64,000 bases of DNA, from contig SUWN01000007.1 of the NCBI GenBank assembly GCA_015061465.1, positions 1-64,000 on the forward strand, written 5' to 3'. Below the pieces are notes generated by a model that did no database searches, was not told where the DNA came from, and was given only the letters and a program-made list of their open reading frames with translations. The DNA comes from Treponema bryantii (GTDB taxonomy: Bacteria; Spirochaetota; Spirochaetia; Treponematales; Treponemataceae). Position numbers and translations under genes: made by a program. Within the stretch, counting starts at the first letter, position 1, and each line of letters starts with the position of its first letter. Shown piece by piece: positions 1 to 64,000 of this stretch.

Positions 1-243
1 GACGTTTTGTTTTAGAACCTTACTTGTTCTATCTTTTCTTTCCTTCCCTTTTCTGTCAAAAAGCGTGTCGCTCTTGTGTTGTGCGACGGTGAATATGAAT
101 ATATACCTTTACTTAAAAAGTGTCAACACATATTTTAATTTTTTTTTAATTTTTTTAAACTTTTTTTTATTTTTTTGAAATATCTTTTTTATTAATTTTT
201 TTGACCGTCTTTTATACAAAGTTGTTAGCAACTAAATTAATAA
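1..243. other. AT-rich intergenic sequence
   Basis: No gene could be supported here. The stretch from about 120 to 230 is almost pure T and A. A small hairpin, GTCGC (67-71) with GCGAC (83-87), is the only local structure noticed. The left edge of the window may cut off an upstream gene. Confidence 0.5.
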
Positions 244-528
244 TATCAATTTCAGGAGTTTTGTTTTAACATATTTTCTCTTTTTATACAATCAAATTTT
301 GAAATTTTTATAAAAAAAAACACACACAACTGGATTTGTGATTTTACCGAATTTGATGGTCCAAACTATGGTGTGTATGAAGTTTCGAAAACTTACTTTG
401 AAACGACATTCTGGAACAGCTATGATGGCACGAAATCACCGTTGAAAGATTCTTATGAAACACAAAACCCATTGTTTGATATAAAGAAGACAAATAAAAA
501 AGGCGTCGAAACGCCTTTTTTATTTTAA
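244..528 (+). pseudogene. Open frame without start codon, possible 3' gene remnant
   Basis: A plus-strand frame stays open for about 94 codons after the TAA at 241-243 but contains no ATG, and no GTG or TTG start with a ribosome site was found. From 331 the translation looks protein-like (it begins WICDFTEFDGPNYGVYEVSK), rich in aromatic and acidic residues, like the end of an exported protein. Before 331 it is low-complexity. The frame reads through the terminator hairpin at 502-515 and stops at 526-528. I read it as the leftover 3' end of a decayed gene, but chance openness is possible and I do not recognise a family. Confidence 0.35.
492..526. terminator. Bidirectional rho-independent terminator
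   Basis: A GGCGT-CGAA-ACGCC hairpin at 502-515 is flanked by an A-rich run on the left and a T-run on the right, so it can work on both strands. It lies just downstream of the minus-strand lipoprotein gene ending at 539 and is its likely terminator. Confidence 0.8.
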
Positions 529-538
529 TTGGTTAGTG

Positions 539-1495
539 TTATTTTGACATACCTTGTTGTTGTTCGGCTTGGTACATTTCACGCGCAACTTCTTGCATTG
601 CCTTTACAGGGTTGATTTCAGCACTGCATGATGTGTGTTTTAATGCCGAAGCGGAAATATCGTGCATCGCCGCTAAAGAATTTGCTGTCATTGCAATGTT
701 AATGACTTGTTGAAGATCACTCACGGTAACATCATTTCCCATTGATGCAACAACACGTGCCAACATATTATCTATTTCATTGGTAATTTGTTGACATTTT
801 TGTTGGTCAATATCTTGGTTCAAATCAAATGGATTGTTAATAAGGTCTGTTGCCCAAGCATCATTAAGAATCTCTCTATTGTATTCATATTTATCCTTTT
901 GGCTACTAGGGACATTTTTATAATGACCCAAACCGTATCCAAATGATTCAGTCGCTAAGGTCTGATAACAAATTCTAAAATAGTGACGGTCATGGTTGTT
1001 GTCAATGTTGCGAATAATGTTTTCAAAAATGTAAACAGATGGTTGTGCCACACCCTTGATTGTTTTATCAAAGCTGTATGGGTTAGTGCTTTGTTCGTCC
1101 AAACGTTGGAATTGGTTATTTTGTTCTTCGTTGATAAATTGTGCAAAATAAGCTTCGGCAGCAGGGCGGTCCTTTAATGAATCGCTGAATTGATTAACCA
1201 AACCTTTCACGTAGGTTTCGCCTTTACCTAAGTAATGGTTAACACCTTTTGCCATATTCATATCAATACTTACGCCACCTTGACCAAAGAAATTATGTAC
1301 AAAATAATTGCCATTTCCTAATTTTACATCATATGGAATACCGTATTGTTCGTTGCTAGAGTTGTCTTGTTCTTTGCCTGTTTTTTCTGGTCCATTTAGA
1401 TTTGGACATCCCATTAACATAGTGCCAAGTGTAATTGCTACACCAATTTTTACGCTTTTTTTTAGGACGTTTTTCAATTTGTTTAATTTTTCCAT
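539..1495 (-). CDS. Putative lipoprotein of unknown function
   Basis: I do not recognise the family. The protein (318 aa from the chosen start) has a lysine-rich N-terminus, a hydrophobic segment and a lipobox ending LMGC, so Cys30 should be lipidated and the protein anchored to a membrane. The mature part is soluble, rich in Asn and Gln, with about four Cys and no clear motif. The ATG at 1495 is preferred over one 18 codons upstream, because AAGGA lies 8 nt before it and the signal peptide then starts properly. It is a single-gene unit with its own terminator at 492-526. Its role is unknown. Confidence 0.75.
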   Translation of the reverse strand: MEKLNKLKNVLKKSVKIGVAITLGTMLMGCPNLNGPEKTGKEQDNSSNEQYGIPYDVKLGNGNYFVHNFFGQGGVSIDMNMAKGVNHYLGKGETYVKGLVNQFSDSLKDRPAAEAYFAQFINEEQNNQFQRLDEQSTNPYSFDKTIKGVAQPSVYIFENIIRNIDNNHDRHYFRICYQTLATESFGYGLGHYKNVPSSQKDKYEYNREILNDAWATDLINNPFDLNQDIDQQKCQQITNEIDNMLARVVASMGNDVTVSDLQQVINIAMTANSLAAMHDISASALKHTSCSAEINPVKAMQEVAREMYQAEQQQGMSK

Positions 1496-1810
1496 GACTA
1501 TATTCCTTATAAAATCGAATAGAAAATTTCTATATTTTGCTACAAACATTAACTTGTTTTTGCTTCGAGTATTTGTGAAGTTTACTCGATTGTATCAATT
1601 ATACCCTTACATTTACTCGATGTCAAAATATTTTTAATGAATAAATCTCGATTAAACTGAGAATTATGACTAATTACCTTGATGATTTTAGAATGAATAT
1701 AACTTGCGAAGGCGTGGAGCCCCGTAGTTCTGGAGCAGATTTTCTGCGGAAGAATGAGCGTGAGCGAAGGGCGGAAGGCCGTTTTGTAATAGCGATGTCG
1801 CCCTGATAAT
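1496..1810. other. Intergenic region with GC-rich element
   Basis: This 315-bp gap separates the lipoprotein gene from the end of metH. From about 1700 to 1805 it is clearly more GC-rich than its surroundings. It holds a small hairpin (GCAGA at 1735-1739, TCTGC at 1743-1747) and two GCGAAG copies. Both strands are open: plus-strand 1666-1806 could encode 46 aa, and the minus strand reads through from 1862 to 1674. Neither has a good ribosome site. A dispersed intergenic repeat is the best guess. Confidence 0.4.
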
Positions 1811-4297
1811 TTATGAGAAGATTTTTGTGGCGTATTTTACGGTTTCCATGGCGTCTTTGCAATAAGCGTCGGCTCCTATCATATCGGCGTATTCTTGGGT
1901 GAGTACGGCGCCGCCCACGCAGATTTTGGTTTGTGGGGATTTTTGGCGGAGGAGTTTGATGGTTTGTTCCATGGCTGCGACGGTTGTGGTCATGAGTGCG
2001 GAAAGGCCGACTAATTTTACGTTATTTTGAAGGCAGGTTTCTACGATGGTTTCTGGTGGCACGTCTTTTCCGAGATCGATGACGTTGAAATCGTAGTTTT
2101 GCAAGAGAACTTTTACGATGTTTTTTCCGATGTCGTGAATGTCGCCTTTTACGGTTGCCAAAATAATTGTTCCGCGCGATGTGCCTTTTTGGCCGGTTTG
2201 TTCGATGTGGGCGCGGATTTGTGAGAATGCGTTTTTTGCGGCTTCGGCGGCCATTAATAATTGTGGTAGGAACATTGTTTTGTTTTCGAAGCATTTTCCG
2301 ACGTAATCGAGACCAGGTATTAAATGTTCGTTGATTATTGTAAGGCTGTCGGTTGTTTTTAATAATTCTTGTGTGTATTTTTCGCTGTCGGTTTTTAATC
2401 CGTGAATTATTGCGTTTGTTAATGCGGAAGTGGTTTGTTCAGCTTTGGATTCTGATGTTTGTGTTTGCGCGTTTGGTGTTGTTTGCGTTGTTTGTGCGAC
2501 GGAAGTTTGTTGTTGTATTTTTGTTTGTGCGTAGTTTTGGGCAAAATCGATATATTGCAAACATTGGTCGTCGTATCCTTGTAACAAATTGTATGTGTAG
2601 TACGCTTTTTTTGTTTCTAGGCTTAACGGATTCATAATTGCGGCTGTAAGTCCGTTTTGCATTGCCATTGTAAAAAATGTGGATGTTACGATTTCGCGTT
2701 CTGGAAGTCCGAATGAAATATTTGAGATTCCAAGGCTTGTTGTTCCGTTGTATTTTGTTGTGATTTGCTGAACTGTTTGTAGTGTTGCTTTTGCGGCGGA
2801 AGAATCAGAACTTACTGCCATTGCGAGTGGGTCGATGATTATATCCTTTGTTTGTAAGCCGTATTTTTTTGCTTCTGTGTAGATTTTTTCTGCGATTTTT
2901 ATTCGGCCTTCACTTGTTTCTGGGATTCCGTTTTCGTCTAATGTAAGTGCTACTACAAATCCGCCGTATTTTTTTACGAGTGGAAAAATTGCGTCCATCA
3001 CTTCTTGTTTGCCATTCACGGAATTTATCATTGCTTTTCCGTTGTAACGACGAAGTGCGGCTTCCATAACTTGTGGTTCTGTTGTGTCAATTTGCAAAGG
3101 AAGTTCTGTAACTGATTGTAATTCTTGCATTACTTGGAGCATCATTTTTTGCTCGTCGATTTCTGGAAGTCCAACGTTTACATCCAAAACTTGAGCGCCG
3201 GCTTTTTCTTGTTCTAAACCTTGATTTATGATGTATGAAATGTCGTTATTTCTGAGCGCTTCTTTGAATTTCTTTTTTCCGGTTGGATTTATGCGTTCGC
3301 CGATTAAAACTGTTGGTTTGTCTTTTTGGAAATATACAGTTTTTGTTCCTGATGAAATTACACTTAGATTTTTTTGTGTGATTGGCCGAATTTTTGCGTT
3401 TGATAATTTTTGCGTCAATTCTTTTATGTAAGTTGGATTTGTTCCGCAACATCCTCCGATTACACACGCGCCTAATTCTACAATTTGTTCCATTGTTTGA
3501 ACAAATTCTGTTGGTTCTACATCAAAAACAGTTTTTCCATTCTGAACTCGTGGCAAGCCTGCGTTTGGATTCACGATGATTGGCAGGCTAGAAACTTTTG
3601 ATAATTGAGAAACTACTGGCAACATTTGTTCTGGACCAAGACTGCAATTTATTCCGATTGCGTCTACGCCAAGCCCTTCTAACATTGCTACCATTGATTC
3701 GGGAGTGGCGCCGCTTAAAAGTCGCGCGTCTGAATCGTAAACGTTTGTTACAAAAATTGGCAAATCGATTTTATTTTCCTGCAAACTTTCTTTTGCGGCT
3801 AAAACTGCGGCTTTTGTTTCGTAGCCGTCGTTCATTGTTTCGATTAAAATACAATCGATTTTTTGTTTTAGAGCGATATTGAAACTTTTTTTGAAAATAT
3901 TCACGGCGTCTTCAAAATCTAAATCGCCAAGCGGTTTTAACAATTTTCCTGTGGATGAAATATCGTACGCAATAAAATATTCGTTTTTGTCAGAAGTTTG
4001 ATTTTCTTTTTGAATTTGATTTCGGGCATTATTTGCGTTTTGAATTGCAGACGTGATGATTTTTTCTAAATTCAGTGGAAATTTTATGGAAAGTGCGCCA
4101 AATGTGTTTGTTTTTATAATATTTGCGCCGGCTTTGTAATATTCGTAATGAAGTTGCTGGATTTTTTCTGGATGTGAAATATTCCAATTTTCAGAAAATT
4201 CGCCGGGTTTTAAGCCCCATTCTTGCAAAACGGTTCCTGTTCCTCCGTCAAAAAAGAGGATTTGTTTTCCTAAAATTTCTTTTAAATTTTTTTTCAT
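1811..4297 (-). CDS. metH: Cobalamin-dependent methionine synthase, without activation domain
   Basis: Transfers a methyl group from methyltetrahydrofolate through cobalamin to homocysteine, making methionine in the cytoplasm. Domains in order: homocysteine-binding barrel (about 1-300) with zinc ligands Cys218, Cys283 and Cys284; pterin-binding barrel (about 325-590, GERINPTG near 333); a Gln/Thr-rich linker (about 595-630); cobalamin cap and Rossmann domains (about 625-828) with the DxHxxG motif at Asp719, His721 and Gly724. At 828 aa it lacks the C-terminal AdoMet activation domain of E. coli MetH (over 1200 aa), so reactivation would need a separate protein not seen here. GGAGCAGAAG precedes the ATG. 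It lies 21 bp after ybaK, probably in one transcript. No cobalamin or SAM riboswitch was recognised upstream. metY (16316) belongs to the same pathway. Confidence 0.93.
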   Translation of the reverse strand: MKKNLKEILGKQILFFDGGTGTVLQEWGLKPGEFSENWNISHPEKIQQLHYEYYKAGANIIKTNTFGALSIKFPLNLEKIITSAIQNANNARNQIQKENQTSDKNEYFIAYDISSTGKLLKPLGDLDFEDAVNIFKKSFNIALKQKIDCILIETMNDGYETKAAVLAAKESLQENKIDLPIFVTNVYDSDARLLSGATPESMVAMLEGLGVDAIGINCSLGPEQMLPVVSQLSKVSSLPIIVNPNAGLPRVQNGKTVFDVEPTEFVQTMEQIVELGACVIGGCCGTNPTYIKELTQKLSNAKIRPITQKNLSVISSGTKTVYFQKDKPTVLIGERINPTGKKKFKEALRNNDISYIINQGLEQEKAGAQVLDVNVGLPEIDEQKMMLQVMQELQSVTELPLQIDTTEPQVMEAALRRYNGKAMINSVNGKQEVMDAIFPLVKKYGGFVVALTLDENGIPETSEGRIKIAEKIYTEAKKYGLQTKDIIIDPLAMAVSSDSSAAKATLQTVQQITTKYNGTTSLGISNISFGLPEREIVTSTFFTMAMQNGLTAAIMNPLSLETKKAYYTYNLLQGYDDQCLQYIDFAQNYAQTKIQQQTSVAQTTQTTPNAQTQTSESKAEQTTSALTNAIIHGLKTDSEKYTQELLKTTDSLTIINEHLIPGLDYVGKCFENKTMFLPQLLMAAEAAKNAFSQIRAHIEQTGQKGTSRGTIILATVKGDIHDIGKNIVKVLLQNYDFNVIDLGKDVPPETIVETCLQNNVKLVGLSALMTTTVAAMEQTIKLLRQKSPQTKICVGGAVLTQEYADMIGADAYCKDAMETVKYATKIFS

Positions 4298-4318
4298 CTT
4301 CTGCTCCGAAACGTTTTT

Positions 4319-4801
4319 TTATAATGCCAAATCTACAAATTGCGCGTTTGTAGCTTTTGCTAAATCTGCGGGTGAAATAATCAACTGAACGCCACGCTGT
4401 CCGGCACTTATACAAATTTCATCTTGTAAAGTTGCCATTTCGTCTATAAAAGTTGGATATTGTTTTTTCATTCCAAGTGGTGAACATCCGCCACGAATGT
4501 AGCCGGTGAGTGATTGCAATTCTTCTGGTTTGATTGGATTAATCTCTTTACAACCTACAATTGCGCGAGCTTTTTTTAGATTGATTTCTACATCGGCGCT
4601 CTGGCAAAAAACAAAAATTTCTTTGGAATCTGTTCGCATTACAATTGTTTTGTAAACAGAATCTGGATTTACACCCAATTTTTGCGCAGTTTGAAGAGCA
4701 GCGCCTTTGGAAAGTTCATGGTCTAAATTATCATCATATTCACGAACTTGATACGGAATTTTTAATCCATCTAAAATTCGCATTGCGTTTGTTTTTTTCA
4801 T
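4319..4801 (-). CDS. ybaK: YbaK/EbsC-family aminoacyl-tRNA deacylase
   Basis: The 160-aa protein matches the YbaK/EbsC family, which removes cysteine mischarged onto tRNA-Pro. The VYKTIV segment carries the conserved Lys, and the RGGCSPLGMKK loop is the family's glycine-rich GxxPxG-type loop. Its length is normal for a free-standing YbaK. No Shine-Dalgarno precedes the ATG. Instead a -10-like TAAAAT ends 6 nt before it, so the mRNA may be leaderless. It is the first gene of a two-gene unit with metH. ProX and other close homologues share the fold, so the exact tRNA substrate is inferred. Confidence 0.9.
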   Translation of the reverse strand: MKKTNAMRILDGLKIPYQVREYDDNLDHELSKGAALQTAQKLGVNPDSVYKTIVMRTDSKEIFVFCQSADVEINLKKARAIVGCKEINPIKPEELQSLTGYIRGGCSPLGMKKQYPTFIDEMATLQDEICISAGQRGVQLIISPADLAKATNAQFVDLAL

Positions 4802-4807
4802 AAAATT

Positions 4808-4835
4808 ATTTTACATTTTTTTAGTGCGATGTAAA
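4808..4835 (-). promoter_or_regulatory. Promoter for ybaK-metH
   Basis: On the minus strand TTTACA (4835-4830) and TAAAAT (4813-4808) are separated by 16 nt. The -10 box ends 6 nt before the ybaK ATG, which puts the predicted transcription start at or next to the start codon. Confidence 0.5.
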
Positions 4836-4843
4836 AGTGGTTT

Positions 4844-6793
4844 TTATCTTCGTTCTTTGTGAAATCTGCGTTTTTCTATGTATTGTTGTTCATCTGCGCG
4901 TTTGAGCAACTCTTTTAATTCAAAATTTTCTTTGTTGAATTCTACAGCGCCCAAACTTATAGAAATAGAAAATGGTAAATCACTCTGATAACAAACAGAA
5001 ACTGCAATTTTATTCACTTTTTCTCTGATAGAATCGAGAGAATCTAATTTTGCACTTGTAATTACGATTGCAAATTCATCACCGCTCAAACGTCCAATAA
5101 CGTCATTTGACCTAAACGCTTTTTTTAGAACTTCGGCTTGATGTTGGATTGCAATATCGCCCATTTCGTGTCCGTAAGTATCGTTTATTGTTTTTAGTCC
5201 GTTCATATCACCAAAAACAACTAAACCGACCAAATTCATTTCAAGCGCAAAATCGATGGCTTTTTGTCCAGCTTCCATGAATCCGCGTCTATTTAAAACG
5301 TTTGCAAGTTCATCAAGTTTAGATTGCTCATTTAAGTTTTTGTAACGATTTTGCAAAATTTTATTTTCTTTGGACAATCTTTTACTTTCTTCAACTTTTT
5401 CTGTAAATTCGTACGCTTGCGAAATTGCATTTGATAAAAGTTTTAAGAAAATACTGTTATGAACATACATTTTTGTTTCTATTCGGCAAATAATGTAACC
5501 ATATTGGTTTTCACCGTAGAAAATTGGTTGCATTACATATTGACCTTTTTTATTTTGGAAAATATTTTCTGGCAACATTTGGTCATTTGGATTGAAACTT
5601 ATATTTTTATTAATTTGGCGTTCTCCTGTTTCCAAATCAATAGCAACTCCAAGTTTTACTCTATTTGGCAAATAAAAACTATTTGCTTTTTTTAGAATAA
5701 TTGGAGTATCATACAAACAAACTGCCGCTGCTAAAAAATTTGTAGATTTAAGAATCATTTCAAATTTATCAAACAATTCTGTCAAAACATCTGCACGTTG
5801 CAATAAATCCATTGAATAATACAAACTTGAAGTAAATTTTATTCCCTCTATATATTCCTCAACTGTTTGTGGTTTGTTTGAAGCAATTTCATTTTGTACA
5901 CTTTGCTTTGATTCATATTTACATCCACATGATTCTCTATAACAAGCGATTACTTGAGTTTTTGTTGCATCCGGAATTTTTTCGCCATTTATTACTTGAT
6001 ATGCTAATTCTGCACAAGTTCGGCCTTGTGTATAAATTTGCTGGTCAATTGTTGATAAAGTTAGATTATTTCTTTTAGATTGCGCTATATTATCATAACC
6101 AAAAACTTTTACATCATCAGGAACTTTTAAACCTAACTGTTCTAGCGCAGAAATACACCCAAAAGCCATCATATCATTTGAAGCAAGAACTGCGTCAAAA
6201 TTAACCTTTTCTTTAGAAGGATATTTTTCTAACAAAAAGTGACGGGCATGTTCAAACGTCATGTACAAACAATCGAACGACAGGGCATCAGAATATTCCA
6301 AGCCGTTATTTTTCAATCCCTTTTTGTATGCCTCAAATCTGATTTTACCTTCAACAGAAACATCTGGATTTGCAGCTGCAAAAGCAATTTTTTTACAACC
6401 ATGTTCTTTTGCTAAATGTCCGATTATTTCTGTATAAACGTCTTCACAACCAGAATATGTATGATAACTACCTTCTAACGGCAGAGGAATTGCCATGGAA
6501 ATTATTTTTTTTGATTTTAGTGGTTCCAAATATTCAGCCAATTTTTCAGAAGGAATTGTCGAACAAAATCCACCAGACAAAACAATTACAACATCAATTT
6601 CTTTTGCTTTTAAAATTTGTGTTGAAGCAAAATATTGATACTCATAATAACCAGTAGAAAAATCTGGCAAGCGAATTTGACTGATAATCAAATTTACATC
6701 TTTGTCTTTTAAATAATCATAAATGCCATCTAACGCTTCTTGTGCATATTCGATAGCAAAATCTTGTACAAGCACGACAATATTTCTTTCCAT
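4844..6793 (-). CDS. LacI-like sugar-sensor and GGDEF diguanylate cyclase fusion
   Basis: Residues 1-290 resemble the periplasmic-binding-protein-like ligand domain of LacI/GalR regulators (KVFGYDNIAQSKRNNLTLST near 229), but there is no DNA-binding helix-turn-helix and no signal peptide or membrane segment. A middle region (about 320-460) may be GAF-like. A short coiled coil (about 465-495) leads into a GGDEF domain (about 495-649) with active-site SGDEF at 570-574. An inhibitory I-site, RSND, sits at 561-564, five residues before it. The protein should make c-di-GMP in the cytoplasm in response to a small ligand, perhaps a sugar. The gene is divergent from the epimerase at 6920, with 126 bp shared upstream. 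It lacks a Shine-Dalgarno and may be leaderless. The ligand is unknown. Confidence 0.88.
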   Translation of the reverse strand: MERNIVVLVQDFAIEYAQEALDGIYDYLKDKDVNLIISQIRLPDFSTGYYEYQYFASTQILKAKEIDVVIVLSGGFCSTIPSEKLAEYLEPLKSKKIISMAIPLPLEGSYHTYSGCEDVYTEIIGHLAKEHGCKKIAFAAANPDVSVEGKIRFEAYKKGLKNNGLEYSDALSFDCLYMTFEHARHFLLEKYPSKEKVNFDAVLASNDMMAFGCISALEQLGLKVPDDVKVFGYDNIAQSKRNNLTLSTIDQQIYTQGRTCAELAYQVINGEKIPDATKTQVIACYRESCGCKYESKQSVQNEIASNKPQTVEEYIEGIKFTSSLYYSMDLLQRADVLTELFDKFEMILKSTNFLAAAVCLYDTPIILKKANSFYLPNRVKLGVAIDLETGERQINKNISFNPNDQMLPENIFQNKKGQYVMQPIFYGENQYGYIICRIETKMYVHNSIFLKLLSNAISQAYEFTEKVEESKRLSKENKILQNRYKNLNEQSKLDELANVLNRRGFMEAGQKAIDFALEMNLVGLVVFGDMNGLKTINDTYGHEMGDIAIQHQAEVLKKAFRSNDVIGRLSGDEFAIVITSAKLDSLDSIREKVNKIAVSVCYQSDLPFSISISLGAVEFNKENFELKELLKRADEQQYIEKRRFHKERR

Positions 6794-6803
6794 AACTATG
6801 CAT

Positions 6804-6831
6804 ATTTTAACAGAAATTCTTTAGATTTCAA
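6804..6831 (-). promoter_or_regulatory. Promoter for the GGDEF sensor gene
   Basis: On the minus strand TTGAAA (6831-6826) and TAAAAT (6809-6804) are 16 nt apart. Only 10 nt separate the -10 from the ATG at 6793, which predicts a leader of about 4 nt. Confidence 0.55.
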
Positions 6832-6852
6832 GTTTTTAACTTCTTATTTTGC

Positions 6853-6881
6853 TTGTAATTACGCTCTTTTGTAGTTATAAT
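6853..6881 (+). promoter_or_regulatory. Promoter for the 2-epimerase gene
   Basis: TTGTAA (6853-6858) and a perfect TATAAT (6876-6881) are 17 nt apart. The repeat motif at 6890-6906 sits just downstream, around the predicted start of transcription. Confidence 0.6.
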
Positions 6882-6889
6882 TCTAATTA

Positions 6890-6906
6890 ACTTAAATTTA
6901 CTTAAA
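6890..6906 (+). promoter_or_regulatory. 17-bp motif shared with the GH130 gene
   Basis: ACTTAAATTTACTTAAA is a tandem of ACTTAAA with a 10-bp period. The same 17 bases occur in reverse complement at 26095-26111, upstream of the phosphorylase gene that acts in the same pathway. Here the motif overlaps the start of the transcript, a position that suits a repressor. The site is AT-rich, so chance is not excluded. Confidence 0.45.
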
Positions 6907-6919
6907 TTAGAGGTAATTT

Positions 6920-8161
6920 ATGAACAAGGATTTTTATAATTCAGTTAAAAGTGAGTTATTTAGCAACATTTTGCCCTATTGGGATAAATTTTCTAGAGAC
7001 TTAGAAAACCCCGGCTTTTATGGCGAAATTGATAATGACAATATTCAAAACAAAGAAATTGATCGGTCAATTGTTATGACTTCTAGATTTTTGTGGACAT
7101 ATAGCGCAGTTGCAAGATTAACAAAAAATTCAAATTTTCTACAAATGGCAGATTTTGCATACGACGTCATTTGCAAAAAATATTGGGATAAAAATAATCA
7201 CGGAGTTTTTTGGTCAGTCTTTCCAAATGGAAATCCTTGTGTTTCTAAAAAACAGATTTACGGTGAAGCATTTTGTTGTTACGGGTTAAGTGAATATGCA
7301 GCCGCAACAAAAGAATTAAGAAAAGATAACGAAAAATCAGAAAATGCGATGAATCTTGCGGTGGAAATTTTTGATTTGATTGAAAAATACGCTTTGGATA
7401 AAAAAAATGGCGGATACATCGAAGCTTTGGCAGAAGATTGGAAGCCGACAAATGATTTAATTCTTTCTGATAAAGATATGAACTGCCCAAAATCAATGAA
7501 TACAAATCTTCACGTTATGGAAGCTTACACAAATTTATACAGAACTTTGCCCGTTGTTTTTGCAGACAAACTTGAATTAAAATCGCGCGTTGGAAATTCA
7601 TTAAAAAATCTTGTTTTAATCACTGTAGAAAAAATTTTGCAGAAAAATGCGCACCTTGGTTTATTTTTTGATATGGATTGGAATCTTTTAGAAACAGAAA
7701 TTTCTTATGGACACGACATCGAAGCAAGTTGGCTTTTATGGGAAGCGGCTGAAGAATTAAAAGATGAAAGTTTAAAATCACAAATTAGAGAAACTGTTTT
7801 AAAAATTGCTCAAGTTGCTTTGGAAGAAGGAACTGACAAAGAAAGTGGCGCAATGGAAAATTTCTTAAAAGACGGAATTAAAGACAGAACTCGCGTTTGG
7901 TGGAATCAGGCAGAAGCATTAAACGGATTTTACAACGCGTGGGAAATGACTGGCGATGAAAAATATAAAAACGCTTGTCTTTCTCAGTGGGATTGGATTA
8001 TAAATCATCAAGTTGATAAAATTGGTGGTGAATGGTGGGCTAATATCGACGTGAACGGAAATCCTGATTTAAAAGAACCAAAGGGCGGAAATTGGAAAAC
8101 CTCGTACCATTCGGCACGAGGTTGCATGGAATTATTAAGAAGAAGTAATTTTCTCTCTTAA
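6920..8161 (+). CDS. Cellobiose/mannobiose 2-epimerase (AGE family)
   Basis: An (alpha/alpha)6-barrel protein of 413 aa in the N-acylglucosamine 2-epimerase superfamily, closest by motif to cellobiose 2-epimerases. These turn the reducing-end glucose of beta-1,4 disaccharides into mannose or the reverse. Expected catalytic histidines are His198 (TNLHVMEAY), His265 (YGHDIEASW) and His397 (SYHSARG), with spacing like characterised enzymes. No signal peptide is present, so it acts in the cytoplasm. AGAGG precedes the ATG. Paired with the GH130 phosphorylase at 26191 it would convert mannobiose to mannosylglucose for phosphorolysis. The neighbours are unrelated apart from the divergent sugar-sensor cyclase. 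The 3' end overlaps pth by 4 bp. Cellobiose versus mannobiose preference cannot be read from the sequence. Confidence 0.88.
   Translation: MNKDFYNSVKSELFSNILPYWDKFSRDLENPGFYGEIDNDNIQNKEIDRSIVMTSRFLWTYSAVARLTKNSNFLQMADFAYDVICKKYWDKNNHGVFWSVFPNGNPCVSKKQIYGEAFCCYGLSEYAAATKELRKDNEKSENAMNLAVEIFDLIEKYALDKKNGGYIEALAEDWKPTNDLILSDKDMNCPKSMNTNLHVMEAYTNLYRTLPVVFADKLELKSRVGNSLKNLVLITVEKILQKNAHLGLFFDMDWNLLETEISYGHDIEASWLLWEAAEELKDESLKSQIRETVLKIAQVALEEGTDKESGAMENFLKDGIKDRTRVWWNQAEALNGFYNAWEMTGDEKYKNACLSQWDWIINHQVDKIGGEWWANIDVNGNPDLKEPKGGNWKTSYHSARGCMELLRRSNFLS
8098..8123. terminator. Stem-loop at the convergent epimerase/pth ends
   Basis: AACCTCGT (8098-8105) and ACGAGGTT (8116-8123) form a perfect 8-bp stem with a 10-nt loop inside the end of the epimerase gene. 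Read on the minus strand it is followed by TTTTCC-like sequence and could end the pth operon. The T-run is short, so this is tentative. Confidence 0.3.
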
Positions 8162-8808
8162 ACCAGTTTCTTTTTGCCCCATTCTTGAATTAATTTTGCA
8201 GGGTCTTTAGAAAGAAGCGCTTTTACCAAAAGAACGCTTGTTTGATTAAAGACCTGCATTAAAATTTCTGCTTCTTCTGCCATAAAGTTGCTCAAAACAT
8301 AAGACGCAATATCTTTATGTTCTGGGCGGCCAATTCCAAAACGCAAGCGCCAAAAATCAGCCGTATTAAAAACTGCTTTTGTAGAACGAAGCCCATTATG
8401 TCCGCCTAATCCGCCAGACCATTTAAAACTTGCAAAACCAAGCGCGAGTTCTAATTCATCGTGAACAACCAAAACATTTTCTGGTTTTAATTTATAAAAA
8501 TTTACAACTTGAATTATACTTTCGCCGCTCAAATTCATATAAGTTTGTGGCTTTAAAAAATAAATATGAGCAGGAGAATCTTCTGGAACTAAAATTGGCG
8601 AACCATCTTTTTTGGATGCGATTTTGTAATCACACGCCCATTGTGCTAATTCTGCTGGCGTACAAGATGCAATTTCACCTTTAAATTTAGATTGCCAGCT
8701 TAATTTATTTGCAAAAGGCAAAGACTCTTCAAATTGCCACGCAACGTTATGACGAGTCTTTGCATATTCATTTCCGTAATTTCCTAAAAAAGCTACAAGT
8801 TGAATCAT
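8158..8808 (-). CDS. pth: Peptidyl-tRNA hydrolase
   Basis: Releases peptides from prematurely dropped peptidyl-tRNA in the cytoplasm. At 216 aa it is slightly longer than typical Pth. Catalytic Asn10, His20 (TRHNVAW) and Asp117 (VVHDELE) are in place, as are FLKPQTYMNLSG and the glycine-rich GGLGGHNGLRS. An extra segment of about 20 residues lies between the first strands and FLKPQ. The start overlaps the previous gene's stop by 4 nt (ATGA), which points to translational coupling, so this essential gene is the last member of the Gld-type ABC operon. The end overlaps the convergent epimerase gene by 4 bp. Confidence 0.95.
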   Translation of the reverse strand: MIQLVAFLGNYGNEYAKTRHNVAWQFEESLPFANKLSWQSKFKGEIASCTPAELAQWACDYKIASKKDGSPILVPEDSPAHIYFLKPQTYMNLSGESIIQVVNFYKLKPENVLVVHDELELALGFASFKWSGGLGGHNGLRSTKAVFNTADFWRLRFGIGRPEHKDIASYVLSNFMAEEAEILMQVFNQTSVLLVKALLSKDPAKLIQEWGKKKLV

Positions 8809-9725
8809 TTTGAAATATCTTCTACTTTCTTTAAGAATTTTGGAACTGTGTATGAAGCAATTTCAAATAAATATGGAGTTTCGCTACATTTTCCGTAATA
8901 AATATCAGCGCCACCTTCTATCATTGCAGGAACTTTTGTAATTTCCAAAGTGATTGTTTTTCCTTCGCTTTCCAAAACAAAATCAAGTTCTTTATCGCCA
9001 GGAATATCTTGCACATCATCATAACACCAAACAGGAGTTGCCAAAGTTGCTACGCTGTTAAACCAATCGAGCGCTTTGGCAGAATCAAGTTCAACATCAT
9101 AACCAGAAATTGCCCATGAAATTTCTGTACCTTGCCCCGAACGTGAAACAGTCCAAACTGGTTGATTTGGATATTTGAGCGTAACTTTTGAAACAGATTC
9201 TTTTGGAACAGAATAAACTATTTTGCTACGAATTGTTTCTATAGTTTCTGCAAAAGTATTTTTTAAATTTCCAGCAGAAAGATAAACATCTTGATTATCA
9301 TCAAACATTACGTAAGTTTGTCCGCCTGTTGAAGAAGTTTTTCCAATATGAATTGTTCTTAAAACTTTTCCGTTCAAACTTGCTGTTACAACAATTTTTT
9401 GTCCGTCGTTTAATTCGTAACGGTCTAGCATATTTTGGCTATTTGCTTTTCCAACTTTGTCTAACGCACGAACAGATTTAATATCATCAATAATTGAATC
9501 AACTGTTGATTGTAATGTTGGATATTTTTTTTCTCCAACAAACCATTCGCCATTTTCTAAGACAAGTTTTATTTCGCCATCTGGTTTTTGAATAGAAATT
9601 GCATCTGGAGTTTCTGAAAATTCAAATGTTTTTACAGTATCTTTTGTTTTAGAAATTCCTTGTAAAATACAAATAATCAAAAGAAGCGCACAAGATGATA
9701 ATAAAATTATTTTTCTAGGTTTCAT
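8805..9725 (-). CDS. DUF4340-domain membrane-anchored protein
   Basis: About 306 aa: one N-terminal hydrophobic segment (about 5-25), then a beta-rich extracytoplasmic region typical of DUF4340. This family is regularly encoded beside GldG-like ABC auxiliary proteins, and its function is unknown. I chose the ATG at 9725 because AGAGGA lies 5 nt upstream of it. The ATG at 9746 has no such site. The start is 10 bp downstream of the preceding stop and the end overlaps pth by 4 nt, so four or five genes form one tight operon. Confidence 0.85.
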   Translation of the reverse strand: MKPRKIILLSSCALLLIICILQGISKTKDTVKTFEFSETPDAISIQKPDGEIKLVLENGEWFVGEKKYPTLQSTVDSIIDDIKSVRALDKVGKANSQNMLDRYELNDGQKIVVTASLNGKVLRTIHIGKTSSTGGQTYVMFDDNQDVYLSAGNLKNTFAETIETIRSKIVYSVPKESVSKVTLKYPNQPVWTVSRSGQGTEISWAISGYDVELDSAKALDWFNSVATLATPVWCYDDVQDIPGDKELDFVLESEGKTITLEITKVPAMIEGGADIYYGKCSETPYLFEIASYTVPKFLKKVEDISK

Positions 9726-9735
9726 AAATTCCTCT

Positions 9736-11811
9736 TTACTCTTCATTTTTTACTTTTTTTTCTTTTACGATTGTTCTTGTATCGTTTGGATTATATTTTA
9801 AGTTGATTTGCTTTCTGCGAGCAGTTCTTCTTTTCCAAACAAAAAGTCCAACGATTGCCACAAGAATAGCAAGTCCATATTCATTAAAATATTGGAAAAT
9901 CTTTGCAAGAACTGGTGATTTTTTGTCTAACAAGTTGATTGTAAGACCTTTTGTACGCATTTCACACAAATCTTCGTTTCCGTTCATATAATCCACAACG
10001 TTCATCATAAACATTGCAACTGGATTGTTTCCATTTGGATCGATTAATTGATAAGTTGTTACGTACGAAGTTCCAATTACAAAAAGTTTTCCAGGGCGTT
10101 TACTTTCTGACAAGTGATTTGTTGTTACAATGTCTGTATTTGCATTTTCACCTTCTACAACAGGAGGTTTTTCGAATGCACTTGTGAATTTTCCTTCGAG
10201 CATTACAGCCAAATCTTCAGATTTCATTTTTTCTGGCTCAGGAGGAAGAATTGCCATTGGATTCAACATTACATCTTCACCTTCTGTCCAAGATTCATCA
10301 GATGATTTTGCCAAAACTGTTACTTTTAAATCTGGATTTTCTTGTGCTTTAGAAACATTTAATGAACCATTTTGAAGCATAATTACAAATCCTAAATTAT
10401 TTGTAATTATATTTTTCTTTGGCATTTGACCTTTTTGCAAAACAGGTGCCCAATACATGTTCATTTTTCCGTATTGTTGTGAATTTGTTTCGTATGAATT
10501 TTTATCCATTACAAAATTGAATCCACGTTCTACACCATAATGATTTAATAATTTATCCAAGTTGCTAACGTTTGCAGAATATGCTGGCATTTGGTAAGAA
10601 CCGCCTTTTGTTGCATCTTGTACAAGCCCGTCAATCATTACCATTACGTTTCCGCCACGCATAATAAATTGGTCGATTTTATAAAGTTCGTTTTCTTCAT
10701 AATCCCATTGTGGACCATTAATGATGATAGATGACATATTTGCAGGAATTTCGTCTGTGTCCAAATCTAAATCAACAAGTGTGTACATTCCAGAAACAAG
10801 ACGGTCAAAATTTGCTGCATAACGTTCGTTTGTATTATCAAGTTCGTTGTGACCTTTTATGTAACCGATTTCTGTTGGTTTAGAAACGAGCCCTTGAATT
10901 CCTTGATTAATAGATTCCGAAAGTTTATCTAATCCTCCGATTACGTAACCGAACAATGAATTTTGCATAAACATCGGTAAAACTTTGAAATTTTCGCCAG
11001 ATTCAAGAACAAGCCCTAATGCAGCTGTTTTTTCTACACCTTTTTCGTTATATTTGATTCCTTGAATTCCGTATCGTTCAACGAACTGATTTGCTTCTTC
11101 TTCTGTTGGCTTGATTACAGCAAATTCAATTCTGTTCATTTTTTGTGCATTTATTTCGTTGTAAGCTTCTTTTACAATTTCTTCTAATTCATCTGCACCA
11201 GAAATTCTTAATGATTTTAATACATCACTATAAATCAAAGTAAGTTTGATTTTTTCATCAGCTTTTAAATTTGCCAACGAATCAGCTGTGTTAATCATTT
11301 TGGAAATCGTAGAAGTAAGTTTATATTCAAATCCGTCTGGAGCTGTAATTCCGTCGATTAATTCAACGCTGTCTCCATAAGAAAGAACAACGCCCATATA
11401 ACCTTGTTTAAATCCAACTTCATTATTTTTTACTTCTTGAATCTGAATCTGTGTAAGCCCGTAATCTTCTGCAATTTGTGCGTTTTGAGGCTTAGACATA
11501 TCCATAAAAATTAACGAGAAATTTTTATTTGCCGAACCTTTGTATTCAGTCAAAAAATCTTTTATATATTGTGCTGTGTTATTGTAAGGAGGAGGCAAAT
11601 TTTCATCAAAGAAAACTCTAACAGAAAGAGGTTCTTCCAAAGTATTTACCAATTGTTTACTCGCTTTAGAAAGAGAATAAGACTTTGGTGAAGTCAAATC
11701 TATTCTTGCAAATGAATTATTTCCTACAATGTTTAATAAAATCAAAAATAAAATGAAAAGTGCAAAATCACTTGATGGACTTTTTATCCAATTCCATATT
11801 TTTTTCATCAT
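9736..11811 (-). CDS. GldG-like ABC transporter auxiliary protein
   Basis: A 691-aa protein with a transmembrane segment near the N-terminus (about 15-33), a large extracytoplasmic domain of the ABC-transporter auxiliary (GldG/IntrC-type) family, and a second transmembrane segment near 645-665 followed by a short basic tail. The early SLSKASKQLVNTLEEPLSVR stretch resembles the family's conserved start of the outer domain. It should form a complex with the ABC-2 permease and ATPase encoded just upstream. In Bacteroidetes the relatives belong to gliding motility, but in other phyla the substrate is unknown. Two ATGs are adjacent (11811 and 11808). AGGGG lies 4 and 7 nt upstream respectively, so the second may be the true start. 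Confidence 0.85.
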   Translation of the reverse strand: MMKKIWNWIKSPSSDFALFILFLILLNIVGNNSFARIDLTSPKSYSLSKASKQLVNTLEEPLSVRVFFDENLPPPYNNTAQYIKDFLTEYKGSANKNFSLIFMDMSKPQNAQIAEDYGLTQIQIQEVKNNEVGFKQGYMGVVLSYGDSVELIDGITAPDGFEYKLTSTISKMINTADSLANLKADEKIKLTLIYSDVLKSLRISGADELEEIVKEAYNEINAQKMNRIEFAVIKPTEEEANQFVERYGIQGIKYNEKGVEKTAALGLVLESGENFKVLPMFMQNSLFGYVIGGLDKLSESINQGIQGLVSKPTEIGYIKGHNELDNTNERYAANFDRLVSGMYTLVDLDLDTDEIPANMSSIIINGPQWDYEENELYKIDQFIMRGGNVMVMIDGLVQDATKGGSYQMPAYSANVSNLDKLLNHYGVERGFNFVMDKNSYETNSQQYGKMNMYWAPVLQKGQMPKKNIITNNLGFVIMLQNGSLNVSKAQENPDLKVTVLAKSSDESWTEGEDVMLNPMAILPPEPEKMKSEDLAVMLEGKFTSAFEKPPVVEGENANTDIVTTNHLSESKRPGKLFVIGTSYVTTYQLIDPNGNNPVAMFMMNVVDYMNGNEDLCEMRTKGLTINLLDKKSPVLAKIFQYFNEYGLAILVAIVGLFVWKRRTARRKQINLKYNPNDTRTIVKEKKVKNEE

Positions 11812-11818
11812 AATTCCC

Positions 11819-12550
11819 CTATTTTCGTTCCTTTTGCTGAATTTTTACAGTAATTACAAAAAACAAAGCTGTAATTGATGCAAAATACAATAAGTCACGA
11901 GTATCGATAATTCCTTTTGAAATGGAAGTAAAATGCGCATTTGCAGAAATATAAGCAAAGAAATCTACAAATGAAGTTGGCAAAAATACAAGGAAAGAAT
12001 CAATCATTGTTAAAACAATACAAATTATGAACGCTGTAAAAAATGCAATAATTTGATTTTTTGTAATTGAAGAAGCAAAAACTCCAATAGAAGCAAAACA
12101 TGCGCTCAAAAATATAATTCCCAAATATCCACCAACGATTGGACCAAAATCTGGATTTCCAAAAATTACCGCTGTAACAACGTAAAATAATGTTGGAGAA
12201 ACCATAACCAAAACTTCTACAAAGGCTGCTAAAAATTTTCCTGCTACAACATTAACTTCTGTTACTGGAAGAGTTAGCAAAGTTTCTATAGAACCACTTC
12301 TTCTTTCTTCTGCAAAAAGGCGCATTGTAAGAGCTGGAACAAAGAAAGAAAAAAGCAAAGGTAACAGTCCAAAAAAGCCTCTTAAATCTGCACTTCCTTG
12401 AATAAAATAAGTTGAAAAGAAAGTGATTCCAGAAATTATTAAAAACAATCCTGTAACAATATACGCAATTGGACCTGTAAAATATGAAGAAAGTTCCCTT
12501 TTCATAATTATCAAGGTCGGATTTTTCTTGAACGAGTTATTATTTGCCAT
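11819..12550 (-). CDS. ABC-2 type permease, GldF-like
   Basis: A 243-aa integral membrane protein with about six hydrophobic segments. It begins with the family's typical short cytoplasmic start, IMKRELSSYFTGPIAYIV, and has the conserved AEERRSGSIETLLTLPV segment between membrane spans 2 and 3. It is the membrane half of the ABC system whose ATPase lies upstream. The ATG at 12550 is preferred over 12595 because AGAGGA is 8 nt before it. This start overlaps the ATPase stop by 11 bp. The substrate is unknown. Confidence 0.88.
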   Translation of the reverse strand: MANNNSFKKNPTLIIMKRELSSYFTGPIAYIVTGLFLIISGITFFSTYFIQGSADLRGFFGLLPLLFSFFVPALTMRLFAEERRSGSIETLLTLPVTEVNVVAGKFLAAFVEVLVMVSPTLFYVVTAVIFGNPDFGPIVGGYLGIIFLSACFASIGVFASSITKNQIIAFFTAFIICIVLTMIDSFLVFLPTSFVDFFAYISANAHFTSISKGIIDTRDLLYFASITALFFVITVKIQQKERK

Positions 12551-13505
12551 CTGATTTTTCCTCTGTTTTTTCTGTAGTAAGCGCGTGGAAAACATCTTCC
12601 AAACTATTACGTTGAATTGACATTTCGTACAAATCTACATTATTTTCAATTAATTTTTTAACAAGCAAAGGTCTGATTTCTTTTTTGCCTTCCACAGAAA
12701 TTAAAACTTCCATAGAACCTTGAACTTCTTCATCATTTTTTTGTTCAGTTTGAAGGACAGATTTTGCACCGTCTACAGTTTTTACTAAAGAACTTAAAGT
12801 TTCAAAATCAACATTTGCAACTTTTAATTTGATTGAAGTTTCGCTTGCAAAACGTTCTTTTAATTCGTCAGTTGGACTATCTGCAACAACTTTCCCACCA
12901 GAAATGATAATTACTCGGCTACAAATTGTTTCAACTTCGCTCAAAATATGTGTAGAAACAATAACTGTACGAGTTTTTCCAATTTCACGAATTATATTGC
13001 GAACATCTTCTACTTGATTTGGGTCCAAACCACTTGTTGGTTCATCCAAAATCAAAATTTCTGGATTATGCATAAGTGCGTGAGCTAAAGAAACGCGCTG
13101 TTTATTTCCTCTTGAAAGTTCACTGATATTTTTGCTCATAACCTCTTTTAAACCACATTCTTCACACAAAAGAGGCACTTTTTCATCAGGATTTTCACCA
13201 TGAAGATTTGCAATATATTTTAAATAATCTTCTACAATCATATCTCCGTACAGAGGAGCTGACTCTGGCATATAACCAATTTTTTCTTTACATTTTACAG
13301 GATTTTCAGAAATATCAATTCCATCAATAAAAATCTTTCCGTCCGATGGAGCAAGAAATCCTGTTATCATACGCATTGTTGTTGTTTTACCAGCACCATT
13401 TGGTCCAAGAAGTCCTACAATCTGACCTTTTGGAATAGAAAAACTAACATCATTTACCGCACGAAATGTCCCAAAGTTTCGGGATACGTGGGAAACCTCT
13501 ATCAT
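12540..13505 (-). CDS. ABC transporter ATPase, GldA-like
   Basis: A 321-aa ATP-binding subunit: Walker A GPNGAGKT at about 34-41, signature ELSRGNKQR (a variant of LSGGQ), Walker B ILILDEPTSGLDP, and the switch His in STHILSE. A C-terminal extension of about 90 residues is typical of this subfamily, which pairs with ABC-2 permeases. It is the first gene of the operon ATPase, permease, GldG-like, DUF4340, pth. The ATG at 13505 has a strong GGAGGA 6 nt upstream. The one at 13517 does not. Confidence 0.92.
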   Translation of the reverse strand: MIEVSHVSRNFGTFRAVNDVSFSIPKGQIVGLLGPNGAGKTTTMRMITGFLAPSDGKIFIDGIDISENPVKCKEKIGYMPESAPLYGDMIVEDYLKYIANLHGENPDEKVPLLCEECGLKEVMSKNISELSRGNKQRVSLAHALMHNPEILILDEPTSGLDPNQVEDVRNIIREIGKTRTVIVSTHILSEVETICSRVIIISGGKVVADSPTDELKERFASETSIKLKVANVDFETLSSLVKTVDGAKSVLQTEQKNDEEVQGSMEVLISVEGKKEIRPLLVKKLIENNVDLYEMSIQRNSLEDVFHALTTEKTEEKSDGK

Positions 13506-13816
13506 AAATTCCTCCAATTATTAATTAATAATTTTTGTTTATAAAATTAACCTATGTATATTTTGTTTGTTACATTTTATTTTATTAAAAATTTGTTATT
13601 TTGCAACAGAATACTTTCCTTTTAGATATTCTTGCAACAAATCTACAAATACTATAAATTATTTTTAATCTAGTTTCAGATGCAAAATAGACAGAGTCCA
13701 TAGAGTCCTTCTTTACCAATGACGCCACGGTGCATTGCGTATCCCATCTTTTAGAAACAAAAAAATTTATTTTTCTCAAAAGGAGTGTTGGTATTCTTTA
13801 TACCTTCAAGAGCGCT
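13506..13816. other. Divergent intergenic region before the PTS IIC-like gene
   Basis: A 311-bp gap between two divergent units. The plus-strand side has TTGCAA (13632-13637) and TATAAA (13653-13658) only 15 nt apart, a weak promoter candidate. It also has a tandem AGAGTC repeat near 13693-13708 and AAAGGAG at 13779-13785. A small hairpin, GGTAT (13790-13794) with ATACC (13800-13804), lies between that Shine-Dalgarno and the ATG at 13817. No known riboswitch was recognised. Confidence 0.4.
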
Positions 13817-14878
13817 ATGAACAAATACGTTAAACGCTATTTAATTGATGCCATGAGTGGAATGGCACAAGGTCTTTTTTCTTCACTTTTAATTGGAACA
13901 ATCATTAAAACATTGGGACAACAACTTTTACGCTTGCATGTAAATCCAGTTTTTCAATTTTTAGTTGATGCTGGAAATTTTGCTACAGACGCCCATGTTG
14001 TCGGTGCAGCAATGGCAATTGGAATTGGTTTTGCCATGAATGTTCCAGCTTTGGTTCTTTTTTCATTGGCCGCTGTAGGAAGTGCAGCAAATGTAACTGG
14101 TGGAGCTGGCGGACCTTTGGCTGTTTTGATTATTGCAATTATTGCTGCAGAATTAGGATGCCTTGTTAGTAAAAAAACAAAAGTTGATATTATTGTAACA
14201 CCTGCTGTTACAATTTTAGTTGGAGCATTACTTACAGTTTTGACAGCAAAATACATTGGTGCTGCTGCAAGTTCTATTGGAAACTTGATTGTTTGGTCAA
14301 CACAACTTCACCCATTCTGGATGGGAATTTTAGTTTCTGTTGTTGTTGGGGTTGCTCTCACTCTTCCAATTAGTTCAGCTGCAATTTGTGCTGCATTCGG
14401 TTTAGTAGGACTCGCTGGTGGAGCCGCAGTTGCTGGTTGTTGTGCTCAAATGGTTGGTTTTGCTGTAATGAGTTTTAAAGAAAATCGTTGGGGAGGAATC
14501 CTTTCACAAGGACTTGGAACAAGTATGCTTCAAATGCCAAATATTATTAAAAATCCTAAAATCTGGATTCCACCAACATTGGCTTCTGCAATTACAGGTC
14601 CTCTTGCTACTTGTTTATTCAAAATGGAAATGAATGGCGCTGCTGTAAGTTCAGGAATGGGAACTTGTGGATTAGTTGGACAAATTGGAGTAATAACAGG
14701 ATGGTTTGCCCCTTCCCAAGCCGCAATTAATCACGGAGCAACTGCAATTTCACCAACATTTTTTAATTGGCTTGGATTAATTTTAATTTGTTTTGTTTTA
14801 CCAGGAATCTTGAGTTGGACTTTTGGTCTGTTATTAAGAAAAATTGGTTGGATTAAGGACGGAGACTTGGCGTTATAA
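13817..14878 (+). CDS. PTS EIIC-like permease (PTS_EIIC_2 family)
   Basis: A 353-aa integral membrane protein, rich in Gly and Ala, with about nine hydrophobic segments. It matches the PTS_EIIC_2-type family, whose members are IIC-like but often lack partner domains. No IIA or IIB domain is fused or encoded nearby, so whether it works with a phosphotransferase is open. The ATG at 13817 fits the family N-terminus (KRYLIDAMSGMAQGL). The frame is open upstream to 13730, but that part does not look like the family. The only clear Shine-Dalgarno is 30 nt away, so initiation here is unusual. A bidirectional terminator follows at 15037. Confidence 0.85.
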   Translation: MNKYVKRYLIDAMSGMAQGLFSSLLIGTIIKTLGQQLLRLHVNPVFQFLVDAGNFATDAHVVGAAMAIGIGFAMNVPALVLFSLAAVGSAANVTGGAGGPLAVLIIAIIAAELGCLVSKKTKVDIIVTPAVTILVGALLTVLTAKYIGAAASSIGNLIVWSTQLHPFWMGILVSVVVGVALTLPISSAAICAAFGLVGLAGGAAVAGCCAQMVGFAVMSFKENRWGGILSQGLGTSMLQMPNIIKNPKIWIPPTLASAITGPLATCLFKMEMNGAAVSSGMGTCGLVGQIGVITGWFAPSQAAINHGATAISPTFFNWLGLILICFVLPGILSWTFGLLLRKIGWIKDGDLAL

Positions 14879-15036
14879 TTCAGAATGCAGAATTAAGAAT
14901 TTAGAATTAAGTGAATTTTTAATTTCGATGTCCAATAAGTTCAAAATATCATAGAGTCACCTTTTTAGATATTCCCGTTTTTTTGTAAAAAGAACTCAAA
15001 TCTAATTTAATAAAACATTGAACAACATTTAGGCAT
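14879..15036. other. Short intergenic region with AGAATTAAG repeats
   Basis: Downstream of the PTS-like gene, AGAATTAAG occurs twice (near 14890 and 14904) in an otherwise AT-rich stretch. A CATAGAGTC copy at 14950 repeats one at 13699 in front of the gene. No gene was found. Confidence 0.35.
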
Positions 15037-15070
15037 AAAAAAAAGGCTGTCATACGACAGCCTTTTTTTT
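15037..15070. terminator. Bidirectional terminator between convergent genes
   Basis: GGCTGTC (15045-15051) and GACAGCC (15056-15062) form a 7-bp stem with a 4-nt loop, with eight A before and eight T after. It serves the minus-strand lipoprotein gene and probably the convergent permease gene. Confidence 0.88.
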
Positions 15071-15089
15071 AGTCTAAACTAATTTATAA

Positions 15090-16100
15090 TTAGTCTCTTA
15101 CTAATTTGAAGATTGCTGGACGATCAGCATCACCTACATCGTACCAAATACAGATTGATGTACCTGCTGTAGCAGCTTCTGCATAATCAAATGAAGCTGT
15201 GATTACAAGTGGTTCACCAGCTACGATATTTTCTGCAACAACCTGTCCTGTACCTGCATTTACATCAAGTTCTTTCCACCAGTTTACATCTGGAGTATTT
15301 TCGATAACTCTCATGCAAAGTTTAGCGATATCTGTATCAGAAGAAACTTTCCATGTAATGTTAAGTTTGTCACCAGCGATTGGTAATTTGTCAGCTGGGA
15401 ATGCGTTTGTAATATCAACTACAGCTTCGTAGTTAGAAATTACAGACATATCTTGTACACCGTTTACCCATGGGTGGTTTGTTTTTACTTCAAGGAAAGC
15501 AGCATATTTTGTGAAATCGATGTCATATGTTTGTGGAACACGTTCTTCAATTACAACTTCTGTAGAAGTATCTGTTGTATTTGTTACTTTTTCCCAAGTG
15601 ATTGGAATATCACCATTTGATTCGTCTGAACGGAGAACGATTTTGAAGTTTCCTTTCATCTCTTTTTCAAGTGGCATTGAGAATGTTGCTTCAAATGGTT
15701 GACCTGCAACAATATTTTCGATAAAGAATGCATCTGCATTTGCGTTAAGAACTCCCCAGTAGTTATATGCAGCTGAAGTATCTACAATGTTTACATATAA
15801 CAAAGCAACATCATTATCTGCAACACCTTTCAATGTTACATCAACAGTATCACCAGCAAGTGGTTTGTTGAATTTTACAAATGATGTAAAATCAACTTCT
15901 TCTTGGAAGTTTGGTCCGTATTGGTTGAATACGAGTTTTGCAGCTCCAGCAGCACCTGTTGCTTTACCTGTACCATCAGCCAAATCGATAGTGTATGATC
16001 TTGGGTGTGGAAGCCCAGCTGGTTTTGCTTCTTTAGAAGCACAGCTCATTAAACCGCTCAATGCAACTGCAAGAACAGCGATTCCTAAAAGTTTTTTCAT
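15090..16100 (-). CDS. Lipoprotein with two tandem homologous domains
   Basis: A 336-aa protein with a signal peptide and lipobox LMSC, lipidated at Cys20. The mature part contains the same module twice: SYTIDLADG and TYDIDFTKY open the two copies, PLAGDTVDVT matches PIAGDKLNIT, and ENIVAGQPFEATF matches ENIVAGEPLVITA. Each copy is about 140 residues, beta-rich and aromatic (NYWG, NWWKE), like carbohydrate-binding beta sandwiches, but I do not recognise a named family. A very strong AGGAGGA precedes the ATG, and good promoter and terminator signals frame this single-gene unit. It may therefore be an abundant surface or periplasmic lipoprotein. Ligand binding is inferred. Confidence 0.82.
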   Translation of the reverse strand: MKKLLGIAVLAVALSGLMSCASKEAKPAGLPHPRSYTIDLADGTGKATGAAGAAKLVFNQYGPNFQEEVDFTSFVKFNKPLAGDTVDVTLKGVADNDVALLYVNIVDTSAAYNYWGVLNANADAFFIENIVAGQPFEATFSMPLEKEMKGNFKIVLRSDESNGDIPITWEKVTNTTDTSTEVVIEERVPQTYDIDFTKYAAFLEVKTNHPWVNGVQDMSVISNYEAVVDITNAFPADKLPIAGDKLNITWKVSSDTDIAKLCMRVIENTPDVNWWKELDVNAGTGQVVAENIVAGEPLVITASFDYAEAATAGTSICIWYDVGDADRPAIFKLVRD

Positions 16101-16154
16101 TTTTATTCCTCCTATTTTTTTTCTCGAAAAAAACTTATTTTTTGTATAACTTTA

Positions 16155-16182
16155 AGTATAAATCACAATAGATTTATTGCAA
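16155..16182 (-). promoter_or_regulatory. Promoter for the duplicated-domain lipoprotein
   Basis: On the minus strand TTGCAA (16182-16177) and TATACT (16160-16155) are 16 nt apart, about 55 nt before the start codon. Confidence 0.55.
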
Positions 16183-16315
16183 GCATTTTTTTTCAAAAAA
16201 TAACGCTTTTTTTATAATTCGTTTGTTTATCAAACCATTTACTTTTACTTTACGTATCAGTAAAATAGAAAACAAGACAAATCTGCTGTCTAAATTTATT
16301 TAATGAGGTATAAAA

Positions 16316-17593
16316 ATGAAAATCGAAACAAAATGTTTACACTCTGGTTACCAACCAAAAAATGGCGAACCTTCAGTAATGCCAATAGTTCAAAGTACAA
16401 CTTATAGATTTGATTCTTGTGATCACGTTGCTGAACTTTTTGACAAACCAACTGAATTCATGTATAGCAGATTTGCAAATCCTACTTGTGAATGTGTAGA
16501 AAAAAAGATTGCTGATTTAGAAGGTGGCGTTGGTTGTATGCTTACTTCTAGTGGTCAAGCTGCATCTTTACTTTCAGTTTTAAATCTTTGCTCAGCAGGT
16601 GATAGCTTCATCGCTTCTTCTTCAATCTACGGTGGAACAATCAACTTGTTTGGATTTACACTAAAAAAACTTGGAATCGAATGTATTTGGGTTGATGTAG
16701 ATGCGTCTTATGAAGAAATCGTTGCAGCGTTTAAACCAAACACAAAATGTGTTTTTGGAGAAACAATTGCAAATCCTGCATTAACTGTATTTGATTTTGA
16801 AAAATGGGCAAAAGCAGCTCACTCACAAAATATTCCTTTGATTATAGACAACACTTTTGCAACTCCTATTTTGTGTCGTCCATTTGAATGGGGTGCAGAC
16901 ATAGTAGTTCATTCTACAACAAAATACATGGACGGACACGCTGTACAAGGTGGCGGCGCAATCGTTGACAGTGGAAACTTTGATTGGGAAAAAGCTTACA
17001 AAGAAACTGGCAAATTCGCAGACATGATTGAACCAGATGAAAGTTATCACGGATTAAAATACGTTGGTGATTTTGGAAAAGCTGCTTACATCGTAAAAGC
17101 AAGAACTCAATTAATGAGAGATTTTGGTTGTTATCCTGCAGCACAAAGTGCTTTTTATTTAAACTTAGGATTAGAAACACTTCCTCTCAGAATGAAAAGA
17201 TATTGTGAAAATGCAAAAAAAGTTGCTGAATTCTTTAAAACTAGCGACAAAATTGCAAGCGTTTCTTACCCAGGCCTTGAAGGTGACAAATATTTTGATT
17301 TAGCTCAAAAATATTTACCAGAAGGAACTTGTGGCGTTGTTTCTATCAGTATTAAAGGCGGAAGACAAGCTGCTGTAAGATTTATGGACGCATTAAAACT
17401 TGCAAGCGATGAAGTTCACGTAGCAGACATTCGCACTTGTGTTCTTCACCCAGCAAGCGCAACTCACCGCCAATTAACTGACGAACAATTAGTTGCAGCC
17501 GGAATTGATGGCGGAATGGTTCGCTTTAGTTGTGGTTTGGAAAACATAGACGACATTATTGCTGACATAAAATTAGGACTAGCTGCAATTTAA
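16316..17593 (+). CDS. metY: O-acetylhomoserine sulfhydrylase
   Basis: A PLP enzyme of the Cys/Met metabolism family, 425 aa, a length typical of MetY, which makes homocysteine from O-acetylhomoserine and sulfide. Visible motifs are MYSRFANPT, the SSGQAA phosphate-binding loop, the DNTFATP aspartate region, and the PLP lysine in HSTTKYMDGH. The C-terminal FSCGLENIDDI is typical. The long insertion (DMIEPDESYHG) between domains favours sulfhydrylase over methionine gamma-lyase, though a lyase cannot be fully excluded. Homocysteine made here would feed the MetH at 1811. It appears monocistronic. A GAGG site precedes the ATG. Confidence 0.9.
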   Translation: MKIETKCLHSGYQPKNGEPSVMPIVQSTTYRFDSCDHVAELFDKPTEFMYSRFANPTCECVEKKIADLEGGVGCMLTSSGQAASLLSVLNLCSAGDSFIASSSIYGGTINLFGFTLKKLGIECIWVDVDASYEEIVAAFKPNTKCVFGETIANPALTVFDFEKWAKAAHSQNIPLIIDNTFATPILCRPFEWGADIVVHSTTKYMDGHAVQGGGAIVDSGNFDWEKAYKETGKFADMIEPDESYHGLKYVGDFGKAAYIVKARTQLMRDFGCYPAAQSAFYLNLGLETLPLRMKRYCENAKKVAEFFKTSDKIASVSYPGLEGDKYFDLAQKYLPEGTCGVVSISIKGGRQAAVRFMDALKLASDEVHVADIRTCVLHPASATHRQLTDEQLVAAGIDGGMVRFSCGLENIDDIIADIKLGLAAI

Positions 17594-17761
17594 TTTTTGT
17601 CGCTTTTTATCAACGTAAAATATATATAAATTCTCATATTTTTTTCAAAAAAAATCACCTAAATAGAAAAAAGTATGCTATATTAATATAAAGGGTTTTT
17701 TATATTCCACTCCCCTTTTTTTTATTAATTTTTTTTTAAGAATTGTTACTAAGGAGTTATT
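17594..17761. other. AT-rich intergenic region
   Basis: The gap contains T- and A-tracts and a possible -10 (TATATT near 17689) upstream of the glycosidase operon. No strong terminator for metY was seen. Confidence 0.3.
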
Positions 17762-19210
17762 GTGAATAAGCACGATTTTCCCAGAATCCACTTTTATGAA
17801 CAGGATTTTGTAGATATTTATAACAAAACCTGGTCTTGGGTTGCACCATATTGGATAAATCCAACAACAGGCGAACAAGATGTTGAAGGCTATTTTATTT
17901 ATCCGGAAAATCAAAAATTAATTATTGGACAATTTGAATCCATTTTCTCATCTTTCTTTTTAGTTTATTCAAATAGAAATTTTGATTTTTGTAAAAATAT
18001 CGATTATTTTTACGAACGCCAAGAAGAAAGCGGCGCAATCAGATGGAAATATGATTTAAAAAACAATTCTCCAGTTTTATCACCAGATAATCCAGAAGGA
18101 GTGGGATTACCTTTATTTGCATGGGCAGAATTTAATCTTTATCACAAATCAGCAAATAAACGCCGAATCAAAGATGTAATGCCATTTTTGCAAAAGTACA
18201 TGTCTTGGTTAGATGCAACTTTCAAACAAGAAAATGGACTTTACGCTGCACCAGTAACAGCTACAACAATGACAAACTGTCCTCGTGGAAATGTAAAATA
18301 CGCAGTAGATTTCAACGCTGCAATGGCAATTAATGCTTCATACATGTCTGCTCTTGGCGATATTTTGAACGATAAAGATTTGAGTTTCCAATACAAAAAA
18401 ATGTATTTTTCTCTAAAAACAAGAATCAACTCTCTTATGTGGGACAATGATTCTGGATTTTACTACGATTTGGATGAAAACGAAAATCGACTTTCTACAA
18501 AATCAATTGCTGCCTATTGGACAATGCTTGCAGAAATTCCAAACGCAGATAAAGCTGATATGTTAGTTGGTCATTTGATTAATCCAGAAACATTTGGAAC
18601 AGAACACCCATTCCCAACTTTGAGTGCTGACGATCCAAACTTTAGCGAAAGTGGAAACGGATATTGCGGAAGTGTTCATCCTGCATTCAATTTTATGGTT
18701 ACAAAAGGACTTCAGCAATACGGCGAATACGAACTTGCACGCGAATGTGCTATTAAACACTTGTATTTCGTTTTGGACACTTTGAGCCCACACGGTGACA
18801 AACAAGACGGTGATTCTCAAGACAACGATTTATACGAAGCTTACAATCCAATGAAAGAAGGAAAAGCTACAATGGAAGGCAATCCTGATTTCCCAAGAAA
18901 AAGATATATTCTTACAACAGCGCTTTCTACAATCGCTTTAATGATTGAAAACGTAATTGGACTTTCTATAAGTTTGCCAAGAAAAACTGTTGATTGGACT
19001 ATTCCAAACCTTGAAAAAATGGGAATTGAAAATCTTTCATTAAAACGCAACCTTATCACAATTTTAAGCAACAATAGTAATCGTGGTTGGGAAATTCAAA
19101 TGGAAAGTGAAAAATTGTATTACTTCACTATCAATATTTTGAATCAACAGAAGAAGAAAACTCTTCCAATTCCATCTGGAAAATGTTCAATGCTTATTGA
19201 TAAACTTTAA
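17762..19210 (+). CDS. Trehalase-like (alpha/alpha)6 glycoside hydrolase
   Basis: A 482-aa cytoplasmic protein (no signal peptide) with the look of the trehalase/MGH1-like (alpha/alpha)6 glycosidases. It has an N-terminal PYWINPTTG region, aromatic helices, an acidic FNAAMAINASYMSALGDI segment and SGFYYDLDENEN, common in this clan around one catalytic acid. The C-terminal 80 residues may be a small beta domain. It starts with GTG, supported by AAGGAG. It is the first gene of an operon with ppx-like and ppk genes, 22 bp before the next. Trehalose, mannosylglycerate or other alpha-glucosides are possible substrates, and I cannot choose between them. Confidence 0.75.
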   Translation: MNKHDFPRIHFYEQDFVDIYNKTWSWVAPYWINPTTGEQDVEGYFIYPENQKLIIGQFESIFSSFFLVYSNRNFDFCKNIDYFYERQEESGAIRWKYDLKNNSPVLSPDNPEGVGLPLFAWAEFNLYHKSANKRRIKDVMPFLQKYMSWLDATFKQENGLYAAPVTATTMTNCPRGNVKYAVDFNAAMAINASYMSALGDILNDKDLSFQYKKMYFSLKTRINSLMWDNDSGFYYDLDENENRLSTKSIAAYWTMLAEIPNADKADMLVGHLINPETFGTEHPFPTLSADDPNFSESGNGYCGSVHPAFNFMVTKGLQQYGEYELARECAIKHLYFVLDTLSPHGDKQDGDSQDNDLYEAYNPMKEGKATMEGNPDFPRKRYILTTALSTIALMIENVIGLSISLPRKTVDWTIPNLEKMGIENLSLKRNLITILSNNSNRGWEIQMESEKLYYFTINILNQQKKKTLPIPSGKCSMLIDKL

Positions 19211-19232
19211 TTTTCTCTAATCAGGAGGTTTG

Positions 19233-20759
19233 ATGACAACACCAGAATCAGTAATCGAAATAGGTTCTACAGGGATTCGCCTCCTGATAGCGGAATTTTC
19301 CCAAGACAAAAAATTAAATATTCTTGATCGCTCTGAAATGCCTATTGCTTTGGGGCGAGATGTTTTTACAAATAACGAAATTACTCAAGAAACTCAAAAT
19401 CAATGTATACAAATTTTACGTCGCTATGTGGAACAATTGGCTGGTTGGGGAATTAAACCTGAAAACACAACAGTTTTTGCCACAAGTGCGTTCCGTGATG
19501 CAAAAAACTCAGATCCAGTAATGGACAGAATTTTAGTTCAAACAGGCTTCAGAGTAAAAATCATTGATGGTATTGAAGAAAACAGATTAATGTACCTTGC
19601 CATAAATGAATGTTTTAAGGACGTAAATATAAATTATAAAAACGATTCGGCTATTTTAGTTGTTGGTGGAAGCACTTCAGAAATGATGATTCTTGCCAAA
19701 GGAAAAATGGCGAGCGTTCATAGTATTAAACTTGGGACTGTAAGAATTGAAGAACAAATGCGTTCTGTAATCAACACTTACGATGATATTCATCGCTTTA
19801 TTCAAGAATCTGTAAATACACGAAAAGGTTCTTTGGAAAGTGAATTTGATTTAAAAAAATTAAAACAGTTCATTGCGGTTGGACAACCAATCACTTTGGC
19901 AGCAATTTTGATTGGACAGCCAATTTCTACTTTTTTGTGGAGCATCGAAACTGAAAAATTCGATAAATTCGTAACAGAAATTCAAAATTATTCCATAGAT
20001 GAATGTGTTGCGCGATTCAAAATTTCTTACAATGATGCAGAGAACATGCAAGTAAGTTTGTTGATTTACAATATGTTCATTCATCTTACAAACGTAAAAA
20101 CAATTCTTGTTCCAGAAACAAATATTCGTAACGGCGTGATTTTGAGTAAAATTTCAACCGAAAACGAAGAGCTGCAAAAAGAATTTAACAGCCAAATTGT
20201 CGCTTCGGCTCGTAACCTTTTAAGAAAATATCACGGTGATGAAAAACACGCCGAATGTGTAAAAATGATTTCGCTGAAATTCTACGAAGTTTTAAAAAAT
20301 GAACTTGGCTTAAATGACCACGCACGAACTTTGCTAGAAACAGCTGCAATTCTTCACGACATTGGAGTTTTTATAAATTACGAAAATCACAACACACACG
20401 GATATTACATCATAAGAAATAGTGAAATTTTTGGGCTTTCTAAAATAGACAGAACAATTATTTCAACAATTGCAAAATATCATCGTGGAAAAGCAATGCC
20501 TCAAGACGAAGAAGGATTTTTACTTTTGCCTAGACAAGATAGAATGACTATTATTAAATTAACAGCCATTTTGAGAATTGCAGATGCATTGGATAGAGGT
20601 CACATTCAGAAATTTTCTGATTTTTCTATTAAATTGCAACAAAACCATCTGTTAATTCAAACAAAAAATATAAAAAACACTGTTCTTGAAAAAGTTGCTC
20701 TTTCGGAAAAAGCAGAAATGTTTGAAGGAGTTTTTGGATACAAAGTTCTTTTAGACTAA
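19233..20759 (+). CDS. ppx: Ppx/GppA-family phosphatase with C-terminal HD domain
   Basis: A 508-aa cytoplasmic protein. The N-terminal part (about 1-300) has the ASKHA-fold Ppx/GppA signatures: VIEIGSTGIRLLI, ATSAFRDAKN, EENRLMY. The usual DxGGGS loop is altered to LVVGGSTSEMM, lacking the leading Asp. From about 305 an HD domain follows (ETAAILHDIG, then KYHRGKA), as in long exopolyphosphatases. The enzyme should hydrolyse polyphosphate or pppGpp. The ATG at 19233 follows AGGAGG by 4 nt. It sits directly before ppk, giving synthesis and breakdown of polyphosphate in one operon. The changed loop leaves activity uncertain. Confidence 0.88.
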   Translation: MTTPESVIEIGSTGIRLLIAEFSQDKKLNILDRSEMPIALGRDVFTNNEITQETQNQCIQILRRYVEQLAGWGIKPENTTVFATSAFRDAKNSDPVMDRILVQTGFRVKIIDGIEENRLMYLAINECFKDVNINYKNDSAILVVGGSTSEMMILAKGKMASVHSIKLGTVRIEEQMRSVINTYDDIHRFIQESVNTRKGSLESEFDLKKLKQFIAVGQPITLAAILIGQPISTFLWSIETEKFDKFVTEIQNYSIDECVARFKISYNDAENMQVSLLIYNMFIHLTNVKTILVPETNIRNGVILSKISTENEELQKEFNSQIVASARNLLRKYHGDEKHAECVKMISLKFYEVLKNELGLNDHARTLLETAAILHDIGVFINYENHNTHGYYIIRNSEIFGLSKIDRTIISTIAKYHRGKAMPQDEEGFLLLPRQDRMTIIKLTAILRIADALDRGHIQKFSDFSIKLQQNHLLIQTKNIKNTVLEKVALSEKAEMFEGVFGYKVLLD

Positions 20760-20772
20760 TTTGGAGGAGATT

Positions 20773-22893
20773 TTGGAAAATAGATTTTTTAACCGTGAAT
20801 TATCATGGATTGAATTTAACAACAGAGTTCTAAATCAAGCGCTAAGAAAAGATTTGCCATTAATTGAACGATTGCAATTTTTGGCGATAGTTTCAAGTAA
20901 TTTTGATGAATTTTTCCAAGTTAGAGTTGCAGCCGCAAAAAGAACCCTCTTTAAAAATCCAAACGAATTAGACGCATCAGGATTAACTCCTGAAATTTTA
21001 CTTACAAGCATTTCTGCACGCGCTCATCAAATTATGAGAACTCAACACGATTGTTTGATGAACGACATAATTCCACTCCTTGCTGAAAAAGGCATGGTTT
21101 ACGTAACTCCACAAAATTATTCTAGAAATCAACGACAATATGTTTTGGATTTATTCAAAAATGACATTTCGCCACTTTTGACACCGCTTAGAACTGATAC
21201 AGAAGTTTTTCCACATATCACAAACTTAAATACATACGCGGCATTTTTGCTAAAACCGATTGCAGGAATTAAAACTGTCTCAGAAGCGTTAAAAGGTAGC
21301 GACGATTTGCCACGAATTGCTTTTGTTCAAATTCCATCAGGAATTCAAAACATTTATTGGTTACCAACAGACGACAATTCCAAACCGTTTACTCTTTTAG
21401 AAGACATGATTACTGAATTCGGAACAAATTTGTTTCCTGGGTTTAGCGTTGAAGAAACAATGTTATTCAAAGTTGCCCGCGATGCAGATTTTGCAGTTGA
21501 TGAAACATCTGGTTCAAATTTCATTCACGCAATGGAAGACGTTCTTTTAGCAAGAAAATCTTCTTTTATTGTTCAGATGACTTGTAACAACACAAGTGAA
21601 AAAATCTTAAAATTCTTGATGGAAAAATTGGATTTAAAAGAAGAAGATGTTTATAAATTGGACGGAATTTTAAATCCAAACAGTTTGCTTGATTTACGCG
21701 ATGCTGATGAAACTGGCAAAATGAGTTTTGAAAAATGGGAAAATTTTTATCCTCACGATTTACCACAAGACGAACCACTTTGGGATTCTCTAAAATTGCA
21801 CGATAAAATTCTTCACGTTCCATACGAATCTTATGACCCTGTTGTAAAATTATTAACAGATGCCGCAGATGACCCAGCCGTTTTGGGAATAAAAATGACT
21901 TTATACCGTGCTGGTCGTGATTCTCCAATAATTTCTGCGTTGGAAAAAGCTGCGCAAAATGGAAAACAAGTTGTAGTTCTTGTTGAATTAAAAGCGCGTT
22001 TTGACGAAGAAAGAAATATCGCGTGGGCAAGCATTTTGGAAAACGCAGGCGCAACTGTAATTTATGGTTTGGTGAATTTAAAAGTTCATGCAAAAATCAT
22101 GATGATTACTCGTAAAGAAGATAATTCAATTAGACGTTACGTTCATTTGGCAACAGGAAATTACAATGTAAAAACTGCAAAACTTTATTCTGATTTGTCA
22201 CTTTTTACTGCAAACAACGAAATTGCAAATGACGCAACACAATTCTTCAACTTAGTTACAGGTTATTCATGCTTACAAAATATGAAATTTTTGGCAATGG
22301 CGCCTGTTTCATTAAAAGATAAGTTGCTGAATATGATTCAGCGCGAAATTGACAAAAGCACACCAGAACAACCGGGCTTAATCATCGCCAAAATGAACAG
22401 TTTAACTCACGAAGAAATGATTGATGCACTTTATAAAGCGAGCCAAGCCGGTGTAAAAGTTTTATTAAACGTACGCGGAATTTGTATGTTAGTTCCAGGC
22501 GTAAAAGGTTTAAGTGAAAATATAAAAGTTGTTTCTATTGTAGACAGATATTTGGAACATTCTAGAATATTCTATTTTCATAACGCAAACGCACCAGAAT
22601 TATATTGTTCAAGCGCCGATTGGATGAGCAGAAATTTGGACCGACGTGTAGAATTAATGTTCCCGATTTTGGATAAAGACGCTTTTGCAGAAGTAAAATT
22701 CATTTTGGATTCATACTTCAAAGACAACACGAACGCAATGGAACTTACCTCAAGCGGCAGTTGGATTCCTGTAGAAAAAGACAAAAAAGCAGAAAATTAT
22801 CAAACACAATTTGAATTGTACAAATTCTACAAGAAATTAGACGACGCAAAACCAAAGCACAAAGAAAACCAGTTTGAAGTAAGAAGAAAATAA
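20773..22893 (+). CDS. ppk: Polyphosphate kinase 1
   Basis: Makes polyphosphate from ATP. The 706-aa protein has the family N-terminus (FFNRELSWIEFNNRVL). Both catalytic histidine regions are present: VHAKIMMI with the autophosphorylated His, and LEHSRIFYF. GIKMTLYRAG is also there. The frame opens with TTG at 20761, but GGAGGA lies just before the TTG at 20773, and the protein then begins MENRFFNREL like other Ppk1. So TTG at 20773 is my start. It lies 13 bp after the ppx-like gene. It ends 3 bp from the convergent M13 peptidase gene with no terminator between. Confidence 0.95.
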   Translation: MENRFFNRELSWIEFNNRVLNQALRKDLPLIERLQFLAIVSSNFDEFFQVRVAAAKRTLFKNPNELDASGLTPEILLTSISARAHQIMRTQHDCLMNDIIPLLAEKGMVYVTPQNYSRNQRQYVLDLFKNDISPLLTPLRTDTEVFPHITNLNTYAAFLLKPIAGIKTVSEALKGSDDLPRIAFVQIPSGIQNIYWLPTDDNSKPFTLLEDMITEFGTNLFPGFSVEETMLFKVARDADFAVDETSGSNFIHAMEDVLLARKSSFIVQMTCNNTSEKILKFLMEKLDLKEEDVYKLDGILNPNSLLDLRDADETGKMSFEKWENFYPHDLPQDEPLWDSLKLHDKILHVPYESYDPVVKLLTDAADDPAVLGIKMTLYRAGRDSPIISALEKAAQNGKQVVVLVELKARFDEERNIAWASILENAGATVIYGLVNLKVHAKIMMITRKEDNSIRRYVHLATGNYNVKTAKLYSDLSLFTANNEIANDATQFFNLVTGYSCLQNMKFLAMAPVSLKDKLLNMIQREIDKSTPEQPGLIIAKMNSLTHEEMIDALYKASQAGVKVLLNVRGICMLVPGVKGLSENIKVVSIVDRYLEHSRIFYFHNANAPELYCSSADWMSRNLDRRVELMFPILDKDAFAEVKFILDSYFKDNTNAMELTSSGSWIPVEKDKKAENYQTQFELYKFYKKLDDAKPKHKENQFEVRRK

Positions 22894-22896
22894 ATT

Positions 22897-24840
22897 TTAG
22901 AACAAAATCAAACGGTTTTCTTTTGGCAAAAACATTTTATCAGTTTCTGTTACACCAAACGCTTGATAAAATTCATCAAAGTGCTGAACAATTGCATTTA
23001 CGCGTAAATATGAAAAAGGATGAACATTTTGCATTTGTGTTTCAAAATAACTGGGTCTTGCTAGATTTAGCCAACATTTAGCGTACGATTCAAAAAATAA
23101 TTTATAATCAAAATCTTTATATTTTTTTGCAATATCAAGAATTATAGACATCGAGCCCAAATCCGCACCAATTTCAGAAGCGCACAAATCTCCGTTACAA
23201 TAAATTCCTTCTGAAACTTCTTTTGTGCTAAAATACGACGTTATATACGAAAGTCGGTGTTCCAATCGTTCTTGATCTTCAAACTGCCAAACTTTTAAAA
23301 ATTCACCATTTGGATAACACAAACTATATGAATGTGTAATTTCATGAGCAATTATCGTTCCTAAATATCCAAGTTTCTTTTCTATTGGCCAATTCAAATC
23401 ATAATATTCACCACCAAGCATTCCGCCCATAATATTTATAGAATTATCCATCGGAACATAAAATGCGTTTACAGTTTGTGGCGGAATTGTTACTTCCATT
23501 TTTTCGATTTTTTTCCCATTTTCTATAATTTGATTAAGCATTGTTTGAGTTCTAGAATCTAACAAATACATAAAACTATCGAACAAAGATTTGTGCTTTT
23601 CTTCATCAAAAATTAATGTCTCATAAGTCGGCATTTCTTCTTCGTAACAAATCACAATTTTTATGTTTTGAATCCTTTGCACAGTAGTTTCACGAGTAAT
23701 TGTTGTAATCCAATCCCATGATTTTACGTGATTCACATATTCATCCAAAATCATTTGTGCAATTTTTTGAACATCAGCTTTTATTTCTTCAGAAAAATAT
23801 TTATCGAGCCACATTTTTCCACAAATCAGCGGATAAATTGAATTCATTAGGGAATAATAAACATATTCAGGAGAATTCAAAGTTCCTTTGTGAACAACAT
23901 AAGCGTTTCTGATATCAAAACACTCTTTATCAAGATAATACGAAGATTGAAACAAAAAACGACAAATACAAAGTGTTTTTATTTGTTCAAAATTTTCTTC
24001 CGTAAAAAATTCATTGAATTTTCGTAAAGCAGCAGGCCGAATCACACCGTATTTTATAAAACCGTCCGCGCCATTTGCTTCAATCAATTTTACAACTGGA
24101 ACATTTGAATATTCTAAAGAAAGATAATCTGGAAGATAAGTTACTATTTCTTCACGAACTTTTCCCGCATCAACAAAAAATTTTGATTCATAATCAGCTG
24201 CTTTTTGAATCAAAGATTTTGCTAAAGAAGACGAATATCCGAATTTTTCAAAAATTTTTTGGTAAAAAAGTTGGGCATTTTCAAAGTCATCTTCAAAAAT
24301 GTAATTTATATCCAAAGAAGGAACGTATCTGTTATCAAAAAAAACATCAAAATTATAATTAAAAGGCAAAGTTCCAAGAATTCGTTTATTTTTTGTTGCC
24401 AAATCAATCAATTCATCAAGATTATTTGTTGATTGAAGAAGTTTTAGAATCGGAAGTGCGGGTTTTATTCCAAGCAAATTTCGTTTTTCCCAATCAAAAG
24501 CTTGCTTGTAGATTTTCTTTAAAGTTTCTCCACCTTGAAACTCTGATTTTTCATCGCTAGAAAGAAGTTGAATAATTTCATCATCAATTCTTTGCTGAGC
24601 AAGCCCACTTACACCAAAGTAAAAATAATCATTTGGAATTTTAAGATTTTGAAAATCATCGTAATTTACAGATTGATAAAAATCATCTTGAATTCTTGGT
24701 TTTTGTTCATCTAAATTTCCTTGAATATTCGTATTCGTCCAAGAAATACTTTTTTCTGGCTCAAGCGGAGTGAAAACATTTTGTTTTTCACAAGCGCAAA
24801 ATAAACACAAAGATGCAAAAATCAAAATACTTTTTTTCAT
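22897..24840 (-). CDS. M13-family metallopeptidase lipoprotein
   Basis: A 647-aa neprilysin-like zinc peptidase. Zinc ligands are in HEITH (499-503) and Glu556 of EIGAD, with Asp560 completing ExxxD. The substrate-binding NAFY motif is at 458-461, and the RVNAIVQHFDEFYQAFG ending is typical. The signal peptide ends LFCAC, and lipidation at Cys17 is likely though the lipobox is relaxed. It should cleave peptides at the cell surface or in the periplasm. AAAGGA precedes the ATG. The gene for a small membrane protein lies 14 bp upstream, probably in one transcript. Confidence 0.92.
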   Translation of the reverse strand: MKKSILIFASLCLFCACEKQNVFTPLEPEKSISWTNTNIQGNLDEQKPRIQDDFYQSVNYDDFQNLKIPNDYFYFGVSGLAQQRIDDEIIQLLSSDEKSEFQGGETLKKIYKQAFDWEKRNLLGIKPALPILKLLQSTNNLDELIDLATKNKRILGTLPFNYNFDVFFDNRYVPSLDINYIFEDDFENAQLFYQKIFEKFGYSSSLAKSLIQKAADYESKFFVDAGKVREEIVTYLPDYLSLEYSNVPVVKLIEANGADGFIKYGVIRPAALRKFNEFFTEENFEQIKTLCICRFLFQSSYYLDKECFDIRNAYVVHKGTLNSPEYVYYSLMNSIYPLICGKMWLDKYFSEEIKADVQKIAQMILDEYVNHVKSWDWITTITRETTVQRIQNIKIVICYEEEMPTYETLIFDEEKHKSLFDSFMYLLDSRTQTMLNQIIENGKKIEKMEVTIPPQTVNAFYVPMDNSINIMGGMLGGEYYDLNWPIEKKLGYLGTIIAHEITHSYSLCYPNGEFLKVWQFEDQERLEHRLSYITSYFSTKEVSEGIYCNGDLCASEIGADLGSMSIILDIAKKYKDFDYKLFFESYAKCWLNLARPSYFETQMQNVHPFSYLRVNAIVQHFDEFYQAFGVTETDKMFLPKENRLILF

Positions 24841-24854
24841 AATTTTTCCTTTTT

Positions 24855-25484
24855 TTATTTCTTTTTTCTACAAATTCTTTTTACGTCGATAATGCACATA
24901 ATTAAACAGACAACACAAATTGCCATCGCAAAATTAAAAGCAAGAGACTTGTTCAAACTACCTTCAAATCTTCTTAAAAAAACATTTACACCATTCAAAC
25001 AAATTGCAAAAATCGTTGGTGTAAATAGTTTTAGTTTATTCTCAGTTTTATTTTCTTCCACAGACTGCGGAATTCCGTGCTGAACTAAAATATTTTCTAT
25101 AAGTTCAACTTCTTCTACGGAGATAAATTCTTTTCTTCCTTCGTAGAATAAAATGATATTTTTATTGGATTTACAAAATTTTGAATCAGCAATTTCATCA
25201 AATTCCATATTTTTTGAATACCATAGAACTTTTTCAAGATTAATTTCTTTTTTCTTGTTCAAAAAACTTAAAATTAAAATATTCTCATTAAGTTGCACTC
25301 GTCTATTTATAATTTCATTTACAAACATAAATATAAAAAATGTAATTGCAAAAAGATAAAAAAAAGCAGACAAATACCACGTTGTCGGAATTGTTCCTAC
25401 AATCAAACAATAAATTCCAGCAAGAAAATAAAATGAAATCTTAAAAATTCGTTGTGTTTTATCCCAAGTAAAATTTAACTGCAT
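24855..25484 (-). CDS. Membrane protein, possible PH-like domain
   Basis: I do not recognise this 209-aa protein with confidence. It has two membrane segments near the N-terminus (about 14-55), a soluble middle part (about 65-140) with alternating beta pattern that could be a bacterial PH-like fold, and two more membrane segments (about 150-200). A good AAGGAG precedes the ATG. It is just upstream of the M13 peptidase gene. Function unknown. Confidence 0.7.
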   Translation of the reverse strand: MQLNFTWDKTQRIFKISFYFLAGIYCLIVGTIPTTWYLSAFFYLFAITFFIFMFVNEIINRRVQLNENILILSFLNKKKEINLEKVLWYSKNMEFDEIADSKFCKSNKNIILFYEGRKEFISVEEVELIENILVQHGIPQSVEENKTENKLKLFTPTIFAICLNGVNVFLRRFEGSLNKSLAFNFAMAICVVCLIMCIIDVKRICRKKK

Positions 25485-25664
25485 AATAATCTCCTTTTTG
25501 TTATTTTGACATTTTTTTTTACTCTGTCATTCAAATTATAAACCATAATCTTTATTTTTCAAAGCAAAAAATCGTACTATGAAAAACTCGTTTAATTTCA
25601 AATTGAACTACAAATCTACGTAAGTTATACTAAAATCACATTTACAAAAAATATGGAGACTAAC

Positions 25665-26090
25665 ATGACAAAAGACTTTTATTCTATCAATGAACTTTCA
25701 ACAATTTCAGGATTTACAACTCGAAGTTTACGAAACTTTATCCAAATGGAATTTCTCAAAGGTGAAAAATTCAACGGCGAATGGCGATTTTCATTAGAAC
25801 AAATCGAAGATTTCTTTTCACATCCAAACATAAAAGAGGGAATTAAATCAAAAAATAATTCTGTTGTGTACAACTATTTACTTAATAAGCCAGAAAATGA
25901 CACAATTTGTTCTATCGTTGATTTAAATCTTACACCAAACGAAATAAAAACATTGTCAGAAAAAATCTGTCAAATGATAAATGATTCTAACGCGAATGTT
26001 GAATTCAAATTTTCAGCTCACAATGGAAATGTAAGAATCATTATTGCTGGCGATAAAAATTTTGTTAAACAGATTCTTCTTTTGATTTGA
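25665..26090 (+). CDS. MerR-like helix-turn-helix regulator
   Basis: A 141-aa protein whose first 60 residues (YSINELSTISGFTTRSLRNF) form a MerR/excisionase-type winged helix. The C-terminal part has no cysteine metal site and ends in a small beta-rich domain of unknown role. The ATG at 25665 is preferred to 25653, because GGAG lies 7-8 nt before it. The gene sits 100 bp upstream of the GH130 gene, and the tandem TTTAAGT motif lies between them. It is therefore a candidate regulator of that gene, but this is inferred from position only. Confidence 0.75.
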   Translation: MTKDFYSINELSTISGFTTRSLRNFIQMEFLKGEKFNGEWRFSLEQIEDFFSHPNIKEGIKSKNNSVVYNYLLNKPENDTICSIVDLNLTPNEIKTLSEKICQMINDSNANVEFKFSAHNGNVRIIIAGDKNFVKQILLLI

Positions 26091-26094
26091 TTTT

Positions 26095-26111
26095 TTTAAG
26101 TAAATTTAAGT
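26095..26111 (-). promoter_or_regulatory. 17-bp motif shared with the 2-epimerase gene
   Basis: TTTAAGTAAATTTAAGT on the plus strand is the exact reverse complement of 6890-6906. A further ACTTAAA lies near 26131. Relative to the weak promoter at 26142 it sits about 30 bp upstream of the -35 box. Confidence 0.45.
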
Positions 26112-26141
26112 AAAATATATTAAATTAATTACTTAAAACAC

Positions 26142-26170
26142 TTGATTTTCTAAAAAATGTATGTTATTTC
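26142..26170 (+). promoter_or_regulatory. Weak promoter for the GH130 gene
   Basis: TTGATT (26142-26147) and TATTTC (26165-26170) are 17 nt apart. The -10 match is poor, which would suit a promoter needing an activator. Confidence 0.35.
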
Positions 26171-26190
26171 TTTTTTTAGAGAGGTGAAAA

Positions 26191-27357
26191 ATGATTCACA
26201 AAAAATACTTTGAACTAAAGAAAAAACAAGACAAACTTTTAGCACAAAAAAATCAAATTGACAAATCTTTTTACAACGGAATTTATAATCGCTACAAAAA
26301 TCCAATCTTAACTAGAGACCATATTCCGCTCACTTGGAAATTTGATTTGAACGCAAAAACAAATCCTTATTTTTTAGAGCGACTTGGCGTAAATGCGGTT
26401 ATGAACAGTGGCGCAATCTATTTGAATGGAAAATATCTTTTAGTTTGTCGTGTTGAAGGCAACGATAGAAAATCATTTTTTGCTGTAGCAGAAAGTCCAA
26501 ACGGAATCGACAACTTTAGATTTTGGGATTTGCCTGTTGTTTTACCAGATACTTGTGCAGAAGAAACAAACGTTTATGATATGCGTTTGACTCAGCACGA
26601 AGATGGTTGGATTTATGGAGTTTTTTGTTCAGAAAGCAAAGATACTTCCACAAATGATTTAAGCGCCGCAATTGCCGCTGCAGGAATTGTTCGAACAAAA
26701 GATTTAATTACTTGGGAACGTTTGCCAAATCTAATTACAAAAAATTCACCTCAACAAAGAAACGTTTGTCTTCATCCTGAATTTGTAAATGGCAAATATG
26801 CATTTTACACTCGACCAATGGACGATTTTATAAACACAGGAAGTGGTGGCGGAATCGGTTTTGGACTTTGTGATGATATTTGTAACGCGATAATTGATGA
26901 AGAAAAAATCATTAGTCCAAGAATTTACCATACTATAACCGAAGCAAAAAATGGAGCTGGAGCAACTCCAATCAAAACTGAAAAAGGTTGGCTTCATATT
27001 GCACACGGCGTAAGAAACACAGCTGCCGGTTTAAGATACGTTTTGTATGTTTTTGTCACAGATTTAAACGATCCAACAAAAGTAATTGCAGAACCAAGTG
27101 GATTTTTCCTTGTTCCTCTTGGAAAAGAACGAGTTGGGGATGTTTCAAACGTTGTTTTTTCAAACGGTGCAATTGCTCGCGAAAATGGTGACGTATATAT
27201 CTACTACGCATCAAGCGACACAAGAATGCACGTTGCAACATCTAAAATCAACATTCTTTTAGATTACGCGTTCAATACACCAAAAGATGCTCTTCGTAGC
27301 CCAGATTGCGTAAAACAACGTATCGAACTTATAAAAAAGAATCTAGAGTTAATTTAA
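26191..27357 (+). CDS. GH130 beta-mannosyl-glucose phosphorylase
   Basis: A 388-aa cytoplasmic five-bladed propeller enzyme of glycoside hydrolase family 130. Signatures are [10 protein letters not shown] near 37 and NVYDMRL with the expected catalytic Asp130. The length and N-terminal helix match family members that split 4-O-beta-mannosyl-glucose with phosphate into mannose-1-phosphate and glucose. AGAGGTG lies before the ATG. Together with the 2-epimerase at 6920 it would complete intracellular use of beta-mannobiose. GH130 also includes enzymes acting on mannosyl-N-acetylglucosamine and longer mannans, so the substrate is inferred from the pairing. Confidence 0.88.
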
Positions 27358-27410
27358 ATCTTTTTTTACTCTATAATACTCCTTGTTGACTTTTTATGGG
27401 AGACTTTTTT

Positions 27411-28088
27411 ATGAACGAACAATTTTCTAGAACAGCTCAACTAATTGGTGAAGAAAATGTAAAAAATCTTTTTTCCAAACATGTCATTGTTTTTGGTTGT
27501 GGCGGAGTTGGAGGTTTTGTTGTAGAAGCATTGGCTCGTTCTGGAATTGGAAAAATCTCACTTGTAGATAACGATAGTGTAAATATAAGCAATATAAATC
27601 GACAAATCATCGCGCTTCATTCTACAGTCGGAAAACAAAAAGTCGATATTTTAAAAAATAGAATCTTAGACATAAATCCCAATTGCCAAGTTTTTACATT
27701 CAATACATTTTTTCTGCCAGAAAATTCACACTCATTTGATTTTTCACAATACGATTATGTTGTGGATGCCGTAGATACAGTTACTGCAAAAATTGAAATC
27801 ATAAAAAAATCAAAAGACGCAAATGTTCCAATCATCAGTTCCATGGGGACAGGAAATAAACTCAATCCCCTAGCGTTCAAAGTTGCTGATATTTCTAAAA
27901 CGAACGTTTGCCCTCTCGCACGTGTAATGCGAAACGAATTAAAAAAACGCGGAATTTCAAAAGTAAAATGCGTTTATAGCGAAGAATTACCCGTAATTAA
28001 AACACAAACTCCTGCAAGTATTGCGTTTGTTCCATCTGTCGCAGGACTTTTAATTGCAAGTGAAGTTATAAAGGATTTAATGAAATAA
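27411..28088 (+). CDS. tcdA: tRNA threonylcarbamoyladenosine dehydratase
   Basis: A 225-aa E1-like ATP-binding protein of the ThiF/MoeB superfamily: GCGGVGGFVVEALARSG nucleotide loop, DNDSVNISNINRQ, and AVDTVTAK. The N-terminal FSRTAQLIGEENV and the absence of the CxxC zinc pairs of MoeB fit TcdA (YgdL/CsdL), which cyclises t6A to ct6A at tRNA position 37. The ATG at 27411 follows GGGAG. A TATAAT lies at 27372-27377 without a clear -35. It ends 5 bp from the convergent FecR-domain gene. Confidence 0.88.
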   Translation: MNEQFSRTAQLIGEENVKNLFSKHVIVFGCGGVGGFVVEALARSGIGKISLVDNDSVNISNINRQIIALHSTVGKQKVDILKNRILDINPNCQVFTFNTFFLPENSHSFDFSQYDYVVDAVDTVTAKIEIIKKSKDANVPIISSMGTGNKLNPLAFKVADISKTNVCPLARVMRNELKKRGISKVKCVYSEELPVIKTQTPASIAFVPSVAGLLIASEVIKDLMK

Positions 28089-28093
28089 TTTTT

Positions 28094-29479
28094 CTATTTT
28101 GCAAACAATCCATTATTTCTCAAAGGGATTTTATATCCTATAGAAAGATACATATCATCAAAGAATGTTTCTGATAGATTCATAAATCCTTTTGAAAGGT
28201 CTTGCATAAAAATCCATCTAAAATCAAGATGAGAACAAAATAACACACCACAAGATATAGGCACATTCAAAGTTGGGAACGGAAAGTCTACTATATTATT
28301 CAATTCATATAATTTATAAGAAAGTCCTATTCCAACATAAGGTTCAAAATATCTTCCAGGAATGCAAAAACGTAAATTTGTATCTGCATAAAAACCATTC
28401 ATTTCATATTCACGATAAAAATATTTTGCACCAACTTCCCAAACAAGCCATTGAAAATCCAAAATATCTATATCAAATCCGCAATCTATACGCAGATCTG
28501 TTTCATCTTTTTCTGACATAAATATATCTGAATCCAAACTTCCGCGAATATTCAAATACGGCAAAACTATTGGTTTTGGCCCTTCTTTCTTCTTTTCAGT
28601 AACAACCGCATTCTCTTCAAGAGAACCATTTAAATTGTTTTCAGCTATTATTTCCTGAGGAGTATCTTCTTTTGTTATAATTTCAACGGGTTGTTCTTCT
28701 TCTTGTTTTTTCGGTTCAATTATTGGAATCGCAACCTTTTCTTCAATTTTTTTATTTTTTATTTCTACACTTACTTTTTGATTTTCAGATTTTATAAAAG
28801 ACTGTTGTCTATTTTCATTAACTTTTGAAGTAAGTACTGGTTCCTCAAGTTTTCCTTTATTATTTACAACAGTTGTTTGATTCGCAGTAATTAATACTTC
28901 CGCTTCTTCCAATGGAACTATTTCTAAAGACTGATTTTTTTTCTCTTTTTGAATTTCAACATACTTTTTCTTTTCTTTTTTTGATTTAGATTTCTTTTCT
29001 TTTTTCTTTAGAACAGAAGAAACTCCAACCTTACCATTATTACAAGAAACTTTTCCACTTGCTACAACAATAAAATCTGTACCCCTAACTGAAGCAACTG
29101 ATACAGACGTTCTTGCCTTAAAATCAGGCGGTTCCCTATTTACTTTTGATACTTTTGCACGAATCATTCCTGCATCTACATACAAATCTACAATATCTCT
29201 ATTTCCTTCTGTGGTAAGTTTTTCAAATGAAATACGCGTCAATGCAGCCAAACTTATAATTGATCCATTATAATTCAATCTCAATTCAGATTTGAAACCA
29301 GTACTCAAAACATCTGCTTCAAAAACTTCATCTCCAATTTTTAAGGTTTGCCAACCATTTCCACGATTCACTTCTACTTTGCCACGGGCATAAGTTACCT
29401 TTGCAGGATTTGAAAATAATTTTTGAGAAGTAAGCAATACAAAAAATAATAAAATAATTGATTTAAAATTTGTTCTCAT
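28094..29479 (-). CDS. FecR-domain exported protein with C-terminal barrel-like region
   Basis: A 461-aa protein with a signal peptide (cleavage expected after KLFS, near 23) and a FecR-type domain (about 25-150, including YARGKVEVNRGNGWQTLKIG and SVASVRGTDF). A long Lys/Glu-rich low-complexity linker follows (about 160-300). The C-terminal 150 residues have alternating aromatic strands, like a small outer-membrane barrel or a barrel-like domain. FecR domains in spirochaetes often occur with LysM or OmpA parts, and the role here is unknown. No Shine-Dalgarno precedes the ATG. Confidence 0.78.
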   Translation of the reverse strand: MRTNFKSIILLFFVLLTSQKLFSNPAKVTYARGKVEVNRGNGWQTLKIGDEVFEADVLSTGFKSELRLNYNGSIISLAALTRISFEKLTTEGNRDIVDLYVDAGMIRAKVSKVNREPPDFKARTSVSVASVRGTDFIVVASGKVSCNNGKVGVSSVLKKKEKKSKSKKEKKKYVEIQKEKKNQSLEIVPLEEAEVLITANQTTVVNNKGKLEEPVLTSKVNENRQQSFIKSENQKVSVEIKNKKIEEKVAIPIIEPKKQEEEQPVEIITKEDTPQEIIAENNLNGSLEENAVVTEKKKEGPKPIVLPYLNIRGSLDSDIFMSEKDETDLRIDCGFDIDILDFQWLVWEVGAKYFYREYEMNGFYADTNLRFCIPGRYFEPYVGIGLSYKLYELNNIVDFPFPTLNVPISCGVLFCSHLDFRWIFMQDLSKGFMNLSETFFDDMYLSIGYKIPLRNNGLFAK

Positions 29480-29491
29480 TTTGTATAAAAC

Positions 29492-29520
29492 ATTCTACAT
29501 CACTTTTTTTATATTGTCTA
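29492..29520 (-). promoter_or_regulatory. Promoter for the FecR-domain gene
   Basis: On the minus strand TAGACA (29520-29515) and TAGAAT (29497-29492) are 17 nt apart. The -10 ends 12 nt before the ATG, so the leader would be about 5 nt. Confidence 0.45.
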
Positions 29521-29539
29521 ATGTTTATGTGTAAACAAA

Positions 29540-30691
29540 TTAATCTTCTTTTTCTAATTTCAATAATTCTGTTGCAGCAATTTTATCATTCGGATCATAT
29601 TCTAATACCGCAGCAAAATAATTTCTTGCTTCTTGTTTATTTCCTTCAGCTAATGCCAAATAACCTAAATTCGAAATAATTTTTGTACTTTCAGGTGATA
29701 AAGCAAAAGCATCTAAAAGATATTTTTTTGCTAAAGAAAATTCTTCCAACTGAATTAAACATAGCGCTAATTCATTTAATGTATCAGGATTTTTATCACC
29801 ACCGAATTTAATTGCTTCTAAAAAAGCTTGTTTTGCATCTTCAAAACGTCCCATTTTTCTTAACGCCCAACCGAGCATAAACCAAGCGTTCCAAACTTCT
29901 GGATTATTTTGCAAAAACAAGCGGATTTCTTCCAAAGCTTTTTCGTCTTCACCTTTAGAAATCAAATCAAATGCATTTTGAAAACGAACATCATCCATAT
30001 TTTGATTTTTAATTTCGTTTAAAATTTCTTGCGCACGTTCTTTTTTATAAACAGCATTTTCTCCCATATCTTCATCAGAGTAATCACAAGTTAATGCTAA
30101 ATACATCTCAAAGGAATCTTTTGCTTCTCTGTATTTATATTGTTTCATAAAATAGAAGCCAACATTAAAATATGCATCAGGAATTGGATTATCAGAATCC
30201 ATTACTTGTTTATAATAAGCATATGCATCAGCATCATACGCATCGGCATCTTCAAATAACCCTGCACGTCTATAAGAATCTGCTCTTTGATCCAAAAACA
30301 AAGCCATATTCAAAATAATTGCTTCATCTTCAGGATCTAATCCAATCAAAGCCAAAAAAATTTCTTCTGCCAAATCAAAATCTTCATTTTTTGTTTTTAA
30401 AATCGCAGCTTCACACAATTCTTTTTTTATCTCAGGCTTTGCTTTTAATAAAAGAGAACGATAATAATCTAAATGTTCATTTTTTCTATCATAAGCAAGA
30501 ACTGTTAATATTCCTGCCAAAATTTGTTCAGCAGTTATTTCACTTGGATTAAAAACTCCAGGAGCATCCGAATCTTTTTTTTGAACTGGCAACTGAATTG
30601 AAGTATCAATTTGAAACGATTCGTCCGATAATTTAAATTTGTCCGGCATTGATATATAAAATACCGATTCAAGAGAATTTACTGTATTCAT
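29540..30691 (-). CDS. TPR-repeat protein
   Basis: A 383-aa protein without signal peptide. Several tetratricopeptide repeats can be seen from about 110 on (AYFNVGFYFMKQYKYREAKD, AWFMLGWALRKMGRFEDAKQ, IISNLGYLALAEGNKQEARN). The first 40 residues are a separate segment. Its ATG overlaps the PilZ gene's stop by 1 nt (TAATG), so the two are translationally coupled. TPRs mediate protein contacts, so it may be the partner of the c-di-GMP receptor. Confidence 0.85.
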   Translation of the reverse strand: MNTVNSLESVFYISMPDKFKLSDESFQIDTSIQLPVQKKDSDAPGVFNPSEITAEQILAGILTVLAYDRKNEHLDYYRSLLLKAKPEIKKELCEAAILKTKNEDFDLAEEIFLALIGLDPEDEAIILNMALFLDQRADSYRRAGLFEDADAYDADAYAYYKQVMDSDNPIPDAYFNVGFYFMKQYKYREAKDSFEMYLALTCDYSDEDMGENAVYKKERAQEILNEIKNQNMDDVRFQNAFDLISKGEDEKALEEIRLFLQNNPEVWNAWFMLGWALRKMGRFEDAKQAFLEAIKFGGDKNPDTLNELALCLIQLEEFSLAKKYLLDAFALSPESTKIISNLGYLALAEGNKQEARNYFAAVLEYDPNDKIAATELLKLEKED

Positions 30692-31587
30692 TATTCACCT
30701 TTATTTTGATTATTATTTTCTTGCACATTACCATATTGTGTATTTTGTGTGTTATCAATATTTGCACTTTTGTTATTTCCCAACATTGATTTATGAAACA
30801 TAGTAATGTAATTATTTATATGAATCTTGTACGGCATAGGAACTTTATCAGAATCAAATTTTATATGGACAACCGCAATATCTTTTCTTCCTTCCATAAA
30901 GTCTGATCTAACAATAGTACCATAAACAACGACAATTTCATTTGTATCAACAAAATTGATTCGTAGTCCAATAGCCTTATTTATTAAAAATTTTGGTATT
31001 CCAACGCAAAGAATTTTAGCTCCGTTAAAAGATAAATCTTTCATAATACACCGTCGCGGAACATTTTCAATAAAAGCAATACCTTCTTCTTTCTCAATTC
31101 CTAAACTTCTAATCGAATCTTTTGTAATATTAATTCTATCTTCACGTCTATTTACAAAATTCTCATTTGCTTCAAGAACTTCACCTATTCGCAAAATTAA
31201 ATCATCTGGTGGACGTTGCGAAAAATTTAAGGTAATTAGAGCAAGTTCGTTTGTATGTGTATAATCTTGAATTTGATCTACTAAACAATTAACAAAAAAA
31301 TAAATCGGAGCATTGTCTTGCGAAAAAAAACAGAATCTTAAACTAACTGGTAATTTTGGATTTTTTTCTAATTGAGTAAATGCACCACTATTTTTACCAA
31401 TTATTATTTTTGCACTTTGCAAAGACGATGAATTAATTATACACGGCCATTGACTTCCGCCACATTTCAAATAAATTTGTCGAGGATCTATTTTCAATAA
31501 TTGTAAATTTGCTTTTGTGAATACGATTTCTTTATCTCTAAAAAAATCATAATATCTAGAAATCTGTAAACTCGTCGAAATTCCCAT
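30691..31587 (-). CDS. PilZ-domain c-di-GMP receptor
   Basis: A 298-aa cytoplasmic protein. An N-terminal domain of about 135 residues resembles the extra PilZ-like N-terminal domain of spirochaetal PilZ proteins. The C-terminal PilZ domain has the c-di-GMP-binding RxxxR motif (Arg147, Arg151 in RREDR) and DxSxxG (DLSFNG, 184-189). The last 35 residues are an Asn/Gln-rich tail. It should bind the product of cyclases such as the GGDEF protein at 4844. It has no Shine-Dalgarno and a -10 box ends 6 nt before the ATG. Confidence 0.88.
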   Translation of the reverse strand: MGISTSLQISRYYDFFRDKEIVFTKANLQLLKIDPRQIYLKCGGSQWPCIINSSSLQSAKIIIGKNSGAFTQLEKNPKLPVSLRFCFFSQDNAPIYFFVNCLVDQIQDYTHTNELALITLNFSQRPPDDLILRIGEVLEANENFVNRREDRINITKDSIRSLGIEKEEGIAFIENVPRRCIMKDLSFNGAKILCVGIPKFLINKAIGLRINFVDTNEIVVVYGTIVRSDFMEGRKDIAVVHIKFDSDKVPMPYKIHINNYITMFHKSMLGNNKSANIDNTQNTQYGNVQENNNQNKGE

Positions 31588-31593
31588 ACACTT

Positions 31594-31622
31594 ATTCTAT
31601 CTTAATCTTTCTTTTCTCGCAA
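31594..31622 (-). promoter_or_regulatory. Promoter for pilZ-TPR operon
   Basis: On the minus strand TTGCGA (31622-31617) and TAGAAT (31599-31594) are 17 nt apart. Only 6 nt separate the -10 from the ATG at 31587, which predicts a leaderless mRNA. Confidence 0.55.
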
Positions 31623-31656
31623 CATTGTTATAAAAATTTTTATAGTGATTTAAAAA

Positions 31657-31719
31657 AAAGGGACTGTCAAAAAAAAGTAAAATTATAACTAAATTTTACT
31701 TTTTTTTGACAGTCCCTTT
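31657..31719. terminator. Perfect 28-bp stem-loop terminator of the ribosomal locus
   Basis: Arms at 31657-31684 and 31692-31719 are exact reverse complements with a 7-nt loop. The GGGACTGTC end of the stem sits next to internal runs of eight A and eight T. It lies 20 bp after the last gene of the alpha operon and probably stops transcription on the minus strand. Confidence 0.8.
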
Positions 31720-31739
31720 TCCAAACCTAAAAAAGGTTT

Positions 31740-31961
31740 TTAAGCTTCTGTTGAAGCTTCTTCTGAAGTTGCTGGAGCAGCCACAGCTTTTCTAGCTTTA
31801 TTTTTTAAAGCTGCATTACAATATTTACAAATATTTACATTCTGTCCATCAATTTCTTTTTCGTAAAGAACTTTGATATTTTCTTTTTTACAAATAGCAC
31901 AAGTTCCTCTTCCATGAGCAGGAAGAGATCTGATACCTGATCCACGATGATTCTTTGACAT
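31740..31961 (-). CDS. Small zinc-ribbon protein at the end of the alpha operon
   Basis: A 73-aa basic protein with two CxxC pairs (Cys21/Cys24 and Cys45/Cys48) that should bind one zinc. The N-terminus is SKNHRGSGIRSLPAHGRGT and the tail is Ala/Glu-rich. A strong GAGGAG precedes the ATG. It lies 66 bp after rplQ and before the strong terminator, so it is co-transcribed with ribosomal genes. It does not match a standard ribosomal protein that I know. A ribosome- or RNA polymerase-associated role is inferred from position only. Confidence 0.75.
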   Translation of the reverse strand: MSKNHRGSGIRSLPAHGRGTCAICKKENIKVLYEKEIDGQNVNICKYCNAALKNKARKAVAAPATSEEASTEA

Positions 31962-32027
31962 ATCGACTCCTCTTAATTTACTAAGAACTGTCTAAACAGT
32001 TCCTAGTTTAATAAGTACATCTAAAAC

Positions 32028-32555
32028 TTATTCAGCTTTAGGTTCTTCTTTCTTTTCTGAAGTCTTTTTTGAAGCTGTTTTTTTAGGTTTTACTTCACCT
32101 TCTACAGCTTCCTTTGACTTAGTTGATGTTTTTTTTGCTTTTGTTGAATCAGCTTTTTTTGAAGCTTTCTTTTCTTCTTTATCTGCTTCTGATTCAAGTT
32201 TATAATCAACTAATTCTAAAATTACAACATCAGCAGCATCACCCTGACGATATCCTAATTTAAGAACACGTGTATAACCACCGTTTCTTTCCTGCATACG
32301 AGGTCCGATTTCTGTAAAAAGTTTATTCAACACTTTTTCATCTTGAATAAATTTTGCTACTTCGCGGCGATTATGTACACTATCAACTTTAGCTCTAGTA
32401 ATAAGTTTTTCAGCAGACTTTCTTACTTCAAGAGCTTTAGCTTTTGTAGTAGTAATTCTCTCATATCTAAAGAGTGATGTTACCATATTGCGTGTCATAG
32501 CACGACGATGTGCTGTTGTACGTGAAAGCGGATTAAAACCATTCTTATGATTCAT
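32028..32555 (-). CDS. rplQ: 50S ribosomal protein L17
   Basis: Large-subunit protein near the tunnel exit. The N-terminal 120 residues are typical L17 ([15 protein letters not shown]). A Lys/Ser/Ala-rich tail of about 50 residues brings the length to 175 aa, longer than the usual 120-130. It overlaps the end of rpoA by 11 bp, as often seen for this pair. Confidence 0.97.
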
Positions 32556-33600
32556 CTGTTTCTTCCTTCTGCTTTAATAAATTTGCAGCATTCTTCAGAT
32601 GACTATAATCTGTCATGCCAAGAGTAAGATTCCATTCCTGGAGTTTTTCTTTAATTTCAGCAAGACTTTTTTTACCAAAGTTTCTTGTTTTGGCAATGTC
32701 ATCTTCAGTTTTTCTTGTTAATTCACCGATTGTACGAATATTTGCGTTTTTCAAACAATTTGATGAACGCACAGAAAGTTCCAATTCCTCAACAGGAGTA
32801 TCAAGAATCTTTCTTAAATTTTCATCACCTTCGTCACTTTCATCTGCACCAAGAACATCTTTATCATTAAAATTAACAAAAATAGCAAAATGATCTTTTG
32901 CAATTTTTGCAGCTTCTGCTAAAGCATCTTCTGGAGCAATTGTTCCATCAGTCCAAATTTCAAGAACCAATTTATCATAATCATTTCTTTGACCAACACG
33001 ACATGGTTCAATTGAATACTTTACTTTAGGAACAGGAGTGAAAATGGCATCCATTGGGATTGTTCCAACAACCTCAATATAATGTTCATTTGTTTCAGCA
33101 GGTACATATCCTCTGCCAAGATCTACTTGGATTTCAATATCAAGATGAGCCCCTTCCATCATAGTGAAAATAAGCTTATCTTTTGTCATTACTTCAAGTT
33201 GACCTTCTTTTTCAAAGTCTTCGCTTTTTACAACACCAGGACCTTTAAATTCATAAAGAATTGTTTCCTGTTCAGAATCACCTGAAAGACGCAAACGAAC
33301 TTGCTTCAAAGTATTGATAATCTCTAATGTATCTTCAGCAACATTTGGAATAGCTTCAAATTCACTAGAAATTACGTGTGCAATTCCGTTTTCATCATAT
33401 GATGTAATACGAATCGATGTAACTGCGTACCCTTGAATAGAAGATAATAAAACTCTTCTAAGAGTATTTCCTACTGTTGTACCAAATCCAGTCTCAAAAG
33501 GATGTGCAGTAAACTTTCCGTAATTAGGATTTGTACTTATGTGTTCAAATGAAATGCCTTTAGGTCTCTTAAAACCTTTAAGCAAATTTTTACGAGCCAT
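32545..33600 (-). CDS. rpoA: RNA polymerase alpha subunit
   Basis: At 351 aa it has the assembly domain (about 1-235, [13 protein letters not shown]) and the C-terminal helix-hairpin-helix domain (about 265-335, [19 protein letters not shown]) that contacts DNA and regulators, joined by an acidic linker. AAGGAG precedes the ATG. Position between rpsD and rplQ is standard. Confidence 0.98.
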
Positions 33601-33615
33601 CTGAACTCCTTATAA

Positions 33616-34251
33616 TTATTTAGAATAGTACTCAACGATGAGCTGTTCTTTTATATCGGCCAAATCAGAAATTTCTTCACGTCTTGGAATTGATGTGAAA
33701 GTTCCTTTTACAGCATCTACATCAACTGATACCCAAGGCATTGTTCCTGATTTTGAAATTTCATTTAATGCATCTTGAACCACAGAAAGTTTTTTACTTT
33801 TTTCTTTGATTTCAATAACATCACCAGCTTTGATTTCGTAAACAGGAATATTTACAGTTTTACCATTAACTAAAACATGCCCATGTCTAACTAATTGACG
33901 AGCTTGGTTTCTACTAACAGCAAAGTGCATTCTGTAAACAACATTGTCCAAACGACGTTCAAGAAGTTGTACAAAGTTTGCACCTGTTACACCAGACATG
34001 CGTGCAGCACGATCAAATGTAAGACGGAATTGTTTTTCCAACAAACCATACATACGTCTGAGTTTCTGTTTTTCTGCAAGCTGAATAGCATATTCTGATT
34101 TTTTTCCAGCACGAGCTTTTGGATCTTTTCCTGGAGCTCCGCGTTTTTTGTTAAGAGGACATTTGTCACTTGAACAACGTGCACCTTTTAACATTAATTT
34201 TCTCTGTTCCGCACGACACATGCGGCATACAGGACCTGTATATCTAGCCAT
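33616..34251 (-). CDS. rpsD: 30S ribosomal protein S4
   Basis: The 211-aa start at 34251 gives the family N-terminus ARYTGPVCRMCRAEQ with a zinc motif CxxC...C (Cys9, Cys12, and the later CSSDKC), so this is the zinc-binding form. An S4 RNA-binding domain follows. The upstream ATG at 34296 lies inside rpsK and adds non-homologous residues. S4 may regulate this operon. Confidence 0.97.
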   Translation of the reverse strand: MARYTGPVCRMCRAEQRKLMLKGARCSSDKCPLNKKRGAPGKDPKARAGKKSEYAIQLAEKQKLRRMYGLLEKQFRLTFDRAARMSGVTGANFVQLLERRLDNVVYRMHFAVSRNQARQLVRHGHVLVNGKTVNIPVYEIKAGDVIEIKEKSKKLSVVQDALNEISKSGTMPWVSVDVDAVKGTFTSIPRREEISDLADIKEQLIVEYYSK

Positions 34252-34265
34252 TTTCCTGAATCTCC

Positions 34266-34646
34266 TTACATGCGACGTGTTTTGCGTGGGCGACATCCAT
34301 TATGTGGAATAGGTGTTACATCAGAAATTGATTTAACCTTCAACCCAAGAGCACCTAAAGAACGGATTGCATTTTCGCGTCCCATTCCAGGTCCTTTCAC
34401 AAATACATGAACTTCACGCAAGCCATAACTTGCTGCATTCTGAACTGCTGCTTCTGCAACAGACTGAGCTGCAAACGGAGTAGATTTTTTTGCTCCGCGG
34501 AAACCAAGACCACCAGAAGAAGCCCATGACAATGCATTACCTCTTAGGTCTGTAATAGTTACGATAGTATTATTGAACGTAGCCTGAATGTATACATTAC
34601 CTTCGTATACGCTCTTCTTTTCCTTTCGTTTTTTACCAGTAGCCAC
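34266..34646 (-). CDS. rpsK: 30S ribosomal protein S11
   Basis: A 126-aa platform protein with the conserved core ([20 protein letters not shown]) and the C-terminal [10 protein letters not shown] end that binds near the mRNA exit. It lies 16 bp after rpsM. Confidence 0.98.
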
Positions 34647-34662
34647 TTATCTATCCTCCGCC

Positions 34663-35031
34663 TTATGCTTTCTTCTTATTAGCAACTGTCTTCTTCTTGC
34701 CTTTTCTTGTTCTGGCATTAGTTCTTGTACGTTGTCCACGTACAGGAAGACCTCTTTTGTGACGAAGGCCACGATAGCAGCCAATATCCATAAGACGTTT
34801 AAGGTTAAGACCGATTTCTGAACGAAGACGACCTTCTACCTTATAATCTCTGTCGATAATTTCACGAAGTTTTGTAAGTTCATCCTGAGAAAGATCATTC
34901 ATCATTTTTTCAGGATCAATCTTGGCTTCCTCACAAATTTTCTTTGCCGATGAACGGCCGATACCGTAAATATAAGTCAATGCGGTATCTACATGTTTAT
35001 TAGGAATATCAACTCCCGCAATTCGAGCCAT
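34663..35031 (-). CDS. rpsM: 30S ribosomal protein S13
   Basis: A 122-aa head protein beginning [20 protein letters not shown], with the basic C-terminal tail that touches P-site tRNA ([17 protein letters not shown]). It lies just after rpmJ. Confidence 0.98.
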
Positions 35032-35048
35032 CTGTTTCTCCTTAAGCC

Positions 35049-35162
35049 TTAGCCCTGTCTCTGTTTATGTTTTGGGTTTGTACAAATGATACGGATTATA
35101 CCGTTGCGTTTGATAACCTTACATTTATCACAGATAGGTTTTACACTGGTTCGTACTTTCAT
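35049..35162 (-). CDS. rpmJ: 50S ribosomal protein L36
   Basis: A 37-aa protein found by direct translation: [20 protein letters not shown], then [17 protein letters not shown] in shortened form. The three Cys and a His are the zinc ligands of the C+ form. It lies between secY and rpsM, with no adk, map or infA in between. A large nested hairpin precedes it. Confidence 0.95.
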
Positions 35163-35173
35163 AAAAAGCCCCC

Positions 35174-35250
35174 ATGAGAATATTTACCGAATTATTAGCA
35201 CCTCGCAATGAGAGCAATTCGGTAGCATTAAATATAGCACATATTCTCAT
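35174..35250. promoter_or_regulatory. Nested inverted repeats between secY and rpmJ
   Basis: Outer arms ATGAGAATAT (35174-35183) and ATATTCTCAT (35241-35250) are perfect over 10 bp. Inner arms TACCGAATT (35185-35193) and AATTCGGTA (35216-35224) are perfect over 9 bp. The structure precedes the alpha operon (rpmJ, rpsM, rpsK, rpsD, rpoA, rplQ) and is a candidate site for S4 feedback. Confidence 0.55.
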
Positions 35251-35278
35251 TTCTTTTCTACTATTAATTCACAAAATT

Positions 35279-36613
35279 TTACAAATTTCGTGATCTAATT
35301 TTGCCCTTTTTTGTCAATCCATCGTGATGATGCATTTTCAAGAGAGCTTCAACTTGACTCATTGTATCAAGGTCAACTCCAACCATGATGATAAGTGAAG
35401 TACCACCCATCAACATTGCAATTTGTTGTGGGAATCCAAACAAATGCTGAATTACTGTTGGAATAACTGCTATAAAAGCAAGGAACAATGAACCAGGTAA
35501 TATAAGTCTGTTCAATATTTTCTGCAAATATTCTTCTGTTTTATCACTACGAACACCAGGAATCGAGCCGCCGTTTTCTCTGATATTTTTTGCTATTTCT
35601 GTAGGGTTCAGTGTAACCTGAGTGTAGAAGTAAGCAAAGAAGATAATAAGAAGAACTAACAGAACGTTGTATCCCCATCCTGCTGGATTCAAAAATCTTG
35701 AAAGAGCAGCAACCCATTTCGAAGAGTTTTGACCTTGAGCAAAAGTTGATACTAAAGATAATGGCAAAGTAAGAATAGAAGAAGCAAAAATCAAAGGAAT
35801 TACATTTGAAGGATTAACCTTGAATGGAATGTAAGTACTTTGACCACCGTACATTTTTCTTCCTACAACACGCTTTGCATAGTGTACAGGAATTTTTCTC
35901 TGTCCAGATTCTTCATATATTACTAAAGCAATTATCGCAATATACATGATTAAAACAAGGATAACAAATACAAGTTGTACTTCGCCAGAACTTACTTTTT
36001 GAGAAAGTTCAATTATTGCATTTGGCAAGCGAGCAACAATACCTGCAAAAATCATCATTGAAACACCATTTCCAATACCACGAGCTGTAATCTGATCACC
36101 AAGCCAAATAGTAACCATAGATCCAGTTGTAACTGTTAGCATTGTGAGCAAAGTATATGAAAGTTGACTATCTAACACTACACAACCAGGGATACTATTA
36201 GCATAAACAGTAACACCGTAAGATTGAATCAAACAAACAATAATAGTACCTATTCTTGAATAGAATGCAATCTTACGCTGTCCGCCATCTTCTTGAGATA
36301 TACGTTTAAGAGCTGGGAAAATAATCACAGCAAGCTGCATAATAATCTGAGTGGAGATGTAAGGCATTACACCGAGCATTAAAACAGAGAAGTTTGAGAA
36401 TGCTCCTCCAACAAAGAAGTCCATGTAACTAGCGAACGCATTGTTATTTTGCGCTGCTAAATCGTCAAAGTATTTAAGTAAAACGCTTGCATCAATTCCT
36501 GGCATAGTAATTACACTACCAAGTCTAAAAACAGCCAAGATAATTAATGTAAAAAATAAGCGTTCTCTAATTTCTTTAACTTTAAACATATTTACAATTG
36601 GATTGCTTGCCAT
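35279..36613 (-). CDS. secY: Preprotein translocase subunit SecY
   Basis: A 444-aa channel protein with ten membrane segments. The family motifs include GSVITMPGIDASVL near the start, the pore and plug region, and the cytoplasmic loop with YTQVTLNPTEIAKNIRENGG. GGAG precedes the ATG. It partners with SecE (59634). It sits after rplO as usual. Confidence 0.98.
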   Translation of the reverse strand: MASNPIVNMFKVKEIRERLFFTLIILAVFRLGSVITMPGIDASVLLKYFDDLAAQNNNAFASYMDFFVGGAFSNFSVLMLGVMPYISTQIIMQLAVIIFPALKRISQEDGGQRKIAFYSRIGTIIVCLIQSYGVTVYANSIPGCVVLDSQLSYTLLTMLTVTTGSMVTIWLGDQITARGIGNGVSMMIFAGIVARLPNAIIELSQKVSSGEVQLVFVILVLIMYIAIIALVIYEESGQRKIPVHYAKRVVGRKMYGGQSTYIPFKVNPSNVIPLIFASSILTLPLSLVSTFAQGQNSSKWVAALSRFLNPAGWGYNVLLVLLIIFFAYFYTQVTLNPTEIAKNIRENGGSIPGVRSDKTEEYLQKILNRLILPGSLFLAFIAVIPTVIQHLFGFPQQIAMLMGGTSLIIMVGVDLDTMSQVEALLKMHHHDGLTKKGKIRSRNL

Positions 36614-36627
36614 GTTCTACTCCGCTT

Positions 36628-37110
36628 TTATTCGTTATTTTCTGCTGATTTAGCTTCAACGATAGAAACTGAACCACCAGCTTTTTCGATTTTTTCTTTT
36701 GCAGATGCAGAAACTTTATCAACGATTACAGTAAGTTTTTTTGCAATATCCCCATTTCCAAGGATTTTTACTAAAGAACTTGATTTCTTAGAAATAAAGC
36801 CTTTTGCAGCAAGTGCAGCTTTATCTACTGTTTCACCATCGTTAAATTTTGCATCTAACTGATCAAGGTTGATACAAACATATTCCTTCTTGAAAGGATA
36901 GTTTGAGAAACCTTTCATTGCAATACGTCTGTAAAGAGGCATCTGTCCACCTTCAAAACCTACATAAGTTTTTCCACCTGAACGAGATTGTTGTCCTTTA
37001 TTACCTTTACCAGCTGTTGAACCAAGTCCTGAAGAAGAACCACGTCCAACGCGTTTTGGTTTTTTATTAGCGCCCTGAGGAGCACTAAGAATTGGATTAT
37101 ATTCAGCCAT
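36628..37110 (-). CDS. rplO: 50S ribosomal protein L15
   Basis: At 160 aa it has the Gly- and basic-rich N-terminus (KKPKRVGRGSSSGLGSTAGK). The ATG at 37110, one base after the rpmD stop and with GGAG 8 nt upstream, is preferred to the ATG at 37125 inside rpmD. Confidence 0.97.
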   Translation of the reverse strand: MAEYNPILSAPQGANKKPKRVGRGSSSGLGSTAGKGNKGQQSRSGGKTYVGFEGGQMPLYRRIAMKGFSNYPFKKEYVCINLDQLDAKFNDGETVDKAALAAKGFISKKSSSLVKILGNGDIAKKLTVIVDKVSASAKEKIEKAGGSVSIVEAKSAENNE

Positions 37111-37111
37111 A

Positions 37112-37300
37112 TTAGATCTCCTCAACTTTTACTAAATGAGCTACAGAAGCAATCATTCCACGAACAGAATCGCAATCATTGTGAATTACAGAAGAACTAA
37201 TCTTCTTTAATCCAAGACTACGTACTGTAGCAACTTTAGCAGGCTTTTGACCTATTGTACTTCTAATTAATGTAACTTTTAACTGTTTTGCTTTAGCCAT
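37112..37300 (-). CDS. rpmD: 50S ribosomal protein L30
   Basis: A 62-aa protein with the short L30 fold (LKVTLIRSTIGQKPAKVATV). It is present in the usual rpsE-rpmD-rplO order. Some bacteria lack it. Confidence 0.96.
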   Translation of the reverse strand: MAKAKQLKVTLIRSTIGQKPAKVATVRSLGLKKISSSVIHNDCDSVRGMIASVAHLVKVEEI

Positions 37301-37303
37301 ACA

Positions 37304-37819
37304 TTAACCCCACAACTCATCAAGAGTTTTACCTCTGTTTGCTGCAATTTTCTTTGCATCCATCAATTTAGAAATAGCATCGAAAGTTGCACGAACAACA
37401 TTTACTGCAGAACTTGATCCTAATGATTTAGAAAGCAAGTCAGTTGCACCAGCAGCATCCATGATAGCACGAACTGTACCACCAGCAATAATACCAGTAC
37501 CCGAACATGCAGGTTTTAGAAGTACTGAAGAACTCTTATATTTTCCAATGATTTCATGTGGCAAAGTACCATTTTTCATTGGGATATAGATAAGATTTCT
37601 TTTAGCACGATCAATGCTCTTTTTAATTGCTTCAGATACATCGTTAGCTTTACCAAGTCCGTATCCTACGCGACCTTTTTGATCTCCAACAACAGTAAGA
37701 GCAGAGAAAGACATACGACGTCCACCTTTTACTGTCTTACATGTTCTGTTGAGAGTTACGAGTTTTTCAACAAACTCTTTTTCTCTTGGTTCTTTATCAA
37801 AGTTTTTCTGATGTTCCAT
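37304..37819 (-). CDS. rpsE: 30S ribosomal protein S5
   Basis: A 171-aa decoding-fidelity protein with the double-stranded RNA-binding N domain (VKGGRRMSFSALTVVGD) and the GTGIIAGG C domain. Confidence 0.98.
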   Translation of the reverse strand: MEHQKNFDKEPREKEFVEKLVTLNRTCKTVKGGRRMSFSALTVVGDQKGRVGYGLGKANDVSEAIKKSIDRAKRNLIYIPMKNGTLPHEIIGKYKSSSVLLKPACSGTGIIAGGTVRAIMDAAGATDLLSKSLGSSSAVNVVRATFDAISKLMDAKKIAANRGKTLDELWG

Positions 37820-37827
37820 AATAACTC

Positions 37828-38190
37828 CTAGAAATCAATCCCGGCTTTACGGGTACCATCAGCGAGAGCTTTAACAACACCATGGTACAAGTAACCATTT
37901 CTGTCAAAAACAACTTTAGAGATGTTTTTATCCTTAAGGCGTGCACCTAAAGCTTCACCAAGTTTTGCAGCACCTTCAATTGTAGGTTTTACATCTGCAA
38001 ATTCTTTTTCTAATGTTGAAATAGAAGCTAAAGTTTTACCTTCATCATCATTAATAACTTGTACAGAAAGATTTTTGTTACTTCTTGTAACTGTCATTCT
38101 TGGTCTTTCTGCTGTTCCGTAGATTGACTTACGAATGTGAATTTTTCTGTGCAAGCGTTTTCTATTTTTATCATTCAGTTTCTTTAACAT
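37828..38190 (-). CDS. rplR: 50S ribosomal protein L18
   Basis: A 120-aa 5S rRNA-binding protein with the [20 protein letters not shown] start and the [20 protein letters not shown] end. No unusual features. Confidence 0.98.
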
Positions 38191-38199
38191 AGCTTCACC

Positions 38200-38739
38200 T
38201 TATTTTACACCTGTCTTACCGACTTTGCGTCTAATAACTTCAGTTTCATAGCGAATACCTTTTCCTTTATAAGGTTCTGGTTTACGCAATTTGCGAAGCT
38301 GAGCACTGAATTCACCAACTTTTTGTTTATCAACACCAGAAATTGTAACTTTACCTGCAGCATCTGCAACAACAGTAAGTCCTTCTGGGATAATAGCAAT
38401 ATAGTCAGTAGAATAACCAAGGTTCATAACAAGTTCATTACCTTTTACTTCAGCACGATATCCAACACCATTGATAATTAATGTTTTTGAGAAACCTTCT
38501 GAAACACCTTTAACCATATTTGCAACAAGACTTCTGTAAAGACCATGGTCTGCATTAGCCTGTTTTGTATCGTTTAAAGTTGTAAGAATAACTTCACTGC
38601 CTTGAACTTCAATTTTGATATTGTTGCTAAAATTTTGTTTCATTTCACCTTTTGGGCCTTTAATTGAAACAACATTATCAACAACAGTTACTGTTACACC
38701 TGCTGGAATAGCAACAGGAAGTTTACCTACTTTAGACAT
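38200..38739 (-). CDS. rplF: 50S ribosomal protein L6
   Basis: A 179-aa protein of two related beta domains. It begins SKVGKLPVAIPAGVTVTV and ends with the RKPEPYKGKGIRYETE motif near the sarcin-ricin loop. Confidence 0.98.
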   Translation of the reverse strand: MSKVGKLPVAIPAGVTVTVVDNVVSIKGPKGEMKQNFSNNIKIEVQGSEVILTTLNDTKQANADHGLYRSLVANMVKGVSEGFSKTLIINGVGYRAEVKGNELVMNLGYSTDYIAIIPEGLTVVADAAGKVTISGVDKQKVGEFSAQLRKLRKPEPYKGKGIRYETEVIRRKVGKTGVK

Positions 38740-38754
38740 ACTTTCTGCCCCCTA

Positions 38755-39153
38755 TTACCAAACTGTGCAAATTAATTCACCACCAACCATTTTTTCTGCA
38801 GCTTTTCTACCAGTTGTAACACCAGAAGATGTAGAAACAATGATTGTACCATAACCGTTGTAAACACGTGGTAAATCTTTATAACCAGAATAAACACGGC
38901 GACCTGGTGTAGAAATCTTTTTAACACCATGAATTACCGGATTATTTTCATCATCATATTTTAAGAAAATACGAAGTGTGTTATGTCCATCTTCTTGAAC
39001 TTTCTTAAAATTCTTAATATAACCTTCAGTTTTCAGAATCTTCACGATTTCGAGTTTCAACTTAGAAGCTGGAACATCTACTTTCTCGTGGCGGGCCATA
39101 GCCGCATTCCGAACCTTTGTTAGCATATCTGCTACTGGATCTGATGCACTCAT
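38755..39153 (-). CDS. rpsH: 30S ribosomal protein S8
   Basis: A 132-aa 16S-binding protein ([14 protein letters not shown]-terminal [17 protein letters not shown]). In E. coli it is the feedback regulator of the spc operon. No S8-site mimic was identified here near rplE. Confidence 0.98.
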
Positions 39154-39167
39154 TTTATACTCCTACC

Positions 39168-39389
39168 CTACCAACTTGATTTTGTAACGCCTGGAAGAAG
39201 GCCTTCACTTGCTAATTTACGGAAGCAAAGACGACACATCTTGAACTTACGTAAATATCCACGTGGACGACCGCAAATCTGACAACGATTGTATTCTCTT
39301 GTAGATGGTTTAAAGTCTTTTGTTCCTTTTTCACCTACAGAATACTTTTGTTTGCGGGCTGCTTTAATAATCATTGATTTCTTAGCCAT
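39168..39389 (-). CDS. rpsN: 30S ribosomal protein S14, zinc type with insertion
   Basis: Zinc-binding form with CQICGRP and CRLCFRKLA pairs and the GVTKSSW end. The length is 73 aa against about 61 in common zinc-type S14. The extra residues lie in the N-terminal third (about 15-30, VGEKGTKDF). Confidence 0.96.
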
Positions 39390-39400
39390 GACTTCTCACC

Positions 39401-39952
39401 CTATTTCCGGAACGGCATGTTAAACTTGGTCAACAAAGATTTTGCTTCTGCATCTGTCTTTGCACTTGTTACGATTGTAATATTCATACCAGCAATCTTA
39501 GTGATTTTATCAAAGTCGATTTCTGGGAAAATAATTTGTTCAGTAACACCAAGAGAAAAATTTCCATGTCCATCAAAACCAGTAGCTTTGATACCACGGA
39601 AGTCCTTTACACGTGGGAGTGAAACATTGATCAAGCGGTCCAAGAATTCATACATAATTGTTCCGCGCAATGTTACCATTGCACCCACTTCATTACCCTC
39701 ACGAAGTTTGAAGTTAGCTATACTCTTCTTTGCTCTTGTTTTAACAGCTTTCTGACCTGTAATTTGTGTCAAGTCAGCAACTGCGGCATCAAGAAGTTTC
39801 TTATTTGTGAGAGCTTCACCTACACCCATACTTACAACAATCTTTTTAATTGCAGGAATCTGCATTGGGCTTGTGTAATTAAACTCTTTTACAAGAGCTG
39901 GTGCGATTTCGTCTTTATAGACTTTCTTAAGCCGAGGTACGTAATTATCCAT
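39401..39952 (-). CDS. rplE: 50S ribosomal protein L5
   Basis: A 183-aa 5S rRNA-binding protein. The ATG at 39952 overlaps the rplX stop by 1 nt and gives the family start ([16 protein letters not shown]). The ATG at 39970 lies within rplX. The FGIDFDKI-type end is replaced here by [13 protein letters not shown], within family variation. Confidence 0.97.
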
Positions 39953-40266
39953 TACAAGATATCTCCACATTTACGACATACGCGAACTTTTTTGTCGCCG
40001 TCGATTTTATAACCAATTTTTGTTGGACCGCATTTTTTACATACGATTGCAACATTTGAAATATTAAGAGGTGCTTCGATTTCAGCGATACCGCCTTGAT
40101 CTTGCTGACTCTTTTTTCTCATTGCTTTTTTAACAATGTTTACACCTGATACAATAACTGTTTCTTTTTTAAGGTTTACAGAAACTACAGAGCCTCTTTT
40201 ACCTTTATCTTTTCCAGCTATTACCTGTACAGTATCGTTCTTATGGATTTTTGATTTCTTTAACAT
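39952..40266 (-). CDS. rplX: 50S ribosomal protein L24
   Basis: A 104-aa assembly-initiator protein with the KOW motif ([19 protein letters not shown]). The C-terminal part has two CxxC-like pairs (VCKKCGP and VCRKCGD), as in many non-enterobacterial L24. Confidence 0.98.
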
Positions 40267-40277
40267 TCAATAACTCC

Positions 40278-40646
40278 TTATAGAACTTCTGGAGCCAAAG
40301 ATATGATTTTCATAAAATCCATATCACGAAGCTCACGAGCTACAGGTCCAAAAATACGTTTTCCTTTTGGGTTTTTATTATCATCAACAATAACACAAGC
40401 GTTATCATCAAAACGAATATAAGTTCCATCAGGACGACGATATTCTTTAGCTTGGCGTACAATTACAGCTTTAGCTATTGAACCTTTTTTAATAGTAGAA
40501 GTAGGGATTGCATCCTTTACTGCTACAACCACGATATCGCCAATACCAGCGTATCTACGATGTGAACCGCCGATAACTTTAATACACTGAACAATTTTTG
40601 CTCCGGAGTTATCAGCAACATTCATACAAGATTGCATTTGAATCAT
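40278..40646 (-). CDS. rplN: 50S ribosomal protein L14
   Basis: A 122-aa subunit-interface protein with the typical start [17 protein letters not shown] and [11 protein letters not shown] near the end. Confidence 0.98.
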
Positions 40647-40661
40647 AATTCAACTCCTCGC

Positions 40662-40937
40662 TTATTTAGCACGTTCAACGATTTCTGCAAGACGCCAGCA
40701 TTTATTTTTGCTTAATGGTCTGCATTCAACGATTCGTACAGTATCACCTACATGAGCTTCATTATTTTCATCGTGAGCCATGTATTTTTTAGTTCTAGTA
40801 ACATATTTCTTGTAAAGGCGATCCATTTTTTTAGTTGCAATAGTTACTACAATAGTTTTATCCATTTTTTCACTAGTTACAAGACCAACAAATGAACGTT
40901 TTGCAGCCTTTACAGTCTGAACAGTTTTTTCTTCCAC
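40662..40937 (-). CDS. rpsQ: 30S ribosomal protein S17
   Basis: A 91-aa OB-fold protein ([34 protein letters not shown]). It is in the standard position between rpmC and rplN. Confidence 0.98.
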
Positions 40938-40947
40938 GGTTCAGCTC

Positions 40948-41160
40948 CTACTTATTATCTTCAGCATTTTTTTTCTGCTGAATAAATGTATTCAAACGTG
41001 CAATTTCTCTACGCATTGTACGTTTCTGCATTGGATTATCTACATGTGAAATCACCATTTTAAAACGGAGATCCATGTATTCTCTTTTAAGCTCATCACG
41101 TTTAGCAACTAGTTCTTTATAAGATAATTCTTTATCATTTTTCTTTTTTGAATCAGCCAT
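40948..41160 (-). CDS. rpmC: 50S ribosomal protein L29
   Basis: A 70-aa helical protein near the tunnel exit (ELVAKRDELKREYMDLRFKM), preceded by a short Lys/Asp-rich N-terminal stretch. Confidence 0.97.
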   Translation of the reverse strand: MADSKKKNDKELSYKELVAKRDELKREYMDLRFKMVISHVDNPMQKRTMRREIARLNTFIQQKKNAEDNK

Positions 41161-41170
41161 CTTATTCCTC

Positions 41171-41590
41171 CTAGTCTTGTGTTGGCTTATAAGCTATTTT
41201 TGTTTTAACTGGTAATTTACTTGCAGCAAGTTCAAGAGCTCTGTGAGCTACTTTCAAATCTACACCACCAATTTCAAACAAAATCATTCCTGGTTTTAGA
41301 ACAGCAGCCCAATGATCTGGAGCTCCTTTTCCCTTACCCATACGAACTTCGGCAGGTTTCTTTGAAATCGGTTTATCAGGGAAAACACGAATCCAAACAT
41401 CACCTTTTCTTTCCAATTTACGGTTGATAGCAACACGGGCAGCTTCAATAATTCTTGTATTCAACCATGTTGGTTCCATAGCAACAAGTGCTATATCACC
41501 GAAATCTATGTTATTATCACGAGTTGCGAAACCTTTTTCGCGACCGCGTTGCACTTTACGGTGCTTAACTCTTTTAGGTGCGAGTGGCAT
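41171..41590 (-). CDS. rplP: 50S ribosomal protein L16
   Basis: A 139-aa peptidyl-transferase-region protein ([35 protein letters not shown]). It starts 3 bp after rpsC ends. Confidence 0.98.
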
Positions 41591-41593
41591 ACA

Positions 41594-42340
41594 TTAACTC
41601 CTTGCCTTTTTAGCAGGTTCTGAACCTTCGTTCTTATCTTGTGAAGCACCTTGACGATTGCGTCTTGGTTTCTTTACAAGTTGTCCTGCATCTTCGTTAT
41701 GCTCAACACCATAGTTCATACCATTATAAACCCATACTTTAATACCGATTTTTCCGTATGTAGTAAGAGCTGCGTATGTTCCATAGTCGATATCAGCACG
41801 AAGAGTGTGAAGAGGAACACGTCCTTCTTTATGTTCTTCTGTACGGGACATATCTGCACCGCCAAGACGACCACTTAGACGAACCTTAATACCCTGTGCA
41901 CCTGCTCTCATAGCATTACTTACAGCTTGTTTCATTGCTTTTCTGAATGAACCACGTCCAACAAGCTGACGACCAATATTCTGTGCAATCAAACTAGCAT
42001 TCAAATCAGCACGTTTAATTTCTTTGATCTTAATTTGAACTTTTTTTGTCAATTGCTTTTGAATATCTGCACTTATTTTTTCAATAGATGCACCTTTTAC
42101 ACCAATAATTACACCTGGGCGAGCAGTGTGAATTACGATTGTTACACGCTGTGGATGACGAACAATTTCGATCTCAGCAATATCAGCATTTTTGCATTCA
42201 GGAAGTTCAGAAACTAAATTTCTGATTTTAATATCTTCAAGAACTAAATCTGCATATTCACGAGGATCTGCATACCAGCGTGATTGCCATGTTTTGTTTA
42301 CACCTAAGCGTAAACCAATAGGATTAACTTTCTGACCCAC
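41594..42340 (-). CDS. rpsC: 30S ribosomal protein S3
   Basis: A 248-aa protein with KH domain ([18 protein letters not shown]). The start is GTG at 42340, giving the family start [12 protein letters not shown] with GGGGGA upstream. The ATG at 42364 lies inside rplV. The last 25 residues are a basic, low-complexity tail. Confidence 0.97.
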
Positions 42341-42341
42341 T

Positions 42342-42698
42342 TTATTCCCCCGCCTTCTCGTCAACGATGACGGTTATATGACACATACGTTTTAGAAGTT
42401 GATCTGCACGACCACGAGCACGGAACCAAACTCTTTTAAGTCTTGGACCTTCATCAATTCTAATTTCTTTTACGTAGAGCATATCTTCATCTAACTTGCT
42501 ATTCAAATTAAGGGCATTTGCTGCTGCAGATTTTAATGTAGAACTAATTAATTTTGCACCTTTTTGTGGCATGTTAGCCAAAATAGCCATAGCTTCCGAA
42601 TAGGACTTCTGATTAATTACACGAGCAACTGGACGAACCTTTGTTGGAGATGCAATCAGGAATTTTGAAGTGGCTACATAACCTTTTCTTTCAGCCAT
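42342..42698 (-). CDS. rplV: 50S ribosomal protein L22
   Basis: A 118-aa tunnel protein ([17 protein letters not shown]; the [18 protein letters not shown] loop region). The ATG at 42698, with GGTGGA upstream, is preferred to the one three codons before. Confidence 0.97.
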
Positions 42699-42711
42699 AA
42701 TATCCACCTAC

Positions 42712-42996
42712 CTATTTCTTGCCTTTTCCGGCTGTTTTATCTGAACCATGGCCGCGATATGTACGAGTTGGAGCAAACTCACCAAGTTTGTGACCAACTA
42801 AGTTTTCTGTAATGTACACTGGAATCCATGATTTACCATTATACACAGAAATAGTATTACCAACCATTTCTGGGATTATTGTAGAGCAGCGAGAATATGT
42901 TTTAATCATTTTCTTGTCTGCTTCTTTATTCATTGCTTGAACCTTTTTGTAAAGTGATTTTTCTACAAAAGGTCCTTTCTTAACAGATCTTGACAC
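42712..42996 (-). CDS. rpsS: 30S ribosomal protein S19
   Basis: A 94-aa head protein ([33 protein letters not shown]). It starts with GTG at 42996, after AGGAG. Confidence 0.98.
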
Positions 42997-43013
42997 AGTT
43001 ATCTCCTATGCAA

Positions 43014-43838
43014 CTACTTCTTGCGACGAGAAACGATGAACTTACTAGAGTTCTTTCTCTTGTTGCGAGTCTGGTAACCTTTACAAGGCTGTCCCCAAGG
43101 AGTAACAGGGTTACGTCCTTTACCAGCACCTTCACCACCACCAAGTGGGTGATCAACAGGGTTCATAGCCATACCACGTACAGTTGGTCTAACACCGAGC
43201 CAACGTCTGTGACCAGCTTTACCAAGCTTAACATTCATGTGTTCTTCGTTTCCAACAACACCGATTGTTGCATAGCATTTACCATTGATCTTTCTCATTT
43301 CACTTGAAGGCAAACGAACGATAACGTAATCACCTTCACGACCTGCAATCATTGCACTTGCACCAGCAGAACGAACTAATTGTCCACCCGAGCCTAATGT
43401 AAGTTCAATATTGTGAATTGTAAAACCTACTGGAATTGCATTTAGAGGAAGTGCATTTCCAACAGTTGGAGTTGCATTTTCGCCAGACATAATTTTTTGT
43501 CCAACCTGCAATCCTTTTGGAGCGATGATATAACGTTTATCACCGTCTGCATAATAAATCAAAGCAATATTAGCACTTCTGTTTGGATCGTATTCAATTG
43601 ATTTTACAGTTCCAGGAATTCCATACTTATTGCGTTTGAAATCTATTTCACGATAGCGTCTCTTGTGTCCACCACCCTGATGACGTACAGAAATACGTCC
43701 ACCAGCGCCGCGCCCAGCATGAGACTTTTTACCTGACACCAAAGTTTTCTCGGGTCTATCGGTTGTCAGTTCATCTCTACGCAAGTCAACACGTCCACGT
43801 GTACCTGCTGTCATTGGCTTATATACTTTAAGAGCCAT
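43014..43838 (-). CDS. rplB: 50S ribosomal protein L2
   Basis: A 274-aa protein near the peptidyl transferase centre. The conserved [20 protein letters not shown] stretch contains the functionally important histidine region. Confidence 0.99.
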
Positions 43839-43863
43839 TTTATTCCCCTTAGTCTACTTGGAC

Positions 43864-44148
43864 TTAAACACCTTCAAATGCTGAGATTGTCTCACCATCA
43901 GCAACACGAACGATTGCTTTTTTGTACGAAGATGTACGACCAGGTTTTCCACGAAGTCGTTTCATTTTTCCAAGAACATTCATTGTTGTACAACTAACAA
44001 CTTTTACATTAAATAAAGTTTTTACAGCTTCTTTAATTTCTGTTTTAGTTGCATCTGGATGAACTATAAATACATATTTATTTTGTTCACGTAAAGCACT
44101 TGCTTTTTCTGAAACAACAGGCTCAATAAGAATATCTTCATATCTCAT
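43864..44148 (-). CDS. rplW: 50S ribosomal protein L23
   Basis: A 94-aa tunnel-exit protein that docks trigger factor and SRP (ILIEPVVSEKASALREQNKY). Its ATG shares one base with the rplD stop. Confidence 0.98.
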   Translation of the reverse strand: MRYEDILIEPVVSEKASALREQNKYVFIVHPDATKTEIKEAVKTLFNVKVVSCTTMNVLGKMKRLRGKPGRTSSYKKAIVRVADGETISAFEGV

Positions 44149-44786
44149 TATTTTGCCTCCTTATCTTCTGCATAAAAATCACAAAGATTTTTTACTGCAC
44201 TTTCAAGAGCTATAATTTTTCTTCCGTAGAACAAATCATGAGCATTAAGACGATTATACGAAAGGAATGTAAGGTTTGGAATATTTCTTCCAGCCTGTTT
44301 GATTTTTTCATCATCATCTTTCAAAATAAGAACAGTTCTTTCACCCTTAGCAAAATTGTTGAGAATTGCTACTAAATCTTTAGTTTTTCCACTTTCGATT
44401 GTAAAATCTTCAACAACTGTAAGTCTTTCACCTTGAGCATGCATACTTAAGATAGTTTTCATAGCAAGTCTCTTTTCCTTTTTAGGAATTGAGTAGCTAA
44501 AATCTCTTGGTTTTGGACCAAAAATAGTACCACCGCCAACTGTGATAGGTGATTTTTTATCACCACGACGAGCGTTACCAGTACCTTTTTGTTTGTAAGG
44601 TTTGTTGTTACTTCCGTGAACTTCAGAACGAGTTTTAGTACATGCAGTACCAACACGTTTATTTGCTAATTCATTTGTGATGGCATAATAAATAACATCA
44701 TCATTTACTGGGAGACCGAATACTTTATCATCTAAAGTGATTGTACGCAGTTCTTTACCAGAAGTTGAATATACTTTCTTTTCCAT
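44148..44786 (-). CDS. rplD: 50S ribosomal protein L4
   Basis: A 212-aa protein with the tunnel loop (KQKGTGNARRGDKKSP). In other bacteria L4 represses its own operon. Hairpins upstream of rplC are possible targets. Confidence 0.98.
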   Translation of the reverse strand: MEKKVYSTSGKELRTITLDDKVFGLPVNDDVIYYAITNELANKRVGTACTKTRSEVHGSNNKPYKQKGTGNARRGDKKSPITVGGGTIFGPKPRDFSYSIPKKEKRLAMKTILSMHAQGERLTVVEDFTIESGKTKDLVAILNNFAKGERTVLILKDDDEKIKQAGRNIPNLTFLSYNRLNAHDLFYGRKIIALESAVKNLCDFYAEDKEAK

Positions 44787-44796
44787 ATTCTATCTC

Positions 44797-45414
44797 CTAT
44801 TTCTTTACTGCGGACTTCACGATGAGTGTACAGTTTTTATTACCTGGAACAGCTCCGCGAACTAAAATTACATTCAATTCAGGATCAACTTTTACTATTT
44901 TAAGATTCTGTACTGTAACACGTCTGAATCCCATACGACCAGCCATTTTAATATTCTTAAAAGTGTGCTGTGGATTAATTGTTCCTGTACCACCAGCTTC
45001 ACGATGGAATTTTGAACCGTGTGTAGCACGTCCACCATGAAAGCCCCATCTCTTCATAACACCTTGAAAACCTTTACCTTTAGATGTAGCTGTTACATCC
45101 AAGAAACGGCAATTTTCAAAGAGTTCAAGACCAATAACATCTCCAACGTTAACTTCCTTTTCAAAATCACGAAATTCTTTTAACTTACGTTTTGGAGTAA
45201 TGTTTTCTGGGAATTGTCCGGCATATGCTTTACTTACTTTAGACTCTTTCATATCATCTAAACCAAGCACAACTGCATCATAACCGCAATTTTCCTTTGT
45301 TTTCTTAGCAACAACAACATTTGGTTCAACGTGGATCACGGTGACTGGAGTCAAATTTCCGCTTTCGTCGAATACCTGTGTCATGCCAATTTTTTTTGCA
45401 ATCAGACCTTTCAT
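44797..45414 (-). CDS. rplC: 50S ribosomal protein L3
   Basis: A 205-aa protein beginning GLIAKKIGMTQVFDESGNL. The loop near the catalytic centre reads RWGFHGGRATHGSKFHREAG. AAGGAG precedes the ATG. Confidence 0.98.
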   Translation of the reverse strand: MKGLIAKKIGMTQVFDESGNLTPVTVIHVEPNVVVAKKTKENCGYDAVVLGLDDMKESKVSKAYAGQFPENITPKRKLKEFRDFEKEVNVGDVIGLELFENCRFLDVTATSKGKGFQGVMKRWGFHGGRATHGSKFHREAGGTGTINPQHTFKNIKMAGRMGFRRVTVQNLKIVKVDPELNVILVRGAVPGNKNCTLIVKSAVKK

Positions 45415-45538
45415 TCTGATATTCTCCTTATTAGGACGATTGTTTTCTCTTAAAACAAACGCTCCTATTCAACAGGCCGCCATCCCAGATCCAAAGGGAC
45501 CGTACCTTTTTTTTATTTCAACCCACAAGGGTTTTTTA
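45415..45538 (-). promoter_or_regulatory. Structured leader between rpsJ and rplC
   Basis: On the minus strand two hairpins can be seen: AACCC/GGGTT with a 4-nt loop just after rpsJ, and TTGTTTT/AAAACAA with a 6-nt loop just before the rplC ribosome site. A GGTCCC/GGGA pair lies between. This 124-bp gap is far longer than others in the operon and is a candidate L4 control site. Confidence 0.4.
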
Positions 45539-45847
45539 CTATTGTGTGATTACTACATCAACACCGGCAGGTAGTTCAAGTTTCATCAAAGAATCCATTA
45601 CATCTTGTGAAGGATTCATAATATCAATAAGACGTTTATGTGTACGCATTTCAAATTGTTCACGTGATTTTTTATTTACGTGTGGTGAACGCAATACAGT
45701 AATCTTATTAATTCTTGTCGGAAGCGGGATAGGTCCTGAAACCTTTGCACCTGCCTTCTGAACAGTCTGCACGATGGCTTTAGCACTCTGGTCGATCAGT
45801 TCTACATCAAATGCACGAAGTCTGACACGAATCTTTCCATTAGCCAT
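45539..45847 (-). CDS. rpsJ: 30S ribosomal protein S10 (NusE)
   Basis: A 102-aa protein that also acts in antitermination ([40 protein letters not shown]). It is the first gene of the S10 operon, 62 bp after tuf. Confidence 0.98.
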
Positions 45848-45863
45848 TTTATTTTTACTCCTA

Positions 45864-45901
45864 TTTTGAAGAAGGGTCGTTTTAACTCCCCTTCTTCAAA
45901 A
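45864..45901. other. 13-bp intercistronic hairpin between tuf and rpsJ
   Basis: TTTTGAAGAAGGG (45864-45876) and CCCTTCTTCAAAA (45889-45901) form a perfect stem with a 12-nt loop. There is no T-run on the minus strand after it, so processing or partial attenuation is likelier than full termination. The rpsJ ribosome site follows immediately. Confidence 0.6.
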
Positions 45902-45909
45902 ACTAAAAA

Positions 45910-47091
45910 CTATTCAATAATTTTTGTTACCTGACCTGAAGCGATTGTACGACCGCCTTCACGAACAGCAAGTTTAAGACCTTCATCCATAGCGATTGGG
46001 TGAATAAGTGTACCGATGATTTTTGTATTATCACCAGGTTTTACCATATCAACACCATCTGTCAAATCGATTGTACCTGTAATATCTGTAGTTCTGAAGT
46101 AGAACTGTGGACGATATCCAGAGAAGAATGGGCTATGACGTCCACCTTCTTCTTTAGAAAGTACGTAAATTTGAGCTTCGAATTTTGTATGTGGTTGAAT
46201 TGTTTTTGGTGCAGCAAGAACTTGTCCGCGTTCAACACTTGATTTTTCAATACCACGAAGAAGGATACCTACGTTATCACCAGCCATACCTTGGTCAAGT
46301 GTTTTTTGGAACATTTCGATACCTGTTACAGTAGAAGCTTGTGTTTCTCTAATACCAACGATTTCAACAGCATCGTTCATATTTACAACACCACGTTCAA
46401 TTTTTCCTGTTACTACAGTACCACGTCCTGAGATTGTGAAGATATCTTCGATTGGCATCAAGAATGGTTTTTGATCATCACGAACTGGATCATCAAACCA
46501 TGTATCCATAGCTGCGAGCAATTCTTCGATACAAGCAGTGTTTTCTGGAGTTGGATCATTTAAAGCTTTAAATGCAGAACCTTTTACGATTGGAGTATCA
46601 CCTTCGAAACCATATTCTTTAAGTGTATCTCTCATTTCTTCTTCGATCAATTCAAGAAGTTCTGGGTCAGCAATATCAACTTTGTTCAAGAATACGATGA
46701 TTTTTGGTACACCTACCTGACGAGCAAGCAAAAGGTGTTCACGTGTCTGAGGCATGATACCATCAGAACCAGCTACTACGAGGATAGCACCATCCATCTG
46801 AGCAGCACCAGTAATCATGTTTTTGATATAGTCAGCGTGTCCTGGACAGTCAATGTGTGCATAGTGACGTTTGTCTGACTGATATTCAAGGTGACGTGTA
46901 TTGATTGTAATACCACGTTCTTTTTCTTCAGGAGCATTATCGATTTCATCATATTTAAGAACTTTATCACCATATTTGTTTCCACAATATGTTGTGATAG
47001 CTGCTGAAGTTGTTGTTTTACCATGGTCAACGTGACCGATAGTACCAACGTTCATGTGAGGTTTAGTTCTAACGAACTTCTCCTTAGCCAT
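45910..47091 (-). CDS. tuf: Elongation factor Tu
   Basis: Brings aminoacyl-tRNA to the ribosome. It is 393 aa with G motifs [13 protein letters not shown] and NKVD, then domains 2 and 3. The gene directly precedes rpsJ. fusA, which usually lies between rpsG and tuf, is absent. A 520-bp leader separates it from rpsG. Confidence 0.99.
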
Positions 47092-47610
47092 GTTTTTCTC
47101 CTTGCCGGGAACCTATGCCCAGCATACTTATTTTTATGTGTTGCACTTTAAGCCAGAACGTAAAACCACCCCACAAGGCAGCAATACATTCGCAGACACA
47201 ATTAATTGATAGATTAGAGAAAAGAAAGGAGATGTGCGGAAAAATTAATTTAATCTTTATATAACATTCCATCTTTTTACGAAATGTTACAACCCGACAC
47301 CACCAATCATTATCACAAATCTTATTTTTGACAACTGGTCTGGTTTATTTCGAGTTAAGCCACTTTTGGCACAACAGAAACCACCCAACCTATCGTCTAT
47401 ATAATCATTACCAACGGTAATAATTTCAAAGTTAAGGGCCGTACACATCTGAAAATTAGCATAAAAACACCAATTAACTTTACGATTGTACCAGATTTTT
47501 ATAAAAATCTGCCTGTTTCTCAAAGAACCCACTAATCCTTTAAAAAAAGACTAGCCTAATATTTATACAATTTTTACATATAAATTGCAATAGTCTAAAT
47601 ATTAATTTTA
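47092..47610 (-). promoter_or_regulatory. Long upstream region of tuf
   Basis: No gene could be supported in this 519-bp gap. An 81-codon minus-strand frame (47532-47287) has no ribosome site or recognisable family. A perfect 20-bp palindrome, CAGATTTTTATAAAAATCTG, lies at 47492-47511. On the minus strand it is followed after one base by TACAAT, a possible -10 box. A second promoter candidate, TTGTCA then TAATGA 16 nt later, lies near 47310-47335. This region probably holds the tuf/S10 promoter. Confidence 0.45.
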
Positions 47611-47648
47611 GAAAAAAAATAGGTGGCATTTCGTTTAGAAACACCACC
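47611..47648 (-). terminator. Terminator after rpsG
   Basis: On the minus strand GGTGGTGTTTC and GAAATGCCACC pair over 11 bp (two G-U pairs) with a 5-nt loop, followed by TA and a run of eight T. It separates the rpsL-rpsG unit from tuf. Confidence 0.85.
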
Positions 47649-47663
47649 CATCCTAAAATTAAA

Positions 47664-48134
47664 CTACCATCTGTAGTGAGCAAAAGCTTTATTTGCTTCT
47701 GCCATTTTATGTACATCTTCACGTTTTTTGAATGCTGTACCAGTATTGTTATAAGCATCCAAAAGTTCAGCTGCTAATGTTTCAGCCATTCCGTGACCAC
47801 TTCTTTTACGAGCTGCATCAATAATCCATCTCATAGCAAGTGCTTCACGACGTGATTCACGAATTTCCATTGGAACTTGATATGTAGCACCACCAACACG
47901 GCGAGATTTAACTTCAACCATTGGTTTTACATTTTCAAGTGCTTTAAGCAAAACTTCTAAAGGATCTTTATCTGTTTTTGCTTTTAAATTGTCCATAGCT
48001 TTATAAACAATTTTTACACAAGTTTCTTTCTTTCCGTCCAACATCATGCGACATACGAACTTAGAAATAACTTTGCTATTGTATTTAACATCCGGCAATA
48101 AAGGACGTTCAACTGATTTCTTATGCCTTCCCAT
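47664..48134 (-). CDS. rpsG: 30S ribosomal protein S7
   Basis: A 156-aa head-assembly protein ([20 protein letters not shown]). It is the last gene of the short rpsL-rpsG unit, and a terminator follows instead of fusA. Confidence 0.98.
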
Positions 48135-48146
48135 CTTACGCCTCCA

Positions 48147-48521
48147 TTATGCCTTTGGTCTTTTAGCACCATATTTAGAACGACCGCGTTTTCTGTCTTC
48201 TACACCAAGTGCATCTTTTGTACCACGAATGATATGATAACGTACACCAGGAAGATCTTTTACACGACCACCACGTACTAAAACTACTGAGTGTTCCTGC
48301 AAGTTATGTCCAATACCAGGAATATATGCAGTAACTTCAATTCCATTACTTAAACGAACACGGGCAATTTTTCTTAATGCCGAGTTTGGTTTTTTAGGTG
48401 TCTGAGTCATTACACGTGTACATACACCACGTTTCTGCGGACAAGAATCAAGTGCGGGAGCTTTAGTTCTGTTAGCAGCAGATTTACGACCCTGACGGAT
48501 TAACTGATTTATTGTAGGCAT
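48147..48521 (-). CDS. rpsL: 30S ribosomal protein S12
   Basis: A 124-aa decoding-centre protein. Lys in [11 protein letters not shown] and in [12 protein letters not shown] are the unmodified streptomycin-sensitive residues. It starts a new transcription unit after rpoC. Confidence 0.98.
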
Positions 48522-48541
48522 CGCCTATTCTCCTATTTTTA

Positions 48542-48561
48542 TTCCGGTCAGCACCCCGGAA
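48542..48561 (-). other. Hairpin in the rpsL leader
   Basis: TTCCGG (48542-48547) and CCGGAA (48556-48561) form a 6-bp GC-rich stem with an 8-nt loop about 20 nt before the rpsL start. It may be a feedback or stability element. Confidence 0.4.
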
Positions 48562-48585
48562 AGAATAAACAATAATAGTTCTATT

Positions 48586-48614
48586 ATTCTAAAGAATTTG
48601 TAAAATGAATTCAA
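48586..48614 (-). promoter_or_regulatory. Promoter for rpsL-rpsG
   Basis: On the minus strand TTGAAT (48614-48609) and TAGAAT (48591-48586) are 17 nt apart, downstream of the rpoC terminator and about 65 nt before rpsL. Confidence 0.6.
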
Positions 48615-48663
48615 GCAAATTTCTTGCAAATTCCGATTTTTTATACAAAGATTTATACTTTTA

Positions 48664-48716
48664 TAAAAAAACACCTTTTAATCAACTTAATAAATTTCAG
48701 TTTCTTAAAAGGTGTT
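48664..48716 (-). terminator. Terminator after rpoC
   Basis: AACACCTTTTAA (48670-48681) and TTAAAAGGTGTT (48705-48716) form a perfect 12-bp stem with a 23-nt loop. On the minus strand a T-run follows (48671 down to 48664). Confidence 0.85.
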
Positions 48717-48749
48717 TAATTCAATTAGAACTTTCTAATTTTATTTAAA

Positions 48750-51700
48750 TTAGTCGGTTTCATCTGATGATTCATAAATCCTGTCATCCATCTGAGCTTG
48801 AGCTTCTTGTTCTAATCTACGACGCTCAAGAATTTCGTCCATCTGGATATCCAAATCTTTATCATTATCATCAGTAAGTTTAATATCTTTATAATTTTTT
48901 ATACCTGTTCCTGCTGGAATCATGTGACCAATTGCAACATTTTCTTTGATACCATGCAATCCATCTGTTGCTCCAGAAATAGCTGCGTTTGTAAGAACAC
49001 GAGTTGTTTCCTGGAATGAAGCAGCTGAGATAAATGAATCAACATTCAAAGAAGCCTTTGTGATACCTTGGAACATTGGGCGACCAATTGCAGGTTGTCC
49101 ACCTTCTTTGATTACACGCTGGTTTTCTTCATGGAATTTATATTTATCAATTTGTTGACCAAAGATAAATTTAGTATCACCAACAGCAACAATTTCAACT
49201 TTACGCAACATCTGGCGTACGATAATACCGATATGTTTATCACTAATATCTACACCTTGAGCACGATAAACTTGTTGAATTTCGTCCATAAGGTAATTTT
49301 GAAGTGCATTTTCACCAAGAATTGCAAGTACATCTTGTGGAATTGGAGAACCTGCACAAAGTTGTTCACCAGCTTCTACTTTATCGCCATCACGTACAAG
49401 CATACGTTTTGTCATAGGAACTAAGTGATCAAATTCTTTTCCGAATTCATCTTCTATAGACACAATTCGTTTACCTTTTTGAATTCCTTTGAATTTAACA
49501 AGACCAGAAATCTGAGCTAATACACAAGGATTCTTTGGTTTACGAGCTTCAAAAAGTTCAGCTACACGTGGAAGACCACCAGTAATATCGTTTGATTTCT
49601 GAGCTGCTTTTGGAAGTTTTGCTAACAATACACCAGCTTTTACAGGTTTTTTATCTTCTACATTTGAAGGAATTACGGCACCTGCTGGAAGATAATATGT
49701 TCCAAGTACGTTTCCGTCTTCATCTGTAATAAGAATACGTGGCTGTTTTACATCAAGGTGCAAGTCAGTAATAATACGTTCTACAGAACCAGATTGTAAG
49801 TCAATTTTTTCTTCAAGCGTTGAACCAACAATTACGTCTTCAAAGTGAACATATCCATCTTGTTCAGCGATAATTGGGTCATTGAACTGGTCAAATTCAC
49901 CAATTGGTTCACCTTTTTGAACGATTGTTCCTTCTTTAATATAAATTGTAGAACCGTTTGCAATTTCAACTTTTTGTTCTTTGTTTGTTACGTAAAGAAC
50001 ATTGTCAATAATTTTTACAGTTCCTGTAACAGCAGCATCAATTGTTTTGTTACCACGTTTTACAAGAGGAGTTCCTCTCATCAAACTTGTTCCATCTTCA
50101 ACAAGGATTTCATCTTTTGCTTCGATGTTTAATTGATCAAGAATACGAATTACTGTCATGTGACCTTTACGTGTAAACAACCATTTTCCATCTTTTGTTT
50201 CAACGTGAGTACCAGTAATTTCTTTAATCAAAGCATTGAATTTGAATACAATGTGGTTATCTTCAGTAGACATTTCGGCAGCACCACCAGAGTGGAATGT
50301 ACGAAGTGTCAACTGTGTACCAGGCTGACCAATAGATTGAGCAGCGATAATACCAACAGCTTCACCAATTTCTACTACTTTATTGCGAGCTAAGTTCTGT
50401 CCATAACATTTTACACAAATACCATGTTTTGCTTCACATGTAAGTACAGTTCTGAGTTTTACTTTTTCAACACCTGCAGCATCGATTTTTGCAGCCATTG
50501 CTTCATCAATGTACTGATTTACATCGCAAATAAGTTCTCCAGTGATAGGATGAACAACTTCTTCAATTGTAAAGTGACCTTGAATTCTGTCTTTCAAAGG
50601 AACTTTTACTTCATCACCTTCTTTTATTGCTGCATAGTCAATACCGTTGATTGTAGAACAGTCTTCTTCATTGATTACAACATCTTGTGCAACATCAACA
50701 AGACGACGAGTCATATAACCAGCTTCAGCAGTTTTAAGAGCAGTATCCGAAAGACCTTTACGAGAAGCGTTAGTTGAAATAAAGTATTCGATAACCGAAA
50801 GACCTTCTTTAAAGTTAGAACGGATTGGAAGTTCAATAATTGCACCATTTGGTTTAGTCATCAATCCACGCATAGCAGCAAGCTGTGCAATCTGACCTCT
50901 AGAACCGCGGGCACCAGATGTAGCCATCATGTAAATTGTATTAAATCCATCTTTATCTTTTTGAAGGTTATCCATCATTATTTCTGTGAGCTTTTTATTT
51001 GTTTTGTCCCACATGTCAATTACTTTGTTATAACGTTCGTCCGCAGTAATTTGACCTTTTGAATACTGATTAACGATATCTTCAACTTCTTTATTTGCTT
51101 TATCTATCATCTCTTTCTTTTCTTCTGGAACAAGAATATCGTCCATAGAAAGAGTTGCGCCATAGAATGTAGCGTTTTTATAACCAATATCTTTAATTGC
51201 ATCATGCATTTGAATAGTGAGCCATGCACCTTTTTCGTGGTAAACATGTTCAATCATCTTTTTAAGATTTTTATCGCCCATCTGTTCATTTACATAATCA
51301 ACACCTTCTGGCATTGCTTCGTTGAAAGCAAGACGTCCAGCAGTTGTTTCAATTAAATCACCTTCTGCAAAAACTTCTTTATTACCAAAAGTATTTACTG
51401 CAAAAGAATTTTTTGGTGCAGGAACTTTTACTAAAGCTTGCCATTCAATATTTCCAAGTTCAGCTGCCAAGCGAACCTCGTTAGTAGAACTAAAGCGTTT
51501 TCCTGTTCCTTTTGCATTTGGTTTTACAGAAGTCATGTAATAAATACCAAGAACCATATCCTGAGAAGGAGCAACGATTGTTTTACCGTTAGCTGGGTCA
51601 AGCAAGTTTCTTGCAGAAAGCATTAATGTCCAACATTCCATCTGTGCAGCTTGTGTAAGAGGAACGTGAATAGCCATCTGGTCACCATCGAAGTCGGCGT

Positions 51701-53039
51701 TGAACGCTTTACAAGCGAGAGGGTGTAATTTAAGAGCTTTTCCTTCTACTAAAACTGGTTCAAAAGCTTGAATACCGAGACGGTGCAAAGTAGGAGCACG
51801 GTTTAACATAACAGGATGTTCTTTTACAACTTCATCCAAAATTGCAAATACTTCTGGAGATTCCTGTTCTACAAGCATTTTAGCTTTTTTGATATTACCA
51901 ACAACGTTCTTATCTACAAGTTTTTTCATTAAGAATGGTTTGAACAATTCAAGAGCCATTTTTGTAGGAAGACCACATTGCCAAAGTTTTAATTCTGGAC
52001 CAACAACAATTACCGAACGACCAGAGTAGTCTACACGTTTACCAAGAAGGTTCAAACGGAAACGACCTTGTTTACCTTTAAGCAAATCAGAAATTGATTT
52101 TAATGGTCTATTTGCAGCACCTTTTACAGCGCGTTTACGTTTTGTATTATCAAACAAAGCATCTACAGCTTCTTGTAACATACGTTTTTCGTTACGAATG
52201 ATGATATCTGGAGCAGAAAGTTCGATAAGTCTAGACAAACGGTTATTTCTATTAATAACACGTCTATACAAATCGTTCAAATCTGATGTAGCAAAACGTC
52301 CACCATCAAGCTGAACCATTGGTCTTAATTCAGGTGGAATAACCGGAATTACATCCAAAATCATCCAAGAAACTTTGTTACCAGAAGCACGGAAATTTTC
52401 AACAATTTCTATACGACGAAGAAGTCTTTTATCTGTTTTAGAACCTTTTTCAATCATTTTAGCACGTAATTCACTTGCCAAAGCATCAAGGTCCAAACCT
52501 TCTAAGAGAGTTTTAATTGCTTCTGCACCCATATCTGCTGTAAAAGCATTTCCGTAGTGATCCAAAGCAGCTTGATATTCTTCTTCTGTAAGAAGTTGCA
52601 TTTTTCTAAGGTCTGTATCACCTGCATCAATAACGATGTATTTTTCGTAATACAAAACTGAACGAAGAGCAGCAACTTGTAAATCAAGAAGAAGCCCCAT
52701 TCTACTTGGAACAGCACGATAATACCAAATATGGCTTACTGGAGCTGCTAAAGCAATGTGTCCTGTACGTTCACGGCGAACTTTAAAGTGAGTAACTTCA
52801 ACACCACAACGATCACAAATTACACCTTTGTAACGAATAGATTTGAATTTACCACAGTAACATTCCCATTCTTTTGTAGTACCAAAAATTCTTTCACAGA
52901 ACAAACCGTCTTTCTCTGGACGCAATGTTCTATAATTGATTGTTTCTGGTTTTTTAACTTCACCATACGACCATGATTTAATTGTTTCTGGAGAAGCTAA
53001 TTTTATTTTAAGACTGTCAAAATCTTGTACATCACGCAT
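48750..53039 (-). CDS. rpoC: RNA polymerase beta' subunit
   Basis: A 1429-aa catalytic subunit. The N-terminal zinc site ([20 protein letters not shown]), the Mg-binding NADFDGDQM and the bridge/trigger-loop region ([19 protein letters not shown]) are all present. The second zinc site, with [13 protein letters not shown], is also visible. The ATG at 53039 follows AAGGAGG and gives the family start [15 protein letters not shown]. It overlaps the rpoB stop by 8 nt. Confidence 0.99.
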
Positions 53040-56000
53040 TTGTATCCTCCTTGTCAAAACCGGAAGCATTTTTATCAATAATTTCTTGATCACGTTCTGT
53101 CAATGCAATCTGTTTACCTTTTGCATCATAAATTGTGAAATCAAGAGCCAAACCGCGAAGTTCTTGTACCAATACATTGAATGATTCTGGAATACCAATT
53201 GGAGATGAAGGGTCACCTTTTACAATTGATTCATAAATCTTAGAACGACCGTTCATATCATCAGATTTAATTGTCATCATTTCTTGCAATGTATTTGCAG
53301 CACCATAAGCTTCAAGAGCCCAAACTTCCATTTCTCCAAGACGCTGACCACCAAACTGAGCTTTACCACCAAGAGGCTGCTGAGTAACAAGAGAGTAAGG
53401 TCCTGTTGAACGAGCGTGCATTTTATCATCAACCAAGTGATGAAGTTTCATATAGTAAATTACGCCAACAAAAATTGGATTTACAAATGGTTCACCAGTT
53501 CTACCATCATGAACAATTTGTTTACAGTCACGTGAAAGTCCAGCTTCTTCAAGTTTATCACCAATCATATCTTGAGAAGGAGATTGGAATACAGGAGATT
53601 CAAAGAATTGATTCAAATATTTACCTGCAATACCAAGTTCCGATTCCATAATCTGACCAATGTTCATACGAGAAGGTACACCAAGTGGGTTCAAACAAAC
53701 ATCGAGAGGAGTACCGTCTTCCAAATATGGCATATCTTCGATTGGAAGGATTCTTGAAACAACACCTTTGTTTCCGTGGCGACCAGCCATTTTATCACCT
53801 TCACGTAATTTACGTTTGTTAGCGATAAGAACTTTTACCACTTTATCAACACCAGGGCTTAAATCATCACCTTCAAGGCGACTCAATTGTTGAATATCGA
53901 TTACAACACCTTCGATTCCATGTGGAACACGCAAAGATGAATCACGAACTTCTTTTGCTTTTTCACCGAAGATAGAATTCAACAATTTAAATTCTGGAGT
54001 TGTTTCTTGTTCAGATTTTGGAGTAACTTTACCAACCAAAATATCACCAGAACGAACTTTTGCACCAATGCGAATAATTCCGTCTGCATCAAGATTTGCA
54101 AGATTCTTTTCTGCTGTATTTGGAATATCGCGAGTAATTCTTTCTGGGCCAAGTTTTGTTTCACGAATTTCTGTTTGGAATTCTTTAATATGGATAGATG
54201 TGTACATATCTTCACGAACAACACGTTGAGAGATAAGAACAGCATCTTCGTAGTTATAACCATTCCAAGGCACGAATCCAACAAGGATATTTCTACCAAG
54301 TGCCAATTCACCATTGAATGTTGCAGGACCGTCAGCAAGGATTTCTCCAGCTTTTACTTTTTGTCCAACATCAACAACTGGTCTTTGGTGGTTACAAGTA
54401 TCGTTATTTGTTCTTTGATATTTTAAAAGTGTGTATGAATCAACTTCATCTGAACCATCAACACGAACTTTAATACAACTACTAGAAACGTAGATTACTT
54501 CACCTGCACGAGTTGCTTTTACAAGAACTCCAGAATCGTAAGCACATTTTCTTTCCATACCAGTTCCAACATGTGGTGGTTCTGGGAATAAAAGAGGAAC
54601 AGCCTGACGCTGCATGTTACAACCCATCAATGCACGGTTAGCATCGTCGTGTTCAAGGAATGGAATCATAGAAGCAGAAACAGAAATTACCTGACGAGGA
54701 GAAACATCAACGTATTGAACATCTTTTGGACTACGCTGAGTATAGTTTCCACGGTTACGACAAGAAATTGTTTCTGTTGGGAAAGAACCATCTTCTTTCA
54801 TTCCTTCAACAACCTGACCAATATGATATTTATCTTCATCATTAGCAGACAAATAATCTACTTGATTAGTTACTTTTCCATCTTCTACTTTGCGGTAAGG
54901 AGCTTCCAAGAAACCATAATCATTAATTCTAGTAAACATAGCCAATGAAACGATAAGACCGATGTTTGGACCTTCAGGAGTTTCAATTGGACACATACGA
55001 CCGTAGTGAGAATAGTGTACGTCACGAACTTCAAAACCAGCTCTATCGCGGCTCAAACCACCTGGTCCCAAAGCATTAAGACGACGTTTATGTGTAAGTT
55101 CAGCCAATGGGTTAATTTGATCCATGAACTGAGAAAGTTGTGAAGAACCAAAGAATTCTTTAATAGAAGCAACGATTGGTTTGATAGAAATCAAATCTTG
55201 TGGCTTCATTGTGTCTGTTTCTCTAAGGCTCATTCTTTCTTTTGCAATGCGTTCCATTCTGCTGAAAGCTGACTTAAGATTATTTGTCATCAATTCACCA
55301 ACAGAACGAATACGACGGTTACCTAAGAAATCGATATCATCAACTTGTTCTTCACCAATAAATACTTTGATTAAGAATTTCATTGTGTTGATAATGTCGT
55401 CTTTTACCAAAGTAACATCATTAATATGTTCAGTTCCGAATTTTTTGTTGATTTTATAACGACCAACACGTCCAATGTCGTAATGACGTTCAGAGAAGAA
55501 CAAAGAATTCAAATATTTTTCTGCAGAATCAGCAGTCATTGGTTCACCTGGTTTGAGGATACTACAAATTGTGCTTAATGCATCTTCTTTAGTTGGTTCG
55601 TTATCAATAGAACCTTCTCTTACATATTTAACTTCTTCGCGTTCAAAACAGTTAATAATCATTTGTGAATTTAATGAATTATTAACTTCTTCCTTGTTAT
55701 AAGGGTCGTTGCGAGTATCGAATCTGATAACACAGATTTCAGAAATATTATTTGCGATTAAATCATCGATATCATGAGGATGAAGTCTTGTACCTGCATT
55801 GAAAAGACGTTTTTCTTCACCATTTTCGTCTTTGATAATTACAGCATCTGCCAAAACTTTATCTACTAACGCTTCTTTAGAAGCAGAATCTGTTTTTACT
55901 TCAACAGTTTCTACATCATAGAAACAACGAATAATTTCTTCACGAGTATTGTAACCTAAAGCACGCAAGAAAAGTGTACCAAGAATTTTCTTTTTGCGGT

Positions 56001-56574
56001 CAATTTTTGCAAAAATCAATTCTTTTTTCTGGTCAATTTCAAACTCAAGCCACAAACCACGGTAAGAAATAATACGTGATGAGTAAACACCCTTTTCATA
56101 ACTAAAGATAACACCTGGAGAACGGTGAATCTGAGAAACAACAACGCGTTCTGCACCGTTAATAACAAATGTACCTCTATCTGTCATAAGAGGGATATCA
56201 CCCATATATATATCTTTTTGAAGGATTGCTCCTGTCTGAAGGAAATTCAAATTAATACGGGCTTTTAATGGAACAGAATAAGTTTGACCTTTCTGTTTAC
56301 ATTCAACTTCCGAGAATTTTATGTTAGACCAATCTAGTTCATAAAATTCATATTCCAAAGACATATCACCGTTTGGACTTTCAATTGGGAATGTAGAAGT
56401 AAATACATTTTGTAAACCTTGATCCAAAATTGGTTCATGTTTACGTAATTTGTCCGATTGAAGGAAACTTTCGTATGATGATGTTTGGATTTCAATAAGA
56501 TTTGGTACTTCCATGAAATTCTGGATATCTTTACCAAAATACTGACGATTGATTGTTCGAGTTTTTGCGAACAT
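53032..56574 (-). CDS. rpoB: RNA polymerase beta subunit, natural rifampicin-resistance residue
   Basis: A 1180-aa catalytic subunit. The ATG at 56574 follows GGGGGGA and gives [15 protein letters not shown]. The rifampicin pocket cluster I reads [20 protein letters not shown], then [13 protein letters not shown]. Asn500 (codon 55075-55077) stands where E. coli has Ser531. Asn at this site is described in spirochaetes that are naturally resistant to rifampicin. A partial stem-loop precedes the gene. Confidence 0.99.
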
Positions 56575-56690
56575 CAGATCCCCCCAAAATATTTGATTCA
56601 GTTCGTTATCTGCTACATACAAGAAACTCTGTACAGCACAGAAAACACTGATAAAAGTAGGATTGGATATTTTGATTTTTATACAAATTA

Positions 56691-56730
56691 AGGGGATACC
56701 TGAACAAAATCATAAATTCAAGCATCCCCT
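56691..56730 (-). other. Attenuator-like hairpin between rplL and rpoB
   Basis: AGGGGAT (56691-56697) and ATCCCCT (56724-56730) pair over 7 bp, with an inner TGAA/TTCA stem. Only a weak T-run follows on the minus strand, so partial read-through into rpoB is expected, as at this point in other bacteria. Confidence 0.55.
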
Positions 56731-56765
56731 AAGGTGTAAAATATTTTAGTCTATATATAAACTAA

Positions 56766-57143
56766 TTATTTTTTACTTGCTTTACCACCAGCTTCTTCGA
56801 TTTTCTTGATGATTTCGTCAGCATCAGCTTTGCTTGCACCTTCTTTCAATGTCTGTGGTGCACCTTCTACGAGAGCTTTTGCTTCACCAAGTCCAAGACC
56901 TGTAATTTCACGTACAACTTTAATAACAGGAATCTTTTTAGCTGCATCAAAGCTGTCAAGTGTAACTGTGAATTCTGTTTGTTCTTCTCCACCTGCTGCT
57001 GCACCTGCTGCTGGAGCTGCTGCAACTGCTACTGCTGCTGTTACACCGAATTTTTCTTCCATTGCTTTTACAAGTTCTGAACATTCAAGAACTGTCATTG
57101 AAGCGATAGCTTCAAGAATTTGATCATTTGTGAGAGCTGCCAT
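56766..57143 (-). CDS. rplL: 50S ribosomal protein L7/L12
   Basis: A 125-aa stalk protein: N-terminal dimer domain, Ala/Gly-rich hinge (about 35-52) and the C-terminal factor-binding domain ([20 protein letters not shown]). Confidence 0.98.
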
Positions 57144-57175
57144 ATTGTCTTCTCCATAAAATTAAATTATATATT

Positions 57176-57272
57176 CCACTTAATAAGTGGCAGCGGATAT
57201 TTTATCAACTGATTTTTACCGCTTTTACACGGACAGTCGACAGCTATGAAGCCTGACCGTGTTTAAATACTT
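57176..57272 (-). promoter_or_regulatory. Three-hairpin region between rplJ and rplL
   Basis: On the minus strand, in order: ACACGG-A-CAG with CTG-A-CCGTGT (57237-57272), GCGG with CCGC (57193-57232), and CCACTT with AAGTGG (57176-57190). These sit before the rplL ribosome site. Such structure could set the higher L12 output or provide L10-L12 feedback. Confidence 0.45.
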
Positions 57273-57289
57273 TGTGCATTGATTCAGAC

Positions 57290-57805
57290 TTATGCCTGAC
57301 CTTCTGCTTCTTTCTTTTCTGCGTATGCTTTGATTGTAGCTGCAAGTTGGCGAACTGGACCGTTCATAGCAGACATAAGCATAGAGTAAAGTTGTTTTTT
57401 TCCTGGAACCTTTGAGTAAGCTTCAATTTTAGCTTGATCATAGATTTCATTTTCGATGCTAGCACCTTTTACATTTAATGCTGGAACATCTTTTGCAAAG
57501 TCAAAAAGGATTTTTGCTACTTCGTTAGAGTCTTCTTTTGCCATAGCAACAACAGTTGGACCCTTTAAGTAATCAGCAACATTTTCAACTTTCATATCTT
57601 CAAATGCAATACGAGCAAAATTGTTTTTTACAACTTTTAATACTGCATCTTTTTCACGAAGTTTGTCTCTCAAACTTGTGATTTGTTCTACTGTAAGACC
57701 GCGATAATCAGCAAAAATAAAATCACTGTAATCTGCGAATGCTTTTTTTGTATTTTCAATTGCTTCTGCTTTTGCAGGCTGAATTTTCTTTGCTCTGATA
57801 GCCAT
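57290..57805 (-). CDS. rplJ: 50S ribosomal protein L10
   Basis: A 171-aa stalk base (FIFADYRGLTVEQITSLRDK) that holds L12 dimers by its C-terminal helix. Its ATG overlaps the rplA stop by 1 nt. Confidence 0.98.
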   Translation of the reverse strand: MAIRAKKIQPAKAEAIENTKKAFADYSDFIFADYRGLTVEQITSLRDKLREKDAVLKVVKNNFARIAFEDMKVENVADYLKGPTVVAMAKEDSNEVAKILFDFAKDVPALNVKGASIENEIYDQAKIEAYSKVPGKKQLYSMLMSAMNGPVRQLAATIKAYAEKKEAEGQA

Positions 57806-58485
57806 TATTCACCTTCCTTAATGTCAACCCAAACGCCTGGGCCCATTGATGAACTAATAGATACAGATTGAACAAAACCTGCTGAAGAACCAGCTGGTTT
57901 TTTACGTCCAACTTCAGAAATAAGAGTTGAAATATTTTCTACAACTTTTTCTGTATCCATTGAACATTTACCAACAGCAATATGTACAACTCCACCTTTA
58001 TCAGCACGGAATTCTGTACGACCTTTTTTAAGTTCAGCAACAGCTTTACCTACATCTGGTGTAACTGTACCTGTTTTTGGGTTAGGCATAAGTCCTTTAC
58101 GACCAAGTACCATACCAAGACGACCTACATCTTTCATCATATCAGGTGTAGCAACACAAACATCAAAATCAAGCCATCCACCTTTTACTTTTTCGATATA
58201 TTCGTCAGAACCTGCATATGCAGCACCTGCATCAAGTGCTTCTTGAACTTTGTCTTCTTTACAGAAAACAAGAACTTTCTTTTCACCTCTAAACTGATTT
58301 GGGAATACTAATGTATCACGAACAGTTTGGTTTTTTTCAAGACGAAGTGAAACGTGAGCTTCTACAGTCTCATCGAATTTTGCAAACTTCATATCTTGAA
58401 CCATTTTACAAGCTGAAGCAACATCATATTTTTTTGTAAGATCATATTTTGCAGCAGCGTTTTTATAATTCTTTCCGTGTTTCAT
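57805..58485 (-). CDS. rplA: 50S ribosomal protein L1
   Basis: A 226-aa L1-stalk protein ([35 protein letters not shown]). L1 usually represses the rplK-rplA mRNA, and a structured leader lies upstream of rplK. Confidence 0.98.
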
Positions 58486-58486
58486 A

Positions 58487-58918
58487 TTACTGCTCCACCT
58501 CTACACCCATACTGCGTGCAGTACCGGCAATGATTTTTTTAGCTGCTTCGATATCATTTGCATTAATATCTGGCATTTTTGTTTTTGCAATTTCTTCCAA
58601 ATCTTTTGCAGAAAGAGTTGCAACTTTGTCGCGAAGAGGATTTCCTGATCCTTTGTCTAATTTACATGCTTTCTTAATAAGAACTGCTGCTGGAGGAGTT
58701 TTAAGAATGAATGTATAAGATTTGTCTTGGTAAACTGTAATAACTACAGGAATTACAAGACCTTTCTCCATATTCTTTGTTCTATCATTGAATTCTTGAA
58801 CAAATTTTGGAGCTGAAACACCGTGAGGACCAAGAGCTGGACCGATTGGTGGGGCTGGAGTAGCTGCTCCTGCAGGACACTGCAATTTAATGACAGCTGA
58901 AACTTTTTTTGTAGCCAT
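58487..58918 (-). CDS. rplK: 50S ribosomal protein L11
   Basis: A 143-aa GTPase-centre protein ([20 protein letters not shown]). It ends one base before rplA starts. Confidence 0.99.
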
Positions 58919-59063
58919 TTTATTTCTCCCAAAATTGGTATGAAAGTATCATAAAGATATCTTTCTAACGAGACACCTATGTCCAACGGACTTGCGCCTC
59001 TCCCAAAAACAGGCAAAGAAATGTTCACACTTGGGATGCGAACCCTGTAATTGACACAATTAA
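58919..59063 (-). promoter_or_regulatory. Structured leader upstream of rplK
   Basis: This 145-bp gap, unusual in a tight operon, contains on the minus strand GTCC-GTT-GGAC flanked by paired segments (GAGAGGCGCAAG and GTCTC). It is a plausible L1 feedback site, not proven. Confidence 0.35.
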
Positions 59064-59621
59064 TTAAGCTTTTTCAACTTGTAAAAAGTTTACTTCAACA
59101 GGTGTAGGACGACCAAAAATCTGAACTTCAAGAGTAAGCTTTTCTTTTTCCAAGCTGATTTCTTTGATTGTACCAGTAAAAGATGCAAATGGTCCTTCTG
59201 TGATTTTAACTTGTTCACCTTCATTAAATGACTGGCGAATACGAGTTTGTTTTTCACCTTTAATAACACCAGATTTTAATAATAGATTTTTTGCTTCATC
59301 ATTTGAAATTGGAACAGGACGAACATTTGGATTTGTACCAACAAAACCAGTAACACCTTGAATTCTACGCAACTGTGAACAAGTTGATTTCCAATCTGTT
59401 TCTGGCAAATCCATTTCAAGCATAATATAACCTGGTAAAAATTTGTTATTACGAACTTTCTTTTTACCATCTTTGATTTCTACAACTTCTTCAACTGGAA
59501 CTTTTACATCAAGAACTACGTTAGGATCTATTTCTTTTGTTTCTAACAATGATTTGATTGAACGTTCAATTTTACCTTCATAACCAGTATATGTATGAAG
59601 AATATACCAACTTCTAGACAT
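59064..59621 (-). CDS. nusG: Transcription antitermination protein NusG
   Basis: A 185-aa protein with the NGN domain (SRSWYILHTYTGYEGKIE) that binds RNA polymerase and a C-terminal KOW domain (EGEQVKITEGPFASFTGTI-like). It follows secE by 12 bp. Confidence 0.98.
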   Translation of the reverse strand: MSRSWYILHTYTGYEGKIERSIKSLLETKEIDPNVVLDVKVPVEEVVEIKDGKKKVRNNKFLPGYIMLEMDLPETDWKSTCSQLRRIQGVTGFVGTNPNVRPVPISNDEAKNLLLKSGVIKGEKQTRIRQSFNEGEQVKITEGPFASFTGTIKEISLEKEKLTLEVQIFGRPTPVEVNFLQVEKA

Positions 59622-59633
59622 AAATCTTACGTC

Positions 59634-59816
59634 CTATTTCATTAACAAACGGAATAATTGAGTAAATGCTATATCAAGCACCCCAAGAACAACTGCAATA
59701 ATTACAGTAGAAATAAGAACAACTTTTATAGAAGAAATAACATCATCTTTTGTAGGCCAAACTACTTTCTTTAATTCTGCCTTACTTTCACGAAAAAACT
59801 GAACTATCTTTGCCAT
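59634..59816 (-). CDS. secE: Preprotein translocase subunit SecE
   Basis: A 60-aa short form with one membrane segment at the C-terminal half and the amphipathic ESKAELKKVVWPTKDDV motif before it. Partner of SecY (35279). Confidence 0.96.
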   Translation of the reverse strand: MAKIVQFFRESKAELKKVVWPTKDDVISSIKVVLISTVIIAVVLGVLDIAFTQLFRLLMK

Positions 59817-59840
59817 AAAATCATCCTTTAAAAAAAATAT

Positions 59841-59913
59841 CAGGGCAGGCAGGACTTGAACCCACGACAGGCGGTTTTGGAGACCGCTGCTCTACCAACT
59901 GAACTACTGCCCT
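59841..59913 (-). tRNA. tRNA-Trp (anticodon CCA)
   Basis: A 73-nt cloverleaf on the minus strand: acceptor AGGGCAG/CTGCCCT with discriminator G, anticodon stem GCGGT/ACCGC with loop CTCCAAA (anticodon CCA), and T loop GTTCAAG. The position before secE is common in bacteria. Confidence 0.97.
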
Positions 59914-59964
59914 ATTTATATAAAAACTGTTTTCACAGCTTAATATACTAATTAATATAATAAA

Positions 59965-60141
59965 TTATTTTGCTTTTGTCTCTTTGTGCATTGTATGTTT
60001 GCGATCAAATGGACAATATTTGCTTAATTCAAGTTTACCTTGAATATTTTTACGATTTTTGTATGTTGTATAATTTTTACGTTTACATTCTGTACATTGT
60101 AAAGCAATAATTTCTACAGCACCTTTTTTCTTGCTACCCAT
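59965..60141 (-). CDS. rpmG: 50S ribosomal protein L33, atypical zinc site
   Basis: A 58-aa protein found by direct translation, starting [20 protein letters not shown] and ending near [15 protein letters not shown]. Three of the four expected Cys are present, and the second pair CPxC reads CPFD here. It is co-transcribed with the flanking tRNA genes. Confidence 0.95.
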
Positions 60142-60176
60142 ATATATCTCCTAAATAAAATCAATCAAAATTAATA

Positions 60177-60249
60177 AGCCCCCGTGCAGGATCGAACTGC
60201 AGACCTTAACCTTACCATGGTTACGCTCTACCGACTGAGCTACAAGGGC
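60177..60249 (-). tRNA. tRNA-Thr (anticodon GGT)
   Basis: A 73-nt cloverleaf on the minus strand: acceptor GCCCTTG/CGGGGGC with two G-U pairs, discriminator T, anticodon stem TAACC/GGTTA, loop ATGGTAA (anticodon GGT). It is the first gene of the operon. Confidence 0.96.
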
Positions 60250-60296
60250 AAACAGTAATCTACACAAATTAACTTATTTAATACGTGCGTTCTAAG

Positions 60297-60325
60297 AATA
60301 TAATTTATGCTTAAAAATAAGTCAA
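60297..60325 (-). promoter_or_regulatory. Promoter of the tRNA-Thr/secE/nusG/rplKAJL/rpoBC operon
   Basis: On the minus strand TTGACT (60325-60320) and TATATT (60302-60297) are exactly 17 nt apart, about 48 nt before tRNA-Thr. This is one of the best promoter matches in the window. Confidence 0.7.
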
Positions 60326-60437
60326 TAAGATAAAGAAGAATTTTTGTATATTTGTTTAAAAAATTTCATTTTTTTCTATTTTTATAGTATATTTTTTATG
60401 ATAATATTTTTTTATATTTTATTTTTGGGAGTAAATT

Positions 60438-61304
60438 GTGAACATCGACTCTTTGGTAGATAGGATTTTGGATTCTTATGAAAAATACGGTTTAATCAAC
60501 AGGAATGATATTGAAAATTTCCCAAACAGACAAAACGTTGTTTCAGTTCTTCAGGATTTACAATCATTGATTTTGCCAGGTTTTAAAGCGGCAGAAGATA
60601 TTGAACCTTTAAATATTCGGTTTATAACTGGGCAAAAAGTTAATAATATCATTGCGAAACTAACGCGAGAAATTCAGAAATCGCTAATTTACACAATTTC
60701 TAAAGTAAAAGGAAATTCTGACAACATAGAAAATTCCCATTGTTTTAAACTTGCAGAAAGAACTTCCATCGCGTTGATAGAAGAAATACCAGAATTGCGT
60801 AGAAAAATTCAGTTGGACACAATTGCTGCATATAATGGAGACCCCGCTGCACATAGCAAAGAAGAAGTTATTCTTTCATACCCAGGATTAGAAGCGATTG
60901 TTATTCACAGAATTGCAAATTTCCTTTACAAAAACGGAATCCCCATCATCCCTCGTATTATGAGTGAACATGTTCACGGAAAAACTGGAATTGATATTCA
61001 TCCGGGCGCAACTATTGGAGAATCATTTTTTATTGACCACGGAACTGGAGTTGTAATTGGAGAGACTTGTGTGATTGGTAAAAATGTAAAAATTTATCAA
61101 GGCGTTACTCTTGGTGCGTTGAGCGTAAAAAAAGAACTTCAGGACAAAAAAAGACATCCTACAATAGAAGATAACGTTACAATTTATGCAGGTGCAACTA
61201 TTTTAGGTGGCGACACTGTTATTGGAAAAGGTTGTATTATTGGCGGAAATACGTGGGTAACTCAATCAGTTGAAGAAGGAACTGTCATTACACAACAAAA
61301 ATAG
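60438..61304 (+). CDS. cysE: Serine O-acetyltransferase
   Basis: Makes O-acetylserine for cysteine synthesis. The 288-aa protein has an N-terminal helical domain of about 140 residues and a left-handed beta-helix (HPGATIGESFFIDHGTGVVI; GETCVIGKNVKIYQGVTLGA) with the catalytic His in DHGTG. It starts with GTG at 60438, after GGGAG. The C-terminal tail is short. It is a single-gene unit. No T-run terminator was found on its own strand. Confidence 0.93.
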   Translation: MNIDSLVDRILDSYEKYGLINRNDIENFPNRQNVVSVLQDLQSLILPGFKAAEDIEPLNIRFITGQKVNNIIAKLTREIQKSLIYTISKVKGNSDNIENSHCFKLAERTSIALIEEIPELRRKIQLDTIAAYNGDPAAHSKEEVILSYPGLEAIVIHRIANFLYKNGIPIIPRIMSEHVHGKTGIDIHPGATIGESFFIDHGTGVVIGETCVIGKNVKIYQGVTLGALSVKKELQDKKRHPTIEDNVTIYAGATILGGDTVIGKGCIIGGNTWVTQSVEEGTVITQQK

Positions 61305-61335
61305 ATAGATTTCTGTAAAAAAGCACAGAAATAAC

Positions 61336-61374
61336 AAAAAAACAGAGCCTTGATAGAACACTACCAAGGCTCTG
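61336..61374 (-). terminator. Minus-strand terminator in the cysE-radA gap
   Basis: A 10-bp perfect stem (61343-61352 with 61365-61374) followed on the minus strand by seven T (61342-61336). Read on the plus strand there is no T-run, so it should not end cysE transcripts. Confidence 0.8.
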
Positions 61375-61426
61375 CCGTCCAGTAAACTGGACATCGGAGA
61401 GAGTTTATCAGCTTATTTACAAGCTA
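61336..61426 (-). ncRNA. Candidate small RNA between cysE and radA
   Basis: On the minus strand an extended -10 promoter leads, about 60 nt later, into a perfect terminator hairpin (CAGAGCCTTG/CAAGGCTCTG, 61343-61374, loop 12 nt) and seven T. No minus-strand gene lies upstream to need this terminator. Within the predicted transcript there are also AGCTT/AAGCT and GTCCAG-TAAA-CTGGAC hairpins. An unpaired CTCTCTCC stretch lies between them and could pair with Shine-Dalgarno sequences. I do not recognise a known RNA family. The start is estimated from the -10 box. Confidence 0.55.
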
Positions 61427-61432
61427 ATTGTG

Positions 61433-61462
61433 ATTATATCAGTAAACGCATATACTCGCCAA
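61433..61462 (-). promoter_or_regulatory. Extended -10 promoter for the candidate small RNA
   Basis: On the minus strand TTGGCG (61462-61457), 18 nt, then TGATATAAT with a perfect TATAAT at 61438-61433. Confidence 0.55.
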
Positions 61463-61523
61463 CGATTTTATAATCCCCTTTACAAAAGTTTTACAAAAAA
61501 AATAATTTTACGGGAGAAGTTTT

Positions 61524-62879
61524 ATGGCTAAAAAAAATGGTTCAATTTTATACAAATGTTCAAATTGTGGTTACACTCAGCCTAGATGGCTTGGGCGATG
61601 TCCAGAATGTAACGAATGGAATACTTTAGAAGAAATTATTATTGATAAAAACAACGTTTCTGCTAGTGGACGCGGAAATGAACAAGTAGAAAAATCAAAA
61701 CCATTAGAATTAAAAACTGTACAGGCACAAGAAAATTGCAGATTTTCAACAGGCATAGAAGAATTTGATAGAGTTTTGGGTGGCGGAGCTGAAAAACGGT
61801 CTGCAATTTTGCTTGGTGGCGAACCTGGAATTGGAAAATCCACACTTTTATTACAAACAGCACAAGGAATTGTTTCTAAATATGGTAAAGATTCTAAAGT
61901 TTTATACATAAGTGGGGAAGAATCTGCGGCACAAATAAAAGAAAGAGCAGAACGATTAAAAATCAACTGCGACAATATTCAACTTTTGTGTACATCCAGA
62001 TTAGAAGATTCTCTTGATGCGATGGATTCTATAAATCCGATTCTTGTAATTGTGGATTCAATTCAGACGATTTATTCTGTAAGTGCGGGTTTGATTCCGG
62101 GAACTATTAATCAACTAAAATATTGTGCAAATGAATTTATTTCGTGGGTAAAAGAAAGAGATTCTGTTTTAATAATGACTGCGCATGTTACAAAAGAAGG
62201 AACAATCGCCGGTCCAAAATCATTGGAACACATGGTTGATACAGTTATATCTTTTGAAAGAAATAATGATGATATTCGATTTTTGCACGCACAAAAAAAC
62301 AGATTTGGTGCGATAGATGAAATTGGAATTTTCAACATGACAGAAAAAGGACTTTTGCCAGTTTATGACACAGCTTCTTTATTTTTGACAAAACGCAAAG
62401 ATAAACAACCAAGTGGAGTTATTTGTACGCCGGTTTTTGAAGGAAGCAGAGTTTTTATGGTAGAAATTCAAGCGCTTACTGTTCAAGCAAAAGCTTCTTT
62501 ATCTAGAGTTTATAGTGAAAAAATCGACTCAGGAAGAATTAGCAGAATTGCAGCTGTTATAGAAAAAAGATGTGGATTAGTTTTTTCAGACCAAGACTTG
62601 TATATAAATGTTGCTGGTGGCATAAAACTTTCTGAAAGCTCCATTGATGCTGCAATAGCCGCTGCTTTATATTCTGCACGCACAGACATTCCTATTAAAT
62701 CAAATATTTGTGTTTTTGGTGAATTAAGTTTGGCCGGAGAAATTCGGGAAGTGAATAAATCTAAACAAAGAATCAAAGCTGCCAACAATTTAGGCTTCAC
62801 AAATATTTTGGCACCAAGTGAAGATTCGGGATGTATTCATGTAGAAAATATAAAAGATTTGGTAAAAAACGTGTTTTAA
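61524..62879 (+). CDS. radA: DNA repair protein RadA
   Basis: A 451-aa recombination helicase: zinc finger (CSNCGYTQPRWLGRCPEC), RecA-like domain with Walker A GGEPGIGKST and the RadA-specific KNRFG motif, and a Lon-protease-like C-terminal domain (AGGIKLSESSIDAAIAAAL). GGGAG precedes the ATG. The gene end overlaps the terminator of the convergent lipoprotein gene. Confidence 0.97.
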   Translation: MAKKNGSILYKCSNCGYTQPRWLGRCPECNEWNTLEEIIIDKNNVSASGRGNEQVEKSKPLELKTVQAQENCRFSTGIEEFDRVLGGGAEKRSAILLGGEPGIGKSTLLLQTAQGIVSKYGKDSKVLYISGEESAAQIKERAERLKINCDNIQLLCTSRLEDSLDAMDSINPILVIVDSIQTIYSVSAGLIPGTINQLKYCANEFISWVKERDSVLIMTAHVTKEGTIAGPKSLEHMVDTVISFERNNDDIRFLHAQKNRFGAIDEIGIFNMTEKGLLPVYDTASLFLTKRKDKQPSGVICTPVFEGSRVFMVEIQALTVQAKASLSRVYSEKIDSGRISRIAAVIEKRCGLVFSDQDLYINVAGGIKLSESSIDAAIAAALYSARTDIPIKSNICVFGELSLAGEIREVNKSKQRIKAANNLGFTNILAPSEDSGCIHVENIKDLVKNVF

Positions 62880-62936
62880 AAAAAAAGCGACGCAGGTAAA
62901 ACTAATGCATGGTAACAAAAGTTTAGACACCTGCGT
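62878..62936 (-). terminator. Terminator for the minus-strand lipoprotein gene
   Basis: ACGCAGGT (62890-62897) and ACCTGCGT (62929-62936) form a perfect 8-bp stem. On the minus strand CGC and a long T-run follow. It overlaps the radA stop codon. Confidence 0.7.
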
Positions 62937-62941
62937 TCTTC

Positions 62942-63349
62942 TTACTCTGTTTTATTTTCTGGGACTTTGATTCTGTTAAATTCATAGATTTTATTGTTTC
63001 CAAGAACTTTTATTTGTAAAGTATCCTTTTTTATATTGTATAAAACAACATCAACAAAACCATCTAATTCAGAACCTTTTAACGAAGCCCATTGTCCTTC
63101 AGGAGTTCCATATTCCAAATATTCCATTTTAATACCATTATTTGGAATTTCAGAGAATGTGTAAGTTCCTTTAAAAGCAACCACATCACTAGCATGTTTA
63201 TTTATAGAAATAAATTCTGTTTCTGTAAATTCCATGACTTTATCCAAACTTTCCCATACTCCAATCAACAATTCTTTTTGGGAACGAATGGAACAACCTG
63301 AAATAAGACAAATAAAAAAAATAAAAACTAAGTATAATCTTTTACTCAT
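62942..63349 (-). CDS. Small putative lipoprotein, lipocalin-like size
   Basis: A 135-aa protein with a signal peptide and lipobox ISGC (Cys19). The mature part is beta-rich (LIGVWESLDKVMEFTETEFI), as in small lipocalin-like domains, but the family is not certain. It lies 6 bp after the PEGA lipoprotein gene and probably in one operon. Confidence 0.75.
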   Translation of the reverse strand: MSKRLYLVFIFFICLISGCSIRSQKELLIGVWESLDKVMEFTETEFISINKHASDVVAFKGTYTFSEIPNNGIKMEYLEYGTPEGQWASLKGSELDGFVDVVLYNIKKDTLQIKVLGNNKIYEFNRIKVPENKTE

Positions 63350-63355
63350 TTATTT

Positions 63356-63703
63356 TTAGTTTTCTGGAGTAAGGATATAGTGTTGATTAGCTTTTGGTCC
63401 GTATACCCAAAGCAATGCTGGCCAGTTGAGTAAAAGACCAATAGCAAGGTTTCCACCTTTTAATTCTTTTGTAACACCAGTTCTAAGATCTTTGAATCCA
63501 TCTTTTTTGATAAGAACATCTGGATCTTCCCAAATTCCATTGCTGATTTTCATAGTAACAGGTGTTGTACCGATTAATTCTCCGTCTACAAATACTTCAG
63601 CACCTTCTTGATCAGCATGGAAAGTAACATTTGTACCAGAAATACAACTTGTGAATGCCATTACAACAAGCAATAGAATAGCAAAAATTTTTGCTTTTTT
63701 CAT
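63356..63703 (-). CDS. PEGA-domain lipoprotein
   Basis: At 115 aa it has a signal peptide ending FTSC (Cys20, relaxed lipobox) and one PEGA repeat (EGAEVFVDGELIGTTPVTMK). A hydrophobic GGNLAIGLLLNWPALLWVYG segment near the C-terminus may insert in the membrane. PEGA domains are thought to bind surface polysaccharide or peptidoglycan. The ATG at 63703 with AGAGG upstream is preferred to 63805, which would add 34 residues lying over the palindromic boxes. Confidence 0.82.
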   Translation of the reverse strand: MKKAKIFAILLLVVMAFTSCISGTNVTFHADQEGAEVFVDGELIGTTPVTMKISNGIWEDPDVLIKKDGFKDLRTGVTKELKGGNLAIGLLLNWPALLWVYGPKANQHYILTPEN

Positions 63704-63749
63704 AATAAAACCTCTTATAATTTTTTTTGAACAAAGCAACAAATTACAT

Positions 63750-63838
63750 ATGCAAATTTGCATTACATTTATTGCAACTGTCCATTTTGTAATTTTATCA
63801 GACATTTGTCATAAATACAACAAAATAAGACAGTTGTC
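63750..63838. promoter_or_regulatory. Palindromic operator-like boxes
   Basis: The divergent region holds a perfect 14-bp palindrome, ATGCAAATTTGCAT (63750-63763), two GACAnnTGTC palindromes (63801-63810 and 63829-63838), and CAACTGTC (63775-63782), an inverted copy of GACAGTTG at 63829. They lie between the PEGA lipoprotein gene and a putative HTH gene. Confidence 0.5.
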
Positions 63839-63854
63839 GTATTAAAATCATGAC

Positions 63855-64000
63855 ATGAATTTTTGGAAAGTTGTTATCGATGAATTAGAGTTTCAGAATA
63901 AAACTAGAAAATGGCTTGCTGCTGAAGCTTCATTTGATGTATCAACTATTGGAACAGGATTAAAAAGAGAAAGTATTCCTCAAGTAGATTTGGCATTAAG
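63855..64000 (+). CDS. Putative HTH regulator, 5' part only
   Basis: The frame runs off the window after about 48 residues. It reads MNFWKVVIDELEFQNKTRKW and continues with ASFDVSTIGTGLKRESIPQV, which fits an XRE-type helix-turn-helix at the N-terminus. No Shine-Dalgarno was seen, and TAAAAT lies 6 nt before the ATG. The palindromes just upstream suggest autoregulation. Identity is provisional because most of the gene is missing. Confidence 0.55.
   Translation, partial: MNFWKVVIDELEFQNKTRKWLAAEASFDVSTIGTGLKRESIPQVDLAL

Follow-up and report, generated by a model that had tools for sequence, protein, structure and literature searches.

The intergenic gap between cysE and radA in Treponema bryantii raises the question of whether its minus strand carries a small RNA (sRNA) gene and, if so, which RNAs the product would contact. 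The gap lies in a window of 64,000 nucleotides (the whole stretch of DNA analysed here), and a preliminary description based on the letters of this window alone had proposed such a gene.

Identification of a predicted sRNA gene between cysE and radA

The features predicted at the locus are listed in Table 1. The promoter named in the preliminary description, an extended -10 element (TGATATAAT) with TTGGCG 18 nt upstream on the minus strand, was found as described. Of the 155 distinct copies of the family, 92% have a sigma-70 promoter (at least 9/12) upstream, compared with 10% of shuffles, and the spacer is 17 in 138 of these copies. The RNA is predicted to start at position 61425 ± 2 with the bases AGCUUGUAAAUAAGCUGAUAAACUCUCUCCGAUGUCCAGUUUACUGGAC and to end within the T run at 61340–61334, and the resulting 88–89 nt fold into three hairpins (−40.3 kcal/mol, z = −6.7 relative to dinucleotide shuffles), in agreement with the earlier estimate of about 90 nt and three hairpins. 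The seven T reported after the terminator hairpin are present, on the minus strand only, but the stem comprises 14 to 16 pairs including G-U instead of 10 bp. Its position was also misjudged, since the stem begins about 50 nt, not 60 nt, from the predicted start. The absence of a minus-strand gene close upstream was borne out, with radA (from 61524) and cysE (ending at 61304) both on the plus strand. Elsewhere in the window, a predicted lipoprotein that appears PEGA-domain-like by eye is encoded on the minus strand at 63356–63805 and adjoins another small lipoprotein at 62942–63349.

Table 1. Predicted features of the sRNA locus and its neighbours (positions in the window)
Feature	Position	Strand	Support or remark
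-35 element TTGGCG	61457–61462	minus	
Extended -10 element TGATATAAT	61433–61441	minus	
Small RNA	61337–61425	minus	covariance model R1, 94.4 bits, E 1.4e-17; also alignment A1
Hairpin 1 AGCUUGUAAAUAAGCU	61410–61425	minus	stem wholly replaced, with pairing retained, in L208, L209 and L225
Open seed GAUAAACUCUCUCCGA	61394–61409	minus	complementary to phage leaders (CGGAGAGAGUUUAUC)
Seed core AAACUCUCUCC	61396–61406	minus	in nearly all members, including divergent ones
Hairpin 2 GUCCAGUUUACUGGAC	61377–61392	minus	sequence variable, pairing retained
Intrinsic terminator hairpin and T run	61334–61376	minus	stem 61376–61341; all 11 stem pairs covary
cysE	60438–61304	plus	
radA	61524–62879	plus	

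In a 4-kb stretch, promoter-like sequences numbered 17 (16.6 expected from shuffling) and terminator-like sequences 2 (1.8 expected). Such scans alone are at chance level, and the case for an RNA gene therefore rests on comparison and conservation. Taken by themselves, these counts would fit a gap without a functional RNA, be it a terminator of cysE, a fortuitous promoter, or an attachment site for a phage, a role that sRNA genes can play. The restriction of the T run to the minus strand argues against a terminator of cysE, however, and the conserved promoter and the covariation described below argue against a lack of function. Nor would a single attP explain why one phage has three complementary sites, of which two immediately precede a Shine-Dalgarno sequence and start codon. 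We consider this explanation practically untenable.

Distribution and genomic context of the sRNA family

A DNA search of 39 genomes returned a match block exactly over the predicted 5′ half of the RNA in nearly all 23 relatives of the same genus, and an exact 21-nt core was found in at least 117 stretches of the species collection. Among the matches listed, the titles were those of treponemes or broader spirochaete MAGs, and the carriers included T. bryantii, T. ruminis, T. berlinense, T. porcinum, T. socranskii, and T. brennaborense. Covariance model R1, built from 58 dissimilar members (alignment A1), matched 169 of 196 same-genus genomes and 79 of the 84 of good quality, with two copies in 35 genomes and three copies in 3 (38 multi-copy genomes among the 169). 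Nearly all Treponema relatives from gut and rumen retain the sRNA. Across the phylum, R1 matched 56 of 393 genomes, all belonging to eight genera of one family, Treponemataceae; no match was obtained in the other families among these 393 genomes. Even at loose settings no member was detected in genera g15 and g16 (T. denticola- and T. pallidum-like), which gave only weak matches lacking the seed. Beyond the family, GATAAACTCTCTCC was matched about 22 times in 317 genomes, which is the control level; the matches that were fetched had no sRNA layout, and these matches were rejected. A second type of sRNA with the core UGAUAAAACUCUCUCCUUUAG was noted alone in L205–L207 and beside the main type in L212, L214, and L215.

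Of 133 distinct loci, 80 lie beside or near cysE, and 61 of these have radA nearby as well, which is the arrangement in the window; many of the remaining loci are at contig ends, and others are extra copies with different neighbours. The order cysE–sRNA–radA recurs, and in most copies cysE is convergent, so that the sRNA cannot be a leader of that gene. Copies elsewhere in the genomes likewise suggested a trans-acting RNA rather than a leader. A check proposed at the outset, whether the hairpins are conserved where cysE and radA have remained neighbours, was run with a positive outcome. TGGAGATTTT or a similar sequence was observed shortly upstream of the -35 element in L012, L014, L017, L028, L051, L102, and L146. 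A small protein was rejected as an alternative product, because the ATG is not conserved (GACG and GATT variants) and the lengths are not multiples of three.

No Rfam family reached its gathering score, as the preliminary description had anticipated in knowing of no named family, and the LhrC model gave no match at E values up to 10. The best-scoring family, the PyrR binding site (RF00515), shares the layout of hairpin, linker, and terminator, but its 29.1 bits fall short of the gathering score of 54 and no pyrimidine gene lies downstream; McaS (RF00115) was likewise rejected, with 20.5 bits against 42. Hfq (PF17209) was not detected in any of 21 genomes, whereas control genomes did match. No description of this sRNA was found in the literature searched. 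One survey of microbiomes contains candidate RNAs without names by the thousands, a number of them from Treponema (PMC8040213), and this sRNA may already be listed there as an unnamed candidate. Judged by sequence comparison, the conservation exceeds chance overwhelmingly and confirms the predicted sRNA gene, which belongs to an undescribed family; an unannotated gene outside any named family is thus supported, and its transcription is inferred.

Covarying hairpins and an invariant open stretch

In alignment A1, 93.5% of cells were paired and the covariation score was 0.542, compared with 0.197 for shuffled and at most 0.129 for slid alignments. Set A3, which was derived with the model and also contains divergent members, gave 97.9% and 0.624; this set was fitted to the covariance model and is hence biased toward its structure. 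Overall, covariation amounted to 0.54–0.62 against 0.20 (shuffled) and at most 0.14 (slid). Compensatory changes in helix 1 appear in A3, both sides have changed in 5 of the 6 pairs of hairpin 2, and RNAalifold alone recovered the same three main helices. Covariation is strong in all three hairpins.

The first stem has been replaced in other genera (GCCAC/GUGGC in L208, AGUCAC/GUGACU in L225, and AGAUUG/CAAUCU in L209), and AAACUCUCUCC, which lies open between hairpins 1 and 2, is retained in all three despite the entire replacement of that stem. Most of the phage leaders described below have a UUACAA loop, to which the UUGUAA of hairpin 1 is complementary; this UUGUAA is missing from divergent members of other genera. 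In most members the top loop of the terminator, AGYGUURCU, is conserved with a Y-R exchange (for example L044:3478–3571), and it has been lost in the copy of the window. Own promoter, intrinsic terminator, non-leader placement, and a conserved single-stranded seed are all features of a trans-acting base-pairing sRNA that are present here. A further one, partner sites beyond chance, holds for phage leaders and not for host 5′ regions, and transcription and a regulatory role in the cell are inferred.

Search for partners among host genes

Streptococcal csRNAs are small, multi-copy RNAs with a CU-rich open stretch. LhrC1-5 of Listeria monocytogenes are also small and multi-copy, with an open CU-rich stretch between hairpins (PMC4132741, PMC5880928). 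The Treponema sRNA resembles LhrC1-5 in its size, its multiple copies in some genomes, its CU-rich open stretch, and its own promoter and terminator. It might accordingly be a housekeeping regulator of several host mRNAs that makes short CU-rich contacts at ribosome sites, with the phage leaders as sponges. Retention throughout the family and the 38 multi-copy genomes would fit such a role, and sponging would explain why the phages retain the complement.

Host targets were scanned in 2.0 of the 2.8 Mb of one relative (G135). The duplex energies of the core with start regions (−35 to +25 and −70 to +5) fell within the range of shuffled cores, and 463 ribosome sites reached −10 kcal/mol compared with 371 ± 113 for shuffled cores. 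In the −70 to +5 test, no host 5′ region was below −18.4 except the sRNA locus itself. The radA and cysE start regions (79 and 92 sequences) paired no better than shuffles. A general anti-Shine-Dalgarno action was rejected, as GGAGAGA occurs at 3 of 2041 start regions and duplex counts were in the shuffle range; so was a partial match to the 5′ end of 16S rRNA, where the energy of the core (−12.8 kcal/mol) was weaker than or equal to that of 87–90% of shuffled cores. The earlier proposal that CTCTCTCC pairs with ribosome binding sites was thus not supported by any excess of host sites, and survives only in that complementary sites in phage leaders lie slightly upstream of the ribosome binding site.

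These results tell against regulation of several host mRNAs, which we retain as a possible but rather unlikely explanation. The sRNA further differs from LhrC1-5 in lacking sequence homology (no Rfam match), in its phylum, in showing no excess at host ribosome or Shine-Dalgarno sites (in one relative), in having phage leaders as best partners, and in a plain sigma-70 type promoter. By every testable feature of its sequence it is predicted to be a trans-acting antisense-type sRNA distinct from LhrC, PyrR, and McaS.

In a few MAGs of the genus (L428, L434, and L435), TTTCGGAGAGAGTTTAATC occupies the space between a repeat-rich gene that resembles those of surface proteins and the gene after it; variants of the site are present in L429 and L456. 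The shorter TTTCGGAGAGAGTTT site is about as frequent as its reversed control (about 7 vs. 7), and its shared position is notable: in L428, L429, L434, L435, and L456, a gene that by eye is InlB/BspA-like has TTTCGGAGAGAGTTT(T)AAT behind its stop codon, ahead of varied small genes. The element may mark the boundary of a cassette or be a place where the sRNA contacts host RNA.

Phage leaders complementary to the seed

Scanning virus contigs for the core identified one 54-kb contig with three sites (IMGVR_UViG_3300031993_000106), which encodes a portal and a large terminase. All three sites are intergenic and lie among small genes of the same strand, with the mRNA-strand layout TCGGAGAGAGTTTATC, AGCTTATTTACAAGCT, AAGGAGG, TTAGCT, and ATG, or similar; in one of them, the 33 nt directly upstream of AAGGAGG..ATG are complementary to the sRNA. 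The seed complement GGAGAGAGUUUAUC was found shortly upstream of a Shine-Dalgarno sequence and start codon in four related phage contigs and one other, usually followed by a hairpin whose stem varies while core and loop are constant. Of 19 virus contigs retrieved with GGAGAGAGTTTATC followed by GGAG, five have the leader layout (L405 twice, L413, L417, L418, and L423) and the others look like chance matches; the same leader is present in the related phages L417/L482 and L418/L483, in L413, and in L423. Because L405, L413, L417, and L418 share genes at about 45–76% identity, they were assigned to one phage group, to which nearly all leaders belong.

A reversed-seed control returned 5 contigs, none with the leader layout, and the AATC and TTATC control seeds returned 7 and 9 contigs with one leader-like site, apparently overlapping a coding region. 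The leaders interact with the sRNA of the window at predicted energies of −20 to −43 kcal/mol, whereas shuffled leaders average −4 to −7. Within each phage, the core energy was −21 to −28 for leader genes and about −13 or weaker for the next best gene start. Most leaders were retrieved through the seed complement, so the invariance of their core is partly by construction; the leader at L482:6389, with one mismatch, was not retrieved in this way. The complementarity itself is evident from the sequences, and pairing in the cell is inferred from it.

Three phages carry a leader after one and the same conserved 69-aa gene. The stem differs among these leaders (AGCUU..AAGCU vs. CGUAC..GUACG) while the core and the UUACAA loop are constant, and the genes downstream of leaders differ, which indicates a modular element. 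The very strict conservation of the 11–15 nt open stretch could alternatively reflect protein binding or a scaffold function of the invariant pyrimidines, from which the phage match would have been derived; modular leaders before different genes, each with a Shine-Dalgarno sequence and a start codon, instead point to RNA pairing and make such a function highly improbable. The exact complementarity of the seed to phage message start regions suggested that the sRNA probably acts by RNA pairing with partners that are in part viral.

A seven-codon frame was observed behind the leader that follows the 69-aa gene (MRMPQAP-stop at L405:11246–11269 and MYWPTAP-stop at about L482:8106–8130) and is possibly a leader peptide. 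The related phage contigs L437 (3922) and L439 (8363) carry CGGAGAGAGTTTGTTATAATACTTACAAGGAG (CGGAGAGAGTTTG...) before different genes that by eye are replication-like; this sequence may be related to the leader and belong to a different lineage. Rfam did not recognise the phage leader, and the plasmid and named-phage collections yielded nothing of note. Recoding of TAG in the phage was considered and not needed. A terminase 38% identical in one Treponema genome (G157) is the only, weak support for Treponema as the host of these phages, which is not established.

Discussion

We think it reasonably probable, on these comparisons, that the locus encodes a constitutively promoted, trans-acting antisense sRNA of Treponemataceae of about 89 nt that pairs with RNAs bearing CGGAGAGAGUUUAUC, the clearest being phage leaders. 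In the proposed mechanism, hairpin 1 at the 5′ end would present the UUGUAA loop, hairpin 2 and the terminator would hold the body of the RNA, and the strand between the hairpins would display the seed. The clearest partners would be leaders of early-region genes in a group of tailed phages, arranged as a 15-nt seed complement, usually a hairpin with the loop UUACAA, a Shine-Dalgarno sequence, and a start codon. Pairing could extend over 15 to 33 bp, possibly initiated by loop-loop contact, and next to the ribosome site it should alter the translation or stability of phage messages, a change that, like its direction, is inferred. As the leader core lies upstream of the Shine-Dalgarno sequence, direct occlusion is not assured.

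Antisense RNAs such as CopA/CopT and Sok/hok start pairing by loop-loop contact. The Treponema sRNA and the phage leaders resemble them in their complementary hairpin loops and adjoining single strands, and in one leader complementary over 33 nt; they differ in that the sRNA acts in trans from the host chromosome on phage partners and that the stems are not complementary in most pairs.

Which side would benefit is a separate matter. A host might keep the sRNA as a defence that silences early genes in a common group of phages, as a long duplex adjoining the ribosome site, a promoter of the constitutive type, and family-wide retention would allow. The phages, however, conserve a perfect site while the adjoining stem changes, and one mutation would suffice for escape; a phage should lose a harmful target site, and repression would thus need explaining. 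We regard this defence as improbable, and exploitation or sponging is at least as likely as host silencing, because the phages keep the match while the stem changes. Phages may have evolved modular leaders that recruit the conserved host sRNA to early messages, switching on or timing genes only in hosts that bear it, an idea that we put forward tentatively and with considerable doubt.

Host miR-122 is a conserved small RNA matched by conserved sites in the leader of hepatitis C virus. The likeness, a conserved host small RNA matched by viral leader sites, is an analogy only, since the present case concerns a bacterium and a phage and no effect has been measured. If true, recruitment of a host sRNA by phages would be the bacterial equivalent of the exploitation of a host microRNA by a virus.

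Regulatory RNA of treponemes, a lineage without recognisable Hfq, is almost undescribed in the literature searched, and a family-wide sRNA with a strict seed would offer a first entry point to it. Should the phage leaders prove to be genuine partners, phage gene expression would be tied to a conserved sRNA of the host, and the question of who benefits would become directly testable.
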